Shown here: piece by piece, positions 1 through 64,000 of the stretch | Layout: every line of letters begins with the position of its first letter | Numbering within the stretch: position 1 is the first letter of the stretch | Assembly: GCA_017449495.1 (NCBI GenBank) | Contig: JAFTFO010000010.1 | Coordinates: 1-64,000 of the forward strand | Direction: 5' to 3' | DNA from: Prevotella sp. | Lineage (GTDB): Bacteria > Bacteroidota > Bacteroidia > Bacteroidales > Bacteroidaceae | Length of the DNA: 64,000 nt | The notes under the pieces: generated by a model | Databases searched by the model: none | Told to the model about the DNA's origin: nothing | Seen by the model: only the letters and a program-made list of their open reading frames with translations | Program-made: the position numbers and the translations under genes

Positions 1-30
1 AATGATCTCGCGTGTCGTGGTGATGTTGGC

Positions 31-118
31 GGGAGAAAGGTGCCTGGTTTCCGGGAGAAAGGGCTAACCTTTCTGGCAGAAAGGTTGCTGGTTTCTCGCA
101 GTAAGGGCTATCCTTTCC
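31..118. repeat. 22-bp-period palindromic array, four units
   Basis: Four tandem units start at 31, 53, 75 and 97, exactly 22 bp apart. Each opens with a variant of GGGAGAAAGG and ends in TTTC plus C or T. Units 1 and 3 agree at 18 of 22 bases and units 2 and 4 at 17 of 22, so two unit types alternate. Unit 2 is itself a palindrome (AGAAAGG...CCTTTCT). It matches the build, but not the sequence, of four other arrays in this window. Function is unknown. It is not a CRISPR array, because there are no unique spacers. Confidence 0.75.
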
Positions 119-471
119 TGGGCCCAACCGCCTGGTCACTTAGACAAGTGCAAGGGAAGTGCAAGGCGAACGCAGAGTCGAACTTGTTCGAACTATGCTG
201 AGCCGAAGCCTTCACTCGCCTTTCTTCTCTAAGCGAAGGCAAAGGTACGACATTCCCAAAGGCCACTGGCGGGTTTTGGCGGGCTGACGTGCAAGATGGT
301 CAGAAATCGTGCGGAATATCTGTCACACGTGTCCACCGCCCGTTGAAGTAGGTCGACATCTGCAGCTCGCGGGCCAGGTTGCGGTAGATGGGCGACGGTC
401 GTAGTAATTTACCATATTTAGAAGTTAAGAGTTAATGTAGTTAAGAATTCAAATCTTCCGTATTTTCCGAA
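119..471. other. Gene-poor stretch with a coding remnant
   Basis: No intact gene is seen. On the minus strand around 300-400 a short open stretch reads YRNLARELQMSTYFNGRW, which looks like decayed coding sequence of unknown family. A minus-strand -7-like box TACCTTTG lies at 240-247 and could serve a gene beyond the left edge. A small palindrome TCGAACTTGTTCGA lies at about 178-191. Confidence 0.35.
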
Positions 472-952
472 TTATTTAGCAAAAGTCTCACGCGTACCGC
501 ATACATGTGCGCGGTACGCATGAGAAATCTTCAGAATAATCCAGCATTTTCGGCATCCATTGTTGCGGGGCTTCCCCCTGTTTGAGGAGGCTGAGAGGTT
601 GGCCGCCACGATCTCCGCGTCGGCGATGACGAAAGGCTCAGCCTCGGGATTGTAATACACGTCAGGATCATGAGCCACCGACTCGTCGTAGCGTATCTGC
701 CGCAACACCTCCAGCTCGAAGGAGCGCAGCACGCTGACCGACGACTGGAGGTCTTTGAATACAGAAAGTTAATTCCTTCTCCGACATCTCGTTAGCCATG
801 CCGAACACCATCCTCACCGTGTGGTTGAGGTCTGTCTTGGAGACATAGTTCCGCCAGAAATACCGTCCGTTAAGCTTGTAATAACTGCGCAGACGAGTCT
901 GCATCCCTTTCACTTTTGCTATCTGCTCCTGCAGACAGCTCACCAGTAGCAT
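472..952 (-). pseudogene. Frameshifted gene of unknown function
   Basis: Two minus-strand frames together make one plausible protein. The first part runs from ATG at 952 (MLLVSCLQEQ...) to about 770 (MSEKELT). The continuation in another frame (VFKDLQSSVSVLRSFELEV...) runs to the stop at 472. The switch falls around 757-775, and a TAA lies just upstream in the second frame, so a 1-nt indel rather than an alternative start explains the join. The merged product would be about 160 residues, charged and probably helical. I do not recognise the family. It could instead be two unrelated short open frames. Confidence 0.4.
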
Positions 953-1021
953 AGCTACCAAGTTATTCTTACATTTCAGAAACTTTAATACAAATCACAT
1001 CTCTTTCTCGTTAAAAAGTCA

Positions 1022-1029
1022 TACCTTTG
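1022..1029 (+). promoter_or_regulatory. -7 box of the AlkZ-related gene
   Basis: TACCTTTG matches the Bacteroidota TAnnTTTG -7 consensus and lies 23 nt before the ATG at 1053, which supports that start. No clear TTTG -33 box is seen. Confidence 0.6.
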
Positions 1030-1052
1030 TACCATCTTTACATGATCTTGAT

Positions 1053-1721
1053 ATGAAACGAAATGAGATTCACTCCTGCCCGGAACTGATGGCATATATC
1101 CAAGAGACAGGCTTCCTGCCACTGCTGGAGAGTGGTATTTCAGGCTACTCGGCAGAGGACTTGGTCGACGAGGAGTGCCGCTACGTCGTGTTCCCCGACG
1201 GTGGCTGGGACTGGCCGTTGTGGAAGTGGAAAGGCCCGATCGTACAGGAGGGTAACTGCGTATATGGCAAATTCTTTGCCGGCAAGGCTGGTTTCATCAG
1301 CCGTGAGTGGTGGCCCGATTTCTGCAACTATCGTCGCAGCAAGCACGCTGCCCCGGCGGAAGGGAGTATTGAGGATGTGATCCTGCTGACGCTGCAGGAA
1401 CATGGCAGTCTGATTACCCGTGAGCTCCGAAAGGCCTGTGGCTTCACGGGGCCCAAGATGCGCAGTAAGTTCGACGCCTATGTCACCCGTCTGCAGATGG
1501 CCTGCCGCATCGTCACAGAGGACTTCGTCTATCCGCGAGACAAGCATAACCAGGAGTACGGCTGGGGATGGTCTTTACTCACCACACCGGAATCGCTGGT
1601 GGGGCGTGACAACTGTCAGTGCCAGCGCTCGCCAGAGGAGTCTTACCGTCGCCTGTCGGATCATTTCCACACCCTCCTACCCGATGCGCCCGACCATTCA
1701 ATAGAAAGGCTGATAGGATGA
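1053..1721 (+). CDS. AlkZ-related winged-helix protein
   Basis: 222 residues. The sequence resembles the AlkZ-related proteins common in Bacteroides and Prevotella, which are distant relatives of the AlkZ/YcaQ DNA glycosylases that excise alkylated or crosslinked bases. Recognisable blocks are the acidic Tyr-rich N-terminus, the Trp-rich stretch FPDGGWDWPLWKWKGP at about residues 48-63, and a helix-turn-helix-like region ITRELRKACGFTG followed by FDAYVTRLQMACR. It is much shorter than full AlkZ (about 400 residues), so catalytic activity cannot be assumed. The start is fixed by the -7 box at 1022-1029. The gene is monocistronic and convergent with ssrA, and its stop codon lies in the loop of a hairpin. 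Confidence 0.75.
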   Translation: MKRNEIHSCPELMAYIQETGFLPLLESGISGYSAEDLVDEECRYVVFPDGGWDWPLWKWKGPIVQEGNCVYGKFFAGKAGFISREWWPDFCNYRRSKHAAPAEGSIEDVILLTLQEHGSLITRELRKACGFTGPKMRSKFDAYVTRLQMACRIVTEDFVYPRDKHNQEYGWGWSLLTTPESLVGRDNCQCQRSPEESYRRLSDHFHTLLPDAPDHSIERLIG

Positions 1722-1733
1722 CCTATCAGCCTT
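1706..1733. terminator. Bidirectional hairpin between the AlkZ-related gene and ssrA
   Basis: AAGGCTGATAGG and CCTATCAGCCTT form a perfect 12-bp stem with the 4-nt loop ATGA. The TGA stop of the upstream gene sits in the loop. The hairpin lies between two convergent transcripts and could end both. The U-tract is weak on either strand. Confidence 0.65.
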
Positions 1734-1751
1734 CATCGTTCAGTGGAGAAG

Positions 1752-2147
1752 TGGAGCTGGAGGGAGTCGAACCCTCGTCCAAACAGGGAAACCATACGCT
1801 TTCTACACGCTTATTCCAGACTTCGGTTTTCGAATGTCGACAAGACCTGGACCACCAATCGGCACCTTAGCTCCTAAATCTCATCCCTGCATCGGAGCCT
1901 GCAAGAACTATTTCCGATTTAACCTGCGCCGCTTGATCTTCGGATTCGGAACCACATCCTCGGAGCGACGTCTCGTTCAGCTACCTGGTAGCCGAATTGA
2001 GCCTCAATCTACTATGCTTCGATTAGGCAGCGAGAGCATACTCGTTGTTGCCAATTAATTTTTCCTCAGCTCAGATTATGGAGGGAACCAAGAAGCCTCC
2101 GCGTGCTTACGTACCATCTCAACCCGCTGTCAAATCCAGTCAACCCC
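1752..2147 (-). ncRNA. ssrA: Transfer-messenger RNA (tmRNA)
   Basis: The RNA rescues stalled ribosomes and tags the stalled peptide for proteolysis. On the minus strand the 5' end GGGGTTGACTGGATTTGACA (from 2147) pairs over 7 bp with CAGCTCC near the 3' end, giving the tRNA-like acceptor stem. The 3' part has the T-arm GGTTCGACTCC. CCA is not encoded in full. The tag frame reads GGC AAC AAC GAG TAT GCT CTC GCT GCC TAA (2052 down to 2023), giving GNNEYALAA after the initial alanine, close to known Bacteroidales tags. The length of about 396 nt is typical. Confidence 0.96.
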
Positions 2148-2223
2148 AGGTGTCGATTCCGTAAAATCGCTGCAAAGATACGAATTTTTCCCTTTCCTTG
2201 CAAATTATTTGGAAAAAAAGAAG

Positions 2224-2232
2224 TACCTTTGC
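2224..2232 (+). promoter_or_regulatory. -7 box of the first polysaccharide operon
   Basis: TACCTTTGC matches TAnnTTTG. A TTG trinucleotide lies 23 bp upstream at 2198-2200. The box lies 28 nt before the ATG at 2260, so an in-frame upstream ATG at 2209 is inside the promoter and is not the start. Confidence 0.65.
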
Positions 2233-2259
2233 AGCGATTTTTCAATATTACAAGTAGAG

Positions 2260-3060
2260 ATGAACATCAAAACACTACTGAAGACAGGTTGCATGGCCCT
2301 GATGCTCGCCTCGTGCTCAACGCCGAAGAACGTGTCGTACATCCCTAATTGGGGTGATGGCGAGACTCTGACGATTGCCGAGGCAAAAGGTATCGTGCTG
2401 AAGCCGACAGACAAGTTGTCGATCATCGTCAACACCAAATCGGCCGAGCTGAACAACGTGCTTAACATGCCTGTGACCTCTCAGATTATCGGCTATTCAG
2501 AGATTCAATCCATCACCCAGAGCCGTGGCACATCCGGCTACACTATCGACCCGGAGGGCTACATCGACTTCCCGTTAGTGGGCAAGGTGAAGGCTGCCGG
2601 CATGACGCGCTCAGAGCTGGCCGCCCACCTGAAGAAGACGATGGAGGAGAAGAGTGTCGCCACCGACGCGGTGGTCACCATCGAGTACATGAACTTAGGA
2701 TTCTCCGTGATGGGCGACGTACTCACACCGGGATTCTACCAGTTCAACAGCGACAAGGTGAACGTGTTCCAAGCACTGAGCATGGCTGGCGACATGAACA
2801 TCACGGGTAACCGTGAGCAGGTGAAGGTGATCCGCACCAATGGCGACAAGCAGGAGGTGTATGTGCTGAACCTTCAGGACCCGCAGGCACTGGCTGCATC
2901 ACCAGGCTATTACCTCCAGCAGAACGACATTGTCTACGTAGACCCCAACGGCTACAAGAAGCGCCAGTCTACCGCCAACGCGAGCGAGATCACCAGGGCC
3001 TCGTTCTGGCTCTCTGCCATCTCCGTGCTGACGACTGTCGCAGTTCTTATATTTAAATAA
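2260..3060 (+). CDS. Polysaccharide export outer membrane lipoprotein (Wza/BexD family)
   Basis: 266 residues. A lipoprotein signal with lipobox LMLASC puts the lipidated cysteine at residue 19. A polysaccharide-export domain (roughly 45-145; DKLSIIV, GYIDFPLVGKVKAAGMTRSEL) is followed by an SLBB-like domain (150-230; VMGDVLTPGFYQF, ALSMAGDMNITGNREQVKVIR). A hydrophobic C-terminal helix (about 247-265) follows, as in Wza-type channels. It should form the outer membrane channel for the polymer made by the downstream genes. It is the first gene of an operon with tightly packed neighbours, and its stop overlaps the next start (TAATG). Confidence 0.93.
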   Translation: MNIKTLLKTGCMALMLASCSTPKNVSYIPNWGDGETLTIAEAKGIVLKPTDKLSIIVNTKSAELNNVLNMPVTSQIIGYSEIQSITQSRGTSGYTIDPEGYIDFPLVGKVKAAGMTRSELAAHLKKTMEEKSVATDAVVTIEYMNLGFSVMGDVLTPGFYQFNSDKVNVFQALSMAGDMNITGNREQVKVIRTNGDKQEVYVLNLQDPQALAASPGYYLQQNDIVYVDPNGYKKRQSTANASEITRASFWLSAISVLTTVAVLIFK

Positions 3061-3941
3061 TGTCGTATCTCTGTCATAAGATAGGTATTCTGAGAGATGC
3101 CTTCATGGGGAATCTCATGAAGCTGAAAGTGCTGTACGACATCCGTCTGCGCAAGGCCATCACGCTCTCCTCACAACAAGACCCCTCGGTCATCGTGTCG
3201 CTCACCAGCTATGGCAAGCGGGTGAAGGGAAGCGCCGTCTTCACGGTCCACTCCCTGCTGCGCCAGACCATCCGCCCGGAGCGTGTCGTGCTGTGGCTCA
3301 ACGAGGAAGAGTACAACAGCAGTAATCTGCCCGTCGACCTCCGGTTCCTGTGCGACTACGGACTGGAAGTGCGCTTCGGCAAGGACATCGGGCCGTACAC
3401 CAAGATCATCCATTCCCTGTCGACATTCCCCGACAAGCATATCATCACTGCCGACGACGACCTCTACTACACCAAAGACTTCGTACAGGAGTTCGTCGAG
3501 GCCCACCGCCAGCATCCACAGGCCATCATCACGGGCTTTGCCAAGGTGCCGGTGGCTGACGATGACCATCAGCTGGCCACCTACGACGCCTGGCCAGAGT
3601 ATCACCATGTCAAGGCCAGCTTCGAGTACAACCGCCAGAAACTCTTCCCGCTGGGCGTGGGTGGTGTGCTGTATCCCAGCCACGTCTTCGACGACGAGGT
3701 GAAGAACGAAGCCGTCTTCACGGCCCTCTGTCCCAAGGCCGACGACATCTGGCTCTATATCATGGGGCTGCGCACTCAGGCAGAGAAGCGCCTCCTCACC
3801 GACTCACATATCGCTTATTATCATACAGACCTGCTGCGCCAGTATCTCACCAAAGACCGCCTGACGGCCACGAATCGCTTCAGGGGGAAGAACGATACCC
3901 AGCTACAGGCACTGTTAACTCATTACGACATCAAACTTTAA
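3060..3941 (+). CDS. Glycosyltransferase, GT-A-like
   Basis: 293 residues. Conserved segments VIVSLTSYGKR (about 44-54), the metal and sugar-nucleotide motif TADDDLYY (DDD at 132-134) and GVGGVLYP are typical of a small bacterial family of GT-A-like transferases found in capsule loci. No membrane segment is seen, so it probably acts at the cytoplasmic face of the inner membrane on a lipid-linked oligosaccharide. Donor and acceptor cannot be read from sequence. The ATG overlaps the previous stop by one base. An internal Met at residue 20 is an alternative start. Confidence 0.8.
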   Translation: MSYLCHKIGILRDAFMGNLMKLKVLYDIRLRKAITLSSQQDPSVIVSLTSYGKRVKGSAVFTVHSLLRQTIRPERVVLWLNEEEYNSSNLPVDLRFLCDYGLEVRFGKDIGPYTKIIHSLSTFPDKHIITADDDLYYTKDFVQEFVEAHRQHPQAIITGFAKVPVADDDHQLATYDAWPEYHHVKASFEYNRQKLFPLGVGGVLYPSHVFDDEVKNEAVFTALCPKADDIWLYIMGLRTQAEKRLLTDSHIAYYHTDLLRQYLTKDRLTATNRFRGKNDTQLQALLTHYDIKL

Positions 3942-3955
3942 AACAACCCCTTCGT

Positions 3956-5509
3956 ATGAAAGAATCATTCACCTTCAATGAGTTTATCCATCAATGCCTC
4001 AAAAAGAAAGGATGGTTTATCATTTCCGTTGCCACGTTTGTGCTGCTGGCTGTCGCCTATCTGGTGATAACCCCTCCCAAATACACCCGTAAGGCTCAGA
4101 TACTCGTCAGAGACGAGGGTGGCATGGGTGGTCTGATGGGACAGCTCGGCGGTCTCGCAGAGCTGGGTGGCATCATAGGCTTCGGCGCATCGAACGTCTA
4201 CAACGAGCTCTACGCCATGCAGTCGCCCTGGCTGCTGCTGAACGTCGTCAACCAGATGCACCTCGACATGAGCTACACCATCAAGGGCATCCGCAATAAG
4301 GACCTCTACGACAAGACGCTGCCCGTCACAGTGACTTTCAAGAATATCACGGAAGAAGACGATGTGCGCATGAAGCTCGACCTCAAGAAGAGCGGTGACT
4401 TCAAGATCTACAAGCTCAAGAAGGACGACGACAAGTACAGCGACGAGGTGACGGGCCACGTGAACAGCACCGTGAAGAGCCCCATCGGCGATATCGAGGT
4501 GAAGGCCACGCCCTATCTCTCTCAGATGAAGGACGACGAGGTGACCATCACCGTGACACGCACAGAGCCGATGGCCGTCGTGGACCGTCTGAAGAAGCGC
4601 GCCCTGACGATGACCGTCAGCAGCCGCGATGCCTCCATCATCGACATCAAGTGCAAGGACGTGTCGAAACAGCGTGCCGCCGACATCATCAATGCCGTCA
4701 TCGCCGAATACCGTAAGGAGTCGAGTGAAGACCAGGACGCACAGGCCGCCGTCTCTGAGCGCTACGTCATGGAGCGCCTGGCCTCGCTGGAAGGTGAGCT
4801 GAGAACACTCGACAACCGCGTGGCCGACTATAAGAGCAAGACCCTGATGCCCGACCTCGAGGTGATGGCGAAGGCCTATGCCGAAGGAGCGAAGGACATC
4901 TCGCAGGCCCAGATGGAGCTGAAGAGCCGCCTCTACATGGTAGAGTCGATTCGCGACTATCTGCGCGACGAGTCGAAGAAAGACGAGCTGCTGCCCGCCC
5001 TGCTCATCACAGAGAAAGAGGGCGGACTGGGCGAACAGGTCCAAGCCTATAACACCGTCCAGTTGCAGCGCAGCAAGATCATCGCCAGCTCGAGCAAGGA
5101 GAGCCCGCTGGTGAAAGACCTCGACCAACAGCTCTCTGCCATGCACGACGCCGTGCTCGCCTCTGCAGAGAACGCCATCAAGCAGCTGAAGTTACAGCTG
5201 AAGAGTGTTCAGGAGAAAGAGAACGAAGGCAGACAGCTCTTGGCCACAGCCCCCAAGAAAGCCATCGGCGGTCTGACTGACGAGCGCGACTGGAAGGTGC
5301 TCAACGAGGTGTATATCTTCCTGCTCCAGAAGCGCGAAGAAGCCCAGATGGCCAAGGCCATGAAGACCGACATCCGTGTGGTCACGCCACCCCTGGGTGT
5401 GAAGAAGCAGACCTCACCCGTCAAATCGACCATTCTCTTCGGTGCCTTCCTCCTTGGCCTGTTCTTCCCCGCCTGCGCCATCTTTATCCGTGAGCGAAAC
5501 AAGAGGTAG
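3956..5509 (+). CDS. Wzz/GumC-type chain length and export protein
   Basis: 517 residues. An N-terminal transmembrane helix (about 18-38) is followed by a Wzz domain (PPKYTRKAQILVRDEGG), a long periplasmic coiled coil (about 250-420, rich in E, K, Q) and a C-terminal transmembrane helix (about 488-507). There is no cytoplasmic tyrosine kinase domain, so this is the two-helix polysaccharide co-polymerase without the BY-kinase. It sets chain length and is expected to bridge to the outer membrane export lipoprotein encoded two genes upstream. It lies 14 nt after the glycosyltransferase and 2 nt before the polymerase. Confidence 0.9.
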   Translation: MKESFTFNEFIHQCLKKKGWFIISVATFVLLAVAYLVITPPKYTRKAQILVRDEGGMGGLMGQLGGLAELGGIIGFGASNVYNELYAMQSPWLLLNVVNQMHLDMSYTIKGIRNKDLYDKTLPVTVTFKNITEEDDVRMKLDLKKSGDFKIYKLKKDDDKYSDEVTGHVNSTVKSPIGDIEVKATPYLSQMKDDEVTITVTRTEPMAVVDRLKKRALTMTVSSRDASIIDIKCKDVSKQRAADIINAVIAEYRKESSEDQDAQAAVSERYVMERLASLEGELRTLDNRVADYKSKTLMPDLEVMAKAYAEGAKDISQAQMELKSRLYMVESIRDYLRDESKKDELLPALLITEKEGGLGEQVQAYNTVQLQRSKIIASSSKESPLVKDLDQQLSAMHDAVLASAENAIKQLKLQLKSVQEKENEGRQLLATAPKKAIGGLTDERDWKVLNEVYIFLLQKREEAQMAKAMKTDIRVVTPPLGVKKQTSPVKSTILFGAFLLGLFFPACAIFIRERNKR

Positions 5510-5511
5510 AA

Positions 5512-6762
5512 ATGGTCTATCTGTTCAGCGCACTGATCATCATCCTCCTTCTGCTGTCGTGGAAGTACATCCTCAGGCTCGAGCCTGCGGGTGTCTTTGC
5601 CGCGCTATGGCTGTTCATGGCCGTATTCACACTACTGCTGCAAGACTATATCGACCTGAATTTCGAAGGCTGCACCTTCATTCTTCTGGGAGTCATCTTC
5701 TTCGTCACGGGCACCATCTTCAGCGACTATTTCTATCGGCCTACACCCTCAGACAATAAACTGGAACTCCGGAAGAAGTGGGTTAGGCCCCTGCTGGTCA
5801 TCCTGCTCGTGGGTGCCATGGTCAACCCCATCTATTCGATCATCCTCCACGGCTTCAGCCTTCGGGCGCTGCTCGACATGCGCGAGGTGCTCGAGATGAA
5901 CAAAGGCATCTCAGAAGACCGCTATGCAGGCGCAGAGGCCTCCAACGTCGTCAACCAGTTCTTCCTCATCTTCTCCTATGCGGCCCCCGTCATCGGAGGC
6001 CTCTGCTACAGGCTCGTGGGCAAGTGGGATAAGTTCCTCTGCGTCATCACCCTCATCCCATGTACCTTCATCGCCCTCACCCAGTCGCTGAAGATGGGTA
6101 TGATTGCCTCGTTCATCCTCTTCTTTGCAGCCTACGTCGCCGGCTCCTACACATACGGGCTGCCCATCCGCATGAAAGGAAAGGTCATCGTGCGCTTCTT
6201 ACTGATCATCGTCGCCTTCCTCGGCACCCTCTTCATCTCGATGGTATTCCGCACAGGCGAGGTGAGCCAGAAGACCATCCTTCAGATTAGTGAGAAGTTC
6301 GTGTCGTATGCCCTGGGCCACATGCATAACATCGATATCTGGTTCACCTCCTACCAGCCAACAGAGCTCACATGGGGCAGCCACACCTTCCTCGGTATCT
6401 CCAATGTCTTAGGCATCGAGGAGCGTGTGCAGGGCATCTATCCCGAATTCAACAACGTCGGCAAGAACGGCTTCTTCGGCATCTCCAACACCTTCACCAT
6501 CTTCCGTCCGCTGGTGGAAGACTTCGGTGAGGCTGGTGCCATGGTAGCCATGTTCGTCATGGGCATCATCGCCAACATGTCGCTCAAGGCCGTCATCGCC
6601 CATCGCCATACCGTTTTCAATCAGGTGGTGCTCGTGGCCATCATCGCCTACCTTCTGTGGTCGTTCTCCGCCTCATTCTACGCCTACACCACCTATCTGG
6701 CCATGTTCGTCCTGGCGTTCATCCTGTTGCATATCATTCAAACAAAAGTACCGTCATGCTGA
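5512..6762 (+). CDS. O-antigen/capsule polymerase (Wzy-like)
   Basis: 416 residues with about ten hydrophobic segments and a larger extracytoplasmic loop (about 255-345, including YQPTELTWGSHTFLG), the usual layout of Wzy polymerases, which are poorly conserved in sequence. It would polymerise flipped Und-PP-linked repeat units at the periplasmic face of the inner membrane. Position between a Wzz-like protein and a flippase is the main support. Its last codons overlap the start of the flippase gene. Confidence 0.8.
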   Translation: MVYLFSALIIILLLLSWKYILRLEPAGVFAALWLFMAVFTLLLQDYIDLNFEGCTFILLGVIFFVTGTIFSDYFYRPTPSDNKLELRKKWVRPLLVILLVGAMVNPIYSIILHGFSLRALLDMREVLEMNKGISEDRYAGAEASNVVNQFFLIFSYAAPVIGGLCYRLVGKWDKFLCVITLIPCTFIALTQSLKMGMIASFILFFAAYVAGSYTYGLPIRMKGKVIVRFLLIIVAFLGTLFISMVFRTGEVSQKTILQISEKFVSYALGHMHNIDIWFTSYQPTELTWGSHTFLGISNVLGIEERVQGIYPEFNNVGKNGFFGISNTFTIFRPLVEDFGEAGAMVAMFVMGIIANMSLKAVIAHRHTVFNQVVLVAIIAYLLWSFSASFYAYTTYLAMFVLAFILLHIIQTKVPSC

Positions 6763-8063
6763 AGGCCGTCAAAGAGAAACTCAGATCCCGCATGGGCAAA
6801 GATGTCGTCTGGACCTTCGCCATCCAGCTCACCATCATGGTCTGCTCCTTCGTCATCAACAAGCTGCTGGCCAACCGCCTGAGCATCGACGACTTCGGGC
6901 AGTATAACGTCATCAAGCGCTCCGTGCAGGTACTCTCCTTTGTCATGCTGGCTGGTGTGGGCATCGCCCTGCCGCGCTATATCCCCCTCTACCGTAACAG
7001 CACCCCGCCACGCACGATAGCCCCTCTGCTCAGCGCCTCCATGATCTATATCATCGGCGTGTCGTTAGTGGTGTTCCTCATCGGCCTGCTGTTCTCAGAT
7101 CATATACAGCCCCTCATCATTGGAGGAGCCACCGACGAGAGTGGAGGCATGCTGTTGCTGGCCCTGGTCTACGCCTTTGCGCTGGCGATGGCACAGGTGG
7201 TCTATGCCTACTTTCGCGGCATGGGCGACTTCAAGTGGTATAACGGCACCCAGCTCTCCATCCAGCTGGCCATCATTCTTCCGCTGGTCTTCCTGCCTGT
7301 GCTGACGGTCTATGGCGTCTTCCAGTCATGGCTCGCCATCACCGCCCTGCTCGTCGCCCTCTTTATGATTACAAAATGGAAAGAGGAAAGTGGAAAGTGG
7401 AAATTACCACACGCGCCTCACTCCTCACTCCACACGCCTCACTTCCGCGAGTCCTTCCGTGAGATTGTGACCTACTCCTCGGGACGTCTCGTCGCCGACT
7501 TCTTCCAGTTCTCCTTAGCCGCCTTCCCCCTCGTCTACATCAGCAATGTCTGCGGCCTGGAGTCCACTGCCTGGTTCTCTGTCGGCATCACCTTCGTCAC
7601 GATGATCACCCCCCTCTACTCCTTTATGGGCATCATCCTGCTACCCTACGTCTCGAAGGCCATCGCCCGCCATGAGATGGCAGCAGCCAACCGTCTCATC
7701 CACCGTCTACTGCTGCTCTACATGGCGAGTGCCCTGTTCTTCATCGCCGTACTCTGCCTCTTTACGGAGTTCCTCACCACCCTGCTTTTCGCCTCCGACT
7801 ACGTAGTCGCCACCCAACTCACGCGCATCATGGTCCTTGCCATTCTGCCACAGGCCGTCTATATGCTCTACCGCAACACCATCGACGCCGTCAGCGTCAT
7901 CCCTTACAATGCCATCATCCTCGGCATCTGCATCGTGGCGATGGTAGCAGGTTTCATGCTCTTCTCCACCCTCACCCAGTTCGCCTGGGCCTACCTCGCC
8001 GTATCCACCCTCCAGGGTATCCTTTCCCTCATCACCTGGCAGGCCGTCAAGAAGAAAGCCTGA
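6756..8063 (+). CDS. Polysaccharide flippase (Wzx/MATE-like)
   Basis: 435 residues with about twelve to fourteen transmembrane segments in the order of the polysaccharide transporter (Wzx) family. It would flip lipid-linked repeat units to the periplasm. The start ATGCTGAAGGCC at 6756 overlaps the previous stop by 7 nt; an in-frame upstream start at 6657 would lie deep inside the polymerase gene. A loop near residues 208-228 (ESGKWKLPHAPHSSLHTPHF) is coded by low-complexity DNA (7380-7445) very like stretches found inside other genes of this window, so it looks like an inserted micro-element. Confidence 0.88.
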   Translation: MLKAVKEKLRSRMGKDVVWTFAIQLTIMVCSFVINKLLANRLSIDDFGQYNVIKRSVQVLSFVMLAGVGIALPRYIPLYRNSTPPRTIAPLLSASMIYIIGVSLVVFLIGLLFSDHIQPLIIGGATDESGGMLLLALVYAFALAMAQVVYAYFRGMGDFKWYNGTQLSIQLAIILPLVFLPVLTVYGVFQSWLAITALLVALFMITKWKEESGKWKLPHAPHSSLHTPHFRESFREIVTYSSGRLVADFFQFSLAAFPLVYISNVCGLESTAWFSVGITFVTMITPLYSFMGIILLPYVSKAIARHEMAAANRLIHRLLLLYMASALFFIAVLCLFTEFLTTLLFASDYVVATQLTRIMVLAILPQAVYMLYRNTIDAVSVIPYNAIILGICIVAMVAGFMLFSTLTQFAWAYLAVSTLQGILSLITWQAVKKKA

Positions 8064-8079
8064 ACGTTTTTTTTCTTAC

Positions 8080-8122
8080 ATACCCCCAGTTTTGCAATCT
8101 CCAAGATAGCAAAAAAGGGTAT
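8080..8122 (+). terminator. Hairpin after the first polysaccharide operon
   Basis: ATACCC...TTTTGC and GCAAAA...GGGTAT pair in two blocks (6 + 6 bp) around a 13-nt loop. It lies 16 nt after the flippase stop and before the promoter at 8192. A T-run lies upstream (8067-8074), not downstream, so it is an unusual terminator or a processing hairpin. Confidence 0.4.
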
Positions 8123-8191
8123 TTTGAGGGTATCTGTCCCGAAGCTAAAGAATATTTAAGATTTGTGCACGAATAATTATAAATTATTTTG

Positions 8192-8200
8192 TACCTTTGC
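8192..8200 (+). promoter_or_regulatory. -7 box of the second polysaccharide operon
   Basis: TACCTTTGC matches TAnnTTTG and lies 34 nt before the ATG at 8235. No clear -33 box at the usual spacing. With the upstream hairpin it suggests that the polysaccharide locus has two transcription units. Confidence 0.6.
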
Positions 8201-8234
8201 ACACTAATTTGAAAAATATTCCGTTTAAAGGGAA

Positions 8235-9257
8235 ATGAACGTTCGAACAGTAACCATAATCTGCCCGCTATTCAACGAAGAGAAATTCGTTGAACGGTGC
8301 ATTTCTTCGATTCTGGAGCAGGACTATCCGCAGGATAAGCTGGAGTTGCTCCTCATCGACGGCAGGAGTACTGACAAAACCGCTGATATCGTGAGACGCT
8401 ATGCTGAGAGACACCCTTTCATCAAGCTGCTCGACAACCCTGAGCGCGTGGTGCCCTACGCCCTGAACAAGGGCTTAGAGGTGGCCACGGGCGAGGTGAT
8501 CATGCGCATCGACGGCCACTGCACCTATCCGACGAACTACATCTCGGAGCTGGTGAGATACCTCTACGAGCTGGATGCCGATAACGTGGGTGGCGTGTGG
8601 AACACGCAGCCTGCGAAGGACACAGCCGTCTGCCACGCCATTGCCCTGGCCTCGAGCCATCCCTTCGGCGTGGGCGGGTCGATGCACAAGATTGGCGCCT
8701 CGAAGATCATGGAGACCGACACGGTGCCCTTCGGCTGCTATAAGAGAGAGGTGTTCGAGAAGACTGGGCGCTTCGACACCGACCTTGTGCGCAACCAGGA
8801 CGACGAGTTCAACGGACGCCTGCAGAACCTCGGCGGTAAGATATTCCTGATCCCACAAGTTATTATCAACTACACAGCCCGCGACAGCATCCGTAAGATG
8901 CGCCACATGTACTACCAGTACGGCCTGTACAAGCCGCTGGTGAACAAGAAGCTTGGGTCGCCTGCCACCATGAGGCAGTTCTTCCCCCTGCTCTTCCTGC
9001 TCTGGCTCTTCTTCGGCGGCATCGCCAGCATCTTCTCCCCCCTGATCCTACAGGTATACATAGCCATGCTGCTGCTATACCTGGTCATCAGCCTCGTGGT
9101 AGGAGCCATGGGCGCCATCCGCACACGCCGCATCGCGGTGATGCTGATCATGCCCTACATCTTCCTGAACATCCACCTGAGCTATGGCATCGGCTACCTG
9201 AGGGGCATTTTCAAGGTGCTGGGGGGCAAGTCATTCAATGTCAAATCAAACAGATAG
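8235..9257 (+). CDS. Family 2 glycosyltransferase, ExoA-like
   Basis: 340 residues. The N-terminal GT2 fold shows TIICPLFNEEKFVERCI, LLLIDGRSTDKT and the metal-binding region MRIDGHC (about 91-97). FGCYKREVFEKTGRFD and the acceptor-side QDDEFNGRL match ExoA-type succinoglycan transferases. Two or three C-terminal transmembrane helices (about 250-330) anchor it to the inner membrane. It would add a sugar to the growing lipid-linked repeat unit. First gene of the second operon, 3 nt before the aminotransferase gene. Confidence 0.87.
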   Translation: MNVRTVTIICPLFNEEKFVERCISSILEQDYPQDKLELLLIDGRSTDKTADIVRRYAERHPFIKLLDNPERVVPYALNKGLEVATGEVIMRIDGHCTYPTNYISELVRYLYELDADNVGGVWNTQPAKDTAVCHAIALASSHPFGVGGSMHKIGASKIMETDTVPFGCYKREVFEKTGRFDTDLVRNQDDEFNGRLQNLGGKIFLIPQVIINYTARDSIRKMRHMYYQYGLYKPLVNKKLGSPATMRQFFPLLFLLWLFFGGIASIFSPLILQVYIAMLLLYLVISLVVGAMGAIRTRRIAVMLIMPYIFLNIHLSYGIGYLRGIFKVLGGKSFNVKSNR

Positions 9258-9260
9258 CTT

Positions 9261-10454
9261 ATGAATATATCTTTCTCTCCACCAGATATTACGGAACAAG
9301 AAGCTCAGGAGGTCAGCCGTGCGCTGCTCTCCGGATGGATTACGACGGGTCCGAGGACGAAGGAGTTTGAACGACAGATAGCAGCCTACTGCCAGACGCA
9401 GAAAGCCGTCTGCCAGAACTCGGCCACAGCCTGTCTGGAGTCGATTCTGCGCATCCTCGGCATCGGCCCTGGCGACGAGGTAATCACGTCGGCCTACACC
9501 TACACGGCTTCGGCCAGCCCCGTGTGCCACGTGGGGGCCACCCTGGTGATGGTCGACACGAAGGCCAACTCGTACGAGATGGACTACGACCAGCTGACCG
9601 ACGCCATAACGGAGCGGACGAAGGTGGTGATACCAGTGGACCTGGGTGGTGTGCCCTGCGACTATACGAAGGTGATGGCCGTCGTAGAGAGCAAGCGAGG
9701 CCTGTTCCGACCCGCCAACAAGCTGCAGGAAGCCGTCGGCAGGGTGATCGTTGTCGACGATGCAGCCCACGCCTTCGGCGCGAAGTGGCACGAACGGATG
9801 ATTGGCTCGGTGAGCGACTTCACGTCGTTCTCGTTCCACGCGGTGAAAAACTTCACTACGGCTGAGGGTGGCGCCCTGACGTGGCGACCCATCGAGGGCA
9901 TCGACGACGACGAGCTGTACAGGCAGTTCCAACTGAACTCGCTGCACGGACAGAGCAAGGACGCACTGACCAAGACACAGCTCGGTGCCTGGGAGTACGA
10001 TGTGCTGACACCCGCCTACAAGAGTAACATGACCGACCTGACTGCCGCCATCGGACTGGTGCAGATGAAGCGCTACCCGCAGATGCTGGCCAGAAGGCGC
10101 GAACTGATAGGTCGCTACGACGAAGCACTGAAGGGGCTCAACGTACAGGTGCGCGACCATTATACAGAAGAACACACGTCATCAGGACACCTCTACCAAG
10201 TGCGTCTGCTTGGCAAGGACAGCGACCAGCGCAACGAGGTGATTACCGAGATGGCGCGCAGGGACATTGCCTGCAACGTGCACTTCAAACCGCTGCCGAT
10301 GATGACGGCCTACAAGCAGCTGGGCTTCGACATCAAAGACTATCCCAATGCCTACAACCAGTTCAAGAACGAGATCACCCTACCCCTGCACACTCGTCTG
10401 ACAGACGAAGAGGTAGACTTCATCCTCACGAACTTTAGAGACATCGTACATTGA
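9261..10454 (+). CDS. DegT/DnrJ/EryC1-type sugar aminotransferase
   Basis: 397 residues, usual family length. PLP-dependent transamination of a 4-keto-6-deoxy nucleotide sugar. Visible marks: the N-terminal SGWITTGP, the DDAAH motif at 166-170 that contacts PLP, and the PLP lysine in SFHAVKNFT at residue 196. Relatives include PglE, PseC and WcfR of Bacteroides capsule loci. The next gene encodes a 4,6-dehydratase fused to a phosphoglycosyltransferase, so the likely product is UDP-2-acetamido-4-amino-trideoxyhexose, used at once to start the repeat unit. No acetyltransferase (PglD-like) gene is seen, so the 4-amino group may stay free. Confidence 0.9.
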   Translation: MNISFSPPDITEQEAQEVSRALLSGWITTGPRTKEFERQIAAYCQTQKAVCQNSATACLESILRILGIGPGDEVITSAYTYTASASPVCHVGATLVMVDTKANSYEMDYDQLTDAITERTKVVIPVDLGGVPCDYTKVMAVVESKRGLFRPANKLQEAVGRVIVVDDAAHAFGAKWHERMIGSVSDFTSFSFHAVKNFTTAEGGALTWRPIEGIDDDELYRQFQLNSLHGQSKDALTKTQLGAWEYDVLTPAYKSNMTDLTAAIGLVQMKRYPQMLARRRELIGRYDEALKGLNVQVRDHYTEEHTSSGHLYQVRLLGKDSDQRNEVITEMARRDIACNVHFKPLPMMTAYKQLGFDIKDYPNAYNQFKNEITLPLHTRLTDEEVDFILTNFRDIVH

Positions 10455-12949
10455 TTCGACTATTCGACATACTCTTCTCCGCGATTGGGCTGATAGCCCT
10501 CTCCCCCCTGTTCCTGATCCTCTGGCTGTTGATCAGACTGACCAGCAAGGGTCCTGGCTTCTTCGTGCAGGAGCGCATCGGACTGGGCGGCAAGCCCTTC
10601 GGACTGTATAAGTTCCGCTCCATGCGCACCGACTCGGAGGGCGAGGGCCTCATCACCATCGGCGAGCACGATAGCCGCATCACCCGCATCGGCCACTTCA
10701 TCCGCAAATACAAACTCGACGAGTTGCCCCAGTTGCTGAATGTGCTGAAGGGTGACATGAGCCTCGTGGGACCAAGGCCCGAGGTGAGGAAATACGTGGA
10801 GATGTATACCGAGGAGCAGCGGAAGGTGCTCGACGTAAAGCCCGGCATCACCGACTATGCCTCGATAGAGTATGTGAATGAGAACGAGCTCTTAGGGGAT
10901 GCCGATGACCCAGATCGCGTGTATGTGGAACAGGTGATGCCCAACAAGCTGAAGCTGAACATGAAGTACATCCAGAACAAGAGCCTGGGCGAGTACTTCA
11001 AGATTATCTTCCTCACGCTGAGGAGCATTGCCAGCATCGGCAACTTCAACAAGCTCATCAACTGGTACTTCAACCGCAAGTCGCTGCCCTTCTGGGGCAT
11101 CTTCCTCATGGACTGCGTCATCGTGTTCGGCTCGTTCCTGTTCGTGTACCAGCAGTTCAACAGCGGCAAGGATGCGCTCTACATCATCGAGCGGCTGTCG
11201 CTGTGCATACTCGTCTATCTGGTGTTCTTCACCATCGGCTTCCGCATCTTCCGCACCTACAGCGGCATCCTGCGATACTCGTCGTTCGTCGACCTGAAGA
11301 AGGTGGGCTATGCCACCCTGTTGGGACTGGTACTGTCGGAGCTGACACATTTCATGCTCTGCGGCCATGAGCTATTCTCCTACCTGAGTGCCATACACAT
11401 CCTGCTGGCTACGGTACTCGCCACCTTCCTGTTATGGCTGGTGCGCATCGGCGTGAAGACCGTCTACGATGTCACCCTCACCAGCATCCACTCGAAATAT
11501 GCCTATATCTACGGCGTTAAGAATGGTGGCATCGCCATCGCCAAGCATATCAGGAACCAGAACCCTGCGAAGTTCGACCTGAAGGGCTTCATCTCCGACG
11601 AGCCGAAAACAGAGAACAAAATCCTGATGGGCGTGAGGGTGCACAAGCTTGACGCCGAGCTGGTGAGGACGATGACCAACGAGGGTATCGAGGCCCTCAT
11701 CGTGTCGCCCTATCGCAAGGAGGCCTTCCTGAAGAACGAGTCGCTGATCGACGAGCTCATCAAGGCGGGCATCCACATCTATTTCACCCAGGAGGCCATG
11801 GAGTGGGAGAAGGTTATCGGTGGTGCCTCGCCTGAGCTGAAAGAGATCAGTATCGAGGACCTGCTGCCCAGAGAGGAAATCGTCGTGGACATGAAGTCGG
11901 TGGGCGAGCAACTGAAGGGCAAGTGCATCATGATTACTGGCTCGGCAGGCAGCATCGGACAGGAGATTGTGCAGCAAATCTGCAAATTTGAGCCAGGCCA
12001 TCTGGTGCTGGTAGACCAGGCAGAGACACCCCAGCACGAGATACAGCTGATGATGGCACAACGGCCCGCCATCAAGGCGGAGGTGCTGGTGGCCAGCATC
12101 TGCCACGAGAAGCACATGGAGTCGCTGTTCCGTGAGTACAAACCCGACTACGTGTTCCATGCGGCAGCCTACAAGCATGTGCCCATGCTGGAGGATAATC
12201 CTGAGGAGAGTATCTATAATAATATATATGGTACGCGCGTGATAGCCGACTTGGCGGTGAAGTACGGCGTGATGAAGTTTGTGATGATCTCTACCGACAA
12301 AGCTGTAAACCCATCGAACGTGATGGGTTGCTCGAAGCGCATCTGTGAAATATACGTGCAGAGCCTCGACAAGGCAATCAAGAATGGACGGGTAAAGGGC
12401 TGCACACAGTTTGTCACCACCCGCTTCGGCAACGTGTTAGGCTCCAATGGCTCGGTGATACCGCTGTTTAAGGAACAGATCAAGAATGGCGGTCCTGTGA
12501 CAGTGACGCATCCTGACATCATCCGCTACTTCATGCTGATTCCTGAGGCCTGCCAGCTGGTGCTCGAGGCTGGCACCAAAGGCAACGGTGGAGAGATCTT
12601 CGTGTTCGACATGGGTAAGCCCGTGAAGATCGACGACCTCGCCAAACGCATGATACAGCTCAGCGGCGCGAAGGACGTTAAGATCGAGTACACAGGACTG
12701 CGACAGGGCGAGAAACTCTATGAGGAGCTCCTGAACGTGGCAGAGACCACCAAGCCCTCGTTCCACCAGAAAATCCGTATCGCCAACGTCAGGGAGTACG
12801 ACTACGACACCATATGCCGTGAGATCGACGAGCTGTCGACTGTCTGCGAGGACTACGACAAGATGGCGACGGTGAGGAAGATGAAACTGATCGTGCCCGA
12901 GTTCAAGAGCAACAACTCCATATACGAAATACTGGACAAGACCCCATGA
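10451..12949 (+). CDS. Fusion: phosphoglycosyltransferase + PglF-type sugar 4,6-dehydratase
   Basis: 832 residues. Residues 1-195 are a monotopic bacterial sugar transferase: hydrophobic entry helix, FFVQERIGLGGKPF, LYKFRSM, catalytic Asp-Glu at 90-91 in KLDELPQL, and SLVGPRPE. Residues 215-335 hold four transmembrane helices. Residues 345-470 are a CoA-binding-like domain. Residues 490-800 are an NAD-dependent dehydratase with ITGSAGSIGQE (495-505), STDKAVNP (614-621) and MGCSK (625-629), where the usual active-site Tyr is Met, as in PglF/FlaA1-type dehydratases. These parts are normally separate proteins. The start is TTG, overlapping the aminotransferase stop as TTGA. The protein should make the 4-keto sugar and also transfer the finished sugar phosphate to undecaprenyl phosphate. 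Confidence 0.9.
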   Translation: MIRLFDILFSAIGLIALSPLFLILWLLIRLTSKGPGFFVQERIGLGGKPFGLYKFRSMRTDSEGEGLITIGEHDSRITRIGHFIRKYKLDELPQLLNVLKGDMSLVGPRPEVRKYVEMYTEEQRKVLDVKPGITDYASIEYVNENELLGDADDPDRVYVEQVMPNKLKLNMKYIQNKSLGEYFKIIFLTLRSIASIGNFNKLINWYFNRKSLPFWGIFLMDCVIVFGSFLFVYQQFNSGKDALYIIERLSLCILVYLVFFTIGFRIFRTYSGILRYSSFVDLKKVGYATLLGLVLSELTHFMLCGHELFSYLSAIHILLATVLATFLLWLVRIGVKTVYDVTLTSIHSKYAYIYGVKNGGIAIAKHIRNQNPAKFDLKGFISDEPKTENKILMGVRVHKLDAELVRTMTNEGIEALIVSPYRKEAFLKNESLIDELIKAGIHIYFTQEAMEWEKVIGGASPELKEISIEDLLPREEIVVDMKSVGEQLKGKCIMITGSAGSIGQEIVQQICKFEPGHLVLVDQAETPQHEIQLMMAQRPAIKAEVLVASICHEKHMESLFREYKPDYVFHAAAYKHVPMLEDNPEESIYNNIYGTRVIADLAVKYGVMKFVMISTDKAVNPSNVMGCSKRICEIYVQSLDKAIKNGRVKGCTQFVTTRFGNVLGSNGSVIPLFKEQIKNGGPVTVTHPDIIRYFMLIPEACQLVLEAGTKGNGGEIFVFDMGKPVKIDDLAKRMIQLSGAKDVKIEYTGLRQGEKLYEELLNVAETTKPSFHQKIRIANVREYDYDTICREIDELSTVCEDYDKMATVRKMKLIVPEFKSNNSIYEILDKTP

Positions 12950-13518
12950 AGAGACTGATAGACTTCCTGCTGGCCATTCTCTGCCTCATCATCTTCTCCC
13001 CGCTCCTGTTGATATGCTACCTGGCGGTGAGGCTTGAAGACGGTGGGCCTGCCATCTTCAAGCAAGAGCGTATCGGACTGGGAGGGAAGCCCTTCTATAT
13101 CTATAAGTTCAGGAGCATGACCATCGATCAGGAACGCGACGAGAATGCCCTCTTCGGACATGAGAAGAACAAGGACATGACCAGGACAGGACGGTTCCTG
13201 CGCGACCACCATCTGGATGAGTTGCCCCAGCTTTGGAATGTGGCCAAGGGCGACATGGCCTTCATCGGCCCGCGTCCAGAACGGAAATACTACATCGACC
13301 AGATCATGCAGCACGATCCGCGCTACGAGCGGCTCTATGCCCTCCGCCCTGGCGTCACCAGCTATGCCACGCTGCACAACGGCTATACCGATACGATGGA
13401 GAAGATGCTGATTCGTTTGGAGATGGACCTCTACTACCTCGACCACCTGTCGTTATGGCTCGATGCCAAGATTCTGGTGCAGACATTTGTCTACATCATC
13501 TTCGGGAAGAAATTCTGA
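12946..13518 (+). CDS. Second bacterial sugar transferase (phosphoglycosyltransferase)
   Basis: 190 residues, a minimal monotopic phosphoglycosyltransferase. N-terminal hydrophobic helix (about 5-28), FKQERIGLGGKPF, YKFRSM, catalytic Asp-Glu at 91-92 in HLDELPQL, and AFIGPRPE. It transfers a sugar 1-phosphate to undecaprenyl phosphate at the inner membrane. It overlaps the fusion gene by 4 nt (ATGA), so one operon carries two initiating enzymes. They may start two different glycans, or one may be redundant. Last gene of the operon; the convergent lipoprotein gene ends 9 nt downstream. Confidence 0.88.
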   Translation: MKRLIDFLLAILCLIIFSPLLLICYLAVRLEDGGPAIFKQERIGLGGKPFYIYKFRSMTIDQERDENALFGHEKNKDMTRTGRFLRDHHLDELPQLWNVAKGDMAFIGPRPERKYYIDQIMQHDPRYERLYALRPGVTSYATLHNGYTDTMEKMLIRLEMDLYYLDHLSLWLDAKILVQTFVYIIFGKKF

Positions 13519-13527
13519 ACCAAGGTG

Positions 13528-13968
13528 CTAATACTTTCGGAAGTGGAGGCGCAGCACACCATTGTTCAGCACCATCCGGCCCTCATATAGCTCTTCGATA
13601 CCAAACTCTTCTTCTAAGTTGAATATGCCGTAGGGGTAGAGAACCTCCACATCCGTCACTGGCTCATCCGTCTCATACAGATGATGGAGGATGGGAGACG
13701 ACAAGGTGAGGGAATACTCTTCCTGATGGAACCTGAACAAGAAGCCCTCGCCCAGATACTTCCCGTTTTCAGAGAAGCGAATCTGTAGCAGATCGCCTTG
13801 AACACCCCAGTACACCAGGGCCTCACGGGTATCAGCCACGCCCCCTGTAGCCAAAGTATCTACCTGGAACATCTGCCAATAACCATCCAGTTCCTTGTTT
13901 CCTGAGGTCTCTAATTCACAGGAAGCAAGCAACACGCCAAGCGTCAGTATATACAGAAGTTTTCTCAT
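13528..13968 (-). CDS. Small lipoprotein, lipocalin-like
   Basis: 146 residues. A lipoprotein signal with LLASC puts the lipidated Cys at about 17. The rest is beta-rich, starts with GNKELDGYWQMFQVDTL and carries RFSENGKYL, resembling lipocalin-like domain proteins common in Bacteroidales. Its ATG overlaps the stop of the Wzi-like gene (ATGA), so the two are co-transcribed and this protein may serve capsule assembly at the cell surface. The exact role is unknown. Confidence 0.7.
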   Translation of the reverse strand: MRKLLYILTLGVLLASCELETSGNKELDGYWQMFQVDTLATGGVADTREALVYWGVQGDLLQIRFSENGKYLGEGFLFRFHQEEYSLTLSSPILHHLYETDEPVTDVEVLYPYGIFNLEEEFGIEELYEGRMVLNNGVLRLHFRKY

Positions 13969-15527
13969 TTCTTATTCTTTTTAAGTATGCCGTTCTTGGC
14001 AATAGTTATTTGTACGCCATAGTTGTCACCCAAGAGTGTACCGAAATCCAAGCCTAAAGCTCCCCGCATGCTCCAGCCTCTCAGCCTGGAAGTGTCGGCA
14101 AAAGAATACGTGGCCTCGGCCAGCATAGAGAATGTGCTACGGGGTTCGGAGTAAGGTGTATCGTAAGTACCATAGCCTTTCAGATAAGTTCCAAGGAAAC
14201 GATAGTGAAGGCCCTGGATAGGATCGCCACGGAATCCGAAGTGGAAAGCAGAGCTACGATTGTTCTTCACCTCGATGGATCCGTCAGTGTTATAGATAGG
14301 CGACAGGAAGAGCGGATTACCAATCACCTGCCCCCAGTGTTGCCAGCCAGTATAAAGACTGTGATTATAGAAATTATCCTGTCCGCCCAGATGGTCGGAG
14401 ACGACCTCATCATGGTCGTGGTACACAGGACCGCTCTGGTATTTCGAATAGAGATACTCACATAAGAATGTGTTGATCCACGGGGCATCTAAGAAACGGA
14501 TCTCAAGTCCAAACTGAATATCCTTCAAGGCGTAAAGGAAATAGCGACGGTCTTTCTTCACATTCCACTCTGAGCCTTGGCCGTATCCGTCATAGTCCAT
14601 AAGGAACATGGATGAGTGGTCTTCAAAGAAATGGTCGGCATAAATGCTGAAGCCCCACTCGTCGCAGTCGAAGTTAAAACGTGCCAGCCAACTGCCCAGG
14701 CTGTTGCCAGCACCACCTGTATAATCATCGTCAACCGTATCCTTTCCTCCTGGAACCAAGGCCCTCAGCATGCCTTTGAGCCCTCCCTCCTGCTGAACGA
14801 CATCATCAGGAGTGCCATCAGAATGGAAACGATAGCAGGTACCTCCAAACTGGGTGGCCATCTCACCTCCCAACTCCACGGAGAACAAGACATCCTCAGG
14901 ATTTCCAATCTTCAGATACCCCGCCTTGGAGTGATAGAGCATGTCTTCGGTGTATTTGTGATGCTGGTTGGTAAAGTCCTTCTGCCAGCCATCATCGGTA
15001 GTCTTGCCGTAGGCGATATGACCTTTCAATGCTATCCAGTCCTTCGTATGGGAAATGGTCCAATAGTCTGGCAGCGCAAGCCTCACCTGTGGTATCGGGC
15101 GGGCATTAATACCAAAGGTCTGGGAGCCGGAACTCAGCTCCTGGTTCTTCAACTCCATCGGCAGTTCCTTGGCACCTACGGTCAAAGTTCCCTTCAGCCA
15201 ACGAGCCTCGACAAAGGCCTGCTGCACCACGAGGGTACTGGTGAATCCAGTTGCCACAGCGACATCGAGGCCATAGCCGAGGCCCCATTTCCGACCGGTG
15301 TCACGGGATAATGGACGTTCGACAGCCCCACGCAGATAACCATTTGTATGCTTAATGGAACTCAAGCCGTACTTGTTAGCATTGAGCCATAGGGGGTTGT
15401 AGTCGCCACCCGAAACGGTAGCCTGCACCTCTGCACGATAGGCGAGACTGTCGAACAATGAGCGTTCCTGAGCCTGTGCCGTCAGCAGCCATCCTATAGA
15501 TAATAAGGTAGTAAAAACAAATCTCAT
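13965..15527 (-). CDS. Capsule assembly protein, Wzi family
   Basis: 520 residues with an N-terminal signal peptide (cleavage near AQAQ) and an outer membrane beta-barrel pattern to the end. NPLWLNANKYGL near residue 44 and FGINARPIPQVRLALPDY match the Wzi/capsule assembly family, which anchors or assembles capsule polymer at the outer membrane. It lies convergent with and next to the polysaccharide operon, so it probably acts on the same polymer. A minus-strand -7 box TAATTTTG lies at 15553-15560, and the repeat at 15587-15617 sits just upstream of it. Confidence 0.88.
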   Translation of the reverse strand: MRFVFTTLLSIGWLLTAQAQERSLFDSLAYRAEVQATVSGGDYNPLWLNANKYGLSSIKHTNGYLRGAVERPLSRDTGRKWGLGYGLDVAVATGFTSTLVVQQAFVEARWLKGTLTVGAKELPMELKNQELSSGSQTFGINARPIPQVRLALPDYWTISHTKDWIALKGHIAYGKTTDDGWQKDFTNQHHKYTEDMLYHSKAGYLKIGNPEDVLFSVELGGEMATQFGGTCYRFHSDGTPDDVVQQEGGLKGMLRALVPGGKDTVDDDYTGGAGNSLGSWLARFNFDCDEWGFSIYADHFFEDHSSMFLMDYDGYGQGSEWNVKKDRRYFLYALKDIQFGLEIRFLDAPWINTFLCEYLYSKYQSGPVYHDHDEVVSDHLGGQDNFYNHSLYTGWQHWGQVIGNPLFLSPIYNTDGSIEVKNNRSSAFHFGFRGDPIQGLHYRFLGTYLKGYGTYDTPYSEPRSTFSMLAEATYSFADTSRLRGWSMRGALGLDFGTLLGDNYGVQITIAKNGILKKNKK

Positions 15528-15552
15528 ACGCTAAAAAGCTCTTTTTATGGTG

Positions 15553-15560
15553 CAAAATTA
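15553..15560 (-). promoter_or_regulatory. -7 box of the Wzi-like gene
   Basis: Read on the minus strand, TAATTTTG matches TAnnTTTG, about 26 nt before the ATG at 15527. No TTTG at the normal -33 distance, which would fit a promoter that needs an activator. Confidence 0.55.
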
Positions 15561-15586
15561 CAAATAATAATCCAAATAACCATGCA

Positions 15587-15617
15587 GTTTAGGGATTTTC
15601 CCCTCTCGGTTTAGGGA
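15587..15617. promoter_or_regulatory. Paired GTTTAGGGA repeats, likely shared operator
   Basis: GTTTAGGGA occurs at 15587-15595 and 15609-15617, 22 bp apart, two helical turns. The same stretch holds a perfect inverted repeat GGATTTTCCC (15593-15602) and GGGAAAATCC (15614-15623). It lies almost midway between two divergent promoters, about 55-60 bp from either predicted transcription start. This is the placement expected for a dimeric activator serving the Wzi-like gene and the gene at 15739. The regulator is unknown. Confidence 0.6.
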
Positions 15618-15623
15618 AAATCC

Positions 15624-15655
15624 TTTGCAAATGCCCTGTTTTTGTCGTTACTTTG
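15624..15655 (+). promoter_or_regulatory. Promoter of the Arg/Gly/Ser-rich secreted protein gene
   Basis: TTTG at 15624-15627, a 20-bp gap, then TTACTTTG at 15648-15655 (7 of 8 to TAnnTTTG). The leader to the ATG at 15739 is about 75 nt and contains GGCT...AGCC and short GC-rich stems. Confidence 0.6.
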
Positions 15656-15738
15656 CATCGTGAATATTTGAATACCCTTGATAAGGGGCTGGCGTAAGCC
15701 GGGGATTTAATAACAATTTAAATATAGGAGATAAGAGT

Positions 15739-16758
15739 ATGAAGAAGATGTTTTTCGCACTGATGATGATGCTGACAGCAACCGTCTCTGCAAACGCAAT
15801 GAGCTATGAGCAGGCTCGCAACGAGGCCCTGTTCCTGACCGACAAGATGGCTTATGAGCTGAATCTGACTGACGAGCAGTACGAGGCAGCCTATGAGATC
15901 AATCTCGACTACTTGATGGGTGTCACCAGCCGCTACGATGTTTACGGTACCTACTGGGAGCGCCGTAATCTCGACCTGAGCTACATCCTGTACGACTGGC
16001 AGTGGAATGCTTTCATAGCAGCCAGCTATTTCTATCGTCCGCTGTATTGGGACGCCGGTTACTGGCATTTCGGCATCTATGCCCGCTATCCACACCGTGA
16101 CTACTTCTACTTCGGTCGTCCTCACTTCTATATGACCTATCGTGGTGCCCACGCTTGGCACAGAGTTGGCGGACACGGCTACTATCATGGCCATCGTGAC
16201 CACTTCCGTGCCCCCCGCAGAGAGCACTTCGGCATGCATGACCGCTGGACCCGTGGTGACTTCCGTGGCAGCAACCGTCATAGCTCCACCCGCGTCACTG
16301 CTGGCGAGAGAGGCCGCATCGGAAGAGGTACTATCGACAGGGGAAATCACGGCAACAGCAGGGGTATCGAGCGCAGGAACAATACCATTGAGCGCAGGAA
16401 CAGCACCATCGAAAACCGTGGTAACAGGAGCATCGAGCGCAGAAATCCGACTCGCTCGATCGACGGACGTAACTCTCAGATGCGCCAGAGGGTAGAGAGG
16501 AGCAATAGCGTCTCCAGCACCTCACGCAGGAGCAGCACCTTCAGCAGTGGCTCTCGCAGCGGTTCTTTCAGCGGTGGCTCTCGTAGTGGCGGTTCCTTTG
16601 GCGGTGGTTCTCACAGCAGCTCTCGCAGCAGCGCCTCCTTCGGCGGTGGTTCGCACAGCAGCTCTCGTAGCGGAGGTTCCTTCAGTGGTGGATCACATGG
16701 TGGTTCTCACGGTGGTGGACACAGTGGCGGTGGTAGCAGAATGGGTGGACGCCGATAA
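15739..16758 (+). CDS. Secreted Arg/Gly/Ser-rich repeat protein
   Basis: 339 residues. A signal peptide (about 1-20, cleaved near ANA) is followed by a small helical region with LNLTDEQYEAAYEINLDYL (residues 42-60), then an aromatic and His/Arg-rich middle (RPHFYMTYRGAHAWHR). The last 150 residues are low complexity: first IERRN-type heptads (IERRNNTIERRNSTIE), then SGGS, GGGSHSSSRS and GGSHGG repeats also visible as DNA repeats at 16550-16730. The protein is strongly basic, so it may bind acidic polymer such as capsule or DNA; this is inference. No family function is recognised. It is divergent from the Wzi-like gene and probably shares its operator. Confidence 0.75.
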   Translation: MKKMFFALMMMLTATVSANAMSYEQARNEALFLTDKMAYELNLTDEQYEAAYEINLDYLMGVTSRYDVYGTYWERRNLDLSYILYDWQWNAFIAASYFYRPLYWDAGYWHFGIYARYPHRDYFYFGRPHFYMTYRGAHAWHRVGGHGYYHGHRDHFRAPRREHFGMHDRWTRGDFRGSNRHSSTRVTAGERGRIGRGTIDRGNHGNSRGIERRNNTIERRNSTIENRGNRSIERRNPTRSIDGRNSQMRQRVERSNSVSSTSRRSSTFSSGSRSGSFSGGSRSGGSFGGGSHSSSRSSASFGGGSHSSSRSGGSFSGGSHGGSHGGGHSGGGSRMGGRR

Positions 16759-16759
16759 G

Positions 16760-17269
16760 TCAGAGCACCAGTTCCCTGACTTCCACATTCATCATCCTCG
16801 GAATCTCGCTCATTGACTTCTTAAAATAGACAGCCTGGACGGCTTTATTGATAATGCCATGTCCTACGGCCAGCACCTTCTTTCCTGGATAAGTCTTCTT
16901 GACGTAGGCGATGAATTCGCCAGCCCGGGAAAGAAGGTTTTCTAATGTCTCTACGTCATCGGGCCATACTTCGTTCTTCAGGCTGGGGATATATCTGCCG
17001 GTAAAGCTGCCCCAGTCCCGTTCTCGGAGCAAGGGTGTCGTCACGACCTCCAGTCCGTGAGGGGCTGCGATGATAGATGCCGTATCAATAGAGCGTTTCA
17101 GGTCACTGGCCAGCACAACGTCTATCTCGCGATGCTCCCACTGGTCCCTGAACTCACGGGCCTGACGCAGGCCTTTCTCGTTCAGCTCGCCCTGCTTCTG
17201 TCCCTGCATGATCTGATGAGCATTATCAATGGTTTCTCCGTGCCGTACAAGATACAATATCGTCTCCAT
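16760..17269 (-). CDS. Histidine phosphatase family protein (phosphoglycerate-mutase-like)
   Basis: 169 residues. The catalytic motif LVRHGET at residues 7-13 holds the phospho-accepting His. SDLKRSIDTASII, the acidic LLRERDWGSFTG and the second His in AVGHGIINK complete the active site. The family covers cofactor-dependent phosphoglycerate mutases and many small phosphatases; length and the lack of mutase-specific blocks favour a phosphatase of unknown substrate. It ends one base after the preceding convergent gene. Confidence 0.87.
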   Translation of the reverse strand: METILYLVRHGETIDNAHQIMQGQKQGELNEKGLRQAREFRDQWEHREIDVVLASDLKRSIDTASIIAAPHGLEVVTTPLLRERDWGSFTGRYIPSLKNEVWPDDVETLENLLSRAGEFIAYVKKTYPGKKVLAVGHGIINKAVQAVYFKKSMSEIPRMMNVEVRELVL

Positions 17270-17336
17270 TCGTAGAATTTTGGTGCAAAATTATAAAATA
17301 ATCTGTGATTATCTGTGTTATCTGTAGCTTTTTTTG

Positions 17337-17344
17337 TATTTTTG
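17337..17344 (+). promoter_or_regulatory. -7 box of the DUF308 gene
   Basis: TATTTTTG matches TAnnTTTG and lies 27 nt before the ATG at 17372. No -33 box at the normal spacing. Confidence 0.5.
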
Positions 17345-17371
17345 CAGCGTAAAATAGAATAAAGACCCATT

Positions 17372-18070
17372 ATGAAGATATTACAAAGTTCCTTCTTCCG
17401 TGCTGTCTGTGCCATCGCCATCGGCATCCTGCTCATCAAGTATCCCGACAATACCGTGACGTGGATCACCGTCGCCATCGGCGTGTTGTTTTTCCTCTCA
17501 GGCATCATCTCGCTGGTGGTGTATGTGAATGCCAGGAAGCATGTGTCTGAATATAAAATTACCGATGCCGAGGGTAACATCGTGGCTGGTGAGCGCCCCA
17601 CCTTCCCCATCGTCGGCGTGGGAAGCATTATCCTGGGTGCCATCCTCGCCCTCACGCCCAACATCTTCATCACCGCCCTGATGTATATCATCGGAGGTAT
17701 GCTGATTCTGGGTGCTGTCAATCAGTACATGAACCTTGCCAATGCCAGAAAGTTCGGTAAAATCGGCTTTGGCTACTGGATATTCCCCTCTGTCATCCTG
17801 CTGACAGGCATCTACGTCATCATCCGTCCAATGGATCCTCCCAGCGTGGCGATGCTGATCCTCGGCTGGTGTACCCTACTCTACGGCGTGACGGAGATGA
17901 TCAACTCCATCAAGTTCCACAGTGACAGGCGTAAGTATGCCAAGGCTCAGGAGATTCAGCAGGCAGAGGAAGTACAGGACGCAGAGGAGATAGAGACTAC
18001 CGAAGAAGAGGCAGACATCATCCCTGAGGATCATGATGCCTACCTCCCCAAAGCTCCTGCGGAAGACTAA
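17372..18070 (+). CDS. DUF308/HdeD-like membrane protein
   Basis: 232 residues. Six hydrophobic segments arranged as paired helices (about 8-25, 32-52, 78-95, 100-118, 130-150, 155-175) give the DUF308 pattern, known from HdeD of the acid-stress region in enterics. The tail (about 190-232) is very acidic, with EEVQDAEEIETTEEE, and is probably cytoplasmic and disordered. Function in Bacteroidales is not established. Its stop overlaps the end of convergent udk by 4 bp. Confidence 0.8.
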   Translation: MKILQSSFFRAVCAIAIGILLIKYPDNTVTWITVAIGVLFFLSGIISLVVYVNARKHVSEYKITDAEGNIVAGERPTFPIVGVGSIILGAILALTPNIFITALMYIIGGMLILGAVNQYMNLANARKFGKIGFGYWIFPSVILLTGIYVIIRPMDPPSVAMLILGWCTLLYGVTEMINSIKFHSDRRKYAKAQEIQQAEEVQDAEEIETTEEEADIIPEDHDAYLPKAPAED

Positions 18071-18708
18071 TCCTCGATATTCTTCATTTCTTCGCGAACC
18101 TCTTCAGAGAACCCTTGAATATAGGTACGCAGGATATCGATGCCCCGTTTGTTCTCGCGCCCCCAGGGGATGATAAGGTCGGCAAACTTCTTCGTGGGCT
18201 CGATGAACTGCTCGTGCATGGGCTTCACGTCGTTCTCATAGTGGCTCAGCACCATCTCGACAGTCCTGCCTCTCTCCACCACATCACGACGGATGTTACG
18301 GATCAGACGTACGTCGCTGTCGGTATCCACGTATATCTTCAGATCCATCATGTCGCGCAGTTTCTTATGATGCAGCGTCATGATGCCCTCCAGGATGATG
18401 ACAGGCTTCGGATCCACATGGATGGTCTCTGGCAGACGGTTCGATAACACATACGAATAGGTAGGCTGCTCGATGGGCTCTCCGCTCTTGAGCTTCTTGA
18501 TCTGATCTGTCAGCAACTTCCAGTCGAACGCGTCAGGATGGTCGAAGTTGATGGCCCTACGCTCCTCTGAAGTCAGATCGGTAGTGTCATTATAATAGGA
18601 GTCGAGAGGGATAATGGCGGCACAGTGTGGTGGCAGCGCCTTGGCAATACGCTTCACGACGGTGGTCTTGCCAGAACCTGAACCGCCAGCGATTCCGATG
18701 ATGATCAT
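18067..18708 (-). CDS. udk: Uridine kinase
   Basis: 213 residues, normal length. Phosphorylates uridine and cytidine in pyrimidine salvage, in the cytoplasm. P-loop GGSGSGKTT at about 8-16, IIPLDSYYND, NFDHPDAFDW (the nucleoside-binding Asp-His-Pro-Asp block), PTYSYV and ILEGIM are all present. A minus-strand -7-like box TATCTTTG lies at 18731-18738, 23 nt before the start. Monocistronic. Confidence 0.95.
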   Translation of the reverse strand: MIIIGIAGGSGSGKTTVVKRIAKALPPHCAAIIPLDSYYNDTTDLTSEERRAINFDHPDAFDWKLLTDQIKKLKSGEPIEQPTYSYVLSNRLPETIHVDPKPVIILEGIMTLHHKKLRDMMDLKIYVDTDSDVRLIRNIRRDVVERGRTVEMVLSHYENDVKPMHEQFIEPTKKFADLIIPWGRENKRGIDILRTYIQGFSEEVREEMKNIED

Positions 18709-18856
18709 AGTTATTGTTATTTAGAGGCTACAAAGATACAAAAAAACATCGGACATAGAAGTTGGAAGGAGGAACTTTTTGTTGGCGATTAGTTAATAAT
18801 CCTTAATTGTTATCATAAACATCAGACATCAAACTTCATACTTCAAAAAAAAGTAG

Positions 18857-18865
18857 TACCTTTGC
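18857..18865 (+). promoter_or_regulatory. -7 box of the L31 gene
   Basis: TACCTTTGC matches TAnnTTTG. The 5' leader is about 45 nt and A/T-rich. No -33 TTTG is seen at the usual distance. Confidence 0.6.
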
Positions 18866-18915
18866 AGCCCGAAGTAAGAATTTGAACATTATACATTATT
18901 AATATTAAACTCAAA

Positions 18916-19170
18916 ATGAAAAAAGGTATTCATCCCGAAAACTATCGCCCCGTCGTGTTTAAGGACATGTCCAACGGCGATATGTTCCTCTCGAAGTCTA
19001 CAGCAAAGACCAATGATACAGTAGAATTCGAAGGCGAAACTTACCCTGTGGTAAAAGTAGAAATCTCAAGCACCTCTCACCCGTTCTACACTGGTAAGAG
19101 CAAGCTCGTCGACACCGCTGGACGTGTTGATAAGTTCATGAGCCGCTACGGTAAGGCTGCCAAGAAATAA
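18916..19170 (+). CDS. rpmE2: 50S ribosomal protein L31, type B
   Basis: 84 residues. [10 protein letters not shown] at the start, [35 protein letters not shown] and the C-terminal KFMSRYGK are typical of L31 type B. The zinc-binding Cys pairs of type A L31 are absent, so this is the zinc-independent form, which in many bacteria is the paralogue used under zinc limitation and in Bacteroidota is usually the main one. A strong hairpin terminator follows within 30 nt. Confidence 0.96.
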
Positions 19171-19195
19171 CATACACGACATCGTAAAAAGCACA

Positions 19196-19234
19196 GCGCT
19201 TGGGTAGTTGCATATGCCCAAGCGCACTTTTTTT
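19196..19234 (+). terminator. Intrinsic terminator after L31
   Basis: GCGCTTGGG and CCCAAGCGC form a perfect 9-bp stem around a 12-nt loop, followed by AC and a run of seven T. Confidence 0.9.
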
Positions 19235-19243
19235 GCCTTTTTA

Positions 19244-19275
19244 TTTGGTCAAACCACAGAAAAGTCGTAAATTTG
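19244..19275 (+). promoter_or_regulatory. Promoter of the glutathione peroxidase gene
   Basis: TTTG at 19244-19247, a 20-bp gap, then TAAATTTG at 19268-19275: a full match to the Bacteroidota promoter layout. The leader is about 37 nt. Confidence 0.75.
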
Positions 19276-19318
19276 TACCCAGAACTTAACATATTACTTA
19301 TTATTTATAAGCAAAAAC

Positions 19319-19870
19319 ATGAGAACAGTTTATGACTTCACTGTCAAAGACAGAAAAGGCAAGGACGTATCCCTGAAGGAATACGCCAACGAAGTGTTGC
19401 TGATTGTCAATACAGCAACAAAGTGTGGGTTCACCCCGCAATACGACGAGCTTGAGAAGCTCTACGAGAAGTACCACGCCCAAGGCTTCGAGATTCTCGA
19501 CTTCCCCTGTAACCAGTTCGGGCAACAGGCTCCTGGCACAGACGAGAGCATCCATGAGTTCTGCAAACTAAACTTCGGCACGGAGTTCCCTCGCTTCAAG
19601 AAGATCAAGGTCAACGGTGACGATGCAGACCCCCTCTACAAATTCCTTCAGGAAGAGAAGGGCTTCGCAGGCTGGGACATGGAACACCCCATCGCCCACA
19701 TCCTCGACGACATGCTCACCAAGGCTGACCCCGACTACAAGCAGAAGCCCGACATCAAGTGGAACTTCACCAAGTTCCTCATCAACAAGAAGGGACAGGT
19801 CATCGCCCGCTTCGAACCTACAGAGAAGATTTCAAATATTGAACAGCAGATAGAAGAGGCTTTGAAATAA
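19319..19870 (+). CDS. Glutathione peroxidase family protein (thiol peroxidase)
   Basis: 183 residues. The peroxidatic Cys is residue 36 in NTATKCGFT, followed by the family block LDFPCNQFGQQ (Gln of the catalytic tetrad) and KWNFTKFLI. It is a cysteine enzyme, not a selenocysteine one; bacterial members mostly use thioredoxin as reductant. It reduces hydroperoxides in the cytoplasm. Monocistronic, with its own consensus promoter and terminator. Confidence 0.93.
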   Translation: MRTVYDFTVKDRKGKDVSLKEYANEVLLIVNTATKCGFTPQYDELEKLYEKYHAQGFEILDFPCNQFGQQAPGTDESIHEFCKLNFGTEFPRFKKIKVNGDDADPLYKFLQEEKGFAGWDMEHPIAHILDDMLTKADPDYKQKPDIKWNFTKFLINKKGQVIARFEPTEKISNIEQQIEEALK

Positions 19871-19920
19871 ATACCAAGGTCTTTATCCTTGTATCTAACG
19901 GTTAAAGTTTATACCATATG

Positions 19921-19948
19921 AAAAGGCTCGTTTCACAACGAGCCTTTT
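19921..19948. terminator. Intrinsic terminator after glutathione peroxidase
   Basis: AAAAGGCTCG and CGAGCCTTTT form a perfect 10-bp stem with loop TTTCACAA. The A- and T-rich ends make it active in either direction. Confidence 0.85.
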
Positions 19949-20042
19949 CTAAATTACTTAAAAAACTAAATTAATCAACCATAAACCTTAACCATTAAAA
20001 TCTTTTTCTGATGCAAAAGTACAACGATTTTTTTCAAACGAT

Positions 20043-20126
20043 GTCGAATTACCGTTATTTGATGTTTAAAATGCGTGATTTGTCGCATTTTAAACATAAA
20101 ATCACGTATTTTAAACATTTTGCAGG
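20043..20126. repeat. 21-bp-period palindromic array upstream of the hybrid regulator
   Basis: Units begin at 20043, 20064, 20085 and 20106. ATGTTTAAAATGCG (20062-20075) pairs perfectly with CGCATTTTAAACAT (20084-20097), a 14-bp stem. The longer left arm 20062-20081 also pairs at 19 of 20 bases with 20099-20118. The two foldings exclude each other. The array ends about 50 bp before a -7-like box TAATTTTG (20179-20186) for the next gene, so it could act as operator or leader switch. No gene is seen in 19949-20214. Confidence 0.6.
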
Positions 20127-20214
20127 CCCAAACAGCAAGTTTTTTTGAAGAATCATGCGCTTTTTCGAGAAAAATAACTAATTTTGCACAGAAGATTAAC
20201 AACCACTCTACCTA

Positions 20215-21903
20215 ATGAGCGCACGCATATTATTAGTTATTGTCGTTCTGGCAATCATCGTTGTCGTTATCTTCGTAGGCAGGAATCTCTACTTACGAAG
20301 CCTGCGATTGCGCCGCCTGCAGATGAGTGACATCTTCACCAACATCACCCACGAGTTGCTCACGCCACTTACCGTTATCTCCGCCTCTGTAGACAAGCTC
20401 CGGGACGAAATGCCCCAGCACGGCCATGACTACGATCTCATGCAGCTCAACATCCAACGTATGGTACGTCTACTGCAACAGATCCTCGAGACCAGCAAGT
20501 CTGAGGCAGGACAACTCAAGTTGCTCGTTGCACAAGGTGATGTCATGCGCTATATCCACGAGACCGCCGAGTGCCTCGAACCCCTTCTGGCACATAAACA
20601 CCAGCACTTCACGATCACCTGCTACCCTGAGAGTATGATGGGATGGATTGACACCGACAAACTCGATAAGATCATCTACAATCTACTCTCTAATGCTGCT
20701 AAATACTCCAACGAGAACGGTGAGGTATCATTGAAGGTACGGACGAACAAGACTTTCGACCACATCCGCATTGAGGTGAGCGACACTGGCGATGGCATCC
20801 CACCAGAAAAGATGAAGCACCTCTTCCAACGCTTCCACGACGGCGACTACCGCAAGCACCGGGCCATCGGCACCGGCCTTGGACTCAGCCTCACCCACGA
20901 CCTTGTGTATCTGCACCACGGCACTATCCTCTGCCAGAGCGAAGTGGGAAAGGGCACCACCTTCATCGTTGAGCTGCCCATCAACAAGGAAGCGTTTAAG
21001 CAGGAGGAGATCGACGAGACACGCATCATCGACTTCAACATTCCCCAGAATGCCATCATCGATGTCCAGGCACTCACTCCCGATGTCAATGAAGCCGATG
21101 AGCCCCAGGAACAGGCTGACGAGGATATCTACCGCCTGCTTATCGTAGAAGACAACGTGGAGCTCCTCATGCTCATGCGTCAGCTGTTGAAGTCGTCCTA
21201 TCGAGTCTACGCCGCGAAGAACGGTCTCGAGGCGCTCGACATCATCCATCAGAAAGACCTCGACCTCATCATCTCCGACGTGATGATGCCCGAGATGGAC
21301 GGTTACGAACTCACGAAGATCGTCAAGGCCGACCCCAACTACAACCATCTGCCCATCATCCTCCTGACAGCCAAGACACAGGAAGAAGACGAGCAGCAGG
21401 CTCTGGTCCTCGGTGCTGACGAGTACCTCACGAAGCCTTTCCGCCTCAGCGACCTCAAGCTCCGCATCGACAACATCATCGAGAACCGGAAGCGCATCCA
21501 GAGAGAATACCATCAGGAGACGGCCGACGAGGCGCGCCGCATTGTCGTCGCCCCGAAGTCGCCCGACGAGGAGTTCCTCAGCCGCGCACTCGAATTCGTC
21601 TATTCTCACCTCGATGACGACACCTACGACCGTGAGGCCCTCGCGGCTGACATGGGTGCCAGCTCATCGACCATCTATAACAAGCTGCGTTCCATCACGG
21701 GACTGAACGTCTCGGGCTTCATCCGCGACATCCGCCTGAAGGAAGCCCAGCGTCTGGCACAGTCAGACCCCACCCTGCGCGTCAGCGACCTCGCCTACAA
21801 GGTTGGCTTCCGCGATCCCAGATACTTCTCCACCTGCTTCAAGAAACAGTTCGGCATGCAGCCCAAGGAGTATATGGAGAGCCTGTACACGGTAAAAGAA
21901 TAA
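20215..21903 (+). CDS. Short hybrid two-component regulator (kinase + receiver + AraC HTH)
   Basis: 562 residues. One transmembrane helix at 4-22, then a histidine kinase core: H-box FTNITHELLTPL with His46, N-box LLSNAAKYSNE (157-167), DTGDGIP (190-196) and GTGLGLSL (219-226). A receiver domain (305-420) has its phospho-acceptor Asp at 355 in LIISDVMMPEMDG. An AraC-type DNA-binding domain follows (about 455-557; VSDLAYKVGFRDPRYFSTCFKKQFG). Bacteroides hybrid regulators normally carry a large periplasmic sensor in front; here none is present. The input signal must come from the membrane helix, a partner protein or the cytoplasm. Target genes are not evident. Confidence 0.9.
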   Translation: MSARILLVIVVLAIIVVVIFVGRNLYLRSLRLRRLQMSDIFTNITHELLTPLTVISASVDKLRDEMPQHGHDYDLMQLNIQRMVRLLQQILETSKSEAGQLKLLVAQGDVMRYIHETAECLEPLLAHKHQHFTITCYPESMMGWIDTDKLDKIIYNLLSNAAKYSNENGEVSLKVRTNKTFDHIRIEVSDTGDGIPPEKMKHLFQRFHDGDYRKHRAIGTGLGLSLTHDLVYLHHGTILCQSEVGKGTTFIVELPINKEAFKQEEIDETRIIDFNIPQNAIIDVQALTPDVNEADEPQEQADEDIYRLLIVEDNVELLMLMRQLLKSSYRVYAAKNGLEALDIIHQKDLDLIISDVMMPEMDGYELTKIVKADPNYNHLPIILLTAKTQEEDEQQALVLGADEYLTKPFRLSDLKLRIDNIIENRKRIQREYHQETADEARRIVVAPKSPDEEFLSRALEFVYSHLDDDTYDREALAADMGASSSTIYNKLRSITGLNVSGFIRDIRLKEAQRLAQSDPTLRVSDLAYKVGFRDPRYFSTCFKKQFGMQPKEYMESLYTVKE

Positions 21904-21935
21904 ACATTATCCACATTATTAATAATAACAACATT

Positions 21936-23297
21936 ATGGCTAAACAGAAGAAATTTATCCTCCAAGAGAGTGAGATCCCAACACAGTGGTACAACATCCA
22001 GGCCGACATGCCTAACAAGCCCATGCCGCCCATTCACCCGGCTACCAAGCAGCCCCTCGGCGTCGACGACCTGGCGCACATCTTCCCCCGCGAGTGCTGC
22101 GTGCAGGAACTCGACACAGAACACGCCTGGATCGACATCCCCGAAGACGTGCTCGAGAAGTACAAATACTATCGTTCCACCCCGCTGGTACGAGCCTACG
22201 CCCTCGAAGAGGCCCTCGGCACACCCGCCCACATCTATTTCAAGAATGAGTCGACCAACCCCCTTGGATCACATAAGATCAACTCTGCCCTCCCCCAGTG
22301 CTACTACGCCAAGCAGGAAGGCACCACGAACGTGACCACCGAGACAGGTGCCGGTCAGTGGGGCGCAGCCCTCAGCTACGCTGCAAAGATATACGGCCTC
22401 GATTGTGCCGTCTATCAGGTGAAGATCACCATGCAGCAGAAGCCCTACCGCTCTTCGATCATGCGCACCTTCGGTGCTGTCGTGGAAGGCTCACCCTCGA
22501 TGTCTACCCGTGCCGGTAAGGATATCTTGACAAAGGACCCCACCCACAGCGGTTCTCTCGGCACCGCCATCTCCGAAGCTGTCGAGTTGGCCACCACGAC
22601 GCCAAACTGTAAGTACACCCTCGGCTCCGTGCTCAACCACGTAGGCCTTCACCAGACCATCATCGGCCTCGAGGCTGAAAAGCAGATGGCCATGGCCGGC
22701 GAGTATCCCGATATCGTGATCGGCTGCTTCGGCGGAGGTTCCAACTTCGGCGGCATCGCCTTCCCCTTCATGCGTCACAACCTGAAGGACGGCAAGACCA
22801 CCGAGTTCATCGCTGCCGAGCCCGACAGCTGCCCGAAGCTCACCCGCGGACAGTTCCGCTACGACTTCGGCGACGAGGCTGGCTACACCCCGCTGCTGCC
22901 GATGTACACCCTGGGTCACAATTTCAAGCCCTCGAACATCCACGCTGGCGGTCTGCGCTACCACGGTGCAGGCATGATCATCTCCCAACTCATCAAGGAT
23001 GGTCTGATGCACGGTGTCGACATTCCTCAGCTCGAGACCTTCGAGGCCGGCATGCTCTTCTCACAGACAGAGGGCATCATCCCCGCCCCCGAGAGCTGTC
23101 ACGCCATTGCCGCTACCATCCGCGAGGCCAAGAAGTGCAAGGAGACGGGCGAGGAGAAGGTCATCCTCTTTAACCTCTCTGGTCATGGCCTGATTGACAT
23201 GCCATCTTACGAAGCTTTCATCAAGGGTGACCTCCAGAACTACACCGTCACCGACGAGATGATTGCCGAGAACCTCGCAGAACTCGACAAGCAGTAA
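21936..23297 (+). CDS. trpB: TrpB-like pyridoxal-phosphate enzyme (TrpB2)
   Basis: 453 residues, longer than TrpB1 (about 400), with the N-terminal extension typical of TrpB2. PLP Lys114 in GSHKINSA, TETGAGQWG, and the phosphate-binding loop FGGGSN are clear. It would make tryptophan from indole and serine; TrpB2 enzymes often work without TrpA as indole-salvage enzymes. No other trp gene is nearby, which fits that role. It lies 32 nt after the hybrid regulator and may be co-transcribed with it. A strong terminator follows. Confidence 0.93.
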   Translation: MAKQKKFILQESEIPTQWYNIQADMPNKPMPPIHPATKQPLGVDDLAHIFPRECCVQELDTEHAWIDIPEDVLEKYKYYRSTPLVRAYALEEALGTPAHIYFKNESTNPLGSHKINSALPQCYYAKQEGTTNVTTETGAGQWGAALSYAAKIYGLDCAVYQVKITMQQKPYRSSIMRTFGAVVEGSPSMSTRAGKDILTKDPTHSGSLGTAISEAVELATTTPNCKYTLGSVLNHVGLHQTIIGLEAEKQMAMAGEYPDIVIGCFGGGSNFGGIAFPFMRHNLKDGKTTEFIAAEPDSCPKLTRGQFRYDFGDEAGYTPLLPMYTLGHNFKPSNIHAGGLRYHGAGMIISQLIKDGLMHGVDIPQLETFEAGMLFSQTEGIIPAPESCHAIAATIREAKKCKETGEEKVILFNLSGHGLIDMPSYEAFIKGDLQNYTVTDEMIAENLAELDKQ

Positions 23298-23321
23298 TCC
23301 ACTGCTACTCGTATCAATACC

Positions 23322-23358
23322 AAGCGGCTGTGTCAAACCCCGACACAGCCGCTTTTCT
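23322..23358 (+). terminator. Intrinsic terminator after trpB
   Basis: AAGCGGCTGTGTC and GACACAGCCGCTT form a perfect 13-bp stem, loop AAACCCC, followed by TTCTTC. Confidence 0.9.
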
Positions 23359-23404
23359 TCGTTACCGATGATCATAAATGGCCCTTGAAAATTTTGTCGT
23401 TAGC

Positions 23405-23609
23405 GTTTGAGTATACGCGAACAACCGTTTGCGTATACTCAAACGGTTGTTCGAGCCAAGGCAAACGGTAGAAAGGATAGGGTAAAACCCCTGTGATGAT
23501 GCCTGTTTATCCCTATAAACTGCCATCACTATCCCTGTTAACAGGCATCACCAACAACGTTACAAGGCATCAGCAACAACATAAGACGGCGTCTGTAACA
23601 ACGATAGTG
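23405..23609. repeat. Long 22-bp-period array, about nine units
   Basis: Units at 23405, 23427 and 23449 begin GTTTG or GTTCG and end CAAAC or CGAAC plus 4 nt. The 15-bp arms 23404-23418 and 23431-23445 pair perfectly, and so do the overlapping 14-bp arms 23418-23431 and 23440-23453, giving two mutually exclusive hairpins. The 22-bp rhythm then continues with changed sequence: TATCCCT at 23508 and 23530; GGCATCA at 23544 and 23566, with GGCGTCT at 23588. Adjacent units share 13-17 of 22 bases, except one weak step near 23478-23500. No gene is seen in 23298-23721. It lies between the trpB terminator and a toxin-antitoxin promoter. Confidence 0.75.
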
Positions 23610-23670
23610 CTTTTAATATAGTGACACAACAAGGAAGAAAGGCTGATTTCATAAGAATTCCGCCAAAAAG

Positions 23671-23702
23671 TTTGGAAGTATGGATATTTCTTCCTATCTT
23701 TG
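23671..23702 (+). promoter_or_regulatory. Promoter of the first toxin-antitoxin pair
   Basis: TTTG at 23671-23674, 20-bp gap, TATCTTTG at 23695-23702. It overlaps an in-frame ATG at 23680, which therefore cannot be the start; translation should begin at 23722. Confidence 0.8.
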
Positions 23703-23721
23703 CGCCATAAAATACAACGCT

Positions 23722-24012
23722 ATGGAAGAGAAGTGTTATCCCACATTCGACGAGGAGGAATTAGGAGGCAAAGTCAGCGAACCTATGGCTGCTCCTGTTC
23801 CTGATTCAATGTCTGCCTCAGGCGTCACAGAAGCTCATGACTGGATTGATGACCTTGATTGGGACAAGTTCCCCAGTTTTGGCCCTTTCACTGACGAAGA
23901 AGCCATTGCCAGAATCGAAGAGGCAGAGAGAGATTTGAAGGATCCCAGTAAGTGGATCACAGCCGAAGAAATGGATAGACGTCTATACGAGAGGTTCCCA
24001 TGGCTCAGATAG
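23722..24012 (+). CDS. Antitoxin of a type II RelE/ParE-like pair
   Basis: 96 residues, acidic, with no DNA-binding fold that I can recognise. The C-terminal half (FTDEEAIARIEEAERDLKDPSKWITAEEMDRRL) is the helical toxin-wrapping segment seen in small Bacteroidales antitoxins. The start is chosen because the promoter covers the upstream ATG. The gene overlaps the toxin gene by 13 nt, typical of co-translated antitoxin-toxin pairs. Confidence 0.72.
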   Translation: MEEKCYPTFDEEELGGKVSEPMAAPVPDSMSASGVTEAHDWIDDLDWDKFPSFGPFTDEEAIARIEEAERDLKDPSKWITAEEMDRRLYERFPWLR

Positions 24013-24323
24013 TCTGGCGAGAAAAGGCGGAGCAACTGTTTTGGGCTTTCGTTGAATATGCTGGGCTAGAGTTTGGCAAGACAACGGCTCAACGATGGCA
24101 GAAAGAAAGGAAAGCCATTGAGTGGCGTCTTGCTCGTTACCCAGAATCATATCCCCCAGAAGGATTACTTCGACGAAAAGATATCATTTTTCGGCATTGT
24201 CATTTGATGAACCGCCGTTTCAAAATCATCTACTTTTATGACCAAGTAGAGGATATTGTCCACATCATGGATATTTGGGATACGAAAAGAAATCCTTCTG
24301 CTCTGATTCGCCGAATCAAGTAA
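24000..24323 (+). CDS. RelE/ParE-family toxin
   Basis: 107 residues, basic. The RelE/ParE fold is suggested by the N-terminal VWREKAEQLFWAFVEYAGLEFG helix pair, the strand FRHCHLMNRRFKIIYFYD and the C-terminal IVHIMDIWDTKRNP, which matches the usual V-x-I-x-x-I-x-D-x-R-R-x-P ending. It likely blocks translation by mRNA cleavage (RelE) or poisons gyrase (ParE); sequence alone does not decide. It overlaps the antitoxin gene. Confidence 0.82.
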   Translation: MAQIVWREKAEQLFWAFVEYAGLEFGKTTAQRWQKERKAIEWRLARYPESYPPEGLLRRKDIIFRHCHLMNRRFKIIYFYDQVEDIVHIMDIWDTKRNPSALIRRIK

Positions 24324-24428
24324 TCCCTTTCACTTTTATTCTTCCTAATACTCCTGGGAACCCATTCTCTGGTAGTCCCCTTGTTGTGTCACTATTGATG
24401 GGGCCATCGTCCCGGCCATCGATGACAA

Positions 24429-26843
24429 TCAGTTCCCAGAGTGATTCCTTTGGCGGAACTCGTCGAGCTGACGGAAACAATGACGGTCGATGATCTGCTC
24501 GAGATCACGGTCAGGATTGTGGCGGATGATACAATCATGGTCGAAGACCATCAGCTCGCCGTTCTCAGCAGTATAGGGCTGCCAGGCGGGAAGTCCCGAA
24601 ATGTTCGGATTGCCGGTATGGGCAAACTGTGCCCAGACGCTACTCATGGTGTCTGCCAGTTTCAAGTCCTCCGCCGTAGGCTGTGGCAACTCGTTGGGAG
24701 AATGGTGCAACGTGTTGAAACAGAACTTCAGCTCGTGACCGTGTACGGAGCCCTTGTTGACGGGTGAACGCCACGTGAACATATACATATAGAGGTGTGA
24801 GGTAAGAGGTGAGAGTTGAGCGGCAAGAGCGTCGGCAGTGATGAGTGTCTTGGGACGGAACAGCCAGTCGATACTCACAAGGTCCTGAGGCTGATAGTTG
24901 GGATAAGCCTTGGCAAAGGCCTTGACGTATGCATCGGTCTCGTCGCCGAAGGTCTGCCGGAGCTGTTCGAGAGCCTGCTCCTGCGTCATCGGCTGATCAT
25001 ACTGCAGCCGCTGCAACTCATTGAAGGTTGTACCGATCATCACAGGCATCTTGGCAGAGAACTCTGGGAACGACGGTTGGAAAGGTTGCTGCAGTAGCAC
25101 CTCACCATCGGGGGTAGGTCCGAAGCCCCACATCATCGGCGTACCAGGCTTTCGTGTTCCGATGCTGGCAGCCATAGCCCGCTGTCCGGCTTCATAGAGT
25201 TGCTGATAGGGTACGTCCTTAATCTTATCAATATTCTTTTCGCTGATTCCCAGTTCTTTCAGTACGGCCTTCCCCAACTGCTGTGTCATCTCCTGATTGT
25301 TCACATTGAGGATGGTTCCACTCATGATGATAGCCTTATGGAAGAGGCCTTTTGCCTTAGGCATACACATCAGAGTGCCCACCTTGCCACCTCCGCCCGA
25401 CTCGCCGAAGATGGTAACATTGGAGGGATCGCCGCCGAAACGAGTGATATTATCACGAACCCACTCCAGTGCCTGCACCACATCGAGCATACCGACATTG
25501 CCCGACTCCTTGTATCTCTCTGAGACTGCCGACAGATCGAGGAAGCCGAGGATATTCAGACGGTGGTTCACGCTGACGACCACCACATCCTTCTGAGCGA
25601 GTTTCATGCCTGGGTTCCATGCAGAGGTTCCTGAGTCGAAGCCACCACCGTGTAACCATACCATCACAGGCTTCAATTTAGAGGTGAGAGAAGTAGTCCA
25701 GACATTCAGCACACACGAGTTCTTCTCAGACATCTCGGCCTCACTGAGTTGCTGTCCCCATGTCTGCTGCATGGCCTGAGGTCCCCAATGGTCACAGGCT
25801 CTCACGCCCTCCCACTTCTCCACTGGCAACGGTGGCATACACCGTTCCACCTTTGCGTATGGGATGCCGAGATAAGCCATCGAGCCCTCCTGCATGATGC
25901 CGCTCACTTGACCTGACGTCGTGGTGACCACTGGCGCCAGGTCTGGCTTAGGGCCCACGATATCCCTCACTTGCTTCACCAGTGCTTCAGACGGCACTGC
26001 CTCGCCCTCATACGGCATCAGATACCAACGCACCGTCCAAGAGAGCGACTCCTTCGGCTGTAACAGCTGATAGGCGCCCTGACTCTCCAGTTCTATATGG
26101 GCCTTGCCTCTGTTCACATAGACCTGTATCTCTGCCTCATCTGGTGCTGGCTGATCTGAGGTGAGGTCGTCGAACCGCTTTACCAACAGCAATCCCTTTG
26201 CACAATACGCCAGCCATCCCTTTCCGTCAGCGTTCACCTTTCGATTCTCATTCCGCTCGTCGGTCTGATACCAAGCCAGCCCGTGCTGTGCCTTGAAGTC
26301 CATCAGTCCTGCAGGGCAGATACTGTCCACAGGAGCATCGAAGAAGATCAGGCCACCCTCGTTCTGCACACGTGTCACCTCCCAAGGTGCAACCTTTCTC
26401 GGCTGATCGCCCTCATTGGTGATGGTATAAGTGATCACGATCGCTCCACCCTGCTCGTCGGTGGTGAAGGCCTTACCCACCCTGCACTTCAAGCGCTCCG
26501 ACACCTCGCTGGTCATGCGCAGCATCTGACCGTCCTGCTCCACGGCATAGGGTTTCTTGTCGAACTCCTGTACCGGTGGCCAGTTCCACTCTTTCTGTGG
26601 ACTGGTCCAGAACGTGCTGCCGAAGGCCTCCGGCCATCTCAGCTGCGAGAGCATCTCGCGGTCGTCATACTTCAGTGAAAGGATTTTTCCGCCTTTGGCG
26701 GCATCGATTTCCATCGAAACATGTCCACACTTCAGACTGTACTTGCCTGTTGTGTTCTGATCTTCCTGCTGCGTCGTCGCTGCCAACGCAGTCTGTCCTC
26801 CCATGACAAACGCCAGAAGGACTGATGTGAGTAAATGCCTCAT
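24429..26843 (-). CDS. Secreted type B carboxylesterase with N-terminal accessory domain
   Basis: 804 residues. A signal peptide (about 1-21) is followed by a beta-rich domain (35-290; KYSLKCGHVSMEIDAAKGGKI, ITNEGDQPRKVAPWEVTR) resembling sugar-epimerase-like or DUF4380-type folds. A carboxylesterase domain (about 300-790) follows with the oxyanion motif WLHGGGFDSGT and the nucleophile Ser482 in FGESGGGG. Most bacterial PnbA-type esterases are about 500 residues and lack the N-terminal domain. Substrate is unknown; acyl groups on plant polysaccharides are a reasonable guess. Residues near 690 (QLSPLTSHLYMYMF) are coded by low-complexity DNA (24790-24825) of the micro-insertion type. Monocistronic. 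Confidence 0.85.
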   Translation of the reverse strand: MRHLLTSVLLAFVMGGQTALAATTQQEDQNTTGKYSLKCGHVSMEIDAAKGGKILSLKYDDREMLSQLRWPEAFGSTFWTSPQKEWNWPPVQEFDKKPYAVEQDGQMLRMTSEVSERLKCRVGKAFTTDEQGGAIVITYTITNEGDQPRKVAPWEVTRVQNEGGLIFFDAPVDSICPAGLMDFKAQHGLAWYQTDERNENRKVNADGKGWLAYCAKGLLLVKRFDDLTSDQPAPDEAEIQVYVNRGKAHIELESQGAYQLLQPKESLSWTVRWYLMPYEGEAVPSEALVKQVRDIVGPKPDLAPVVTTTSGQVSGIMQEGSMAYLGIPYAKVERCMPPLPVEKWEGVRACDHWGPQAMQQTWGQQLSEAEMSEKNSCVLNVWTTSLTSKLKPVMVWLHGGGFDSGTSAWNPGMKLAQKDVVVVSVNHRLNILGFLDLSAVSERYKESGNVGMLDVVQALEWVRDNITRFGGDPSNVTIFGESGGGGKVGTLMCMPKAKGLFHKAIIMSGTILNVNNQEMTQQLGKAVLKELGISEKNIDKIKDVPYQQLYEAGQRAMAASIGTRKPGTPMMWGFGPTPDGEVLLQQPFQPSFPEFSAKMPVMIGTTFNELQRLQYDQPMTQEQALEQLRQTFGDETDAYVKAFAKAYPNYQPQDLVSIDWLFRPKTLITADALAAQLSPLTSHLYMYMFTWRSPVNKGSVHGHELKFCFNTLHHSPNELPQPTAEDLKLADTMSSVWAQFAHTGNPNISGLPAWQPYTAENGELMVFDHDCIIRHNPDRDLEQIIDRHCFRQLDEFRQRNHSGN

Positions 26844-26954
26844 AAAAGAATCATGCTTTTTAGTTGATAATTATCTGTATAATTATAATACGCTCGAGCC
26901 CTTATAAAGTAAAAGCATCACATCCTGAATTTAAAAAACATTAACGTACAACAG

Positions 26955-26985
26955 ACAAAAAATGGCTCGCATGAATGCGAGCCAT
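26955..26985 (-). terminator. Intrinsic terminator after the Hsp20 gene
   Basis: ATGGCTCGCAT (26962-26972) and ATGCGAGCCAT (26975-26985) form an 11-bp palindrome; on the minus strand it is followed by a run of six T. It ends the small heat-shock gene. Confidence 0.8.
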
Positions 26986-27022
26986 CACTTTTGCGGTTAA
27001 TCTTCGTCATCAGCACACCGTA

Positions 27023-27448
27023 CTATGCGATATCGATCTGGCGGGATACCTTGACCTTCTCTTCAATGATCTTGGGGAGTTCGACGGTCAGAACACCGTT
27101 GTCGACGTGGGCCGAGATGTCTTCCTTCTTCACATCGTCGGGCAGGATCAGCGTCTGCTCAAACTTTGAGTAAGAGAACTCACGGCGCAGATAGCGGGTG
27201 TTCTTGTCCTCATCCTTCTTCTCAGTCTTGCTCTCCATCTTGACAACGAGGTTGCCCTCATCGTTGATGTGTACATTGAAATCCTCCTTCTTCATGCCCG
27301 GTGCGGCGAGTTCTACGATGTAAGCCTTGTCGCTTTCTTTCACATTGATAGCAGGTGCAGTGCAATTGGTCTTTGGCAAGAACTCTGTGTTAAAGAGATC
27401 GTTGAACACTGCGGGAATCCAGTTGTTTGTTCTCATCATTGGCATCAT
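27023..27448 (-). CDS. Small heat shock protein, Hsp20/alpha-crystallin family
   Basis: 141 residues. An alpha-crystallin domain (about 38-135) shows VELAAPGMKKEDFNVHI, NTRYLRREFSYSKFEQTLILPDDV and the closing block VDNGVLTVELPK. The short N-terminal MMPMMRTNNWIPAVFNDLF is typical of Bacteroidota members. An ATP-independent holdase in the cytoplasm. A minus-strand -7-like box TACCTTTG lies at 27524-27531, giving a leader of about 70 nt. Confidence 0.95.
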   Translation of the reverse strand: MMPMMRTNNWIPAVFNDLFNTEFLPKTNCTAPAINVKESDKAYIVELAAPGMKKEDFNVHINDEGNLVVKMESKTEKKDEDKNTRYLRREFSYSKFEQTLILPDDVKKEDISAHVDNGVLTVELPKIIEEKVKVSRQIDIA

Positions 27449-27596
27449 AATTTTTACCTCCTAATTATATTTTTAAAGTGTTACTATATTAAAGTTTTTT
27501 GGCCAACGATTAAATCGCGGTCACAAAGGTATTGGCAAATAGGATGCCATACATGTCAAGGAAGGGGAAAGGAGGGAGGGAAGAAGAGAAAGGATG

Positions 27597-30500
27597 TCAA
27601 GTTGACATAATTTCACGACAGATTGTCAGCGCGTTACCTACTGAGGATACGTCTGCAATGATGACGGAGTGCTTGCCAGCAGTCTCATGGAAGTTGCATT
27701 GACGCGGATGGCGCCCCACGTAATCGAGGATGCGGCCAAAAGCCTCGCTCTGGAAATAAGGACTATTGGGATTGCTCACAAAATAGAGGTACATCCTGGA
27801 CTGTTTGAGGAGTATCTTCTCGATACCGAGCTGCCGACCACAGACACGTAGCGGCACGACGCTGATAAGTTCTTCGGCAACGTTTGGAATGGGGCCGAAG
27901 CGGTCAGTAAGACGACTCCGGTAGGCGTTAAGGTCGTCAACAAGATGTTGGCTGGCTGCGAGATTGTCGAGTTCGCGATAGAGCAGCATGCGCTCTGAGT
28001 CGCTGGGCACATACTGATCGGGGAAGTACATCTCGATGTCTGACTCCAGGGTACAGTCGTCGACGAACGAGACCTCCCCCAATTCCTCCAGTGGAAGGGA
28101 TTGCCTGCGTGCAGCAGACCCCGGCAGACCCTCCTCCCCTTCGGAGAGGTCGGGAGGGGTCTCATTTCTCAACTCCGCCATCGCCTGGTTCAGGATCTTC
28201 TGGTAAGTCTCGTAGCCGAGATCGGAGATAAAGCCAGACTGCTCCGCCCCAAGAAGGTTACCTGCTCCACGGATGTCAAGGTCCTGCATCGCAATGTTAA
28301 TGCCCGACCCCAGATCGGAGAAGTTCTCGAGGGCTTCGAGCCTCCGGCGTGACTCTGGGTTAATGGCTGCGAGGGGAGGTGCGAGCAGATAGCAGAAGGC
28401 CTTACGGTTACCACGTCCCACACGTCCTCGCATCTGATGGAGATCAGAAAGTCCGAAGTTATGGGCACCATTGATGATGATCGTGTTAGCGTTAGGAATG
28501 TCTATGCCATTTTCGACGATGGTCGTAGAGAGCAGCACATCATAGTCATAGTTCGAGAAGTCGAGGACGATCTGTTCCAGCTCATCCGGCTTCATCTGTC
28601 CGTGTCCGATAGCGATACGTGCATCGGGGATGTGCTTATGGATCATCTCTGCGATATGGGTGAGGTCGCTGATGCGGTTGTTGACGAAGTAAACCTGTCC
28701 GTTGCGCGACATCTCGAAGTTGATGGCATCGGCGATGATCTCTGCACCAAAAGTGTGTATCTCCGTCTGGATAGGATAACGGTTGGGAGGCGGTGTCTGG
28801 ATGACGCTGAGGTCACGGGCACCGACCAGTGAGAACTGGAGAGTACGTGGTATGGGCGTAGCAGACATGGTGAGGGTATCGACATTCGATTTCATCTGAC
28901 GCAGTTTCTCCTTCGTGGAAACACCGAACTTCTGTTCCTCGTCGATGATCAGCAAGCCCAGGTCCTTAAACTTCACAGATTTCCCGATCAGCTTATGTGT
29001 ACCTATTATAATATCTATCTTACCATCCGCCAAGTCCTTCAACAGAGCCGACGTCTGCTTGGATGAGCGGGCACGGGTCAGATAATCCACCCTGACAGGC
29101 ATATCCTTGAGGCGCGAGGAGAAGGTACGATAATGCTGGTAGGCCAGCACTGTCGTGGGCACGAGTACTGCCACCTGCTTACTATCGGCTGCCGCCTTGA
29201 AAGCAGCGCGCACGGCAACCTCTGTCTTTCCGAATCCCACATCACCGCAGACAAGGCGATCCATAGGACGGGCACGTTCCATGTCGGCCTTGACATCCTG
29301 TGTAGCTTTGAGCTGGTCTGGCGTATCCTCATAGAGGAAACTGGCCTCGAGTTCCTGCTGCAGATAAGAGTCGGCACTGAAGGCAAAGCCTTTCTCACGA
29401 CGGCGCTTGGCGTAGAGTTTGATCAGGTCGCGGGCAATATCCTTGATATGTTTCTTCGTACGTTCCTTGATACGTTCCCACTGGCCAGTACCGAGGGATG
29501 AGAGACGAGGCGGCTCACCATTATCCTGCGACTTGTATTTCGATACTTTATATAAAGAATGTATGGATACGTAGATGCTATCACCATTCTGATAGATGAT
29601 CTTGATCATCTCCTGATAGCCGTCACCTTGAGGCATCCTCACCAACCCACCGAACTTACCCACGCCATGATCGACATGCACGACGAAGTCGCCCACCTCA
29701 AACTGTTGGATCTCCTTCAGTGTCAGCGCCATCTTACCACTACGGGCCTTGTCGCTCTTGAGGTTATACTTATGGAAGCGATCAAATATCTGATGGTCGG
29801 TGAATACACAGATGCGGAGGTCGTTGTCGACAAAGCCCTCATGCAGTGTCTTGTCGACGGGGGTGAACACCACCTCTTCCGACTTCTCTGCAAAGATATC
29901 CTTCAGACGCTCATTCTGTTTCTGACTGTCTGCAAGGATATAAATACGATACCCCTGACTGAGGAAGTCGGCAAAGGACTGTGTAAGCAGGTCGAAGTTC
30001 TTATGGAAAAGTGGCTGCATGGCGGTATTGAAGTTCAATGCCACCAGAGAGGCATGAGAGGCTGATGGTCGATGACCGAACTCAATCCGGCGAAGAGCCT
30101 TGGCGCCATCCATGAACTGGGCTCCCGTTATCAGCTGCAGTTCTTTACGCATCTGACGCTCTATCTCCTGCTGTTCCATCTCTGTGGCGGTCTCAAGTTG
30201 TTCGCGCTTGGCCTGAGCAGAGAAGCCATCCTGATAGACGCGGTCAATGGTGTCGCGGACATAGAGAAAATCTTTTGTCACGAGCAGCACGTCATCAGGT
30301 ACGAAGGAGAGGAAAGGCACCTTGCTGTCAGCCGTCACGGTGAGCTCCGGCACAATCTCCACATGATCACGCTGTTCCTTGGAGAGCTGGTTCTCCACCT
30401 CGAAAGTACGGATAGAGTCGATATCGTCGCCAAAGAAGTCGATGCGATAGGGATATTCGCAACTGAAGGAGTAGACATCGAGGATGGAGCCACGCAGGGC

Positions 30501-31043
30501 AAACTGCCCAGGCTCATAGACATAGTCTACCTCATGGAATCCAAACTCACGGAGGGTGTTCTCAATATCTGACACCGCGATGGTCTGATCCTTCGAGAGA
30601 ACCAGTGTGCGCGACTCGAGGTTCTGCTGGGAGACAACAAGCTCAGCGAGGGCATCTGGGTAGGTGACAATATAGAGGTGAGGAGTGAGGGCGGAGTGAG
30701 AGGTAAGCCTTGCGAGCACCTCCGTTCTCAGGATCTCACTGGCAGGGTCGCGCTGGGCATACTTCACAGCACGACGGTAGCTGGAAGGGAAGAAGAGTAC
30801 ATCATGGGTTCCCATCATCTGTGACAGGTCATGGTAGAAATAGCCGGCCTCCTCCGCATCCTGTAGCACGAAGAGCATACGGCGAGGACACTTTTTGACG
30901 AGACTGGCAAAGAGCATCGGCGCCGAAGAGCCCAACAAGCCCTCCAGGAAAATCGTCTTGACCGAAGATTTCCCCAACTCATTCGCCAGTGCCGATAGCT
31001 GCGGCAGACGGGCATATTGTTGCACTAACTCCTGTATGTTCAT
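27597..31043 (-). CDS. mfd: Transcription-repair coupling factor Mfd
   Basis: 1148 residues, normal length. It removes stalled RNA polymerase and recruits UvrA. Domains in order: UvrB-like module (about 1-330), RNA-polymerase-interacting CarD-like domain (FEVGDFVVHVDHGVGKF, about 455), SF2 helicase motor with P-loop GDVGFGKTEVA (about 600), IIDEEQKFG, SATPIPRTLQFS and GRVGRGNRKAF, then the TRCF C-terminal domain. Two segments look inserted: RLTSHSALTPHLYIV near residue 117, and NETPPDLSEGEEGLPG near residue 960, coded by a 30-bp element also present in pyrC. The frame is intact. Confidence 0.96.
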   Translation of the reverse strand: MNIQELVQQYARLPQLSALANELGKSSVKTIFLEGLLGSSAPMLFASLVKKCPRRMLFVLQDAEEAGYFYHDLSQMMGTHDVLFFPSSYRRAVKYAQRDPASEILRTEVLARLTSHSALTPHLYIVTYPDALAELVVSQQNLESRTLVLSKDQTIAVSDIENTLREFGFHEVDYVYEPGQFALRGSILDVYSFSCEYPYRIDFFGDDIDSIRTFEVENQLSKEQRDHVEIVPELTVTADSKVPFLSFVPDDVLLVTKDFLYVRDTIDRVYQDGFSAQAKREQLETATEMEQQEIERQMRKELQLITGAQFMDGAKALRRIEFGHRPSASHASLVALNFNTAMQPLFHKNFDLLTQSFADFLSQGYRIYILADSQKQNERLKDIFAEKSEEVVFTPVDKTLHEGFVDNDLRICVFTDHQIFDRFHKYNLKSDKARSGKMALTLKEIQQFEVGDFVVHVDHGVGKFGGLVRMPQGDGYQEMIKIIYQNGDSIYVSIHSLYKVSKYKSQDNGEPPRLSSLGTGQWERIKERTKKHIKDIARDLIKLYAKRRREKGFAFSADSYLQQELEASFLYEDTPDQLKATQDVKADMERARPMDRLVCGDVGFGKTEVAVRAAFKAAADSKQVAVLVPTTVLAYQHYRTFSSRLKDMPVRVDYLTRARSSKQTSALLKDLADGKIDIIIGTHKLIGKSVKFKDLGLLIIDEEQKFGVSTKEKLRQMKSNVDTLTMSATPIPRTLQFSLVGARDLSVIQTPPPNRYPIQTEIHTFGAEIIADAINFEMSRNGQVYFVNNRISDLTHIAEMIHKHIPDARIAIGHGQMKPDELEQIVLDFSNYDYDVLLSTTIVENGIDIPNANTIIINGAHNFGLSDLHQMRGRVGRGNRKAFCYLLAPPLAAINPESRRRLEALENFSDLGSGINIAMQDLDIRGAGNLLGAEQSGFISDLGYETYQKILNQAMAELRNETPPDLSEGEEGLPGSAARRQSLPLEELGEVSFVDDCTLESDIEMYFPDQYVPSDSERMLLYRELDNLAASQHLVDDLNAYRSRLTDRFGPIPNVAEELISVVPLRVCGRQLGIEKILLKQSRMYLYFVSNPNSPYFQSEAFGRILDYVGRHPRQCNFHETAGKHSVIIADVSSVGNALTICREIMST
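28134..28163. repeat. 30-bp palindromic micro-element inside mfd
   Basis: CTCCCCTTCGGAGAGG followed by a GGGAGGGGTCTC block matches the element at 40621-40650 in pyrC at 24 of 30 bases. In mfd it is read as ETPPDLSEGE; in pyrC the same DNA is read in another frame. This marks it as an inserted sequence, not shared protein ancestry. Confidence 0.7.
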
Positions 31044-31057
31044 CGCGAATTGCGTGC

Positions 31058-31065
31058 AAAATTAA
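31058..31065 (-). promoter_or_regulatory. -7 box of mfd
   Basis: Minus-strand TAATTTTG, matching TAnnTTTG, 15 nt before the mfd ATG at 31043; the leader must be very short. Confidence 0.55.
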
Positions 31066-31106
31066 AAAAAAATCCACAGATTACACAGATTATCTCAGAT
31101 TTTTAT

Positions 31107-31114
31107 TAATTTTG
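31107..31114 (+). promoter_or_regulatory. -7 box of the glycosyltransferase-plsC operon
   Basis: TAATTTTG matches TAnnTTTG. The predicted transcription start is near 31121, so the GTG at 31126 is an unlikely start and ATG at 31132 is preferred. Confidence 0.55.
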
Positions 31115-31131
31115 CAGCGTAATTCGTGAAT

Positions 31132-31884
31132 ATGATGCACCAAAGCGACAGTATTGTCATCATCCCAACGTATAACGAGAAGGAGAATATCGAGAAGATC
31201 ATCCGCACGGTATTCGCCTTGGAAAAGTGTTTCCACATTCTCGTGATCGACGACGGCTCGCCCGATGGGACGGCAGCCATCGTCAGGGGACTGATGGCGA
31301 TGGAGTTCGGCGACCGTCTGTATATCATCGAACGCAGCGGGAAGTTAGGTCTGGGGACAGCCTATATCACGGGCTTCAAGTGGGCGTTGGAACACGATTA
31401 CGCATACATCTTCGAGATGGACGCAGACTTCAGCCACGATCCGAAGGACCTGCCACGCCTGTATGCCGCTTGTCATGACAAGGGCTACGATGTCTCTATC
31501 GGCAGTCGATACGTGAGTGGTGTGAATGTTGTGAACTGGCCTGTCGGACGCGTACTGATGAGCTATTTCGCCTCGAAGTACGTCAGGATTGTGACAGGCT
31601 TTAAGGTACACGACACGACGGCAGGTTTCGTATGCTATAAGCGTCGGGTGTTACAGACCATCGAACTCGATAAGATTCGCTTCAAGGGCTATGCCTTCCA
31701 GATTGAGATGAAGTACACAGCCCATAAGATCGGCTTTAAGATCAAAGAGGTGAGCGTGATCTTCGTGAACCGCAAGGAGGGTGTCAGCAAGATGTCTGGC
31801 GGCATCTTCGGCGAGGCGTTCTTCGGCGTGATGAAGCTCAGGTGGGATGGCTGGACAAGGAAGTACCCGAGAATTGAGAGTTGA
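31132..31884 (+). CDS. Polyprenol-phosphate glycosyltransferase (dolichol-P-mannose synthase-like)
   Basis: 250 residues. GT2 fold with VIIPTYNEKENIEKII, LVIDDGSPDGTA, the metal motif EMDADFSHDP and GSRYVSGV, all typical of DPM1-like enzymes that move a sugar from a nucleotide donor to a polyprenyl phosphate at the cytoplasmic face. There is no C-terminal membrane domain, so this is the soluble DPM1-type form. The lipid-linked sugar could feed protein O-glycosylation or envelope glycans. First of three tightly packed genes. The end of the gene (GAATTGAGAGTTGAG) is low-complexity DNA. Confidence 0.9.
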   Translation: MMHQSDSIVIIPTYNEKENIEKIIRTVFALEKCFHILVIDDGSPDGTAAIVRGLMAMEFGDRLYIIERSGKLGLGTAYITGFKWALEHDYAYIFEMDADFSHDPKDLPRLYAACHDKGYDVSIGSRYVSGVNVVNWPVGRVLMSYFASKYVRIVTGFKVHDTTAGFVCYKRRVLQTIELDKIRFKGYAFQIEMKYTAHKIGFKIKEVSVIFVNRKEGVSKMSGGIFGEAFFGVMKLRWDGWTRKYPRIES

Positions 31885-31889
31885 GAATT

Positions 31890-32654
31890 ATGATGACTCT
31901 GTTATACAGAATATATCAGATAGTTGTCGGCATCCCCGTGGTGGTAATTACCACCATCATCACAGCTATTGAGGTGGGCATCGGCACGGCCATTGGCAAT
32001 GGTCACTTCTGGGGATATTATCCAGGACGATGGTGGGCAAAGATTATCCTCTGGGCCCTACTGATTCCTGTAAAGGTTGAGGGGCATGAGCATCTGGAGA
32101 AAGGCCGTAGCTACGTGTTCGTGGCAAACCATCAGGGCATCTTCGACATCTTCGTGATCTACGGCTATCTCGGACGAAACTTCAAATGGATGATGAAACA
32201 CCAGTTGGGACGCATCCCTTTCATCGGCTACGCCTGCCGCAAGTCGCACCAGATATTCGTTGACAAGAGTGGTCCAAAGAAGATCAAGAAGACCTACGAT
32301 ACAGCCCGGGAGATTCTGCAGGAGGGCTACAGTGTGACGGTATTCCCAGAGGGGGCCCGCTCGTTCACTGGTCACATGGGCGTGTTTCGCAAAGGTGCCT
32401 TCGCCTTGGCTGACGAGTTGCAGCTATCCGTCGTACCGCTGACCATCAACGGCTCCTTCGACATCCTGCCCCGCACAAAAGGATTCATCAACCTCATCAA
32501 CTGGCATCCGCTCCGCCTGACCATCCATGAGCCCATCCACCCCGTCGGCAAGGGACCGGAGAATGTGGAGGCATCCCGTCAGCAGGCATACGACACGATC
32601 ATGGGCGGTCTCGTCGAGGAATACCAAGGATACGTAGAGAACCCAGACCAATGA
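31890..32654 (+). CDS. plsC: 1-acyl-sn-glycerol-3-phosphate acyltransferase
   Basis: 254 residues. Adds the second acyl chain to lysophosphatidic acid in phospholipid synthesis, at the inner membrane. An N-terminal hydrophobic region (about 1-55) is followed by the acyltransferase motifs NHQGIFD (catalytic His-Asp), FPEGARS and VVPLTING. ATG at 31890 is preferred over the upstream TTG. It starts 5 nt after the glycosyltransferase stop and overlaps the next gene by 4 nt. Confidence 0.93.
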   Translation: MMTLLYRIYQIVVGIPVVVITTIITAIEVGIGTAIGNGHFWGYYPGRWWAKIILWALLIPVKVEGHEHLEKGRSYVFVANHQGIFDIFVIYGYLGRNFKWMMKHQLGRIPFIGYACRKSHQIFVDKSGPKKIKKTYDTAREILQEGYSVTVFPEGARSFTGHMGVFRKGAFALADELQLSVVPLTINGSFDILPRTKGFINLINWHPLRLTIHEPIHPVGKGPENVEASRQQAYDTIMGGLVEEYQGYVENPDQ

Positions 32655-33823
32655 TAGCCAGAGCGCCATATTTGTTTTTGTTGCTGATACTGATTCCTGA
32701 CCTGTATCTCGATCTGCATTATTGGCGTCACAAGTTTCAGGGCGGACAGCGGTTGCTGCGATGGTTTCCTTCCATCATATTGGTGGCATACACCATCAAA
32801 CTGACCTACGAGAAGGACTTTATCCCAGACAACCCCACCTTATTATATATATATCTGTTGCTGCTCGGACTGATTGCCGTGCCTAAGGTCGTTTTCATGC
32901 TATGTTCTATCTTAGGATTAGGATTCTGTAAGCTCCAGAAAAGAGAACACCCGGCAAACTATGGCAACCTGGTGGGACTTCTCTGCGTACCCGTCATCTG
33001 GTATATAGTGCTCTACGGCTCGTTTATCGGCTTCAACAAGTTAGAGGTGAACCACAAGACTTACACCTCGGCTGACCTACCCAAAGCCTTCGACGGTTAT
33101 AAGATCGTACTCTTCTCTGATGCCCATGTAGGGTCCTATACAAACCGTAATCAGTATGTCTTGCAACGGGCAGTCGACAGCATCAATGCCCAACGGCCAG
33201 ACATGATTGTCTTCATTGGTGACATACAGAACACTGAGCCTCAGGAGATCTATCCCCACATGGATATACTAAGTACGTTGAAAGCCAAGGATGGAGTATT
33301 CTCCGTGCTCGGCAATCACGACTATGGTGACTACATCCGCGGCAACACTGCCAGGAAGGTGGCGAACTGCCGTGAGACCATGAGCTTAGAGCGACAGATG
33401 GGGTGGACGCTACTATTGAACGAGCATCGTTACATTGATCGTGGAAAGTCCAGCATCGTCATTGCAGGTATGGAGAACGATGGCGACGGCATCAGGTTCC
33501 CTCAGAAAGGCAATATCAAGAAAGCTCTCCCCTTTGTTTCCACTCCTAAGTTTATCATTATGCTTGAGCACGACCCATCCTCCTGGCGTCGTAAGATCAT
33601 CCCCGATGGCCGCGCCCAGCTCACCCTCAGCGGACACACCCACAAGATGCAGTTCTCCATCTTCGGCTGGTGTCCGATGTCGCTCTTAGGCAGGGAATTC
33701 AACGACTGGTATACCGAAGGAAACCAGTCTCTCTTCGTTACTGCCGGCCTCGGTGGACTCATCCCCTTCCGTTTCGGTTCCACAGGCGAGATCGTCGTCC
33801 TTACCCTCCGCAGTGGGAATTAG
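32651..33823 (+). CDS. Membrane-bound metallophosphoesterase
   Basis: 390 residues. Four hydrophobic segments in the first 150 residues, then a calcineurin-like phosphoesterase domain (about 150-385): LFSDAHVGSY, IVFIGDIQNTEP, VLGNHDYGDY, LEHDP and LSGHTHKMQ, which together supply the two-metal site. YkuE/LpxG-like enzymes of this build cleave lipid or nucleotide pyrophosphate bonds. Operon position after plsC suggests lipid metabolism, but the substrate is not known. Its ATG overlaps the plsC stop (ATGA). Confidence 0.88.
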   Translation: MIARAPYLFLLLILIPDLYLDLHYWRHKFQGGQRLLRWFPSIILVAYTIKLTYEKDFIPDNPTLLYIYLLLLGLIAVPKVVFMLCSILGLGFCKLQKREHPANYGNLVGLLCVPVIWYIVLYGSFIGFNKLEVNHKTYTSADLPKAFDGYKIVLFSDAHVGSYTNRNQYVLQRAVDSINAQRPDMIVFIGDIQNTEPQEIYPHMDILSTLKAKDGVFSVLGNHDYGDYIRGNTARKVANCRETMSLERQMGWTLLLNEHRYIDRGKSSIVIAGMENDGDGIRFPQKGNIKKALPFVSTPKFIIMLEHDPSSWRRKIIPDGRAQLTLSGHTHKMQFSIFGWCPMSLLGREFNDWYTEGNQSLFVTAGLGGLIPFRFGSTGEIVVLTLRSGN

Positions 33824-33842
33824 AAGCCGCTTATCCCATCGA

Positions 33843-34316
33843 TTACCAATCGTAGTTCTCTTCTTCTCCGTCGTAGACGATGGCACCGTTCCAGCCGTAC
33901 TCCTGGCAAATGTCGGCGATCTGGGCCTGATCGTCGGGAGTGATGAGGCGCTCACCCTTGCGCATCTCGAAATACTGCTTTCGCCCGAACTGACAGATCA
34001 GGGCATTGCGGATGGCCGTCTCCATGCGGTGGGTCATATCCTCATAGAGATGCTTCAAGCCTGTCTTCATCGTGACGAGCCCGCTGGCACGGAACTTCGG
34101 ACAGCGGTCGTTGCCCATCTGCGGATTGCGAGGATTGATGGCTACGATGGACGGTAGGTCCGGGTTGGCATGCTGCCCCACCAGCCAGCGAAGGCACTCG
34201 GCGTGGAGCGGACAACTGTCGAAGAAACAGACCAGATAGTGGATGGACGCCTTCTTCCGGAAGGCCTCTTCAGGTGTCAGTTCCGACACAGGGAATGATG
34301 AGCTGTTTGGATTCAT
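33843..34316 (-). CDS. DUF6078-like Cys-containing protein
   Basis: 157 residues. It matches in my memory the DUF6078 family of Bacteroides and Prevotella: YLVCFFDSCPLHAECLRWLVGQ (two close Cys pairs, about residues 30-41), IVAINPRNPQMGNDRCPKFR and MKTGLKHLYEDM. The Cys spacing could bind a metal ion. No function is known. It is convergent with the metallophosphoesterase and its upstream side faces a gene-poor, rearranged region. Confidence 0.65.
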   Translation of the reverse strand: MNPNSSSFPVSELTPEEAFRKKASIHYLVCFFDSCPLHAECLRWLVGQHANPDLPSIVAINPRNPQMGNDRCPKFRASGLVTMKTGLKHLYEDMTHRMETAIRNALICQFGRKQYFEMRKGERLITPDDQAQIADICQEYGWNGAIVYDGEEENYDW

Positions 34317-34543
34317 AAGTGCAAAGGTAATGCTTTTCCATCAAAGATGAATAGTTGAGCCATTTTTGAAGAAAAAATAAAAATGATGTACGCATGCCGA
34401 TGGAAACTTTTGAAAACTTCTGAATAATTGCAATATCACTTGGAAAGGCCTGGAAAGAACCAATTATTCGGTTGCTATAAGACTCTCAACGTGAAGAAAC
34501 AGGACTGGATGTTTTTCGTTCTTTGTGGCAGTCAAAAAAGCCG

Positions 34544-34610
34544 AAAAATGTGCGTAAACCAGCGGAATCTGTTAATTTTTGGCAGATTCCGCTGGTTTAC
34601 GCACATTTTT
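34544..34610. repeat. Perfect 28-bp inverted repeat
   Basis: 34544-34571 and 34583-34610 are exact reverse complements (28 of 28) with an 11-nt loop TTAATTTTTGG. The arms hold GTGCGTAAACCAGCGGAATC. The hairpin ends 3 bp before a -7 box for the truncated ATPase gene, so the right arm covers the -33 region. No gene is seen in 34317-34640. It could be an operator, a transcript-borne hairpin, or the remnant of a mobile element. Confidence 0.85.
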
Positions 34611-34613
34611 TAT

Positions 34614-34621
34614 TATCTTTG
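34614..34621 (+). promoter_or_regulatory. -7 box of the truncated ATPase gene
   Basis: TATCTTTG matches TAnnTTTG and lies 19 nt before ATG 34641. The -33 position falls within the 28-bp inverted repeat. Confidence 0.55.
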
Positions 34622-34640
34622 CACCAAAATTCAGAAACGT

Positions 34641-35079
34641 ATGCTGATAGGAAGAGACAACGAAAGGAAAATTCTGCAGGATGCTCTCGCTGACGAGTAT
34701 TCCCAGTTTATTGCAGTCTATGGACGTCGCCGCGTAGGCAAGACATTCCTGATAAGGGAGTCCTACGACTATCATTTCACATTCCAGTTCACCGGCTCTG
34801 CACAGACTTCCGCCAGAAAGCAGCTGGCCCGGTTCCGCATGGCACTCAAGGAGCAGGGCTTGGCGGACGTGCCTCCCGTTTTTTCCAGTTGGATCGTGGC
34901 TTTCTCTGAACTGAAGCGGTTTATCAGTCTTCAGCCTGAAGGGAAGAAGATTATCTTCCTCGACGAGCTGCCCTGGATGGATGCGCCCCGCTCGGGTTTC
35001 CTTGCCGAACTCGAGTCTTTCTGGAACGGATGGGCATCGGCCAGAAAGGATATCGTGTTCGTGGTTTGCGGCAGTGCCA
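34641..35079 (+). pseudogene. 5' fragment of an archaeal-type AAA ATPase (DUF234-associated family)
   Basis: About 145 residues match the N-terminal ATPase of the archaeal ATPase/DUF234 family: MLIGRDNERKILQDAL, P-loop YGRRRVGKT, FTGSAQTSARKQL, the Walker B motif KIIFLDELPW and WNGWASARKDIVFVVCGSA. Homologues continue for another 200 residues or more, but homology stops after GSA. The frame then runs into antisense sequence of the next gene fragment. A deletion or insertion must have joined them near 35076-35086. The start is set by the -7 box; in-frame codons upstream belong to the hairpin region. Confidence 0.82.
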
Positions 35080-35256
35080 AGTATCGACCTCCAACATTTC
35101 CTTCAGGGCATCATGAGATTTCAATTTCGTATAGAGGGAATAGATATTACTATTATATGTACATAGGAAGGTTTCCGACTTCGCGGGAAAGAAAAGTCGT
35201 TTAATAGCCTCGAAATAGGTTTTGTCGGCTTTGCCTTCAAATACGAATAGAATCAT
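35080..35256 (-). pseudogene. 5' fragment of the ATPase partner gene (RloB/TOPRIM-like)
   Basis: From ATG at 35256 about 58 residues look genuine: ILFVFEGKADKTYFEAIKRL, then FLCTYNSNIYSLYTKLKSHDAL and KEMLEVD. The opening hydrophobic strand and EGKADKTYF resemble the start of RloB or TOPRIM-like nucleases encoded beside such ATPases. After LEVD the frame reads into the antisense of the neighbouring ATPase fragment. The ATG overlaps the stop of the upstream ATPase gene by 4 nt, so the two were one operon. The nuclease-like effector is lost, which should inactivate the system. Confidence 0.65.
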
Positions 35257-36353
35257 ACTTCAAATGCACCTCCACGGAATAGCTTTTCTATATTGTGACC
35301 AAATCTCAATTCTTTGTCAGTACAACTTTGTAAGGGCTTTATCTTATTGTTCTGTAAGATGAAGTTGCAATCTGGTCGCAAGAGTTCGTTTGTCATGAGG
35401 TAGGTGTTATGTGACGATGTGAACACCTGACAATTAAGATTGAACAACTGCTTGCATACCTCAAATGCCAACTTGAAGTGATAGAACGCGTCGAATTCGT
35501 CAATGAATACAAAGGATGCAGCAGACATTCTCTTAATCCACACATAGAGGAGTTCTAATGCCGTGGTTCCTGTAGATGCAATTGTCTGGAAAGGAATAGT
35601 ATTGCCCCCAATTTCACAGAACAGATTCTTGTCACCTTCTTTCGGAGGAACAAAGTTGAATTGCTGCTCACTCACCTTTACCAAGAATTCCGAGAAATCC
35701 TCAACGTACTTATTTTGAATGATAAAATCCTCCAAACTGAACGTGGCTGTTTCAAGTCCAATAAACTCACGACTATCCAAATTCTTAAACCACAACATGG
35801 AGTTTACAAACAACATCAGTTTGACGATGTAATGATCCTGAGGAAATGGATAGGATGCCATCAAAAAGTTAACAACGGAAACGCTATTCACGTTTTGCTT
35901 GAAATTTTCCTTTACGGTGGCATCAACCTTAAACTGCTTATCGTCAATCTCAAAAACAGATTGATTCCTTCTGAATACTTGTTTGCCATTGACTGTTAAG
36001 GACTCAGCTACAAGCAAGCCCGCAGAATTTTTTGAATAATGATATTCCAAGATGTCATTATCAAACTTGAACACATATTCAAAATCTACTGGCGAGTTTG
36101 GATCGCCTGTATATACGAAGTTGGAATAGTAGTCTGTCTTTTTCCATTTGGCAGAAAGATGGTTCTCTATGTCAAAGATGGCTAATGCAAAATTTGATTT
36201 TCCTGCACCGTTAGGGCCATATATAATGCCGTTTTTAATAATGCCATCTTTGATCGCATATTTATTAAACTCATAATTACTCGGATGGGACAAATCCCAT
36301 TCAATCCTTTCTGCAAAGCCTCGGAAGTTTTTTACGGCAAATTTGATAAGCAT
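35253..36353 (-). CDS. AAA-family ATPase of a probable two-gene defence system
   Basis: 366 residues. SMC/OLD-like ATPase: N-terminal MLIKFAVKNFRGF, P-loop IYGPNGAGKSNFALAI (about 44-59), a middle beta-rich insertion, the signature-like ASTGTTALELL, Walker B SFVFIDEFDAFYH and the H-loop TSSHNTYL. This build is typical of ATPases paired with RloB, DUF4435 or TOPRIM nucleases in AbiL, PARIS and related phage-defence pairs; which subtype is not decidable here. The partner gene is truncated, so this ATPase is probably an orphan. A minus-strand -7 box TATATTTG lies at 36380-36387. Confidence 0.75.
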   Translation of the reverse strand: MLIKFAVKNFRGFAERIEWDLSHPSNYEFNKYAIKDGIIKNGIIYGPNGAGKSNFALAIFDIENHLSAKWKKTDYYSNFVYTGDPNSPVDFEYVFKFDNDILEYHYSKNSAGLLVAESLTVNGKQVFRRNQSVFEIDDKQFKVDATVKENFKQNVNSVSVVNFLMASYPFPQDHYIVKLMLFVNSMLWFKNLDSREFIGLETATFSLEDFIIQNKYVEDFSEFLVKVSEQQFNFVPPKEGDKNLFCEIGGNTIPFQTIASTGTTALELLYVWIKRMSAASFVFIDEFDAFYHFKLAFEVCKQLFNLNCQVFTSSHNTYLMTNELLRPDCNFILQNNKIKPLQSCTDKELRFGHNIEKLFRGGAFEV

Positions 36354-36467
36354 ACCTATTTCCTTTGTTAATTCTGCTGCAAATATACACAGATTATTCT
36401 ATATTCCGCAATTATTTTACGGAAAAATAACATTTATCTTATCACCACGATTGTGGTACGGTGACAC

Positions 36468-38711
36468 TTACACTTTCCGCTTCACCCAGTAGAGGACGCC
36501 GACGTTGGTGTGTTTGCTCTGGAACTTGTACTCCGGACGGCTGAGGTAGGCACCGATCTTCCGGAAGGTGCCCTCGTCCTCCCGATATCCCTTGAAGTGC
36601 TGCTTCAGCAAAGCGGAGAGATCTTTAAGTAACATCCACTCCCCCTCATCGCTTCCCTGTAAACCGCTGACAGGAGCCATTGTCCGTGGCTTCTGGATGA
36701 CGGCCATGAGCATCTCGCCCAGACCGTTCAGGCGCTGGTACTGCAGGTTGTGCTCCATTAGCCGCCGCTCCTCCTCTTTCGTCAGCCAGTAACGCTCGCC
36801 CTGGCGGATCTCCTGCAGCAGCTGGGCGAAGACCTGGTCGTGCTGCACGGGCGTCTCGAAGTCGATGTCGCCGTCCACCAGACAGCAGACGAACCTTCGC
36901 GAGCCCGAGGGGTCGGTGAGCGGCGCCTGGTCGTTGGTGGTGCCGATGAACGAGGCGTAGCGGCGGTTCGACGTGTAGGCCTTGCCGTAGGGCGGACGGT
37001 ACTTCAGGTCGGCCGTCGACACGAGATACTTCAGCACGATCTGCTGGCGCTGGGTGACGCGGTCGAACTCGTCGAGGTTGATCAACCCGAACGACGACAG
37101 GCCGAGGTTCAGATCCTGCTCGTTCTTGAAGTTGATGCGGTCGTTGTAGTAGTCCTGCAGGTCGCGGGGCAGCAGGATCCGGCAGAACGACGACTTGCCG
37201 CAGCCCTGCCTTCCTATTAATAAAGGTACGAGGGCGTTGCCCGTCAGCTGACCCTTGCCCAGCCACATCGCCACCATCGAGCGCATCCAGATATGGAACA
37301 GGTGCGTCCACTCCTCCCACTCCGTCGGCACCCTTTCTGCGAGGGCCGTCACGCGGTCCCGGCCGTCCCACCTCGGCAGATGCTCCAGATAGTCGTTCAG
37401 CGGGTCGTAGCGCTCGATGTCGTCCGAGTTCACGTAGCGCCGGATGTCCTTGTCCCAGCAGCGGATGCCCTGCTCGAGGGCCCGCATCGTGATGGAGTTG
37501 CGGGCCTCCTCGGTGAGGTCCTGGAACGAGAAGCCCACGCCCGTCTTCATGCGGTACTCGGCGACGCCCCGCATCACGTTCTTCCGCAGTTCATAGTTCT
37601 CGCTGAGGAAGATGCCGACCTTCATCGTCAGCAGCGTCTCGGGCGGTATGGTCTTCGTGCGCCGGATGCCCTTCCGCTGCATGTAACGCTCCACGTGGCT
37701 CTCACGGTAGGCGTTCTCGAACACCTTCTTCACCGTCTCCCGGTCGTCCCAGAAGTCGTGCTTCATCATCGCCTGGCGCTGGGCGACGGCCATGGGCAGC
37801 CCCGTCTGCATGCAGTAGACGGCCAGCCTCGACAGCGTGGCGTGGCGGCGCTCCTCGCGGTCGGCGATGCCCTCCGTGTCGTCGTAGGCCTTCGTCAGGT
37901 TGAACTCGAAGATCTGGTAGTTGCGGCGGTAGCTCTCGTAACTCACCTCGCTGGCCGCGAGCGTCGTCGAGGGCTGCCGGCGCAGCGACTCGGCGGGTTT
38001 CTCGGCCTTGGCATAGACAGGCGTCGCCAGCGGGTTGAAGACCATCTGCGGGTCGTGGCTCACGTAGCAGATACGGCTGGTCAGCGGCTCGAGCTTCTCG
38101 ACGGTGACGCCCAACTGGCCGTTGTAGATGAGCCGTGCCCGCTCATAGAGGTTCTCGTGGAAGAGGGGGATGGATTCGTGGAGGGTGGAGGGTGGAGTGT
38201 GGAGGGAGATGTGTCTTGCGGCGGCATCTGCACTTGGAGTATTCTCATTCCACACTCCACCCTCCACACTCCACGAAGACTTTCCCCCCAACAGCTCCCC
38301 ACGGCAGACGATCTTCACCGACTGCCCGTCGGCCCCGACGAAGGCCATCAGCGTCTGTGGCATCTCGCCGGCTCCGCGGCGCACGGCCTCGGCCTCCTCC
38401 AGGCTCGCCAGGTTGTTCACCTCGAGCAGCACCAAGCCCGTATAGCCTTTAGTGACGAGTTCGTGGTTGCGGTTCTCCTGTTCCAGGGCGAAGCAGAGGC
38501 GCGGCAGGTCCTTCGGCCAGTTCTCGTAGCCCTCGAGGGTGCCGTTGTTGCCGACGGTGACGTACTGCATCGTGGGCAGTTCCCTGCGGAAGGTGTCCAC
38601 GGCCTGCCCGTACTCCTCCGAGCGGATGAGGTCTGCCACTTCCTGCAGCGACAGCAGCCGCAGGGTCTCCTTGTTGCGATAGCTCTTAATGAGCGTGATT
38701 CTTGGTGCCAT
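36468..38711 (-). CDS. VirE/BT4734-type primase-helicase-like protein
   Basis: 747 residues. An N-terminal BT4734-like domain (about 1-150) and a middle region are followed by a VirE ATPase domain (about 420-640) with P-loop LLIGRQGCGKSSF, INLDEFDRV and SFIGTTNDQAPLTDPSGSRRF, as in superfamily 3 helicase-like proteins of phages and integrated elements. The start at 38711 is preferred because a promoter covers the ATG at 38759. Residues roughly 145-185 contain a low-complexity insertion coded by inverted GTGGAGGG-type DNA. The HU-like and amidase genes often found beside this family are absent here. GC content is visibly higher than in its surroundings. Confidence 0.8.
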   Translation of the reverse strand: MAPRITLIKSYRNKETLRLLSLQEVADLIRSEEYGQAVDTFRRELPTMQYVTVGNNGTLEGYENWPKDLPRLCFALEQENRNHELVTKGYTGLVLLEVNNLASLEEAEAVRRGAGEMPQTLMAFVGADGQSVKIVCRGELLGGKSSWSVEGGVWNENTPSADAAARHISLHTPPSTLHESIPLFHENLYERARLIYNGQLGVTVEKLEPLTSRICYVSHDPQMVFNPLATPVYAKAEKPAESLRRQPSTTLAASEVSYESYRRNYQIFEFNLTKAYDDTEGIADREERRHATLSRLAVYCMQTGLPMAVAQRQAMMKHDFWDDRETVKKVFENAYRESHVERYMQRKGIRRTKTIPPETLLTMKVGIFLSENYELRKNVMRGVAEYRMKTGVGFSFQDLTEEARNSITMRALEQGIRCWDKDIRRYVNSDDIERYDPLNDYLEHLPRWDGRDRVTALAERVPTEWEEWTHLFHIWMRSMVAMWLGKGQLTGNALVPLLIGRQGCGKSSFCRILLPRDLQDYYNDRINFKNEQDLNLGLSSFGLINLDEFDRVTQRQQIVLKYLVSTADLKYRPPYGKAYTSNRRYASFIGTTNDQAPLTDPSGSRRFVCCLVDGDIDFETPVQHDQVFAQLLQEIRQGERYWLTKEEERRLMEHNLQYQRLNGLGEMLMAVIQKPRTMAPVSGLQGSDEGEWMLLKDLSALLKQHFKGYREDEGTFRKIGAYLSRPEYKFQSKHTNVGVLYWVKRKV
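38179..38275. repeat. Inverted GTGGAGGG-type micro-element inside the VirE-type gene
   Basis: 38179-38208 is a chain of GTGGAGGG/GTGGAGTG units; 38251-38275 is the reverse complement type (CTCCACCCTCCAC). The two lie inverted about 42 bp apart and stay in frame, coding SVEGGVW in one arm and SLHTPPSTLHE in the other. Similar DNA occurs in the MetH-domain gene at about 39718-39745 and in the flippase gene. Confidence 0.65.
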
Positions 38712-38755
38712 AGTCGTTATTCTACTATCAATAAATGGGTTCTGTTTATATGCCT

Positions 38756-38787
38756 GCAAAGGTACGAAAATTCTCCGAAATGTGCAA
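38756..38787 (-). promoter_or_regulatory. Promoter of the VirE-type gene
   Basis: On the minus strand TTG (38787-38785), 20-bp gap, TACCTTTG ending at 38757. The ATG at 38759 lies inside the -7 box, so the start is ATG 38711 with a leader of about 40 nt. Confidence 0.65.
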
Positions 38788-38825
38788 GCAAAAATCTAAA
38801 GAAAAATGTTATAAAAAGTAGTCAA

Positions 38826-39192
38826 TAACGTCACTTTCAGCATTAACAAACTGATAATCAAGACGATAATAGGTGATGTTAAGTCTTAAATAATATCACC
38901 TTAACATCACTTTCATACCGATTTCGGTATATTTCAACGTCAATGGCTCTTGCTTAGGATAGTAGTTTGTACTTGTTTAGATAGGGTAAACTGACAGTTT
39001 ACCCTGTCTAAACTGTCAGTTTGAGGCATCATTACGGTTTACAACTGCCTTGTTTTCAATTGGTTAATAGCAATCTAAGCATATTTTAGTGCCATTTTCA
39101 GATAAAAGTGACGTTATGGTGACGTTTGAAAACACATAACATCACCGACTAAATACGTGTTTTACAGACACTTAGACAGCAAAGTGACGTTA
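38826..39192. repeat. Seven GTGAYGTTA boxes upstream of the VirE-type gene
   Basis: Copies lie at 38826 (-), 38873 (+), 38902 (-), 39108 (+), 39119 (+, ending in T), 39137 (-) and 39184 (+). Three share a longer core AAAGTGACGTTAT (38825-38837 minus, 39105-39117, 39181-39193). The pair 38873-38883 and 38900-38910 also forms an 11-bp hairpin. The 511-bp space 38712-39222 has no gene. Box density beside a primase/helicase-like gene recalls iterons of a replication origin or operators of its regulator. Confidence 0.6.
38975..39040. repeat. 22-bp-period palindromic array
   Basis: Units start GTTT at 38975, 38997 and 39019, each 22 bp apart; the first two share 15 of 22 bases, the third is degenerate. 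The first two also form a near-perfect palindrome centred on 38994: arms 38975-38993 and 38995-39013 match at 18 of 19. AAACTGACAGTTT and AAACTGTCAGTTT recur 22 bp apart. Same build as the arrays at 31, 20043, 23405 and 54570, with different sequence. Confidence 0.7.
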
Positions 39193-39222
39193 TATTAAAA
39201 AAATGAAAGAAAAAAAAAGAAT

Positions 39223-40056
39223 TCAAATGTTACCAGCGAGGAACTTGCGGCAGAGTTCGATGGGGAGGCCGCGGCGACGGGCATAGTCGCGGAGTTGGTC
39301 TTCGCCGATCTTGCCGATGGAGAAGTACCTGGCCTGAGGATGGGCGAACATCATACCGGAGACACTGGCGTGGGGCTTCATGGCGCCACTCTCCGTGAGG
39401 CGAATACCAATCTGTTTCATGTCCAGGAGATCGTCGATGATGAAGTTAAGACTGGTGTCGGGCAGTGAGGGATACCCCACAGCCGGACGGATGCCCTGAA
39501 ACTTCTCGACGAGCATGTCGGGAATAGAGAGATGTTCGTCTTTCGCATAGCCCCAGTATTCCTTCCTGACCTGTTCGTGCATCCGCTCTGCGGCAGCCTC
39601 AGCAAGACGGTCTGCGAGGAGCTGCACCATCATCTTCTGATAGGGATCGGCATCGAAGTCGGTCTCAAGGCCGATATCAACGGAGGTAGCGAATACTCCA
39701 AGTTTCGCCGAGAAGAGAGGGGTGTGGAGGGTGGAGGGAGATATGTCAACAGGCAAATCCTGCTTGGGACTGATGTAATCGGAGAGACAGAGGTAGGGGG
39801 GGGTGCCCTTTTGCTGCCGCAGACAAGGGATTCGGATTGCAGAGGAAGGGAGTACAATATCATCGCCGTCGCCATAGGCATCGAAGAGTTCAAAGAGACC
39901 ATAGGCATGATAATGGCCTGCCAACTGTTGCAGGAGGGCATTGGCCTCTCGCTGCAGACGGTCTTTCTCTGCCTGCTCCTTCACCTGCCAGGCGAAGAAG
40001 AAGTAAGGCCAGTTGATGTAGGGCATCAACTCTGTGATATCGTAGGATAGCTTCAT
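39223..40056 (-). CDS. Stand-alone MetH activation domain protein
   Basis: 277 residues. The region from about 120 matches the C-terminal AdoMet-binding activation domain of cobalamin-dependent methionine synthase: EYWGYAKDE, the AdoMet-binding block GIRPAVGYPSLPD, RLTESGAMKPHASVSGMMFAHPQARYFSIG (the Tyr-Phe closing motif). MetH usually carries this domain in one polypeptide of about 1200 residues; here it is separate, as in organisms with split MetH. It would reactivate oxidised cob(II)alamin by reductive methylation. Residues about 104-116 (DISPSTLHTPLFS) are coded by GTGGAGGG-type DNA. Its ATG overlaps the pyrC stop. Confidence 0.88.
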   Translation of the reverse strand: MKLSYDITELMPYINWPYFFFAWQVKEQAEKDRLQREANALLQQLAGHYHAYGLFELFDAYGDGDDIVLPSSAIRIPCLRQQKGTPPYLCLSDYISPKQDLPVDISPSTLHTPLFSAKLGVFATSVDIGLETDFDADPYQKMMVQLLADRLAEAAAERMHEQVRKEYWGYAKDEHLSIPDMLVEKFQGIRPAVGYPSLPDTSLNFIIDDLLDMKQIGIRLTESGAMKPHASVSGMMFAHPQARYFSIGKIGEDQLRDYARRRGLPIELCRKFLAGNI

Positions 40057-41423
40057 CTGAACATTACGGGCTGGCCGATATAGGAGGTGTCTACCCTACC
40101 CTTTTCGTAGACGGTATGACCATTACATAGGGTGCGCTCGACATGCCAGAGGTACATGTGTCCTTCCATCGGGCTCCAGCCGCAGCGACTCTGGATGAGA
40201 TCCTTCGTGACCGTCCACCCTGAGTTGGGGCGAACAAGCACGATGTCTGCCTGATAGCCCTCACGGAGGAAGCCACGCCGACGCACCTCGAAGAGACGGG
40301 CGGGATTGTGACACATCAGCTCAACAAGTCGCTCGAGGGGCAGCACGCCCTGGTCTGCAAGTTCGAGCATCGTGACCAGTGAGAACTGTATCATCGGCAT
40401 GCCACTGGCAGCACGCACACAGCCGCCTTCCTTCTGTGAGAGCAGATGGGGGGCGTGGTCCGTGCCGATGACAGTGATTCGCCCATCGGTGAGGGCCTCA
40501 CGGAGGGCCTCACGGTCACGCTCCGTCTTGATGGCCGGGTTGCACTTGATGCGGGTGCCCAGCATCTGGTAGTCACGATCACAGAAGAAGAGATGGCTCA
40601 CCGTCGCTTCGGCAGTGACAGTCCCCTTTGGGGAGGCTGGGAGGGGTATCAAGTCCAATTCCTTAGCCGTGGTGAGATGGGCGATATGGAGGCGGGTGTG
40701 GTGCTTGGTGGCGAGTTCGACGGCGAGTCGTGTACTCTCATAACAAGCCTCTTCGCTTCGAATCTCTGGGTGGTGCGTCACCTTCGGGTCATCGCCATAC
40801 TTTGCTTTGGCCTCGGCCATGTTGCGGTTGATGATGCCAGTATCCTCACAATGCGTCATAATGGGCAACGGCGCTGTGGCAAAGATACGCTCCAATGCCT
40901 CGCGACGGTCAACGAGCATGTTTCCTGTCGAGGAGCCCATGAAGAGTTTGATACCGGGGATGCGATGCGGGTCGAGCTGTGGGAAGAGTGCCACGTTATC
41001 ATTTGTAGCCCCAAAGAAGAAGCTGTAGTTCACATGACTCTTCCGTGCTGCGAGGGCGAACTTCTCTTCGAGTGCCTCGAGTGTCGTGGTCTGGGGAATG
41101 GTGTTGGGCATGTCGAAATAGGTGGTCACGCCCCCAGCTGCAGCTGCACGGCTCTCACTGTCGATGTCGGCTTTCTCCGTCAGGCCAGGCTCACGGAAAT
41201 GCACATGGTCGTCGATGATACCCGGCAGCACAAAACAGCCCGAAGCATCGATGACCTCATCAAACGAATCAAGGGAACAGGTCGTTCGATTCTGACATGC
41301 AGAATCATGGACTTGTTCCCTTGATTCTATAATCTGAGTGATTTTATCATCTTCAATGACCAGCGAGCCATTGAATGTCCTGCCTTCGTTGACAAGCGTG
41401 CCCCCTTGTATCAGCGTCGTCAT
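40053..41423 (-). CDS. pyrC: Dihydroorotase
   Basis: 456 residues. Ring closure of carbamoyl aspartate in pyrimidine synthesis. Metal-binding HVHFREPG, the DMPNT motif, GIKLFMGSSTGNML, HCED, HIAHLTT and GTDHAPH are all present, placing it in the class I dihydroorotase group. Two stretches appear inserted: residues about 34-52 (EQVHDSACQNRTTCSLDS), coded by a 62-bp nested hairpin at 41266-41327, and LIPLPASPKGTV, coded by the 30-bp element shared with mfd. Catalytic blocks are intact. Middle gene of a three-gene operon; it overlaps both neighbours by 4 nt. Confidence 0.94.
   Translation of the reverse strand: MTTLIQGGTLVNEGRTFNGSLVIEDDKITQIIESREQVHDSACQNRTTCSLDSFDEVIDASGCFVLPGIIDDHVHFREPGLTEKADIDSESRAAAAGGVTTYFDMPNTIPQTTTLEALEEKFALAARKSHVNYSFFFGATNDNVALFPQLDPHRIPGIKLFMGSSTGNMLVDRREALERIFATAPLPIMTHCEDTGIINRNMAEAKAKYGDDPKVTHHPEIRSEEACYESTRLAVELATKHHTRLHIAHLTTAKELDLIPLPASPKGTVTAEATVSHLFFCDRDYQMLGTRIKCNPAIKTERDREALREALTDGRITVIGTDHAPHLLSQKEGGCVRAASGMPMIQFSLVTMLELADQGVLPLERLVELMCHNPARLFEVRRRGFLREGYQADIVLVRPNSGWTVTKDLIQSRCGWSPMEGHMYLWHVERTLCNGHTVYEKGRVDTSYIGQPVMFR
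40621..40650. repeat. 30-bp palindromic micro-element inside pyrC
   Basis: GTCCCCTTTGGGGAGG plus GGGAGGGGTATC, 24 of 30 bases identical to 28134-28163 in mfd. Here it codes LIPLPASPKGTV, one frame away from the mfd reading. The CCCCTTTGGGG core is self-complementary. Confidence 0.7.
41266..41327. repeat. 62-bp nested hairpin inserted in frame in pyrC
   Basis: Outer arms 41266-41283 and 41310-41327 pair at 17 of 18 bases (GAATCAAGGGAACA...). Inner arms GATTCTG (41288-41294) and CAGAATC (41300-41306) pair perfectly. It lies between the beta-strand KITQIIES and EVIDASGCFVLPG, where homologues have only a short link. It looks like a REP-type palindrome taken into the coding frame. Confidence 0.7.
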
Positions 41424-42223
41424 TTCTGCGGAAGGCTGAGTGACGGCAGCTGTGTGGAGTCTGGTATGGCCTCAGGCTGCGTGGCGGTAGGCTGCTGAGC
41501 GGTCTGGGCGGGTGTATTGTCTTCGACAAGACCGTTCTGACGAGCCTGAATCTCATTGGCCGTCTGATAATACTCCTTCACGTAGGGATCGTTCTTGAAC
41601 TTCTTCGTGGCCTTGCTCATGATATCCTCGATCTGCGGGGTGAGCACAGGATAGGGGTAGTTGCCTGTCATCATCATGAAGACACCCGGCCCCAACACAT
41701 TATCGAAGTTCTCAACAATGAAGTTCGTCACCAGCGAGTCCTCCTGCTGCGCCAGACGAGCCGCCTCTATGGAGAGTTGGCGGTTGATGACATCCTCGTC
41801 GATACCCTCAAGCAACATCTGACTCTGACGGTGGGAGAGCTCATTCAGTTCGTTGCCTATCTGGTCGTGACGGTTGATGAACTGGTAGAGCTTGTCGTTC
41901 AGTGGTGAGCCCGTGACACTTCGGCCTGTGTTGTCGATGTGGATCTCAATCTCACCACTCTCCACCACGACGGGCATAGAAAGCGACTGCTCATCCATGT
42001 ACAACGTAGCCAGCCTGACGGTATCAAGCAGACCCGTGAAGCGGAATTTGCCATGCACTACGTCGCAAGAGTCCATGTTCTTCAGTTCCTGATCCTTCAC
42101 CGTCTTGAGGTAGAGTTTGCTACCGTCGAGTGAAGAGACAGACGAAGAACCCTGTATCGTGTATGACTCGGCACAGGAGGTCAACGCAGCTATAATGACA
42201 AATACGTATATTATTTTGTTCAT
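41420..42223 (-). CDS. DUF4369-domain lipoprotein
   Basis: 267 residues. Lipobox ALTSC puts the lipidated Cys at about 17. Residues 20-115 fit the DUF4369 domain (GSKLYLKTVKDQELKNMDSCDVVHGKFRFTG), usually found in front of thioredoxin-like domains; here the thioredoxin part is missing and a helical tail rich in Q, T and P follows. Start 42223 is chosen because a minus-strand -7 box TACTTTTG lies at 42245-42252, downstream of the upstream in-frame ATG at 42307. Role unknown, in the periplasm or outer membrane. First gene of the operon with pyrC. Confidence 0.78.
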   Translation of the reverse strand: MNKIIYVFVIIAALTSCAESYTIQGSSSVSSLDGSKLYLKTVKDQELKNMDSCDVVHGKFRFTGLLDTVRLATLYMDEQSLSMPVVVESGEIEIHIDNTGRSVTGSPLNDKLYQFINRHDQIGNELNELSHRQSQMLLEGIDEDVINRQLSIEAARLAQQEDSLVTNFIVENFDNVLGPGVFMMMTGNYPYPVLTPQIEDIMSKATKKFKNDPYVKEYYQTANEIQARQNGLVEDNTPAQTAQQPTATQPEAIPDSTQLPSLSLPQK

Positions 42224-42311
42224 AAGTTCAATTGTTTCGTGGCGCAAAAGTACAAAGATATATGGAGGTAGAAAAATAAATTTGCGCATTTTAAAACAAA
42301 TGCGCAAACTT

Positions 42312-42725
42312 TTATAGTTTTTTTGAAGAAGAATTTGCTTCTTTGGCCAGCTCGTTGTCTATTCGGTGTGTAGAATAGAGTTGGAGGATGGCCGCAATGA
42401 GCAACGTCAGCACCCACTTATTATATATATAGGTAATATAGTCGATGTAGCTCAGTCCGAACACATTCCCCATGCTCGCGAACATCAGCAGGGCGGAGAG
42501 CAGGAAGAGGAAATCGCTGAGCAGCATCATACGGCGCAGACGGCGGATGACGAAGTTCGTACCCTCATAGCGCTGGAGGAACTGCATCGAGGTGAAGGCG
42601 AGGGCTCCGACGGCGAACACGTAAGGGGCCAGTTTCCATGCCAGCACGCTGGCACCCGCACCTGCAACCATCAGCAGGGCGCCTACCAGGAAGATGAGGT
42701 TCTGGGTCTTATTCAGCTGCCGCAT
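42312..42725 (-). CDS. Small membrane protein, four predicted helices
   Basis: 137 residues with four hydrophobic segments (about 8-28, 30-48, 66-86, 97-115) and a charged C-terminus ending SSSKKL. It is a conserved type of unknown inner membrane protein in Bacteroidales; no motif points to a function. The start ATG 42725 lies 17 nt inside the end of the FtsB/DivIC-like gene, so the two are translationally linked, which hints at an envelope role. Confidence 0.65.
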   Translation of the reverse strand: MRQLNKTQNLIFLVGALLMVAGAGASVLAWKLAPYVFAVGALAFTSMQFLQRYEGTNFVIRRLRRMMLLSDFLFLLSALLMFASMGNVFGLSYIDYITYIYNKWVLTLLIAAILQLYSTHRIDNELAKEANSSSKKL

Positions 42726-43068
42726 CGTCAGTAACGGATTTGGGATGACGCTCATCGTCGCTCAACACGAAGATGTCCTCGTCGTCGGCCTTCATGAAAT
42801 ACCGTTCACGGGCAATCTTCTCCATGGCCTTCGGATCACGCTCGAGTTCACGGATCTTAGCTCTGTCTCTCTCGAAGACAGCATTGTAACGAGCCTTCTC
42901 CTCTGTCAGCTCTTCGATGCGCTGACGGTTCTTCAGATGACTCCAGAGGCTGTTCTCGTCGAGGAATCCCACGATGAGCACACCAGCCACACAGACCACA
43001 GCATACTTCAGTGCCTGTGACTTCCAGATAAGAAGCGTGTACTTCTTGATATTATCAATGACCTTCAT
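42709..43068 (-). CDS. Septum formation initiator protein (FtsB/DivIC-like)
   Basis: 119 residues. One transmembrane helix (about 21-38), a short coiled coil (NRQRIEELTEEKARYNAVFERDRAKIRELERDP split over residues 50-80) and AMEKIARERYFMKADDEDIFVL, which is the hallmark of the DivIC/FtsB family. It stabilises the FtsL-FtsQ subcomplex at the division site. ATG 43068 is chosen because a minus-strand -7 box TAACTTTG lies at 43087-43094. Divergent from dnaX. Confidence 0.88.
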   Translation of the reverse strand: MKVIDNIKKYTLLIWKSQALKYAVVCVAGVLIVGFLDENSLWSHLKNRQRIEELTEEKARYNAVFERDRAKIRELERDPKAMEKIARERYFMKADDEDIFVLSDDERHPKSVTDDAAAE

Positions 43069-43086
43069 ATTTTTGCTATTTGGCTG

Positions 43087-43094
43087 CAAAGTTA
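43087..43094 (-). promoter_or_regulatory. -7 box of the FtsB/DivIC-like gene
   Basis: Minus-strand TAACTTTG, 19 nt before ATG 43068. The DNA between this and the dnaX box (43103-43134) is GTGAATTGTG-type low complexity. Confidence 0.55.
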
Positions 43095-43138
43095 CAAAAT
43101 AAATGTGAATTGTGCATGGTGAATTGTGATTTATTTTG

Positions 43139-43146
43139 TATCTTTG
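43139..43146 (+). promoter_or_regulatory. -7 box of dnaX
   Basis: TATCTTTG, 25 nt before ATG 43171; it rules out the in-frame start at 43126. Confidence 0.55.
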
Positions 43147-43170
43147 CACCACATTTTAATTATCTTTCAA

Positions 43171-44943
43171 ATGGAATACATCGTTTCAGCTAGGAAATAC
43201 CGTCCGATGACCTTCGATAGTGTCGTGGGACAAGAAGCCCTGACCACGACCCTGAAGAATGCCGTGAAGAGCGGGAAGCTCGCTCACGCCTACCTCTTCT
43301 GTGGTCCGCGTGGTGTCGGCAAGACCACCTGTGCCCGTATCTTTGCCAAGGCCATCAACTGTCAGCATCCGACGGCAGAGGGTGAGGCCTGCAACGAGTG
43401 CGAGTCTTGTCAGTCGTTTAATGAGCAGCGCTCACTGAACATCTTCGAACTCGATGCCGCCTCGAACAACTCCGTGGAGCATATCAAGACGCTGATGGAG
43501 CAGACGCGCATCCCACCGCAGTTAGGACGCTATAAGGTGTTCATCATCGACGAGGTACACATGCTCTCCACTGCAGCCTTCAACGCCTTCCTCAAGACAC
43601 TTGAGGAGCCGCCTGCACACGTCATCTTCATCCTCGCTACGACGGAGAAGCACAAGATACTTCCTACCATTCTCAGCCGGTGCCAGATCTACGACTTCGA
43701 GCGGATGACCATCCGCAACACCGTCAACCACCTGAAGCACGTGGCCGAGCAGGAGAGTATCACCTACGAGGAACAGGCTTTGGCCGTCATTGCCGAGAAA
43801 GCCGATGGCGGCATGCGTGACGCCCTGAGTATCTTCGACCAGGCGGCGTCGTTCTGTCAGGGGAACATCACCTACGAGAAAGTCATCGAAGACCTGAATG
43901 TGCTCGACTCCGAGAACTACTTCCAGATCATCGACCTCTCTATTAATAATAAGGTGAGCGACATCATGGTGTTGTTAAACCATATTATCAACAAGGGTTT
44001 CGACGGTGGGCTGCTCATCCAAGGGCTGGCCAAGCATGTGCGTAATGTATTGATGGCGAAAGACCTACAGACGTTGCCCCTGCTCGAGGTGAGTGACCAA
44101 CAGCGCGAGCGCTATGCCGAGCAAGCCAAGAAATGCGAGACACGATTCCTCTATCAGGCCCTGAAGCTGATGAATCAGTGCGACATCAACTACCGGCAGT
44201 CCTCCAACAAACGATTGTTGGTGGAATTGACGCTGATAGAAATCGCTCAGATCACTCAGCCCGACGATGATGCCAGCGCGGGGCGCCGCCCCAGAAGATT
44301 AAAATCCCTGTTTAAGCAACTGATACAGCAGTCTCAGCCCAAGAAAACGGCCCCGCAGGTAGCCCAGGCTAAGACCGCTGCATCACCCGTGACTGCCAAA
44401 GTCACCGAAACTGGTGTGCCCACTCCATCCCAGCAACCGAATACGGCCCCGAAGCCCACTCAGACGATGAAACTCGATAACATCGGCTTCTCTTGGGGTT
44501 CACTCCGCCAGAATACCAAGAACTCGAAGATGAACATCCTCCCTGGTACGGACGCCACTACGAGGGTAGAGCAGACCGACGCCACCTTCACCCAAGAAGA
44601 ACTCGAGCTGCAATGGATGTCGATGTGTAACCGCATGCCTCAGGAGTTTAGTGGCATCGCCACACGTATGAAAAACATGAACCCTGTCATCACGACATTC
44701 CCCCAATTACAGGTGACGGTCGACAACACCCTCATCCAACAACAGATGGAGGAGTTCAAAGGGCGTATCGTGAAGACGCTCATCAATAGTCTGCACAACA
44801 CTGGCATCACCCTCGAGATCACTGTTGTCGAACAAACGGGCCGCGTCAGACTGCTCACCCGCCGCGAACAGTTCGAGGCTCTCAGAAAAGAAAATCCCGC
44901 CGTAGAGAAGCTACGGCAGGACTTTGACCTGGAGTTGGCTTAA
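43171..44943 (+). CDS. dnaX: DNA polymerase III subunit gamma/tau
   Basis: 590 residues. Clamp-loader ATPase: MEYIVSARKYRPMTFDSVVGQ at the start (in two parts, EYIVSARKYRP and FDSVVGQ), P-loop GPRGVGKT (about 45-52), a Cys-rich zinc module CNECESC, DEVHML and the sensor ATTEKHKILPTILSRCQ. The C-terminal third (from about 375) is a Pro/Thr/Ala-rich linker and a tau-like domain. No slippery frameshift site was looked for in detail. Monocistronic and divergent from the FtsB/DivIC-like gene. Confidence 0.96.
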   Translation: MEYIVSARKYRPMTFDSVVGQEALTTTLKNAVKSGKLAHAYLFCGPRGVGKTTCARIFAKAINCQHPTAEGEACNECESCQSFNEQRSLNIFELDAASNNSVEHIKTLMEQTRIPPQLGRYKVFIIDEVHMLSTAAFNAFLKTLEEPPAHVIFILATTEKHKILPTILSRCQIYDFERMTIRNTVNHLKHVAEQESITYEEQALAVIAEKADGGMRDALSIFDQAASFCQGNITYEKVIEDLNVLDSENYFQIIDLSINNKVSDIMVLLNHIINKGFDGGLLIQGLAKHVRNVLMAKDLQTLPLLEVSDQQRERYAEQAKKCETRFLYQALKLMNQCDINYRQSSNKRLLVELTLIEIAQITQPDDDASAGRRPRRLKSLFKQLIQQSQPKKTAPQVAQAKTAASPVTAKVTETGVPTPSQQPNTAPKPTQTMKLDNIGFSWGSLRQNTKNSKMNILPGTDATTRVEQTDATFTQEELELQWMSMCNRMPQEFSGIATRMKNMNPVITTFPQLQVTVDNTLIQQQMEEFKGRIVKTLINSLHNTGITLEITVVEQTGRVRLLTRREQFEALRKENPAVEKLRQDFDLELA

Positions 44944-44946
44944 ACG

Positions 44947-45303
44947 TTACTCCCCGATAAATTTCTTGATGGTATTCAAGCAGAGTTCGCTGCTCACCGG
45001 CTTGGAGAGGAAGTCGTTGCATCCTGCTTCCATCGCCAGCTGACGATCGCTGTCGAAAGCGTTTGCCGTCAGCGCTACGACAGGCAACTCCTGATGGGTA
45101 GCCTTGATAGCCTTCGTGGCCTCCAGTCCGTCCATGATCGGCATCTTAATGTCCATCAGTACGATGTCATACTCATTCTTCTCAACCATCTCGACAGCCT
45201 CCTTGCCATTCTTGGCACGCTCAAACTGGTAGTACTTCTTCAGGATGTACGTCATCAGGATGTAGTTGCTGTCATTGTCTTCTGCAATCAAAATCTTTTT
45301 CAT
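44947..45303 (-). CDS. Stand-alone response regulator receiver
   Basis: 118 residues, a CheY-like domain alone. Acidic pocket AEDND (7-11), phospho-acceptor Asp at about 52 in IVLMDIKMPIMDG, Thr in ALTAN and Lys in LSKPV. No output domain. It lies 46 nt after a sugar porter gene and in the same operon as a sensor kinase without receiver, so the two probably form a phosphorelay; the final output must lie elsewhere, perhaps by direct contact with the porter or a phosphotransfer step. Confidence 0.9.
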   Translation of the reverse strand: MKKILIAEDNDSNYILMTYILKKYYQFERAKNGKEAVEMVEKNEYDIVLMDIKMPIMDGLEATKAIKATHQELPVVALTANAFDSDRQLAMEAGCNDFLSKPVSSELCLNTIKKFIGE

Positions 45304-45349
45304 TGTTCTGTCATATTAATAGATAGTAATTCTTCCTTTTAATTCCTTT

Positions 45350-46831
45350 TTACTTTGTCAATCGGTCTTTCCACATCTTACTCATATCCTCCAGAGTCTT
45401 ACCCTTTGTCTCGGGCACCAGACGCCAGACGAACAGGGCAGCCACCACGCAGATGATACCATAGAGGCCGTAGGTGAACCAGTGGCCGAAGTCATCACCC
45501 TCAGTCAAGTGCATGTTAAACATAGGCACGAACGACGAGCTGACGATGAAGTTTGATATCCACTGGAAGGCAACAGCGATGGCCACGGCAGCACCACGGA
45601 TGGTGTTGGGGAAAACCTCTGCGATAAGTACCCAGGTGATGGGTCCCCACGAGAACATAAACGAAGCCGAGTAGATGAGCAGGCTGGCTGCGGTAACCAA
45701 TGCCAGATCGGGATTACCGAAGGTCACTGCCACACCGAAGGCACCGAGGGCCATACCCAGTGAACCACTGATGAGCAGCGGTTTGCGACCCCACTTCTCG
45801 ACGGTGAATACAGCCACCAGCGTGAACGAGATATTGATGATACCCATGAAGACCGTCAGCATCATCGGATCGTCCATACCCATATCACCAAAAATACGCG
45901 GAGCGTAGTAGAGTACGGCGTTGATACCCACAGCCTGCTGGAATACGCTGAGCATGATGCCGATGAAGATACACATCGCACCGTAAGTCATCAGTTTCTC
46001 GGTCTTCACCACCATCGTATCCTTGATATCCTGCAGAATCTGCTGAGCCTTCAGCGAGCCATTGATCTTTGCAAGGATGCCCTCAGCCTTCTTATCCTCT
46101 CCGATAGAGACGAGGTAACGCGGTGTCTCAGGCACGAAGCAGATAAGCAGGGCGAAGAGTCCTGCGGGCACGGCCTCCGAACCAAACATGTAGCGCCAGC
46201 CTGTGGTCACCGTCCACTGTGCAGCGGGGTTGATGGCAGCCAGGCCCTTACCCATCTCCTCCACGAGCGGCTGGATATGGTCGCCCAGGATGAAGAAGTT
46301 CACGAAGTAAACCACGAGCTGACCGAAGATGATGGCGAACTGGTTCCAGCTGACGAGCATGCCACGGATGTTAGAGGGAGCGACCTCACCGATATACATC
46401 GGGCAGATAGCCGAAGCCAGACCCACACCGATACCACCGATCACACGGTAGAAGTTGAACATGATCAGCAACGAATAGGTCGGAGTGCCGTGCTCAAAAA
46501 ACATGAACTCGGGCTCCATCGATCCAAGGGCGGAGATGAAGAACAGCAAGCCGGCGATAATCAATGACTTCTTACGTCCGAGGTTCGTGGCGAGCAGTCC
46601 GGAGATAGCCGAACCGATGATACAGCCGATGAGTGCCGAGGCCGAGGTGAACCCGTGCCACCCGTCAGTATAGGTAAAATCCTTCGCCTCCATGAAGAAG
46701 GCCTGTAGTCCTTTCTCTGCTCCTGAGATGACGGCTGTGTCATATCCAAAGAGCAAGCCACCCAATACGGCGACCATTACGATACTAATCAGGTAGGCTT
46801 TGCTACCCTGTTCTGCTTGTTGATTCATCAT
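45350..46831 (-). CDS. MFS sugar porter (xylose/arabinose:H+ symporter-like)
   Basis: 493 residues with twelve transmembrane helices. Sugar porter signatures: GGLLFGYDTAVISGAEKG, NLGRKK, RVIGGIGVGLAS, VPETPRYLV, QQAVGINAVLYYAPRIF, and PETKGKTLEDM near the end. This set matches XylE-like proton symporters for pentoses and hexoses. It starts with ATGA overlap on the sensor kinase gene. With the neighbouring GH51 arabinofuranosidase it suggests uptake of arabinose or xylose. Confidence 0.92.
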   Translation of the reverse strand: MMNQQAEQGSKAYLISIVMVAVLGGLLFGYDTAVISGAEKGLQAFFMEAKDFTYTDGWHGFTSASALIGCIIGSAISGLLATNLGRKKSLIIAGLLFFISALGSMEPEFMFFEHGTPTYSLLIMFNFYRVIGGIGVGLASAICPMYIGEVAPSNIRGMLVSWNQFAIIFGQLVVYFVNFFILGDHIQPLVEEMGKGLAAINPAAQWTVTTGWRYMFGSEAVPAGLFALLICFVPETPRYLVSIGEDKKAEGILAKINGSLKAQQILQDIKDTMVVKTEKLMTYGAMCIFIGIMLSVFQQAVGINAVLYYAPRIFGDMGMDDPMMLTVFMGIINISFTLVAVFTVEKWGRKPLLISGSLGMALGAFGVAVTFGNPDLALVTAASLLIYSASFMFSWGPITWVLIAEVFPNTIRGAAVAIAVAFQWISNFIVSSSFVPMFNMHLTEGDDFGHWFTYGLYGIICVVAALFVWRLVPETKGKTLEDMSKMWKDRLTK

Positions 46832-48669
46832 GATTTATTTGTTTTGAGTTTAATTGGCAAACTAAGTGTGAAGGCCGTCCCCGCCTCCGAGGTATGGTCG
46901 AGTGCCAGGGTACCCCCTAACTTCTGAGCCGACTCGTAGCAGTAGGCCAGCCCGAGGCCCAGCCCCTCCTTGAAGTCGTCGCCCTTCATAAAGCGCTCGA
47001 AGATATGGTCTTTCTTATCCTCCGAGATGCCACAGCCCGTATCCTCCACCGTGAAATAGAAATCACTATCATCGTGGCGCAGTATCAGACGTATAAAGCC
47101 TTTTTCCGTGAATTTCGCTGAGTTCTCCAGCATATAGTTCAGCATCAGCAACAGGCTGTCGCCATTGGTATAGAGGCATAAGCCGTCACCCTGTGTCAGG
47201 TCTTCAAACTCCACCTTCACCTCCGCCGGGTTGATGGCAGGCATACCCTGTATGGCCCGTCGGCAGATGTCTCTGGCATCGATCTCCTCAATCTTCCCTA
47301 ACAGGTCCTTGGAGTTCTCATTGGCCAGTTTCAACATTTTATTTACTAACGAGGTGATGTGTTTCGTATTCTCACTGATGGTCGATGCGATATTCTTTCT
47401 TTCCTCGGGATCGAAGGCCATCGTATCGTCTGTCAGCACTTGCGTAAAGCCATTGATGATATTCAGCGGGGTACGGATTTCATGGCTGATGCCTCGCATG
47501 AACTCTGTCTTCATCATATCAGCAGCCGTCACCCTGCGGTTAGCCTCTACCAGTTCGTGGTTTTTGGCCAGTAAGAGCCTTTGGTATTTGCGTCGGTAGT
47601 AATAGCTTCGGATCAAGAGACCGATGATGACCAGTGCCAGCACGACAGCAATAGTCAACACGATATTAGCGCGACGCGTCGTCGACTGTTCTGCCTTCAC
47701 CAGTCGTAGTTCCTCATCCAGTTTCTCGATATTCTCCGCAATGGTCAGTCCGGTGATCGAGTCTCGGATGTGCATCAGCTTCCGCTGGGTCTTGAAAGCC
47801 TCCTCCCCTCGTCCCAGATAGCGGAGCACATCGCACTTCACGATGTATCGGTCTTTCTGGTTGGGCAGCTTACCTGCCGCCTCAAGGGCCTCGTCGCCAT
47901 GTCCCTCAAGAGTCATCTGGTAGATGTCGAGATAAGGCAAGAACGAACCCGTACTACCCGTTGTGTTCTTCTCTTGGAAGTCTCTGGCCTTCCGCTGGCA
48001 TGCCCAGAACTGATCATAGTCGTGCAGTTTGAAATAGATCATGGCCTTGAAGGCATGTGCATTCGCCATGTTACGATAGTAACGGTCTGAATCATGATGA
48101 CGCTCCACCTCCTGTATGTCCATGTCTATCCAGTGCATGGCCTGTTCGAGCTTGGAGTTAATATAGATATGAGCCATACCCAGATAGAGGGTACTCAGAC
48201 CCGTCGCCTCATATTTGGTACCTTTGATCAGTTCTACGGCCTTCTTGAACTCCGTGATAGCACCGCTCACATTGCCGCAAGCATTATACACCTGTCCCAG
48301 CATGTTCGGCGCCAAGAACTGCTCGTCTTTTCCTCCCCTACCCGTCAGCAGGTCTGTCTTCATGGTCTGGGTGATGTGGTAGGCGTCGCTGATGTTCATG
48401 TGGTCAAGGGAATAGACGATACCACAGACCCATGCATTATAATAGGAGTCAAGGTCATCTTCTTTATTGGCATGCGCCTGATAAGCCTTAGCTGCCTCAT
48501 ACACATCTCGGGTACTCTCCCCGCCACAGGCATTCCACATAGCTTGCCGCAGACGGATATGCTCTGCTGTGTCCTTGCACGACTCTGTCTGTGCAGGAAC
48601 AGTGAGCGGCATCAGTAATGCCAGCACCATGATGACGGCTGAAAGCCAAAGGTTATGACGCATAGACAT
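46828..48669 (-). CDS. TPR-containing sensor histidine kinase
   Basis: 613 residues. Signal peptide (about 1-26), a periplasmic TPR-like region (30-320) with repeated helix pairs, one transmembrane helix (about 331-352; IVLTIAVVLALVIIGLLI), then a kinase core: MRGISHEIRTPLNIING with the phospho-accepting His, N-box MLENSAKFT, VEDTGCGI and EGLGLGLAY. No receiver or DNA-binding part. The sensor could read a sugar or a protein partner in the periplasm. First gene of the operon kinase-porter-receiver. Confidence 0.9.
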   Translation of the reverse strand: MSMRHNLWLSAVIMVLALLMPLTVPAQTESCKDTAEHIRLRQAMWNACGGESTRDVYEAAKAYQAHANKEDDLDSYYNAWVCGIVYSLDHMNISDAYHITQTMKTDLLTGRGGKDEQFLAPNMLGQVYNACGNVSGAITEFKKAVELIKGTKYEATGLSTLYLGMAHIYINSKLEQAMHWIDMDIQEVERHHDSDRYYRNMANAHAFKAMIYFKLHDYDQFWACQRKARDFQEKNTTGSTGSFLPYLDIYQMTLEGHGDEALEAAGKLPNQKDRYIVKCDVLRYLGRGEEAFKTQRKLMHIRDSITGLTIAENIEKLDEELRLVKAEQSTTRRANIVLTIAVVLALVIIGLLIRSYYYRRKYQRLLLAKNHELVEANRRVTAADMMKTEFMRGISHEIRTPLNIINGFTQVLTDDTMAFDPEERKNIASTISENTKHITSLVNKMLKLANENSKDLLGKIEEIDARDICRRAIQGMPAINPAEVKVEFEDLTQGDGLCLYTNGDSLLLMLNYMLENSAKFTEKGFIRLILRHDDSDFYFTVEDTGCGISEDKKDHIFERFMKGDDFKEGLGLGLAYCYESAQKLGGTLALDHTSEAGTAFTLSLPIKLKTNKS

Positions 48670-48692
48670 CCTCTTTAAAGGAAATTTTTGTG

Positions 48693-48700
48693 CAAAAATA
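48693..48700 (-). promoter_or_regulatory. -7 box of the sensor kinase operon
   Basis: Minus-strand TATTTTTG, 23 nt before the kinase start. Confidence 0.5.
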
Positions 48701-48794
48701 CAAAAAAAGTCATATAAAGACGAATAATTTACAGTTTTTCACAGCTTTAAATCTTAATCTGTGTTAATCCTGTCCGTAGCTCAGCTTTTTTACG

Positions 48795-48802
48795 TACTTT
48801 TG
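48795..48802 (+). promoter_or_regulatory. -7 box of the arabinofuranosidase gene
   Basis: TACTTTTG, 31 nt before ATG 48834. Divergent from the kinase operon promoter, leaving about 94 bp between the boxes for shared control. Confidence 0.55.
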
Positions 48803-48833
48803 CAGTCACTAACAACTAAGCGATAATAGCTAT

Positions 48834-50843
48834 ATGAAAAAACTCTTAGCACTGTCATTGCTGGCTGCCTGTCTCACTGCGACGGCCCAGACACACGTCA
48901 TGGACGTGAACACCAAGAAGCTTGGGGCACCCGTACAGCCCACGATGTACGGCATCTTCTTCGAGGATATCAACTACGCCGCCGACGGTGGCCTCTACGC
49001 CGAGATGGTGAAGAACCGCTCGTTCGAGTTCCCCCAGCGGCTTATGGGTTGGCGCGCCTTCGGCCAGTACGACGTGAAGGACGATGGCCCCTTCGAGCGC
49101 AATCCCCATTATGTACGCCTCAAGTACTCAGGCCACAGCGATAAGTTCACGGGCCTCGAGAACGAGGGATTCTTCGGCATCGCCGTCATGAAGGACTGCA
49201 GTTACCGTTTTTCCCTCTGGGCCCGCTGTCCTGAGGGCGGCAAGTCTACACTCGAGGTGAGCTTCGTCGACAACAGCACAATGGGCGAGGACCAGCGCTT
49301 CGCTACCGTGAACGTTGAGATTAGCGGCAAGGAGTGGAAGAAGTACACCGCCACACTGAAGTCTCCCCTCACCCAGCCGAAGGGTGCTCTCCGCATCTTC
49401 CTCGCTGGCGACAAGGCCACGACCGACGTAGAGCATATCTCCCTCTTCCCCACCGACACGTGGAAGGGCCGTGAGAACGGCATGCGCAAAGACCTGGCAC
49501 AGGCGCTCTTCGACATGCACCCCGGTGTATTCCGCTTCCCTGGCGGTTGCATCGTAGAGGGTACCGACCTTGAAAGCCGCTACCAGTGGAAGAACAGTGT
49601 AGGCCCTGTCGAGAACCGTCCACTGAACGAGAACCGCTGGCACTACACCTTTGGCCACCGTTTCTATCCCGACTACTTCCAGAGCTACGGTCTCGGCTTC
49701 TTCGAGTTCTTCCAGCTCTGCGAGGACTTCGGCTCAGAGCCTCTGCCCGTCATTAGCTGTGGTCTCGCCTGTCAGTTCCAGAACCCCGATCCCACGAAGC
49801 CCGGTGTCCATGTGCCTGTCGATGCACTCGACAACTATATTCAGGATGCCCTCGACCTCGTGGAGTTTGCCAACGGCCCCGTCGATTCGAAGTGGGGTAA
49901 GGTGCGTGCCGACATGGGCCATCCTGAGCCCTTCAACCTGAAGTTCCTCGGCGTGGGCAACGAGCAGTGGGACTATGATGAGCAGCACGGCGGCTTCGGT
50001 CCTGTGTTTACCGAGCGTCTGAAGAAGTTCAGCGACGCCATCCGCGCCAAATACCCGCAGTTGAAGCTCATCGGCACCACAGGCCCCAACTCTGAGGGCT
50101 GGGACTTCGACCTCCTGCAGCCCCGCATGAAGCAGCTGAAGGTAGACCTCTACGACGAGCACTACTACCGCAACGAGCAGTGGTTCCTCTCCCACGGCCT
50201 GCGCTATGACTCTTACGACCGCAAAGGTCCCCGTGTGTTTGCCGGAGAATATGCCTGCCACGGCAAGGGCAAGAAGTGGAATCACTTCTACACCTCACTG
50301 CTGGAGGCCGCCCACATGACGGGCATCGAGCGCAATGCCGACATTGTCCACATGGCCACTTATGCCCCACTCTTCGCCCATGTCGAGGGTTGGCAGTGGC
50401 GCCCCGACGCTATCTGGTTCGACAACCTGCGCTCGTTCAAGTCCGTCAGCTACTATGTGCAGCAGCTCTTCGCCATGAACAAGGGTTCTAACGTGCTCTC
50501 GCTGCTCATGGACAAGCAGCCCGTAGCCGGACAGGAAGGCCAGGACGGTCTCTTCGCCTCTTCGGTCTACGACAGTCAGACGGGAGAAGTCATCGTCAAG
50601 GTAGTCAACACCAGCGACCAGCCACAGCCCCTGACCATCAACCTCCAGGGTATGAAGGGTGAGCGCACGGCCACGACCCTGACCCTGCACAGCGACGGCA
50701 TGGACGACGAGAACACACTCGACCGTCCTGAGAAGATTACCCCGAAGGCCGGCACCCTGGCGTGCAAGGCCGACAAGAAACAGACGGTTATAGAAGACAA
50801 TCTGCCTGCCATGACCTTCAGAATATATAAGGTGAAGAAATAA
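48834..50843 (+). CDS. Alpha-L-arabinofuranosidase, GH51
   Basis: 669 residues. Releases terminal arabinofuranose from arabinan or arabinoxylan. Signal peptide (about 1-18), YGIFFEDINYAADGGLYAEMV split over residues 39-59, a carbohydrate-binding-like beta domain inserted at about 75-215, and the GH51 barrel with the general acid Glu377 in GVGNEQW and the nucleophile Glu472 in FAGEYA. A C-terminal beta domain follows. Secreted, probably periplasmic. Divergent from the kinase-porter-receiver operon, which is the likely uptake and control partner. Confidence 0.95.
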   Translation: MKKLLALSLLAACLTATAQTHVMDVNTKKLGAPVQPTMYGIFFEDINYAADGGLYAEMVKNRSFEFPQRLMGWRAFGQYDVKDDGPFERNPHYVRLKYSGHSDKFTGLENEGFFGIAVMKDCSYRFSLWARCPEGGKSTLEVSFVDNSTMGEDQRFATVNVEISGKEWKKYTATLKSPLTQPKGALRIFLAGDKATTDVEHISLFPTDTWKGRENGMRKDLAQALFDMHPGVFRFPGGCIVEGTDLESRYQWKNSVGPVENRPLNENRWHYTFGHRFYPDYFQSYGLGFFEFFQLCEDFGSEPLPVISCGLACQFQNPDPTKPGVHVPVDALDNYIQDALDLVEFANGPVDSKWGKVRADMGHPEPFNLKFLGVGNEQWDYDEQHGGFGPVFTERLKKFSDAIRAKYPQLKLIGTTGPNSEGWDFDLLQPRMKQLKVDLYDEHYYRNEQWFLSHGLRYDSYDRKGPRVFAGEYACHGKGKKWNHFYTSLLEAAHMTGIERNADIVHMATYAPLFAHVEGWQWRPDAIWFDNLRSFKSVSYYVQQLFAMNKGSNVLSLLMDKQPVAGQEGQDGLFASSVYDSQTGEVIVKVVNTSDQPQPLTINLQGMKGERTATTLTLHSDGMDDENTLDRPEKITPKAGTLACKADKKQTVIEDNLPAMTFRIYKVKK

Positions 50844-50876
50844 AAAAATCCCCTCCAAGTCCGGAGGGGATTTTTT
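50843..50876. terminator. Intrinsic terminator after the GH51 gene
   Basis: AAAAAATCCCCTCC and GGAGGGGATTTTTT form a perfect 14-bp stem, loop AAGTCC. It begins at the stop codon and works in both directions between convergent genes. Confidence 0.92.
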
Positions 50877-50892
50877 ATATACTTTATTTGTC

Positions 50893-51402
50893 TTATTCGT
50901 AGTACTCGATGGTACGGGTCTGCTCCATGGTCTGGCCCATCATCTCTGTGGTACGACTAATCCAATTGCCTTTCTCGTCGAACTTATAGTTCGTAAACGG
51001 CGTCTCCATCTGGTTTCCACCCATGTCCATGATATTAGCCTTCGTTGTGCCGTCATCATTAAACGTGCGCTTTGCCTCTATGGCGCCCATGCCCGTAATC
51101 ATTTTCTGACCAACCACACGGCCGTTCTCCCACTTGTAAGAGATCTCAATCTCGTTACCCATCATCTCCATCTTGGCTGACTGCAGATAGCCGTCGGCAT
51201 CGTACTTGGCGTCCTTCATGCCCTGCTGCGACATCTTGCCGTCCTGAGAGAAGTTGATCACGATGTCCTGCCCCATCTGATTGCTCTTGATACACTTCAC
51301 GGCACCCTTGGCTTCATTCAGCTCAACGTCGTGGAACTTTGTCTGTGCCTGCATACCGAAAGACACGGCCAGCATGGCAACCATCATCATTAATTTTTTC
51401 AT
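50893..51402 (-). CDS. Secreted protein of unknown function
   Basis: 169 residues. Signal peptide (about 1-19, cleaved at MQAQ). The mature part alternates short strands with DADGY, NDDGT and DEKGNW turns, similar to YD/RHS-type or toxin-immunity-like beta repeats, here about four repeats of 30-35 residues. It is Met-rich (MMGNEIE, MDMGGNQME, MMGQTMEQ), which is unusual. I do not recognise a family function. Monocistronic. Confidence 0.65.
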   Translation of the reverse strand: MKKLMMMVAMLAVSFGMQAQTKFHDVELNEAKGAVKCIKSNQMGQDIVINFSQDGKMSQQGMKDAKYDADGYLQSAKMEMMGNEIEISYKWENGRVVGQKMITGMGAIEAKRTFNDDGTTKANIMDMGGNQMETPFTNYKFDEKGNWISRTTEMMGQTMEQTRTIEYYE

Positions 51403-51483
51403 TGTCTGTTGTAATTTTAAGTGATTAATTAAGTTAGAAAACTGTTTCTTAGACGTTTCAACCCCCGAAAGGTTTAATCCCGC

Positions 51484-51531
51484 CTTTCATTATTTCATTT
51501 TCTCAATTTCTCATTCTTTCATTATTTCATT
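51484..51531. repeat. 16-bp direct repeat in low-complexity DNA
   Basis: CTTTCATTATTTCATT occurs exactly at 51484-51499 and 51516-51531, separated by TTCTCAATTTCTCATT-type sequence. It overlaps the 3' end of the symporter gene. It belongs to the same class of purine-rich (on the other strand) micro-repeats seen inside several genes here. Confidence 0.6.
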
Positions 51532-52487
51532 CCTCTCTGCTTCCTCCTGTACTCCCACAACTCCACCGAGTTCACGATGTTCTGCCAGAGCACATAGCAG
51601 CCCGCACCCACCGAGGCCACGGGGTTCAGATAGGTGTAGGCCACCCATATCGAGAGGGCCGTATTCTTCTGGAAGAGTGCCTGTCCGCCGTCGATCTCGT
51701 CGCCCAGATGCCGGCCGATGAAACGCCCAGTGAGGAAGAGTACGAAACAGAGTATCAGACTCAGCACGGCAATCATCAGCAGCAGTCCAAGGCCCGCGTC
51801 GCTGTGAACGATGTTGCGGACGGTGACGCCCGAAGTGACACTCAGTTGCACGGCCCAGAGGTAGAACGACAGGTCGGGGATTGACACGATCCAACGACAG
51901 ATGCGCTTGGCAAAGTGCTGCATATACCACCCCAAGAGCAGTGGCAGGATGAGCACGTAGGCCAGTTTCTCGAGGATGATGAGGAAGGCACTCCAGAAGT
52001 CGAGCTGCGAGCCGCGCTCCAATAGAGGGAACACGGCGGGGATCATCAGGGCCGAGGCAAACGACGAGATCACCACAAAGGCCGTCATCGTGTTGATATT
52101 ACCGCCGATCTTCGCCGTCACCACAGGCGCTGCCGTCGCAGCAGGACCGATGATGCAGGTGAGTACGCTCTCCCACAGGATCTTCTGCCACAGATTGCCC
52201 TCCACACAGAAGATAATCCACACGTTCAGCGCCACGAGCAACAACTGTGCCGCCATCACGCCCACATGCCAGCGGTGAGGCCGCATCTGGTGGAAGTCTA
52301 TGCGGCAGAACGTGGAGAACAGCGTACAGAACACCATCATCGGGAACACCGTGTCGACCACCTCTCCCAGCGCATCACCCGCAGTATCCAGCTGCGGCAC
52401 AGCCCAGAAGATGAGATACACCACCGTACCCGTGACAATCGCCACTGGCAGCGTCCAGTCCTTCAGGAATTGCTTCACATTAATCAT
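51522..52487 (-). CDS. Bile acid:sodium symporter-family transporter
   Basis: 321 residues with nine or ten hydrophobic helices. The fold and motifs GPAATAAPVVTAKIGGN and QKNTALSIWVAYTYLNP, where the second stands for the crossing helix, fit the BASS superfamily of Na+-coupled transporters; closer relatives in Bacteroidales are annotated only as transporters. Substrate is unknown. ATG 52487 is chosen because a consensus promoter sits at 52496-52527. The C-terminal RKQRGMK is followed by low-complexity DNA. Confidence 0.72.
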   Translation of the reverse strand: MINVKQFLKDWTLPVAIVTGTVVYLIFWAVPQLDTAGDALGEVVDTVFPMMVFCTLFSTFCRIDFHQMRPHRWHVGVMAAQLLLVALNVWIIFCVEGNLWQKILWESVLTCIIGPAATAAPVVTAKIGGNINTMTAFVVISSFASALMIPAVFPLLERGSQLDFWSAFLIILEKLAYVLILPLLLGWYMQHFAKRICRWIVSIPDLSFYLWAVQLSVTSGVTVRNIVHSDAGLGLLLMIAVLSLILCFVLFLTGRFIGRHLGDEIDGGQALFQKNTALSIWVAYTYLNPVASVGAGCYVLWQNIVNSVELWEYRRKQRGMK

Positions 52488-52495
52488 TTCGGCGT

Positions 52496-52527
52496 CAAAG
52501 TTACAAATAAGTAAGCAAAATACCAAA
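52496..52527 (-). promoter_or_regulatory. Promoter of the symporter gene
   Basis: Minus-strand TTTG (52527-52524), 20-bp gap, TAACTTTG (52503-52496). Confidence 0.7.
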
Positions 52528-52541
52528 AAAACTTCTGTTAA

Positions 52542-52573
52542 TTTGGAACTTTCGGAAAATCTCCGTATATTTG
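52542..52573 (+). promoter_or_regulatory. Promoter of the second toxin-antitoxin pair
   Basis: TTTG at 52542-52545, 20-bp gap, TATATTTG at 52566-52573. Its -33 box lies 14 bp from the -33 box of the divergent symporter promoter. Confidence 0.75.
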
Positions 52574-52605
52574 CAGCGAATTCACATATCTAAATTGCAC
52601 AAAAC

Positions 52606-52848
52606 ATGAGTACAGTAGCATTAACAGGATTACTTGAATACCTCTACAACACACTCTCACCAAGCAATATGCGCTGGGTGGGTGAACATCTTATAGAGTA
52701 CTCCAAGAAAAATGAAAGTGAACAGCTGCGTCCATATACTATGCAGGAAATAGACGACATGCTCGATGAGGCTGAGGCTGCATTTGAGGCAGGCGACTAC
52801 CTGACTAACGATGAAGTATTTCATCACAAAGAAGCCGTCACCCTATGA
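52606..52848 (+). CDS. Antitoxin of a second RelE/ParE-like pair
   Basis: 80 residues, acidic. A short N-terminal helical part (ALTGLLEYLYNTLSPSNMRWVGEHLIE) is followed by PYTMQEIDDMLDEAEAAFEAG, a toxin-binding type of helix. Its position, size and 4-nt overlap with the toxin gene (ATGA) support antitoxin function. Sequence differs from the antitoxin at 23722. Confidence 0.75.
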   Translation: MSTVALTGLLEYLYNTLSPSNMRWVGEHLIEYSKKNESEQLRPYTMQEIDDMLDEAEAAFEAGDYLTNDEVFHHKEAVTL

Positions 52849-53156
52849 CGACATATTGGCACAAGCGAGCAGCCGCCCAACTGCATGAGGTAGAGGACTA
52901 TGTTCTGCGCGATTTCGGAGAACGCGTCCGACAAGAATTTATGGACGAAGTGGAGCAGGCTGTCCTTTCTCTATCCGACATGCCAACAAGGGGAAAGCTG
53001 GATCCCCTCTTCTCTCACCGTAAAGAGGCCTATCGAAGTATCATTGTCCGCAGACTCAATAAGATTGTCTACTACGTCAAAGGCAATACGCTTCACATTG
53101 CAGCTTTTTGGGACACTCGACGTGAACCAAAGAACCAAGCAAACCTGACGAAGTAA
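52845..53156 (+). CDS. RelE/ParE-family toxin
   Basis: 103 residues. WHKRAAAQLHEVEDYVLRDFG helices, the strand block YRSIIVRRLNKIVYYVKGN and the ending LHIAAFWDTRREP fit the RelE/ParE fold; the final D-T-R-R-x-P is the family hallmark. Target unknown (ribosome-bound mRNA or gyrase). It is only distantly similar to the toxin at 24000. Confidence 0.85.
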   Translation: MTTYWHKRAAAQLHEVEDYVLRDFGERVRQEFMDEVEQAVLSLSDMPTRGKLDPLFSHRKEAYRSIIVRRLNKIVYYVKGNTLHIAAFWDTRREPKNQANLTK

Positions 53157-53454
53157 ACTCAATCGCACAAAATAATGTATAACCCTCAAAACAAACCGCT
53201 TATGGTAACATAGCAAAGATAAGAAAATAGAAATACGTTGAAGCGTCCGCTGAATCTTGTTTCGGACAATTGGGGAATTGGAAGAAATGCACAAGAGTAA
53301 AGTAGATGGTTCACGCCATCGGGCGTGAGCTTTTACTCGTTGAAGTGCATTAGGTTATCCCCAATACCTCCGAAACGTAAGCGAAGTAAATTGCTCACGT
53401 TTTCTTTATGTGTCTATCCAAATTTGAAATAATAAACTAAAACGCAAAACGAAT
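53157..53454. other. Intergenic region with a hairpin
   Basis: No gene seen. GAGTAAA...CACGCC (53295-53317) pairs with GGCGTG...TTTACTC (53322-53338) in two blocks with unequal bulges. A second GC-poor stretch leads to the pseudogene at 53455. Confidence 0.4.
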
Positions 53455-54153
53455 ATGAAAACAAAGTTATTATTAATCCTGGTCGTGCTCCTGATGTGCA
53501 GCATGAGTAATTTTGCACAAGTTGATAAGGTGAGGAACTCTTGCTATGTCCAGTGGAACCCATCGTCGTACGTTCCAAAAGATGGGAAATCTCAATCATT
53601 CACAGGACTAACTATTGGATATAATCGTTGAATCAATATTGTATCAAAAGTACCATTATATGTCGTAATCGGCGGGGCTTTACAGTACTCTTTCAGTTCT
53701 GAAGAAAAAAATTTTACGGCTGAATTTCTTCCAAATACAAAAAAAGGAGATGAGAAAATTTCACTATTATCTGTAAAAATACCACTAAGCATCTCATATA
53801 AACATCCGATTCCAAACTCAAATACTTACATAGCCCCTTATGCGGGCTTCGTCTTGAGGGGGAATCTGGTGGGAAAGCAAAGGTTTGAATACACAGATGA
53901 GGCGAAAAGATATTTAAATGAGTATTCTCATTCTCTGTGGCAGCCAGAAGATTATAATACGAATTTATTTAGCAAAGACGAAATGGGGAATGACGAAGTA
54001 TGGAAAAGAATTCAGTTTGGCTGGGAAGTCGGTTTGAGTGTGTATTTTGCTAATTCACTGTATTGTGGTGCATCATACGGAACAGACTTTTCTGAAATTA
54101 CCCAAGATGTCAAAATTCACACAGTATCTGTTACACTAGGCTATACTTTTTGA
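53455..54153 (+). pseudogene. Outer membrane beta-barrel protein gene with an in-frame stop
   Basis: An ATG at 53455 opens a signal peptide (MKTKLLLILVVLLMCSMSNFA, about 21 residues in all), and the frame runs to 54153 except for a single TGA at 53629-53631 (codon 59). Beyond it, the same frame gives strands such as ISYKHPIPNSNTYIAPYAGF, FGWEVGLSVYFANSLYCGAS and the C-terminal VSVTLGYTF with a terminal Phe, typical of small outer membrane beta-barrel (PorT-like) proteins. The intact product would have 232 residues. One base change would restore it. Low GC compared with neighbours. Confidence 0.78.
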
Positions 54154-54846
54154 TTCGTGCGAGATATGATCTCTGGCGGATTCCTCTGGCGCGGGTCGAA
54201 CAGGAATGAAATCGTCTCGTCAAATTCTGCTATGGACTGAGGGAGATTTGGATTGTCTCTTCTGGAGATAATATCCGGGAAATTCATAATTCCCGTCCAT
54301 TTTTCCCTCGGCTGACTTCCCAAAAAGTAATCACGGCGCTCGTAGATGTTTTTTCGCCAGCTCTATTCCTTGGCATATCGTGATGACGGTCCTTGTTTAT
54401 TAATATCTTTCTTTCAGCCGAGGCGTAATTGGCTGAGAGTCAGAGGATACTGCTGAAGGAAAACTCGAAGTCAGAATGGCAGAGGCAACCTACGACTAAC
54501 CCAGACGCAGAATAGCTGATGTGCGACTAAGCGGTGGATAAAGCAAGACGAAACATCAAGTAACGGATTGTTTGACCTTGGTCAAACAATTGACTGACGG
54601 CCGTCAAACGATCGTTTGACCAAGGTCAAACAATGACAACCTTGGCGGTAAAGGCCTTTCAGAAGGCTTTAAAATCAGGGAAAACGAATCGTTGAGGGCA
54701 AGACGGAATTCTGCATGAGTCGGGAGAAGCCTTGAGACCTTGAGGCTTCGGCTATTGCTGCAGAGATGCGCTGACGAGTTTTTCCTTTCAGCTGAAAACG
54801 CTCAGTATAAGCAAGTTGCGCCTCGACTGAAAGGACAAGTCAACTA
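54154..54846. other. Gene-poor region with inverted repeats
   Basis: No convincing gene. On the minus strand 54141-54359 stays open and reads NIYERRDYF, then EKWTGIMNFPDIISRRDN and FDETISFLFDPRQRN, protein-like but unrecognised and without a good start; it overlaps the end of the beta-barrel pseudogene. Inverted 15-mers CTTTCAGCCGAGGCG (54411-54425) and CGCCTCGACTGAAAG (54819-54833), 14 of 15 paired, bound a 423-bp segment that contains the 22-bp array at 54570. No target-site duplication is seen at its ends. Confidence 0.4.
54570..54635. repeat. 22-bp-period palindromic array, three units
   Basis: Units start at 54570, 54592 and 54614. Each fits GTTTGAC-N4-GTCAAAC plus a 4-nt spacer; units 1 and 3 share 19 of 22 bases, unit 2 matches unit 1 at 14. 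GTCAAAC recurs at 54581, 54603 and 54625. Between units a further perfect 18-bp palindrome spans 54603-54620, so several hairpins compete. It is the cleanest of the five arrays. Confidence 0.8.
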
Positions 54847-54971
54847 TTGATGATAGCATCTTGGCTCGAAAAAATCCAAATATATTTGGTATTTTGCTCA
54901 CTTATTAGTAACTTTGACCTTCGGTCGAAGATAGGATGCATCTCGGAAATGAAAGAAAAATTGTCTTTTTC

Positions 54972-55002
54972 TTTGCATTTCGCTCGATTTTCACTACCTT
55001 TG
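54972..55002 (+). promoter_or_regulatory. Promoter of the metF operon
   Basis: TTTG at 54972-54975, 19-bp gap, TACCTTTG at 54995-55002. The ATG of metF at 55012 is only 9 nt after the -7 box, so the transcript has almost no leader. Confidence 0.7.
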
Positions 55003-55011
55003 CACCCAATT

Positions 55012-55968
55012 ATGAGCGTAACGGAACTAATCCATCAAGATAAGACGGCGAGGCGGTTCTCGTTTGAGGTGCTGCCGCCGCTGAAAGGGACGGGCACGGA
55101 CAGGCTGTTTGCCGACATCGACAAACTGCGGGAGTTCGACCCTGCCTACATCAACATCACCACCCACCACTCGGAGTTCGTGTACCGCGAACTGGCGAAC
55201 GGACAGTTTGAGCGGCAGCGCATCCGCCGCCGCCCAGGCACGGTGGCCATCGCCGCTGCCATCCAGCAGCGCTACAACATCCCTGTGCAGCCCCACGTGA
55301 TCTGCAGCGGCGCCACCATCGAGGACATCGAGTACGAACTGCTCGACCTGCAGTTCCTCGGCATCAGCGACCTGTTACTGCTGCGCGGCGACAAGGCGAA
55401 GGAGGACAGCCGCTTCGTGCCGACGCCTGGCGGTCACAGTCACACGACAGACCTGATCCGACAGGTGAAGCGCTTCAACGAGGGCTTCTTTGCCGACGGC
55501 ACCCCCATCAAGAACCCCGGCAGGGCGTTCGACTACGGGGTGGCCTGCTATCCCGAGAAGCACGAGGAGGCGCCAAATTTGGAGATGGATATGGAGTACC
55601 TGAAGGAGAAACAGGAACTGGGGGCGCAGTACGCCGTGACCCAACTGTTCTTCGACAACCAGAAATACTTCGAGTTCGTCGAGAAGGCGCGAGGCATGGG
55701 CATCACCATCCCCCTCATCCCCGGCATCAAGCCCTTTGCGAAACTCTCGCAACTGACTGTGGTGCCGAAGACCTTCCATTGCGACATTCCCGAGGCGCTG
55801 GCCAAGGAGATCGTGAAGTGCAAGAGCGACGAGGATGCCCGTCAGCTGGGCATCGAGTGGACTACGGAGCAGTGCCGCGAGCTCTACCAGCACGGGGTGC
55901 AGAACATTCATTTCTACACGGTCTCGGCCGTCGACAGCGTCGCAGCCGTCGCAAAGAAATTATTATGA
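55012..55968 (+). CDS. metF: Methylenetetrahydrofolate reductase
   Basis: 318 residues. Reduces 5,10-methylene-THF to 5-methyl-THF, the methyl donor for methionine synthase. FSFEVLPPLKGTG, INITTHHSEF, VICSGATIEDIEYELLDLQ and LLLRGDKA are family blocks; VTQLFFDNQKYFEFV and IPGIKP follow. FAD enzyme of the cytoplasm. An in-frame start at 54847 is rejected because the promoter lies between it and ATG 55012. The holB start overlaps the stop (ATGA). Confidence 0.95.
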   Translation: MSVTELIHQDKTARRFSFEVLPPLKGTGTDRLFADIDKLREFDPAYINITTHHSEFVYRELANGQFERQRIRRRPGTVAIAAAIQQRYNIPVQPHVICSGATIEDIEYELLDLQFLGISDLLLLRGDKAKEDSRFVPTPGGHSHTTDLIRQVKRFNEGFFADGTPIKNPGRAFDYGVACYPEKHEEAPNLEMDMEYLKEKQELGAQYAVTQLFFDNQKYFEFVEKARGMGITIPLIPGIKPFAKLSQLTVVPKTFHCDIPEALAKEIVKCKSDEDARQLGIEWTTEQCRELYQHGVQNIHFYTVSAVDSVAAVAKKLL

Positions 55969-57077
55969 ATTGGAGTGAGGTGATAGGACAACAAGAGGCC
56001 AAGGAGCGGCTGATGCAGATGGTGAGAGAAGACCGTCTGCCCCACGCCATGATGCTCTGCGGACCCTTGGGCACTGGCAAGATGGCGCTGGCAATCGCCT
56101 TCGCCTGCCAACTGCTCGATGACGGCAAGCAGTCGTCGAGGGCCATGCTCGACAAGTTGGAGCACCCCGACCTGCACTTCACCTACCCCACCATCAAGCT
56201 GCCGTCGATGAAGAGCGACTATAAGCCCGTGAGCGACGACTTCGCCAAGGAGTGGCACGAGCTGGTGATGCAAGGGCCCTACTTCACCATGGAGCAATGG
56301 ATGGAGGCTATGGGCGGCGAGAATCAGCAGGCCATCATCACCGCCGGCGAAAGCGACGACCTTGTCAGGAAGCTGTCACTCAAGTCAAGCCAAGGCGGCT
56401 ATAAGGTGAGCATCGTCTGGCTACCAGAGCGCATGAACATCGAGTGCGCCAACAAACTGCTGAAGCTCATCGAGGAACCGCCCCAGCAGACCGTGTTCAT
56501 CATGGTCTCGGAGGAGCCCGAGAAACTGTTGGAGACCATTCGCAGCCGTGTGCAGCGCATCGATATCAAGAAGACCGATACCGAGGACATCCGACAGGCG
56601 CTCATCGAGCGCAGGGGAATCGACGAGGAGAACGCACGTCGCATCAGCCGTCTGGCCAATGGCAACTGGCTGGCTGCCGTCGAGGAGCTACAGGCCGACT
56701 CGGAGCGGGGACTCTTCCTCGACATGTACAAGTCGCTGATGCGACTGGCCTACCAGCGGAAGATTAAGGACCTGCGCAAGTGGAGCGAGCAGATGGCGGC
56801 CATGGGACGAGAGAAGCAGAAGCGCTGGCTCACCTACTTCCTCCGCATGACGCGGGAGAACTTCATGTATAACTTCCAGGAGGAAGACCTGAACTACATG
56901 ACTTCGGAGGAGGAGGCTTTCGCCAGCAACTTCGCCCGCTTCGTGAACGAGGGCAATGTCATGCCTATCAGCGACCTGGCCAACCTGGCCATCCGCGACA
57001 TCGGACAGAACGCCAACGCGAAGATCGTGTTCTTCGACCTCGCCCTACAAATGATTGTGTTGCTGTTGCAGAAATGA
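55965..57077 (+). CDS. holB: DNA polymerase III subunit delta-prime
   Basis: 370 residues. Clamp-loader subunit: VIGQQEAKERLMQMV, a modified P-loop CGPLGTGKMALA, the lysine-rich IVWLPERMNIECANKLLKLIEEPP block and SEEPEKLLETIRSRVQRI with the sensor SRVQ. No zinc module is seen. It acts with dnaX and HolA; in many Bacteroidota it lies next to the same RicT and GldH genes. It overlaps metF by 4 nt. Confidence 0.9.
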   Translation: MNWSEVIGQQEAKERLMQMVREDRLPHAMMLCGPLGTGKMALAIAFACQLLDDGKQSSRAMLDKLEHPDLHFTYPTIKLPSMKSDYKPVSDDFAKEWHELVMQGPYFTMEQWMEAMGGENQQAIITAGESDDLVRKLSLKSSQGGYKVSIVWLPERMNIECANKLLKLIEEPPQQTVFIMVSEEPEKLLETIRSRVQRIDIKKTDTEDIRQALIERRGIDEENARRISRLANGNWLAAVEELQADSERGLFLDMYKSLMRLAYQRKIKDLRKWSEQMAAMGREKQKRWLTYFLRMTRENFMYNFQEEDLNYMTSEEEAFASNFARFVNEGNVMPISDLANLAIRDIGQNANAKIVFFDLALQMIVLLLQK

Positions 57078-57105
57078 GAAGTGAGATATTAGAAATACAA
57101 TATAA

Positions 57106-58269
57106 ATGGAGAAGACTAAAGAACTACCAGTGAAAGTGGGCTGCGACAGAGGTCTGTGCCATCAGGCCGTAGGCCGACAGGACAGGCAACTGAACACCTA
57201 TGACTGGCTGGCCGACGTGCCGGGCAACGTAGATACGACCGACCTCGTGGAGGTGCAGTTCAAACATACCCGTAAGGGATACTACCACAACGTGAACAAA
57301 CTCGACCTGAAGAAGGGCGACGTGGTGGCCGTCGAGGCCAGCCCAGGCCACGATATCGGTGTCGTCACCCTCACAGGCCGCCTCGTAAAGCTACAGCTGA
57401 AGAAGGCCAACCTGAAGTCGACCGACGATATCAAACGCATCTATCGCATCGCCCGTCCGACAGACATGGACAAGTTCCGTGAGGCCAAGGCCCGCGAACA
57501 TGCTACGATGATCGAGAGCCGAAAGATTGCCAAGGGTCTCGGACTGGACATGAAGATTGGCGACGTGGAGTATCAGGGTGATGGCAACAAAGCCATCTTC
57601 TACTATATCGCCGACGGCCGAGTGGACTTCCGCCAGCTGATCAAAGACCTGGCCGCCGCCTTCCACGTGAGGATCGAGATGAAACAGATCGGCGCCCGTC
57701 AGGAAGCAGGCCGTATCGGAGGAACGGGTCCCTGTGGCCGTGAGCTCTGCTGTGCCACGTGGATGAAGAACTTCGTCTCGGTGAGCACCAGTGCCGCCCG
57801 CTTCCAGGACATCTCGCTCAATCCCCAGAAGCTGGCTGGCATGTGCGCCAAGCTGAAGTGCTGCCTGAACTACGAGGTCGACGACTATATCGAAGCCGGC
57901 AAGCGGATGCCTGGCCGCGAGACGGTGTTACAGACACAAGACGGCGACTACCATCTCTTCAAGTCAGACATCTTAGCAGGACTTGTGACCTACTCTACAG
58001 ACAAGAATATCGCCGCCAACCTCCAGACTATCACGGCAGCCCATGCCCGTGAGGTGATCGAGATGAACCGCCGGGGCGAGAAGCCGCTGACACTCTCAGA
58101 GGAGGAAGAGGGCAACAAGTCCGTAGAGAAGCCCCACAACGTAGACTTGGCTGGCGGTGACATCAGTCGCTTCGACAAGGCCAAGAAGAAAAAGAAGAAA
58201 AAGAAGTCGGGCAATCGCCAAAACGATACTCGTAACACAGAAAGTCACGACGAGAGCCATGCAGAATAA
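57106..58269 (+). CDS. ricT: PSP1-domain protein RicT (YaaT-like)
   Basis: 387 residues. The PSP1 C-terminal region (about 80-240) includes ARPTDMDKFREAKAREHATMI and GDVEYQGDGNKAIFYYIADGRVDFRQL in two parts. Cys-rich blocks GPCGRELCCATWM and GMCAKLKCCLNYE (about 208-252) fit the iron-sulfur-binding Ric complex of Bacillus, which acts with RNase Y in mRNA processing. The C-terminus is low complexity, with a run of eight lysines near 364-371. The N-terminal CDRGLCHQAVGRQDRQL has two further Cys. It lies 28 nt after holB. Confidence 0.88.
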   Translation: MEKTKELPVKVGCDRGLCHQAVGRQDRQLNTYDWLADVPGNVDTTDLVEVQFKHTRKGYYHNVNKLDLKKGDVVAVEASPGHDIGVVTLTGRLVKLQLKKANLKSTDDIKRIYRIARPTDMDKFREAKAREHATMIESRKIAKGLGLDMKIGDVEYQGDGNKAIFYYIADGRVDFRQLIKDLAAAFHVRIEMKQIGARQEAGRIGGTGPCGRELCCATWMKNFVSVSTSAARFQDISLNPQKLAGMCAKLKCCLNYEVDDYIEAGKRMPGRETVLQTQDGDYHLFKSDILAGLVTYSTDKNIAANLQTITAAHAREVIEMNRRGEKPLTLSEEEEGNKSVEKPHNVDLAGGDISRFDKAKKKKKKKKSGNRQNDTRNTESHDESHAE

Positions 58270-58726
58270 GCCGTTTGTCATTGTCGGCCTGCTCGCTTTG
58301 CTCACCCTCTGTGGCTGCCAACAGCAGGTCGCCTACCATCAGTTCAGACATATCTATGAACCGGGATGGGACAAGACCGACACATTGCATTTCGACATCA
58401 AGCCTCTGTCTGAAGACGGTGCCTACCGTCTCGATGCCGAGTTGCGCACCGACAAAGACTATCCCTTCCAGCAACTGACCATCCAGATCGAGCAGACGGT
58501 CTATCCCTCAAAGGAGAGGCATCACGATGTGATCGCCTGCAATCTTGTGAGTGAGGAGGGTGTCATCGGTGGCGACGGCATCAGCTATTTCCAATATCAG
58601 TTCCATGTACGTGACTTCGACCTGCACCAAGGAGACTCCATACACATCAGCCTGACACACAACATGAAGCGTGAGATCATGCCTGGAGTGACTGACGTGG
58701 GGGTACGCTTGTCACGTCCGCACTAA
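58259..58726 (+). CDS. gldH: Gliding motility lipoprotein GldH
   Basis: 155 residues. Lipobox LCGC at about 17-20, then YHQFRHIYEPGWDKTDTLHF and LDAELRTDKDYPFQQL, typical of the GldH family. Found across Bacteroidota, including non-gliding species, where its function is unclear. ATG 58259 lies 11 nt inside the end of ricT; the open frame further upstream is antisense-free but covers ricT coding. Its stop overlaps the convergent rodA end by 15 bp. Confidence 0.88.
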   Translation: MQNKPFVIVGLLALLTLCGCQQQVAYHQFRHIYEPGWDKTDTLHFDIKPLSEDGAYRLDAELRTDKDYPFQQLTIQIEQTVYPSKERHHDVIACNLVSEEGVIGGDGISYFQYQFHVRDFDLHQGDSIHISLTHNMKREIMPGVTDVGVRLSRPH

Positions 58727-60184
58727 ATTCCTGCCAGCGTCGATACGGAGGAAGATAAACAAGAGTAAGGTAAAGCCCCATAACGACGAGCCGCCATAAC
58801 TGAAGAACGGCAGCGGTATACCGATCACCGGCGTCAGGCCCAGCACCATGCCGACATTGATGAACACGTGGAACAGGAAGATGCTCAACACACAATAGCC
58901 ATAGATGCGCCCAAAGGCATGAGGTTGTCGCTCCGCCAGTTGGATCAACCGCAGGATGAGTGCCAGGAACAGCCCCAGCACGCCAGCAGAACCTAAGAAT
59001 CCTTCCTCCTCGCCAACAGTACAGAAGATGAAGTCCGTATCCTGCTCAGGTACAAACTTCAGCTTTGTCTGGGTACCATTCAGGAAGCCCTTGCCTCTCA
59101 GGCCACCAGAGCCGATGGCTATCTCACTCTGATGCACGTTATAGCCAGCACCCTTCAGGTCTTCCTCCAGTCCCAACAACACGTTGATACGTACCCGCTG
59201 ATGGGGCTGCATCATGTTGTTGAGTACATAGTCGGCACCACTATAGAACACCAGCGATCCCAGGGCGAAGGCCGCTATCCACAGGTAGTTACGAATGCGC
59301 GTAGACAACCACAACCAGACAAGATAGCCGATCAACACCCCGCAGGCGACCACCATGACCGTTGTGATGTCGAAGGGGATGACATAGAGCGAGACCAACA
59401 ACAGCAACAATGAGGATCCGACGCTGCCCGCCAGGAACTGGAATGCCCGCTGCCGGTCCTTACAATAAACCCACACCATGATAGAAGAGAACAACATGAT
59501 CATCAGCAGGACAGAGAAGCGTCCTACTGAGGTCGGCGTGTACCATATCATCACGTCGGCATAACGGATGCCAACGACAAAATACACCACCATCGCCACG
59601 CCCGTCAGCAGCACGCTGCCTGGCATACCCTCCCGATAAAGCATCAGGAAGAAAGAAAGATAAACCAGAGCCGAGCCCGTCTCATGCTGGAGGACGATAA
59701 ATATCATCGGCACAAAGATAATGACGAGTGCAGCTGCAAAGTGCTTCCACTTGTGGATATCGTAGCCGTAGATACTCATAAGCTTCGCCAAGGCGAGGGC
59801 CGTAGCGAACTTCGCGAACTCAGCCGGCTGTAGGCGTAACGGCCCTAACACAAGCCATGATCGGGAGCCTTTGATAGAGTGCGGATTGAAGATCGTACCG
59901 AAGAGCAACACGAGCAGCACGCCGAAGATGATAAATGCAAACATCTCATAGTAACGGTCGTCGGTCATCAGCAACACAAAGCCCAGCACGATGGAAGTGC
60001 CTATCCAGATAATCTGCATGCCCGAGCGAGTGTCGAGACTGAAGATGTCCGTTTCGGCGTATGAGTAGCTGGCCCCACAGACACTCATCCACCCTAAAGT
60101 GAGTAATCCTAAGTAGATCAGGATTGTCCACCAGTCCAGTGAGCGCAGCACGCCTTTATGTTGTCTATCTGTCGGATGTGCCAT
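58712..60184 (-). CDS. rodA: Rod shape-determining protein RodA (SEDS glycosyltransferase)
   Basis: 490 residues with about ten transmembrane helices; longer than E. coli RodA (370), mainly through added helices in the middle. SEDS blocks GSRSWLVLGPLRLQPAEFAK, LVLQHETGSALVY-type (IVLQHETGSALVYLSFF), FLNGTQTKLKFVPEQDTDFIF and GIPLPFFSYGGSS are present. It polymerises peptidoglycan with PBP2 along the cylinder. It overlaps mrdA by 20 nt. Confidence 0.95.
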   Translation of the reverse strand: MAHPTDRQHKGVLRSLDWWTILIYLGLLTLGWMSVCGASYSYAETDIFSLDTRSGMQIIWIGTSIVLGFVLLMTDDRYYEMFAFIIFGVLLVLLFGTIFNPHSIKGSRSWLVLGPLRLQPAEFAKFATALALAKLMSIYGYDIHKWKHFAAALVIIFVPMIFIVLQHETGSALVYLSFFLMLYREGMPGSVLLTGVAMVVYFVVGIRYADVMIWYTPTSVGRFSVLLMIMLFSSIMVWVYCKDRQRAFQFLAGSVGSSLLLLLVSLYVIPFDITTVMVVACGVLIGYLVWLWLSTRIRNYLWIAAFALGSLVFYSGADYVLNNMMQPHQRVRINVLLGLEEDLKGAGYNVHQSEIAIGSGGLRGKGFLNGTQTKLKFVPEQDTDFIFCTVGEEEGFLGSAGVLGLFLALILRLIQLAERQPHAFGRIYGYCVLSIFLFHVFINVGMVLGLTPVIGIPLPFFSYGGSSLWGFTLLLFIFLRIDAGRNLVRT

Positions 60185-62018
60185 AATTGATTCTCTTTTC
60201 CTGTATTGACTGAGCCCTTGCCTCCGAAGCCTCCGAGAGCTTGCCCTTGAGATACTGCTCCATAATCAGACCGCCGATGGGCACACCATAAGTAGCACCC
60301 CATCCACCATTCTCGACATACACCGCCACGGCAATCTTCGGCTCATCCATCGGAGCAAAGCCCATAAACACCGAGTGGTCGTGACCTTTGTTCTGGGCCG
60401 TACCCGTCTTGCCACAGGCCATGAAATCATACTTCGCCAGCTCATGACAAGTGCCGCCAAGAGCTGAGGACCGCATGCCCTGCACCACATAGTCGTAGGC
60501 CTCGCGGGTAGCCTTAGTATAATGTTTGCGTGTATAAGTGGTGTCAAGCGGCTCGCCCTCCACCTTCTTCACCACATGGGGTACGTAGTAGTAGCCACGG
60601 TTGGCGATGGTTGCCCCGAGGTTCGCAATCTGCAAGGGCGTAGCATTCACCTCGCCCTGTCCGATGGCGATGGAGATGACCGTCAACCCATTCCATGAGC
60701 CCTTATACGCCTTGTCATAGAACTGTGCATTAGGGATCATGCCACGCTTCTCACCCGGTAAGTCGATACCCAGCGGATAACCGAAACCCATGCTGACCAT
60801 ATAGTCACGCCAGGTGTTCATCGCATTCTGGACGGTACCATACTTCGAGATATTCGTGTTGATCATGTGGTAGAGTCCCCAACAGAAATAGCCGTTACAC
60901 GACGTGCTGAGTGCCGGCACCAGTGGCAGTGGTGCCCCATGACCGTGACAGCCCACACGCAAGCCCCGGAACACGAAGCCATGACTGCAAGGATACATCG
61001 TCGAAGGCGTGATGACACCCTCGGTCATGAACGTCAGACCTTGGGTTGTCTTAAAGGTCGATCCTGGTGGATACTGACCCATGATACTACGGTTCAGTAA
61101 GGGCTTCCACACATCCTGTGCCAACATACGGTGGTTCTTCGAGCGTTGGCGCCCTACCATCATACGGGGATCATACGACGGTGACGACACCATACAAAGC
61201 ACCTCGCCCGTCGATGGCTCGATGGCAACAATGCTGCCGATCTTGCCCTCCATGAGCCGTTCACCCAGCATCTGCAGTTCTGCATCGATGCCGAGTGTCA
61301 GGTTCTTGCCCGGCTTGGCACGATGATCGAGTTCACCGTTCCTATACCGTCCCTGTACCCGGCCGTGAGCATCACGCAGCAGAATCTGAATACCTTTCTC
61401 GCCGCGTAACTGGGTCTCGTACTTCCGTTCCACGCCCAACTTGCCGATATAGTCGCCGGGCTGATAGTAGTCGTCCGCCTCTATGTCGGCTGGCGACACC
61501 TCTGCCACGTCGCCCAGCAGGTGGGCAGCCATGTTATACGTATACTGACGGACGGTGCGCTTCTGCACATAGAAGCCGGGGAAACGGAACATTTTCTCCT
61601 GGAACACGCTGAAATCCTTGTCGCTGAGCTGACTCATGAACAGCTGCTGTGTATAGGGAGAATAGCCGGGATTGCGGTTGCGGTCCTTCATCGTGGACAT
61701 GCGACGGTCGAACTCGTCACGGGTGATGCCAAGGGTCTGACAGAACTCCAGCGTGTCGAGACGGTCACGCATCTCGTTCATCACCACCATGATGTCGTAC
61801 GACGGTTGGTTGAACACCAGCAACTTGCCTTTGCGGTCGAGCATGTTGCCACGCGAAGGATACTCGATTTTCTTCAGGAAGGCGTTCGAGTCGGCGCTTT
61901 TCTTATAGTCGTCGCTCGTAATCTGGAGCATGAACAGACGAATGATATAGATGATCACGATGGCCGTAGCCACCCCTCCAATCACAAAACGCCTATATGT
62001 CAGATCGTACTTCTTCAC
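60165..62018 (-). CDS. mrdA: Penicillin-binding protein 2
   Basis: 617 residues. N-terminal membrane anchor (about 12-32), dimerisation domain, then transpeptidase: active-site Ser in PPGSTFKTTQG (STFK), the SxN motif in STSCNGYF and KTG in CGKTGTAQNKG. It crosslinks peptidoglycan during elongation, with RodA as its glycosyltransferase partner. It lies 20 nt after mreD and overlaps rodA. Confidence 0.96.
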   Translation of the reverse strand: MKKYDLTYRRFVIGGVATAIVIIYIIRLFMLQITSDDYKKSADSNAFLKKIEYPSRGNMLDRKGKLLVFNQPSYDIMVVMNEMRDRLDTLEFCQTLGITRDEFDRRMSTMKDRNRNPGYSPYTQQLFMSQLSDKDFSVFQEKMFRFPGFYVQKRTVRQYTYNMAAHLLGDVAEVSPADIEADDYYQPGDYIGKLGVERKYETQLRGEKGIQILLRDAHGRVQGRYRNGELDHRAKPGKNLTLGIDAELQMLGERLMEGKIGSIVAIEPSTGEVLCMVSSPSYDPRMMVGRQRSKNHRMLAQDVWKPLLNRSIMGQYPPGSTFKTTQGLTFMTEGVITPSTMYPCSHGFVFRGLRVGCHGHGAPLPLVPALSTSCNGYFCWGLYHMINTNISKYGTVQNAMNTWRDYMVSMGFGYPLGIDLPGEKRGMIPNAQFYDKAYKGSWNGLTVISIAIGQGEVNATPLQIANLGATIANRGYYYVPHVVKKVEGEPLDTTYTRKHYTKATREAYDYVVQGMRSSALGGTCHELAKYDFMACGKTGTAQNKGHDHSVFMGFAPMDEPKIAVAVYVENGGWGATYGVPIGGLIMEQYLKGKLSEASEARAQSIQEKRINYGTSDR

Positions 62019-62038
62019 CCCATCCCCCTTTCAGCGCT

Positions 62039-62536
62039 TCATTTAGAGCGCACACTCTCTATAGCCAGCATCAGCACCAGCGTCAGGGCCGTGCTACAGA
62101 TGGTACGCAGGAGCCACAGTTGCCAGTCGAAGAAATTGAAAGCTTCCAATATAAAGAACACCAGACAGTAGAACAGCGTCAGTATACCACTCAGCATACT
62201 GAACTTCCCCCACCCTAACGTGGCAGCAGACACCTCGAGGTTCTCTGCTGAATCACGGGGAATGAAGAGCTCCACCAGATATGTCTGCAGCATGCCGATA
62301 AGCGTCAGGGAGCCTGCTGCCAGTCCGGGGGTGTTCGAGAAAATGTCGATGAGCAGTCCGAGAAAGAAACACCAGACAAGCACTTCGCCCTTCTCTGTGT
62401 TACGTTGGAAGGTGATGGCGAAGTAGACATACAATAGTGGCGTGGCCACATTCAGCAGCCACACGTGGTTCAGCACCAGCACCTGTACTAAGAGCAGCAC
62501 CACAAACATCACCAATCTGTTCACTAACCGCGTCAT
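62039..62536 (-). CDS. mreD: Rod shape-determining protein MreD
   Basis: 165 residues, five hydrophobic helices, NHVWLLNVATPLLYVYFAITF at the start (two parts) and FFLGLLIDIFSNTPGLAAGS, which is the conserved acidic-glycine block of MreD. Membrane part of the elongasome. ATG 62536 is used, one base after the mreC stop; an in-frame codon at 62551 would overlap mreC. Confidence 0.9.
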   Translation of the reverse strand: MTRLVNRLVMFVVLLLVQVLVLNHVWLLNVATPLLYVYFAITFQRNTEKGEVLVWCFFLGLLIDIFSNTPGLAAGSLTLIGMLQTYLVELFIPRDSAENLEVSAATLGWGKFSMLSGILTLFYCLVFFILEAFNFFDWQLWLLRTICSTALTLVLMLAIESVRSK

Positions 62537-62537
62537 A

Positions 62538-63410
62538 TCACCTCTCACCACTAATCTTGTTTATTGAATCCCTGGCAGCCTGTAACAGCGAGGCCCGCTC
62601 GGCAATGCTCTTGTCGCTAATCACCACGACGTCGCGCAGACTCATGAAATCCGTGCTCAGACGGATCTTCAGCTTGTACGACAGGCCATCACGCGAGTTA
62701 TAAACCTGTTCTATCTTTCCCACTGACACCCCCGAGGGGAATATCGACGAGAAGCCACTGGTGACCACCCACTCGCCCAACTTGAACTTCGCATGGCGAG
62801 GCACATCCTCCACATACGCTACCGCAGGGTCGCCGCCATACCAGTGCAGATAGCCGAAATAACCCCTGTTACGGATGGCACAGCTGATGCGCGACGACGA
62901 GGCGTTTAGCACGGGAATCACCACCGAATAATGGTCGGACACAAGATAGACCACACCCACGACGCCATTGCCACAGGCCACACCCATATCCACCTCCACG
63001 CCGTCGGCACGGCCTTTGTCGATGGTGATCAGATTCTCCTTGCTATCAAGCGAGTTGTCTACCACCTTCGCAGGAATCAGGTCATACTGACTCAGGAACT
63101 TCATCTCATTACGCTCCAACACGGTTGAGTCGTGTGTCAACTCCGTATAACGGCGCTTCAGCATGTCCACATGCTGTTCCAGCAGAAGATTACGCCTTGT
63201 CAGCTGCTCGTTGGCCTGCGACAGGGTGAAGAACTTCGTCGCCTCGCTCGTCCACTCATACACCTTACCCGTCACGACGTTGGCAGATGTGAACCATACG
63301 CTTCCCTGATAGTTGTTGTACTGAAACAACAGAAAACCACTGACCACTTCCAAAAACACGAAAAGTAGCCAGTGATAGTAATCTTTCAGGAAATCCAGCA
63401 GGTTCCTCAT
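62538..63410 (-). CDS. mreC: Rod shape-determining protein MreC
   Basis: 290 residues. One N-terminal transmembrane helix (about 12-30), a coiled coil (60-105; LTRRNLLLEQHVDMLKRRY), then the beta domain with IPAKVVDNSLDSKENLITID, GVACGNGVVGVVYLVSDHYS-type (GVVGVVYLVSDHYSVVIPV) and VTSGFSSIFPSGVSVG. Periplasmic scaffold that activates PBP2/RodA. Directly follows mreB with no gap. Confidence 0.95.
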   Translation of the reverse strand: MRNLLDFLKDYYHWLLFVFLEVVSGFLLFQYNNYQGSVWFTSANVVTGKVYEWTSEATKFFTLSQANEQLTRRNLLLEQHVDMLKRRYTELTHDSTVLERNEMKFLSQYDLIPAKVVDNSLDSKENLITIDKGRADGVEVDMGVACGNGVVGVVYLVSDHYSVVIPVLNASSSRISCAIRNRGYFGYLHWYGGDPAVAYVEDVPRHAKFKLGEWVVTSGFSSIFPSGVSVGKIEQVYNSRDGLSYKLKIRLSTDFMSLRDVVVISDKSIAERASLLQAARDSINKISGER

Positions 63411-64000
63411 TTAGCGCATCAGGAAGTTGAATCGGTCGAGATTCTTAAGGGCGACGCCTGCACCCTTTGCCACACTGTGGAGGGGATCCTCAGGCACGTG
63501 GAAGGGGATGTGCATCTTATCCGTCAAACGCTTGTCAAGGCCGCGCAGCAGGGCACCGCCACCTGCCAGATAGATACCATTCTGCACAATGTCAGCATAG
63601 AGCTCTGGAGGCGTGTTCTCCAAGGCGGAGAGGACGGCGTTCTCAATCTTCGACACGGTCTTATCCAGACAGTGGGCAATCTCCTGATAACATACAGGCA
63701 CCTCCATCGGCAGGGCTGTGATACGGTTCGGGCCATGCACCACGAAGTCCTCGGGAGCCTCGTCGCCTAAGTCTGTCAGCGCCGAGCCCACATTGATCTT
63801 AATACGCTCGGCCATACGCTCACTCACCTTCACGTTGTGCTGACGGTACATATACTCCTGAATGTCAGCCGTCAGGTCGTCACCGGCCGTACGGATGGAG
63901 TTATTCGACACGATACCACCGAGTGAGATCACGGCAATCTCAGTAGAACCACCACCGATATCCACGATCATGTTACCCTCCGGCGCCTCCACGTCGATAC
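63411..64000 (-). CDS. mreB: Rod shape-determining protein MreB, partial
   Basis: C-terminal part of at least 196 residues; the gene continues past the right edge. Actin-like fold blocks: NMIVDIGGGSTEIAVISLGG (phosphate 2 loop), ERIKINVGSA and GIYLAGGGALLRGLDKRL (adenosine loop). Cytoplasmic filament that guides the elongation machinery. First gene of the operon mreB-mreC-mreD-mrdA-rodA on the minus strand. Confidence 0.96.
   Translation of the reverse strand, partial: IDVEAPEGNMIVDIGGGSTEIAVISLGGIVSNNSIRTAGDDLTADIQEYMYRQHNVKVSERMAERIKINVGSALTDLGDEAPEDFVVHGPNRITALPMEVPVCYQEIAHCLDKTVSKIENAVLSALENTPPELYADIVQNGIYLAGGGALLRGLDKRLTDKMHIPFHVPEDPLHSVAKGAGVALKNLDRFNFLMR

Follow-up and report, generated by a model that had tools for sequence, protein, structure and literature searches.

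Dispersed palindromic arrays with a common 22-bp period and species-specific sequences in Prevotella genomes

Analysis of a 64,000-nucleotide stretch of Prevotella sp. (assembly GCA_017449495.1, contig JAFTFO010000010.1, positions 1 to 64,000; hereafter the window) and of related genomes revealed that the intergenic arrays of 22-bp-spaced units found there belong to dispersed repeat families with species-specific sequences, which goes beyond the preliminary description of phased arrays with unrelated sequences. The families are dispersed, each is amplified in a species-specific manner, one 22-bp period is common to families of unrelated sequence, and within the same gap a block is present in some genomes and absent from others. 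The preferred reading, to which a probability of about 0.5 was assigned, regards the arrays as interspersed elements similar to REPINs or MITEs, copied in blocks, with palindromes and spacing that are read by a putative dimeric DNA-binding protein of changing specificity.

The focal array and other loci in the window

The longest array, at 23405-23609, was composed of nine units in a 22-bp register, as had been proposed, with identities between neighbouring units of 15, 14, 7, 10, 11, 13, 19 and 15 of 22 bases, the 7/22 step corresponding to the weak step noted before. Identity at lag 22 was 0.58 (106/183), as compared to 0.17-0.29 at lags 16-21 and 23-28, and the lag-22 score was reached by 0 of 2000 dinucleotide shuffles. 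Features are given here on the + strand. Sequence reading and lag analysis identified three palindromic 22-bp units of the form GTTYG-N8-CRAAC plus 4 bp (23405..23470), and copy alignment together with a dyad test identified six further units forming a tail that keeps the 22-bp register and has weak or no palindromy (23471..23602; CCCT-ended, then GTTANNAGGCATCANNAACAAC). An AT-rich leader, CCCTTGAAAATTTTGTCGTTAGC, is located on the 5' side of the repeat (23382..23404) and has a similar form in most copies of the family, here called family A, according to the alignment of 20 copies. By reading only, a terminator-like hairpin (AAGCGGCTGTGTC...GACACAGCCGCTT then TTCTT; 23322..23359) lies after the upstream ORF and before the array, and downstream of the array is a sequence (TTTG ... 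TATCTTTG; 23671..23702) which resembles a Bacteroidetes-type promoter and would serve the next ORF.

Three of the four other loci listed in the preliminary description were confirmed as lag-22 arrays, each with a score reached by 0/2000 shuffles. The array at 31..118 (+; GGGAGAAAGGTGGC...; lag-22 identity 0.62) belongs to family B, which is dispersed in the genome and was matched at seven places at E below 1e-11, its own place included. The array at 38975..39040 (+; ACTGACAGTTTACCC...; 0.57) has three units and was assigned by eye as H-like. The array at 54570..54635 (+; 0.64) has three units built on GTTTGAC-N4-GTCAAAC and is located inside a dispersed family D element of 334 bp (54401..54734, +), of which a second full copy (94%) lies at C5:32225-32558, whereas C37 contains only a part of 220 bp (95%). 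The fourth locus, 20043-20126, was not upheld as a lag-22 array: its identity at lag 22 was 0.31, a value reached by 39% of shuffles, and its best lag was 21 (0.51). Inverted copies of GTTTAAAATGCG and CGCATTTTAAAC were observed at this locus, between two ORFs. In the Rfam scan of the window, the tmRNA gene at 1749-2147 on the minus strand (RF00023) alone reached the gathering score, and the arrays had no Rfam match.

One period in unrelated families

The lag-22 excess in intergenic DNA, on which the preliminary description had staked its case, was found in a 1.167-Mb sample of the same genome composed of contigs of known extent through matches and one 20-kb piece, with intergenic DNA defined by a crude gene-calling script. 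At a threshold of 29/44 identity, 50 intergenic segments were detected at lag 22 and two in coding DNA, a density which is an upper-side estimate because the contigs were chosen via matches. The intergenic counts at lags 17-21 were 1, 0, 0, 4 and 3, and those at lags 23-29 were 0, 2, 0, 1, 0, 0 and 0; among the remaining lags from 14 to 33, the highest were 16 (11 segments), 14 (4) and 30 (3), which count against the preferred reading. In the intergenic autocorrelation, lag 22 (0.2912) was the top of lags 5-66, the other lags between 19 and 25 ranged from 0.261 to 0.281, and lags 44 and 66 were also raised (0.2764 and 0.2760, respectively). Coding DNA of the same sample had no lag-22 peak. Lags 7-9 were nearly as high intergenically (0.285-0.288) and represent a different class of short repeats.

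Other periodic repeats were observed in this genome. Period-7 tandem arrays accounted for 53 intergenic and 66 coding segments and period-8 arrays for 27 and 12, respectively; they are mostly AT-rich and of several sequences (AATTGAT, GTGAAGA, GTAAAAAG), with an example in the window at 51484-51531, and lag 16 goes with the separate AT-rich period-8 class. Heptamer repeats are the most abundant intergenic tandem repeats in many prokaryotes, according to one survey (PMC6344855). Period-9 repeats similar to CACAGATT and AATCTGTG flank family B arrays (L029 1374-1500, L030).

Sorted by eye, the arrays of the genome fell into about eight families, mostly formed by palindromes of 15-18 bp and a short spacer, and units of families B and C met in register within one array. 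Arrays were present in 35 of 210 gaps of at least 120 bp and in 35 of 129 gaps of at least 200 bp in the sampled half of the genome. Neighbouring units were more alike than distant ones (0.66, 0.58, 0.50 and 0.46 at distances 1-4), a gradient biased by the detection, which needs neighbour similarity.

Family A was found at 20 dispersed places in the assembly (2.24 Mb, 68% complete), that is, 23405-23609 and 19 others at 81-92% identity. Most of the 20 aligned copies share the AT-rich leader and the in-register tail units after the palindromic units, and some differ in unit number by whole 22-bp steps; AT-rich leaders are also present at arrays of other species. When 17 copies were compared to the window copy, 2814 aligned positions contained 406 substitutions, and the gaps were one of 22 bp and one compensating 1+1 pair. 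The 134 pairwise alignments together had 71 gaps; 15 of these measured 22 bp, 26 a single base pair and one 66 bp, so that the phase is not perfectly strict, a point against the preferred reading. This analysis left out two of the 20 copies (without the leader motif), and its local alignments also extend into unrelated ends. Period-11 arrays of locus-specific words (CGCGCCCCTAT, GACTACTNNNN) were noted at C28:41333, C23:80378, C3:79521 and C5:69156, three of the four just upstream of family A copies.

Named genomes contain the family A core pattern in at least 105 stretches, and each of the 80 listed ones belongs to a record of Prevotella, Xylanibacter, Prevotellaceae, Bacteroidaceae or Bacteroidales. 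Family A-type matches were obtained, for example, in Xylanibacter ruminicola Ga6B6 and Prevotella sp. tf2-5, which are cultured rumen strains. At 80 family A loci of other species, the commonest number of palindromic units was three (42/80). Family A tails across species (76 of the 80 loci) showed identities of 0.394 at lag 22, 0.311 at lag 23, 0.287 at lag 21 and 0.23-0.28 at the other lags from 16 to 29; the phase is well kept, though not perfectly strict, and this counts against the preferred reading. Palindromes of the GGTCACAGCTGTGACC / GGTTACAGCTGTAACC kind with repeated half-sites were observed after family A tails in many other genomes (L071, L087, L088, L097 and others). The largest recurrent cluster of neighbours at the 80 loci was an HU-like DNA-binding gene, so named from sequence reading, which lies 72-181 bp upstream of the array in five of them (L075, L077, L098, L101, L127), at sites that are partly orthologous.

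A family of another genome, G121, was found at 40 scored places there, its own place included (122 candidates), with 0-6 matches in each of eight other genomes. Twenty-two of its arrays were read, comprising 20 of the 26 best-scoring among the 40 BLAST places and two met earlier, with some contig-end places skipped; the sample favours intact arrays since it was taken from top BLAST matches. Four intact copies of a 17-bp palindrome were present in 21 of the 22 arrays and five in the remaining one, and the spacing between intact palindromes was 22 bp in 67 of 67 cases. Several arrays had a degenerate half-copy further upstream, and T runs bordered the arrays. In the 20 alignable arrays (the five-unit array and one cut by a contig end were left out), departures from the consensus numbered 4 among 1200 core cells and 88 among 420 spacer cells. 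Six of the 21 columns counted as spacer are in fact part of the 17-bp palindrome and invariant, so that the true spacers differ in 88 of 300 cells (about 29%). This constancy of spacing alongside divergence of the spacer letters supports the earlier suggestion of selection on spacing. Spacers 2 and 3 each had a consensus of their own, a further upstream stretch (TTTCTTTACATTTCGGAC-like) was common to 13 of the 22 arrays, one of two downstream stretches was common to 3 and 4 of the 22, and most pairs matched over about 100 bp only (median of 190 pairs), with 15 matching over at least 130 bp. The G121 arrays thus read as apparent copies of four-unit blocks with position-specific spacers.

The breadth of the lag-22 excess over other genomes was uneven and was counted against the preferred reading: it was clear in two genomes of the same genus and weak in a third. 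In genome G016, 391 kb contained 16 intergenic segments at lag 22, the majority with a half-site similar to TTGACGCA, versus five for all other lags from 14 to 33 together. Genome G024 had five in 200 kb, of one family by eye, and three intergenic segments at the other lags together. The four lag-22 segments in 192 kb of G069 comprised a low-complexity one and three in a single gap, and the excess there is weak given five segments at lag 14 and three at lag 21. Four other families of the order, each represented by 80 kb of one genome (320 kb in all), had no lag-22 segments. In 534 kb surrounding family A loci in other genomes, after the family A arrays had been masked, four intergenic segments were counted at lag 22, four at lag 14 and three at lag 21.

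The gap between uvrC and dtd (genes named by Pfam) was compared across relatives. Of 30 loci fetched upstream of dtd, 27 were readable, including that of the genome under study, and three had no usable dtd start. A lag-22 array preceded dtd in 12 of 27 genomes at a threshold of at least 27/44 and in 9 of 27 at a threshold of at least 29/44, with 14 segments at lag 22 versus 10 summed over 13 other lags. The arrays included several unrelated sequences, namely AAATTCASTGAATTT in the genome under study, GTCCGAAGCCTTCGGAC in G121, TTGCTACTATTAATRCTAGCAA in G025 (to which the unit of G112 is related), TTTCCCTGGGCAGGGAAA in G098 and GTAAATCAAATTGATTTAC in G035; the unit of G007 had no obvious palindrome, and those of G105 and G079 look mutually related. 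The gap was only 30-58 bp in G118, G086, G030 and G104, and uvrC of the sister species G018 nearly reaches the dtd promoter. These short gaps indicate that some genomes carry a block in the space from the uvrC stop to the dtd promoter and others lack one; the G018 state may be either an ancestral empty site or a deletion. In the empty-site comparison at C33:49695, the neighbour gene had no clean ortholog. The uvrC-dtd gap was rejected as an array hot spot, since 9/27 at the stricter threshold is similar to the background of 35/129 gaps of at least 200 bp.

Candidate explanations

According to the preferred reading, the copied block would consist of about three to six units, mostly palindromes 15-18 bp long whose centres are separated by 22 bp, and would in some cases include a leader and a tail. 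Blocks would be mobile and copied to new sites, and each species would amplify one or several families of its own, as a result of which the sequence would turn over and the geometry would stay. A putative dimeric sequence-specific protein would occupy adjacent palindromes, each dimer taking up 22 bp or about two turns of the helix, and this binding would keep both palindromes and spacing; the putative binder may be a mobilising recombinase or a host protein that the element depends on. A constant geometry in unrelated letters, palindromes that hardly vary and spacers fixed in length but free in sequence would be the footprint expected of side-by-side dimer binding to B-DNA, and dispersed blocks with species-specific families are what a mobile non-autonomous repeat would be expected to leave. 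Among the options of the preliminary description, phased protein binding on DNA fits best, with the protein itself putative. The presence of about eight families in one genome counts against the preferred reading, since several specificities or a loose one would be needed.

Concerning the boundaries and origin of the blocks, neither terminal inverted repeats nor duplicated targets were obvious in duplicate pairs read by eye (including L005/L006, L008/L058 and L036/L038). Viral contigs contained no match to exact degenerate patterns of families A, C and E, of a G016 family or of the G121 family, and there was no match to family A or the G121 family in the plasmid collection; a phage or plasmid origin was rejected for the families searched. 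Three weak matches of family A to Vibrio phage sequence annotated as terminase appear fortuitous.

The arrays could instead be phased operators of a chromosome-organising or regulatory protein, kept for the benefit of the host, in which case copying would only spread new sequences. The conserved palindromes and geometry would fit this explanation, as would the genomic position: divergent gaps were under-represented (4 observed versus 8.4 expected, P=0.028, uncorrected, one of four orientations tested), and in 22 tandem gaps the median distance of the arrays was 108 bp from the upstream stop and 204 bp from the next start. The sites themselves are not conserved. In the 520 bp after the ortholog of the gene at 21936-23297, some stretches being shorter, an array was present in only 1 of 29 relatives and was of another family, a comparison which is a weak conservation test because the downstream genes of the relatives are various. 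The sequences also differ between species, and no Pfam family occurred in more than two of 60 flanking proteins (nine further flanks, crossing stretch borders, were left out), so that the 60 neighbour genes had no common function and a regulon was rejected. An explanation by host function therefore seems rather unlikely.

The dyad signal was above a column-permutation control (P<=0.05) in 55% of 78 arrays. The palindromic form described earlier thus holds for the early units at 23405-23470 and does not extend to every array: about 45% of the 78 had no dyad above control, the tail half of the focal array among them, and this counts against the preferred reading. Palindromes of families D (9/9) and E (12/12) occurred only with a neighbour 22 or 44 bp away; palindrome matches without a matching neighbour were found in families C (2/6), F (3/13), G (3/12) and H (3/10), which is a further point against it.

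RNA hairpin chains, acting as post-transcriptional terminators or mRNA-stabilising 3' structures, were another option of the preliminary description. Folding was more stable than in shuffles, with a mean z of about -3.7 on both strands, and in most of the G121 arrays read the final palindrome is followed by CTTTTT. In family A across species, G-T mismatches exceeded A-C mismatches in palindromic units (106 versus 60) and in the first tail unit (52 versus 38), much of it from one position, and this excess was counted as a point for RNA and against the preferred reading. In the genome under study, however, there was no strand preference: G-T and A-C mismatches were 30 and 30 in tandem-oriented palindromic arrays and 23 and 17 in other arrays, and the folding z of 33 tandem arrays was -3.95 for the sense and -3.98 for the antisense strand. 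The lack of strand bias favours DNA over RNA. Furthermore, hairpins need no exact spacing and the window array already sits after a terminator-like hairpin, so we consider hairpin chains improbable.

Movement of the arrays as REP/REPIN elements by a Y1 (RAYT) transposase would account for their resemblance to REPs as species-specific extragenic palindromes. A 174-aa Y1 transposase gene of the same genome (L283 1405-1929, G000:C6) adjoins arrays of families B and C, and two of three Y1 loci in G016 have a lag-22 array nearby. This association is weak elsewhere. Among 30 Y1 loci read, lag-22 segments were found near three (L283, L287 and L291, of which L287 has repeats at many lags), and 3 of 11 Y1 loci in six genomes had a lag-22 array in the fetched flanks, as compared to about 1.4 expected by a rough calculation from array density. 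The genome G024, one contig and 99% complete, had 0 matches to PF01797 at E<=0.001 in its whole sequence, yet five arrays in 200 kb, and six other genomes searched had one to three matches each. A Y1 transposase is thus unlikely to be required. By eye, no tetranucleotide was common to the spacers, and a GTAG- or CGTC-type tag at one end of the palindrome was not observed. Mobilisation by a Y1 enzyme is therefore quite improbable. The Y1 gene at L283 is flanked by GGGGACAGGCACYGTGTGAG repeats, perhaps its own REP, and a similar GGGACAGGCACGATG was observed near an array in L058.

Plain minisatellites, formed by replication slippage with 22 as a historical accident, are very improbable. The greater likeness of neighbouring units and the gain and loss of 22-bp units speak for them; the same period in families and species of unrelated sequence, the four units with position-specific spacers in 21 of the 22 G121 arrays and the dispersed copies speak against them. 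Likewise, the repeated unit duplication proposed earlier explains at most part of the pattern, given that in G121 four-unit blocks appear to have been copied.

Known systems and biological meaning

The nearest known kind is BrickBuilt of Porphyromonas gingivalis, a species of the same order as Prevotella, followed by REP/REPIN elements, and the arrays are neither by the features tested. BrickBuilt is a MITE with a 23-nt minisatellite, a single family with 19 dispersed copies in one species; a copy has between 1 and 22.8 units, with insertions/deletions of 0-6% within them (PMC4596501). The arrays resemble BrickBuilt in being intergenic and dispersed (19 BrickBuilt copies, 20 of family A) and in having a leader, tandem units and a tail, an organisation found in family A and only partly in G121. 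They are unlike it in the period of 22 bp, in the several unrelated families and species, in being mostly palindromic and in having about three to six units per block. The REPs that have been surveyed have a GTAG or CGTC tag and are associated with RAYTs (PMC3733652; also PMC3116915 and PMC3686654 on REP/BIME, REPIN and RAYT). The arrays are like REP/BIME/REPIN in being short extragenic palindromes of species-specific classes, with many copies and often clustered, and unlike REP/REPIN in having no fixed tag seen by eye, a constant 22-bp phase and one array genome without a Y1 match.

Plasmid iterons are direct repeats of about 17-22 bp bound by initiators, and the transposases of Tn7 and Mu have 22-bp binding sites. 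The arrays are similar to these as repeats about two helical turns apart that would be bound by protein, whereas iterons and Tn7 or Mu sites are not palindromic families dispersed over chromosomes. CRISPR arrays have identical repeats, unique spacers of about 25-40 bp and cas genes, and were rejected on spacer length, which is 4-7 bp here. In eukaryotic satellite DNA, monomer length is conserved while the sequence turns over between species; unlike those long arrays, the Prevotella arrays are bacterial and form short dispersed blocks.

A bolder proposal, tentative and possible rather than probable, is that of a bacterial satellite-DNA system, in which a fast-diverging putative DNA-binding factor and dispersed palindrome blocks would co-evolve, the letters being replaced in each species and the strict 22-bp geometry staying. 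The factor would be either a new, non-Y1 transposition system or a chromosomal protein for which the sites compete.

Full-text searches of open-licence papers listed no description of 22-bp arrays in Prevotella, yet they occupy 35 of 129 gaps of at least 200 bp in the sampled half of the genome. If the arrays are a mobile element, their spread as an interspersed repeat would be independent of the kind of Y1 transposase that serves REPs. A geometry that is conserved while the sequence is free points strongly to a putative DNA-binding protein, and the array DNA would provide a direct handle with which to fish the binding factor, whose specificity could then be compared between species with different palindromes.
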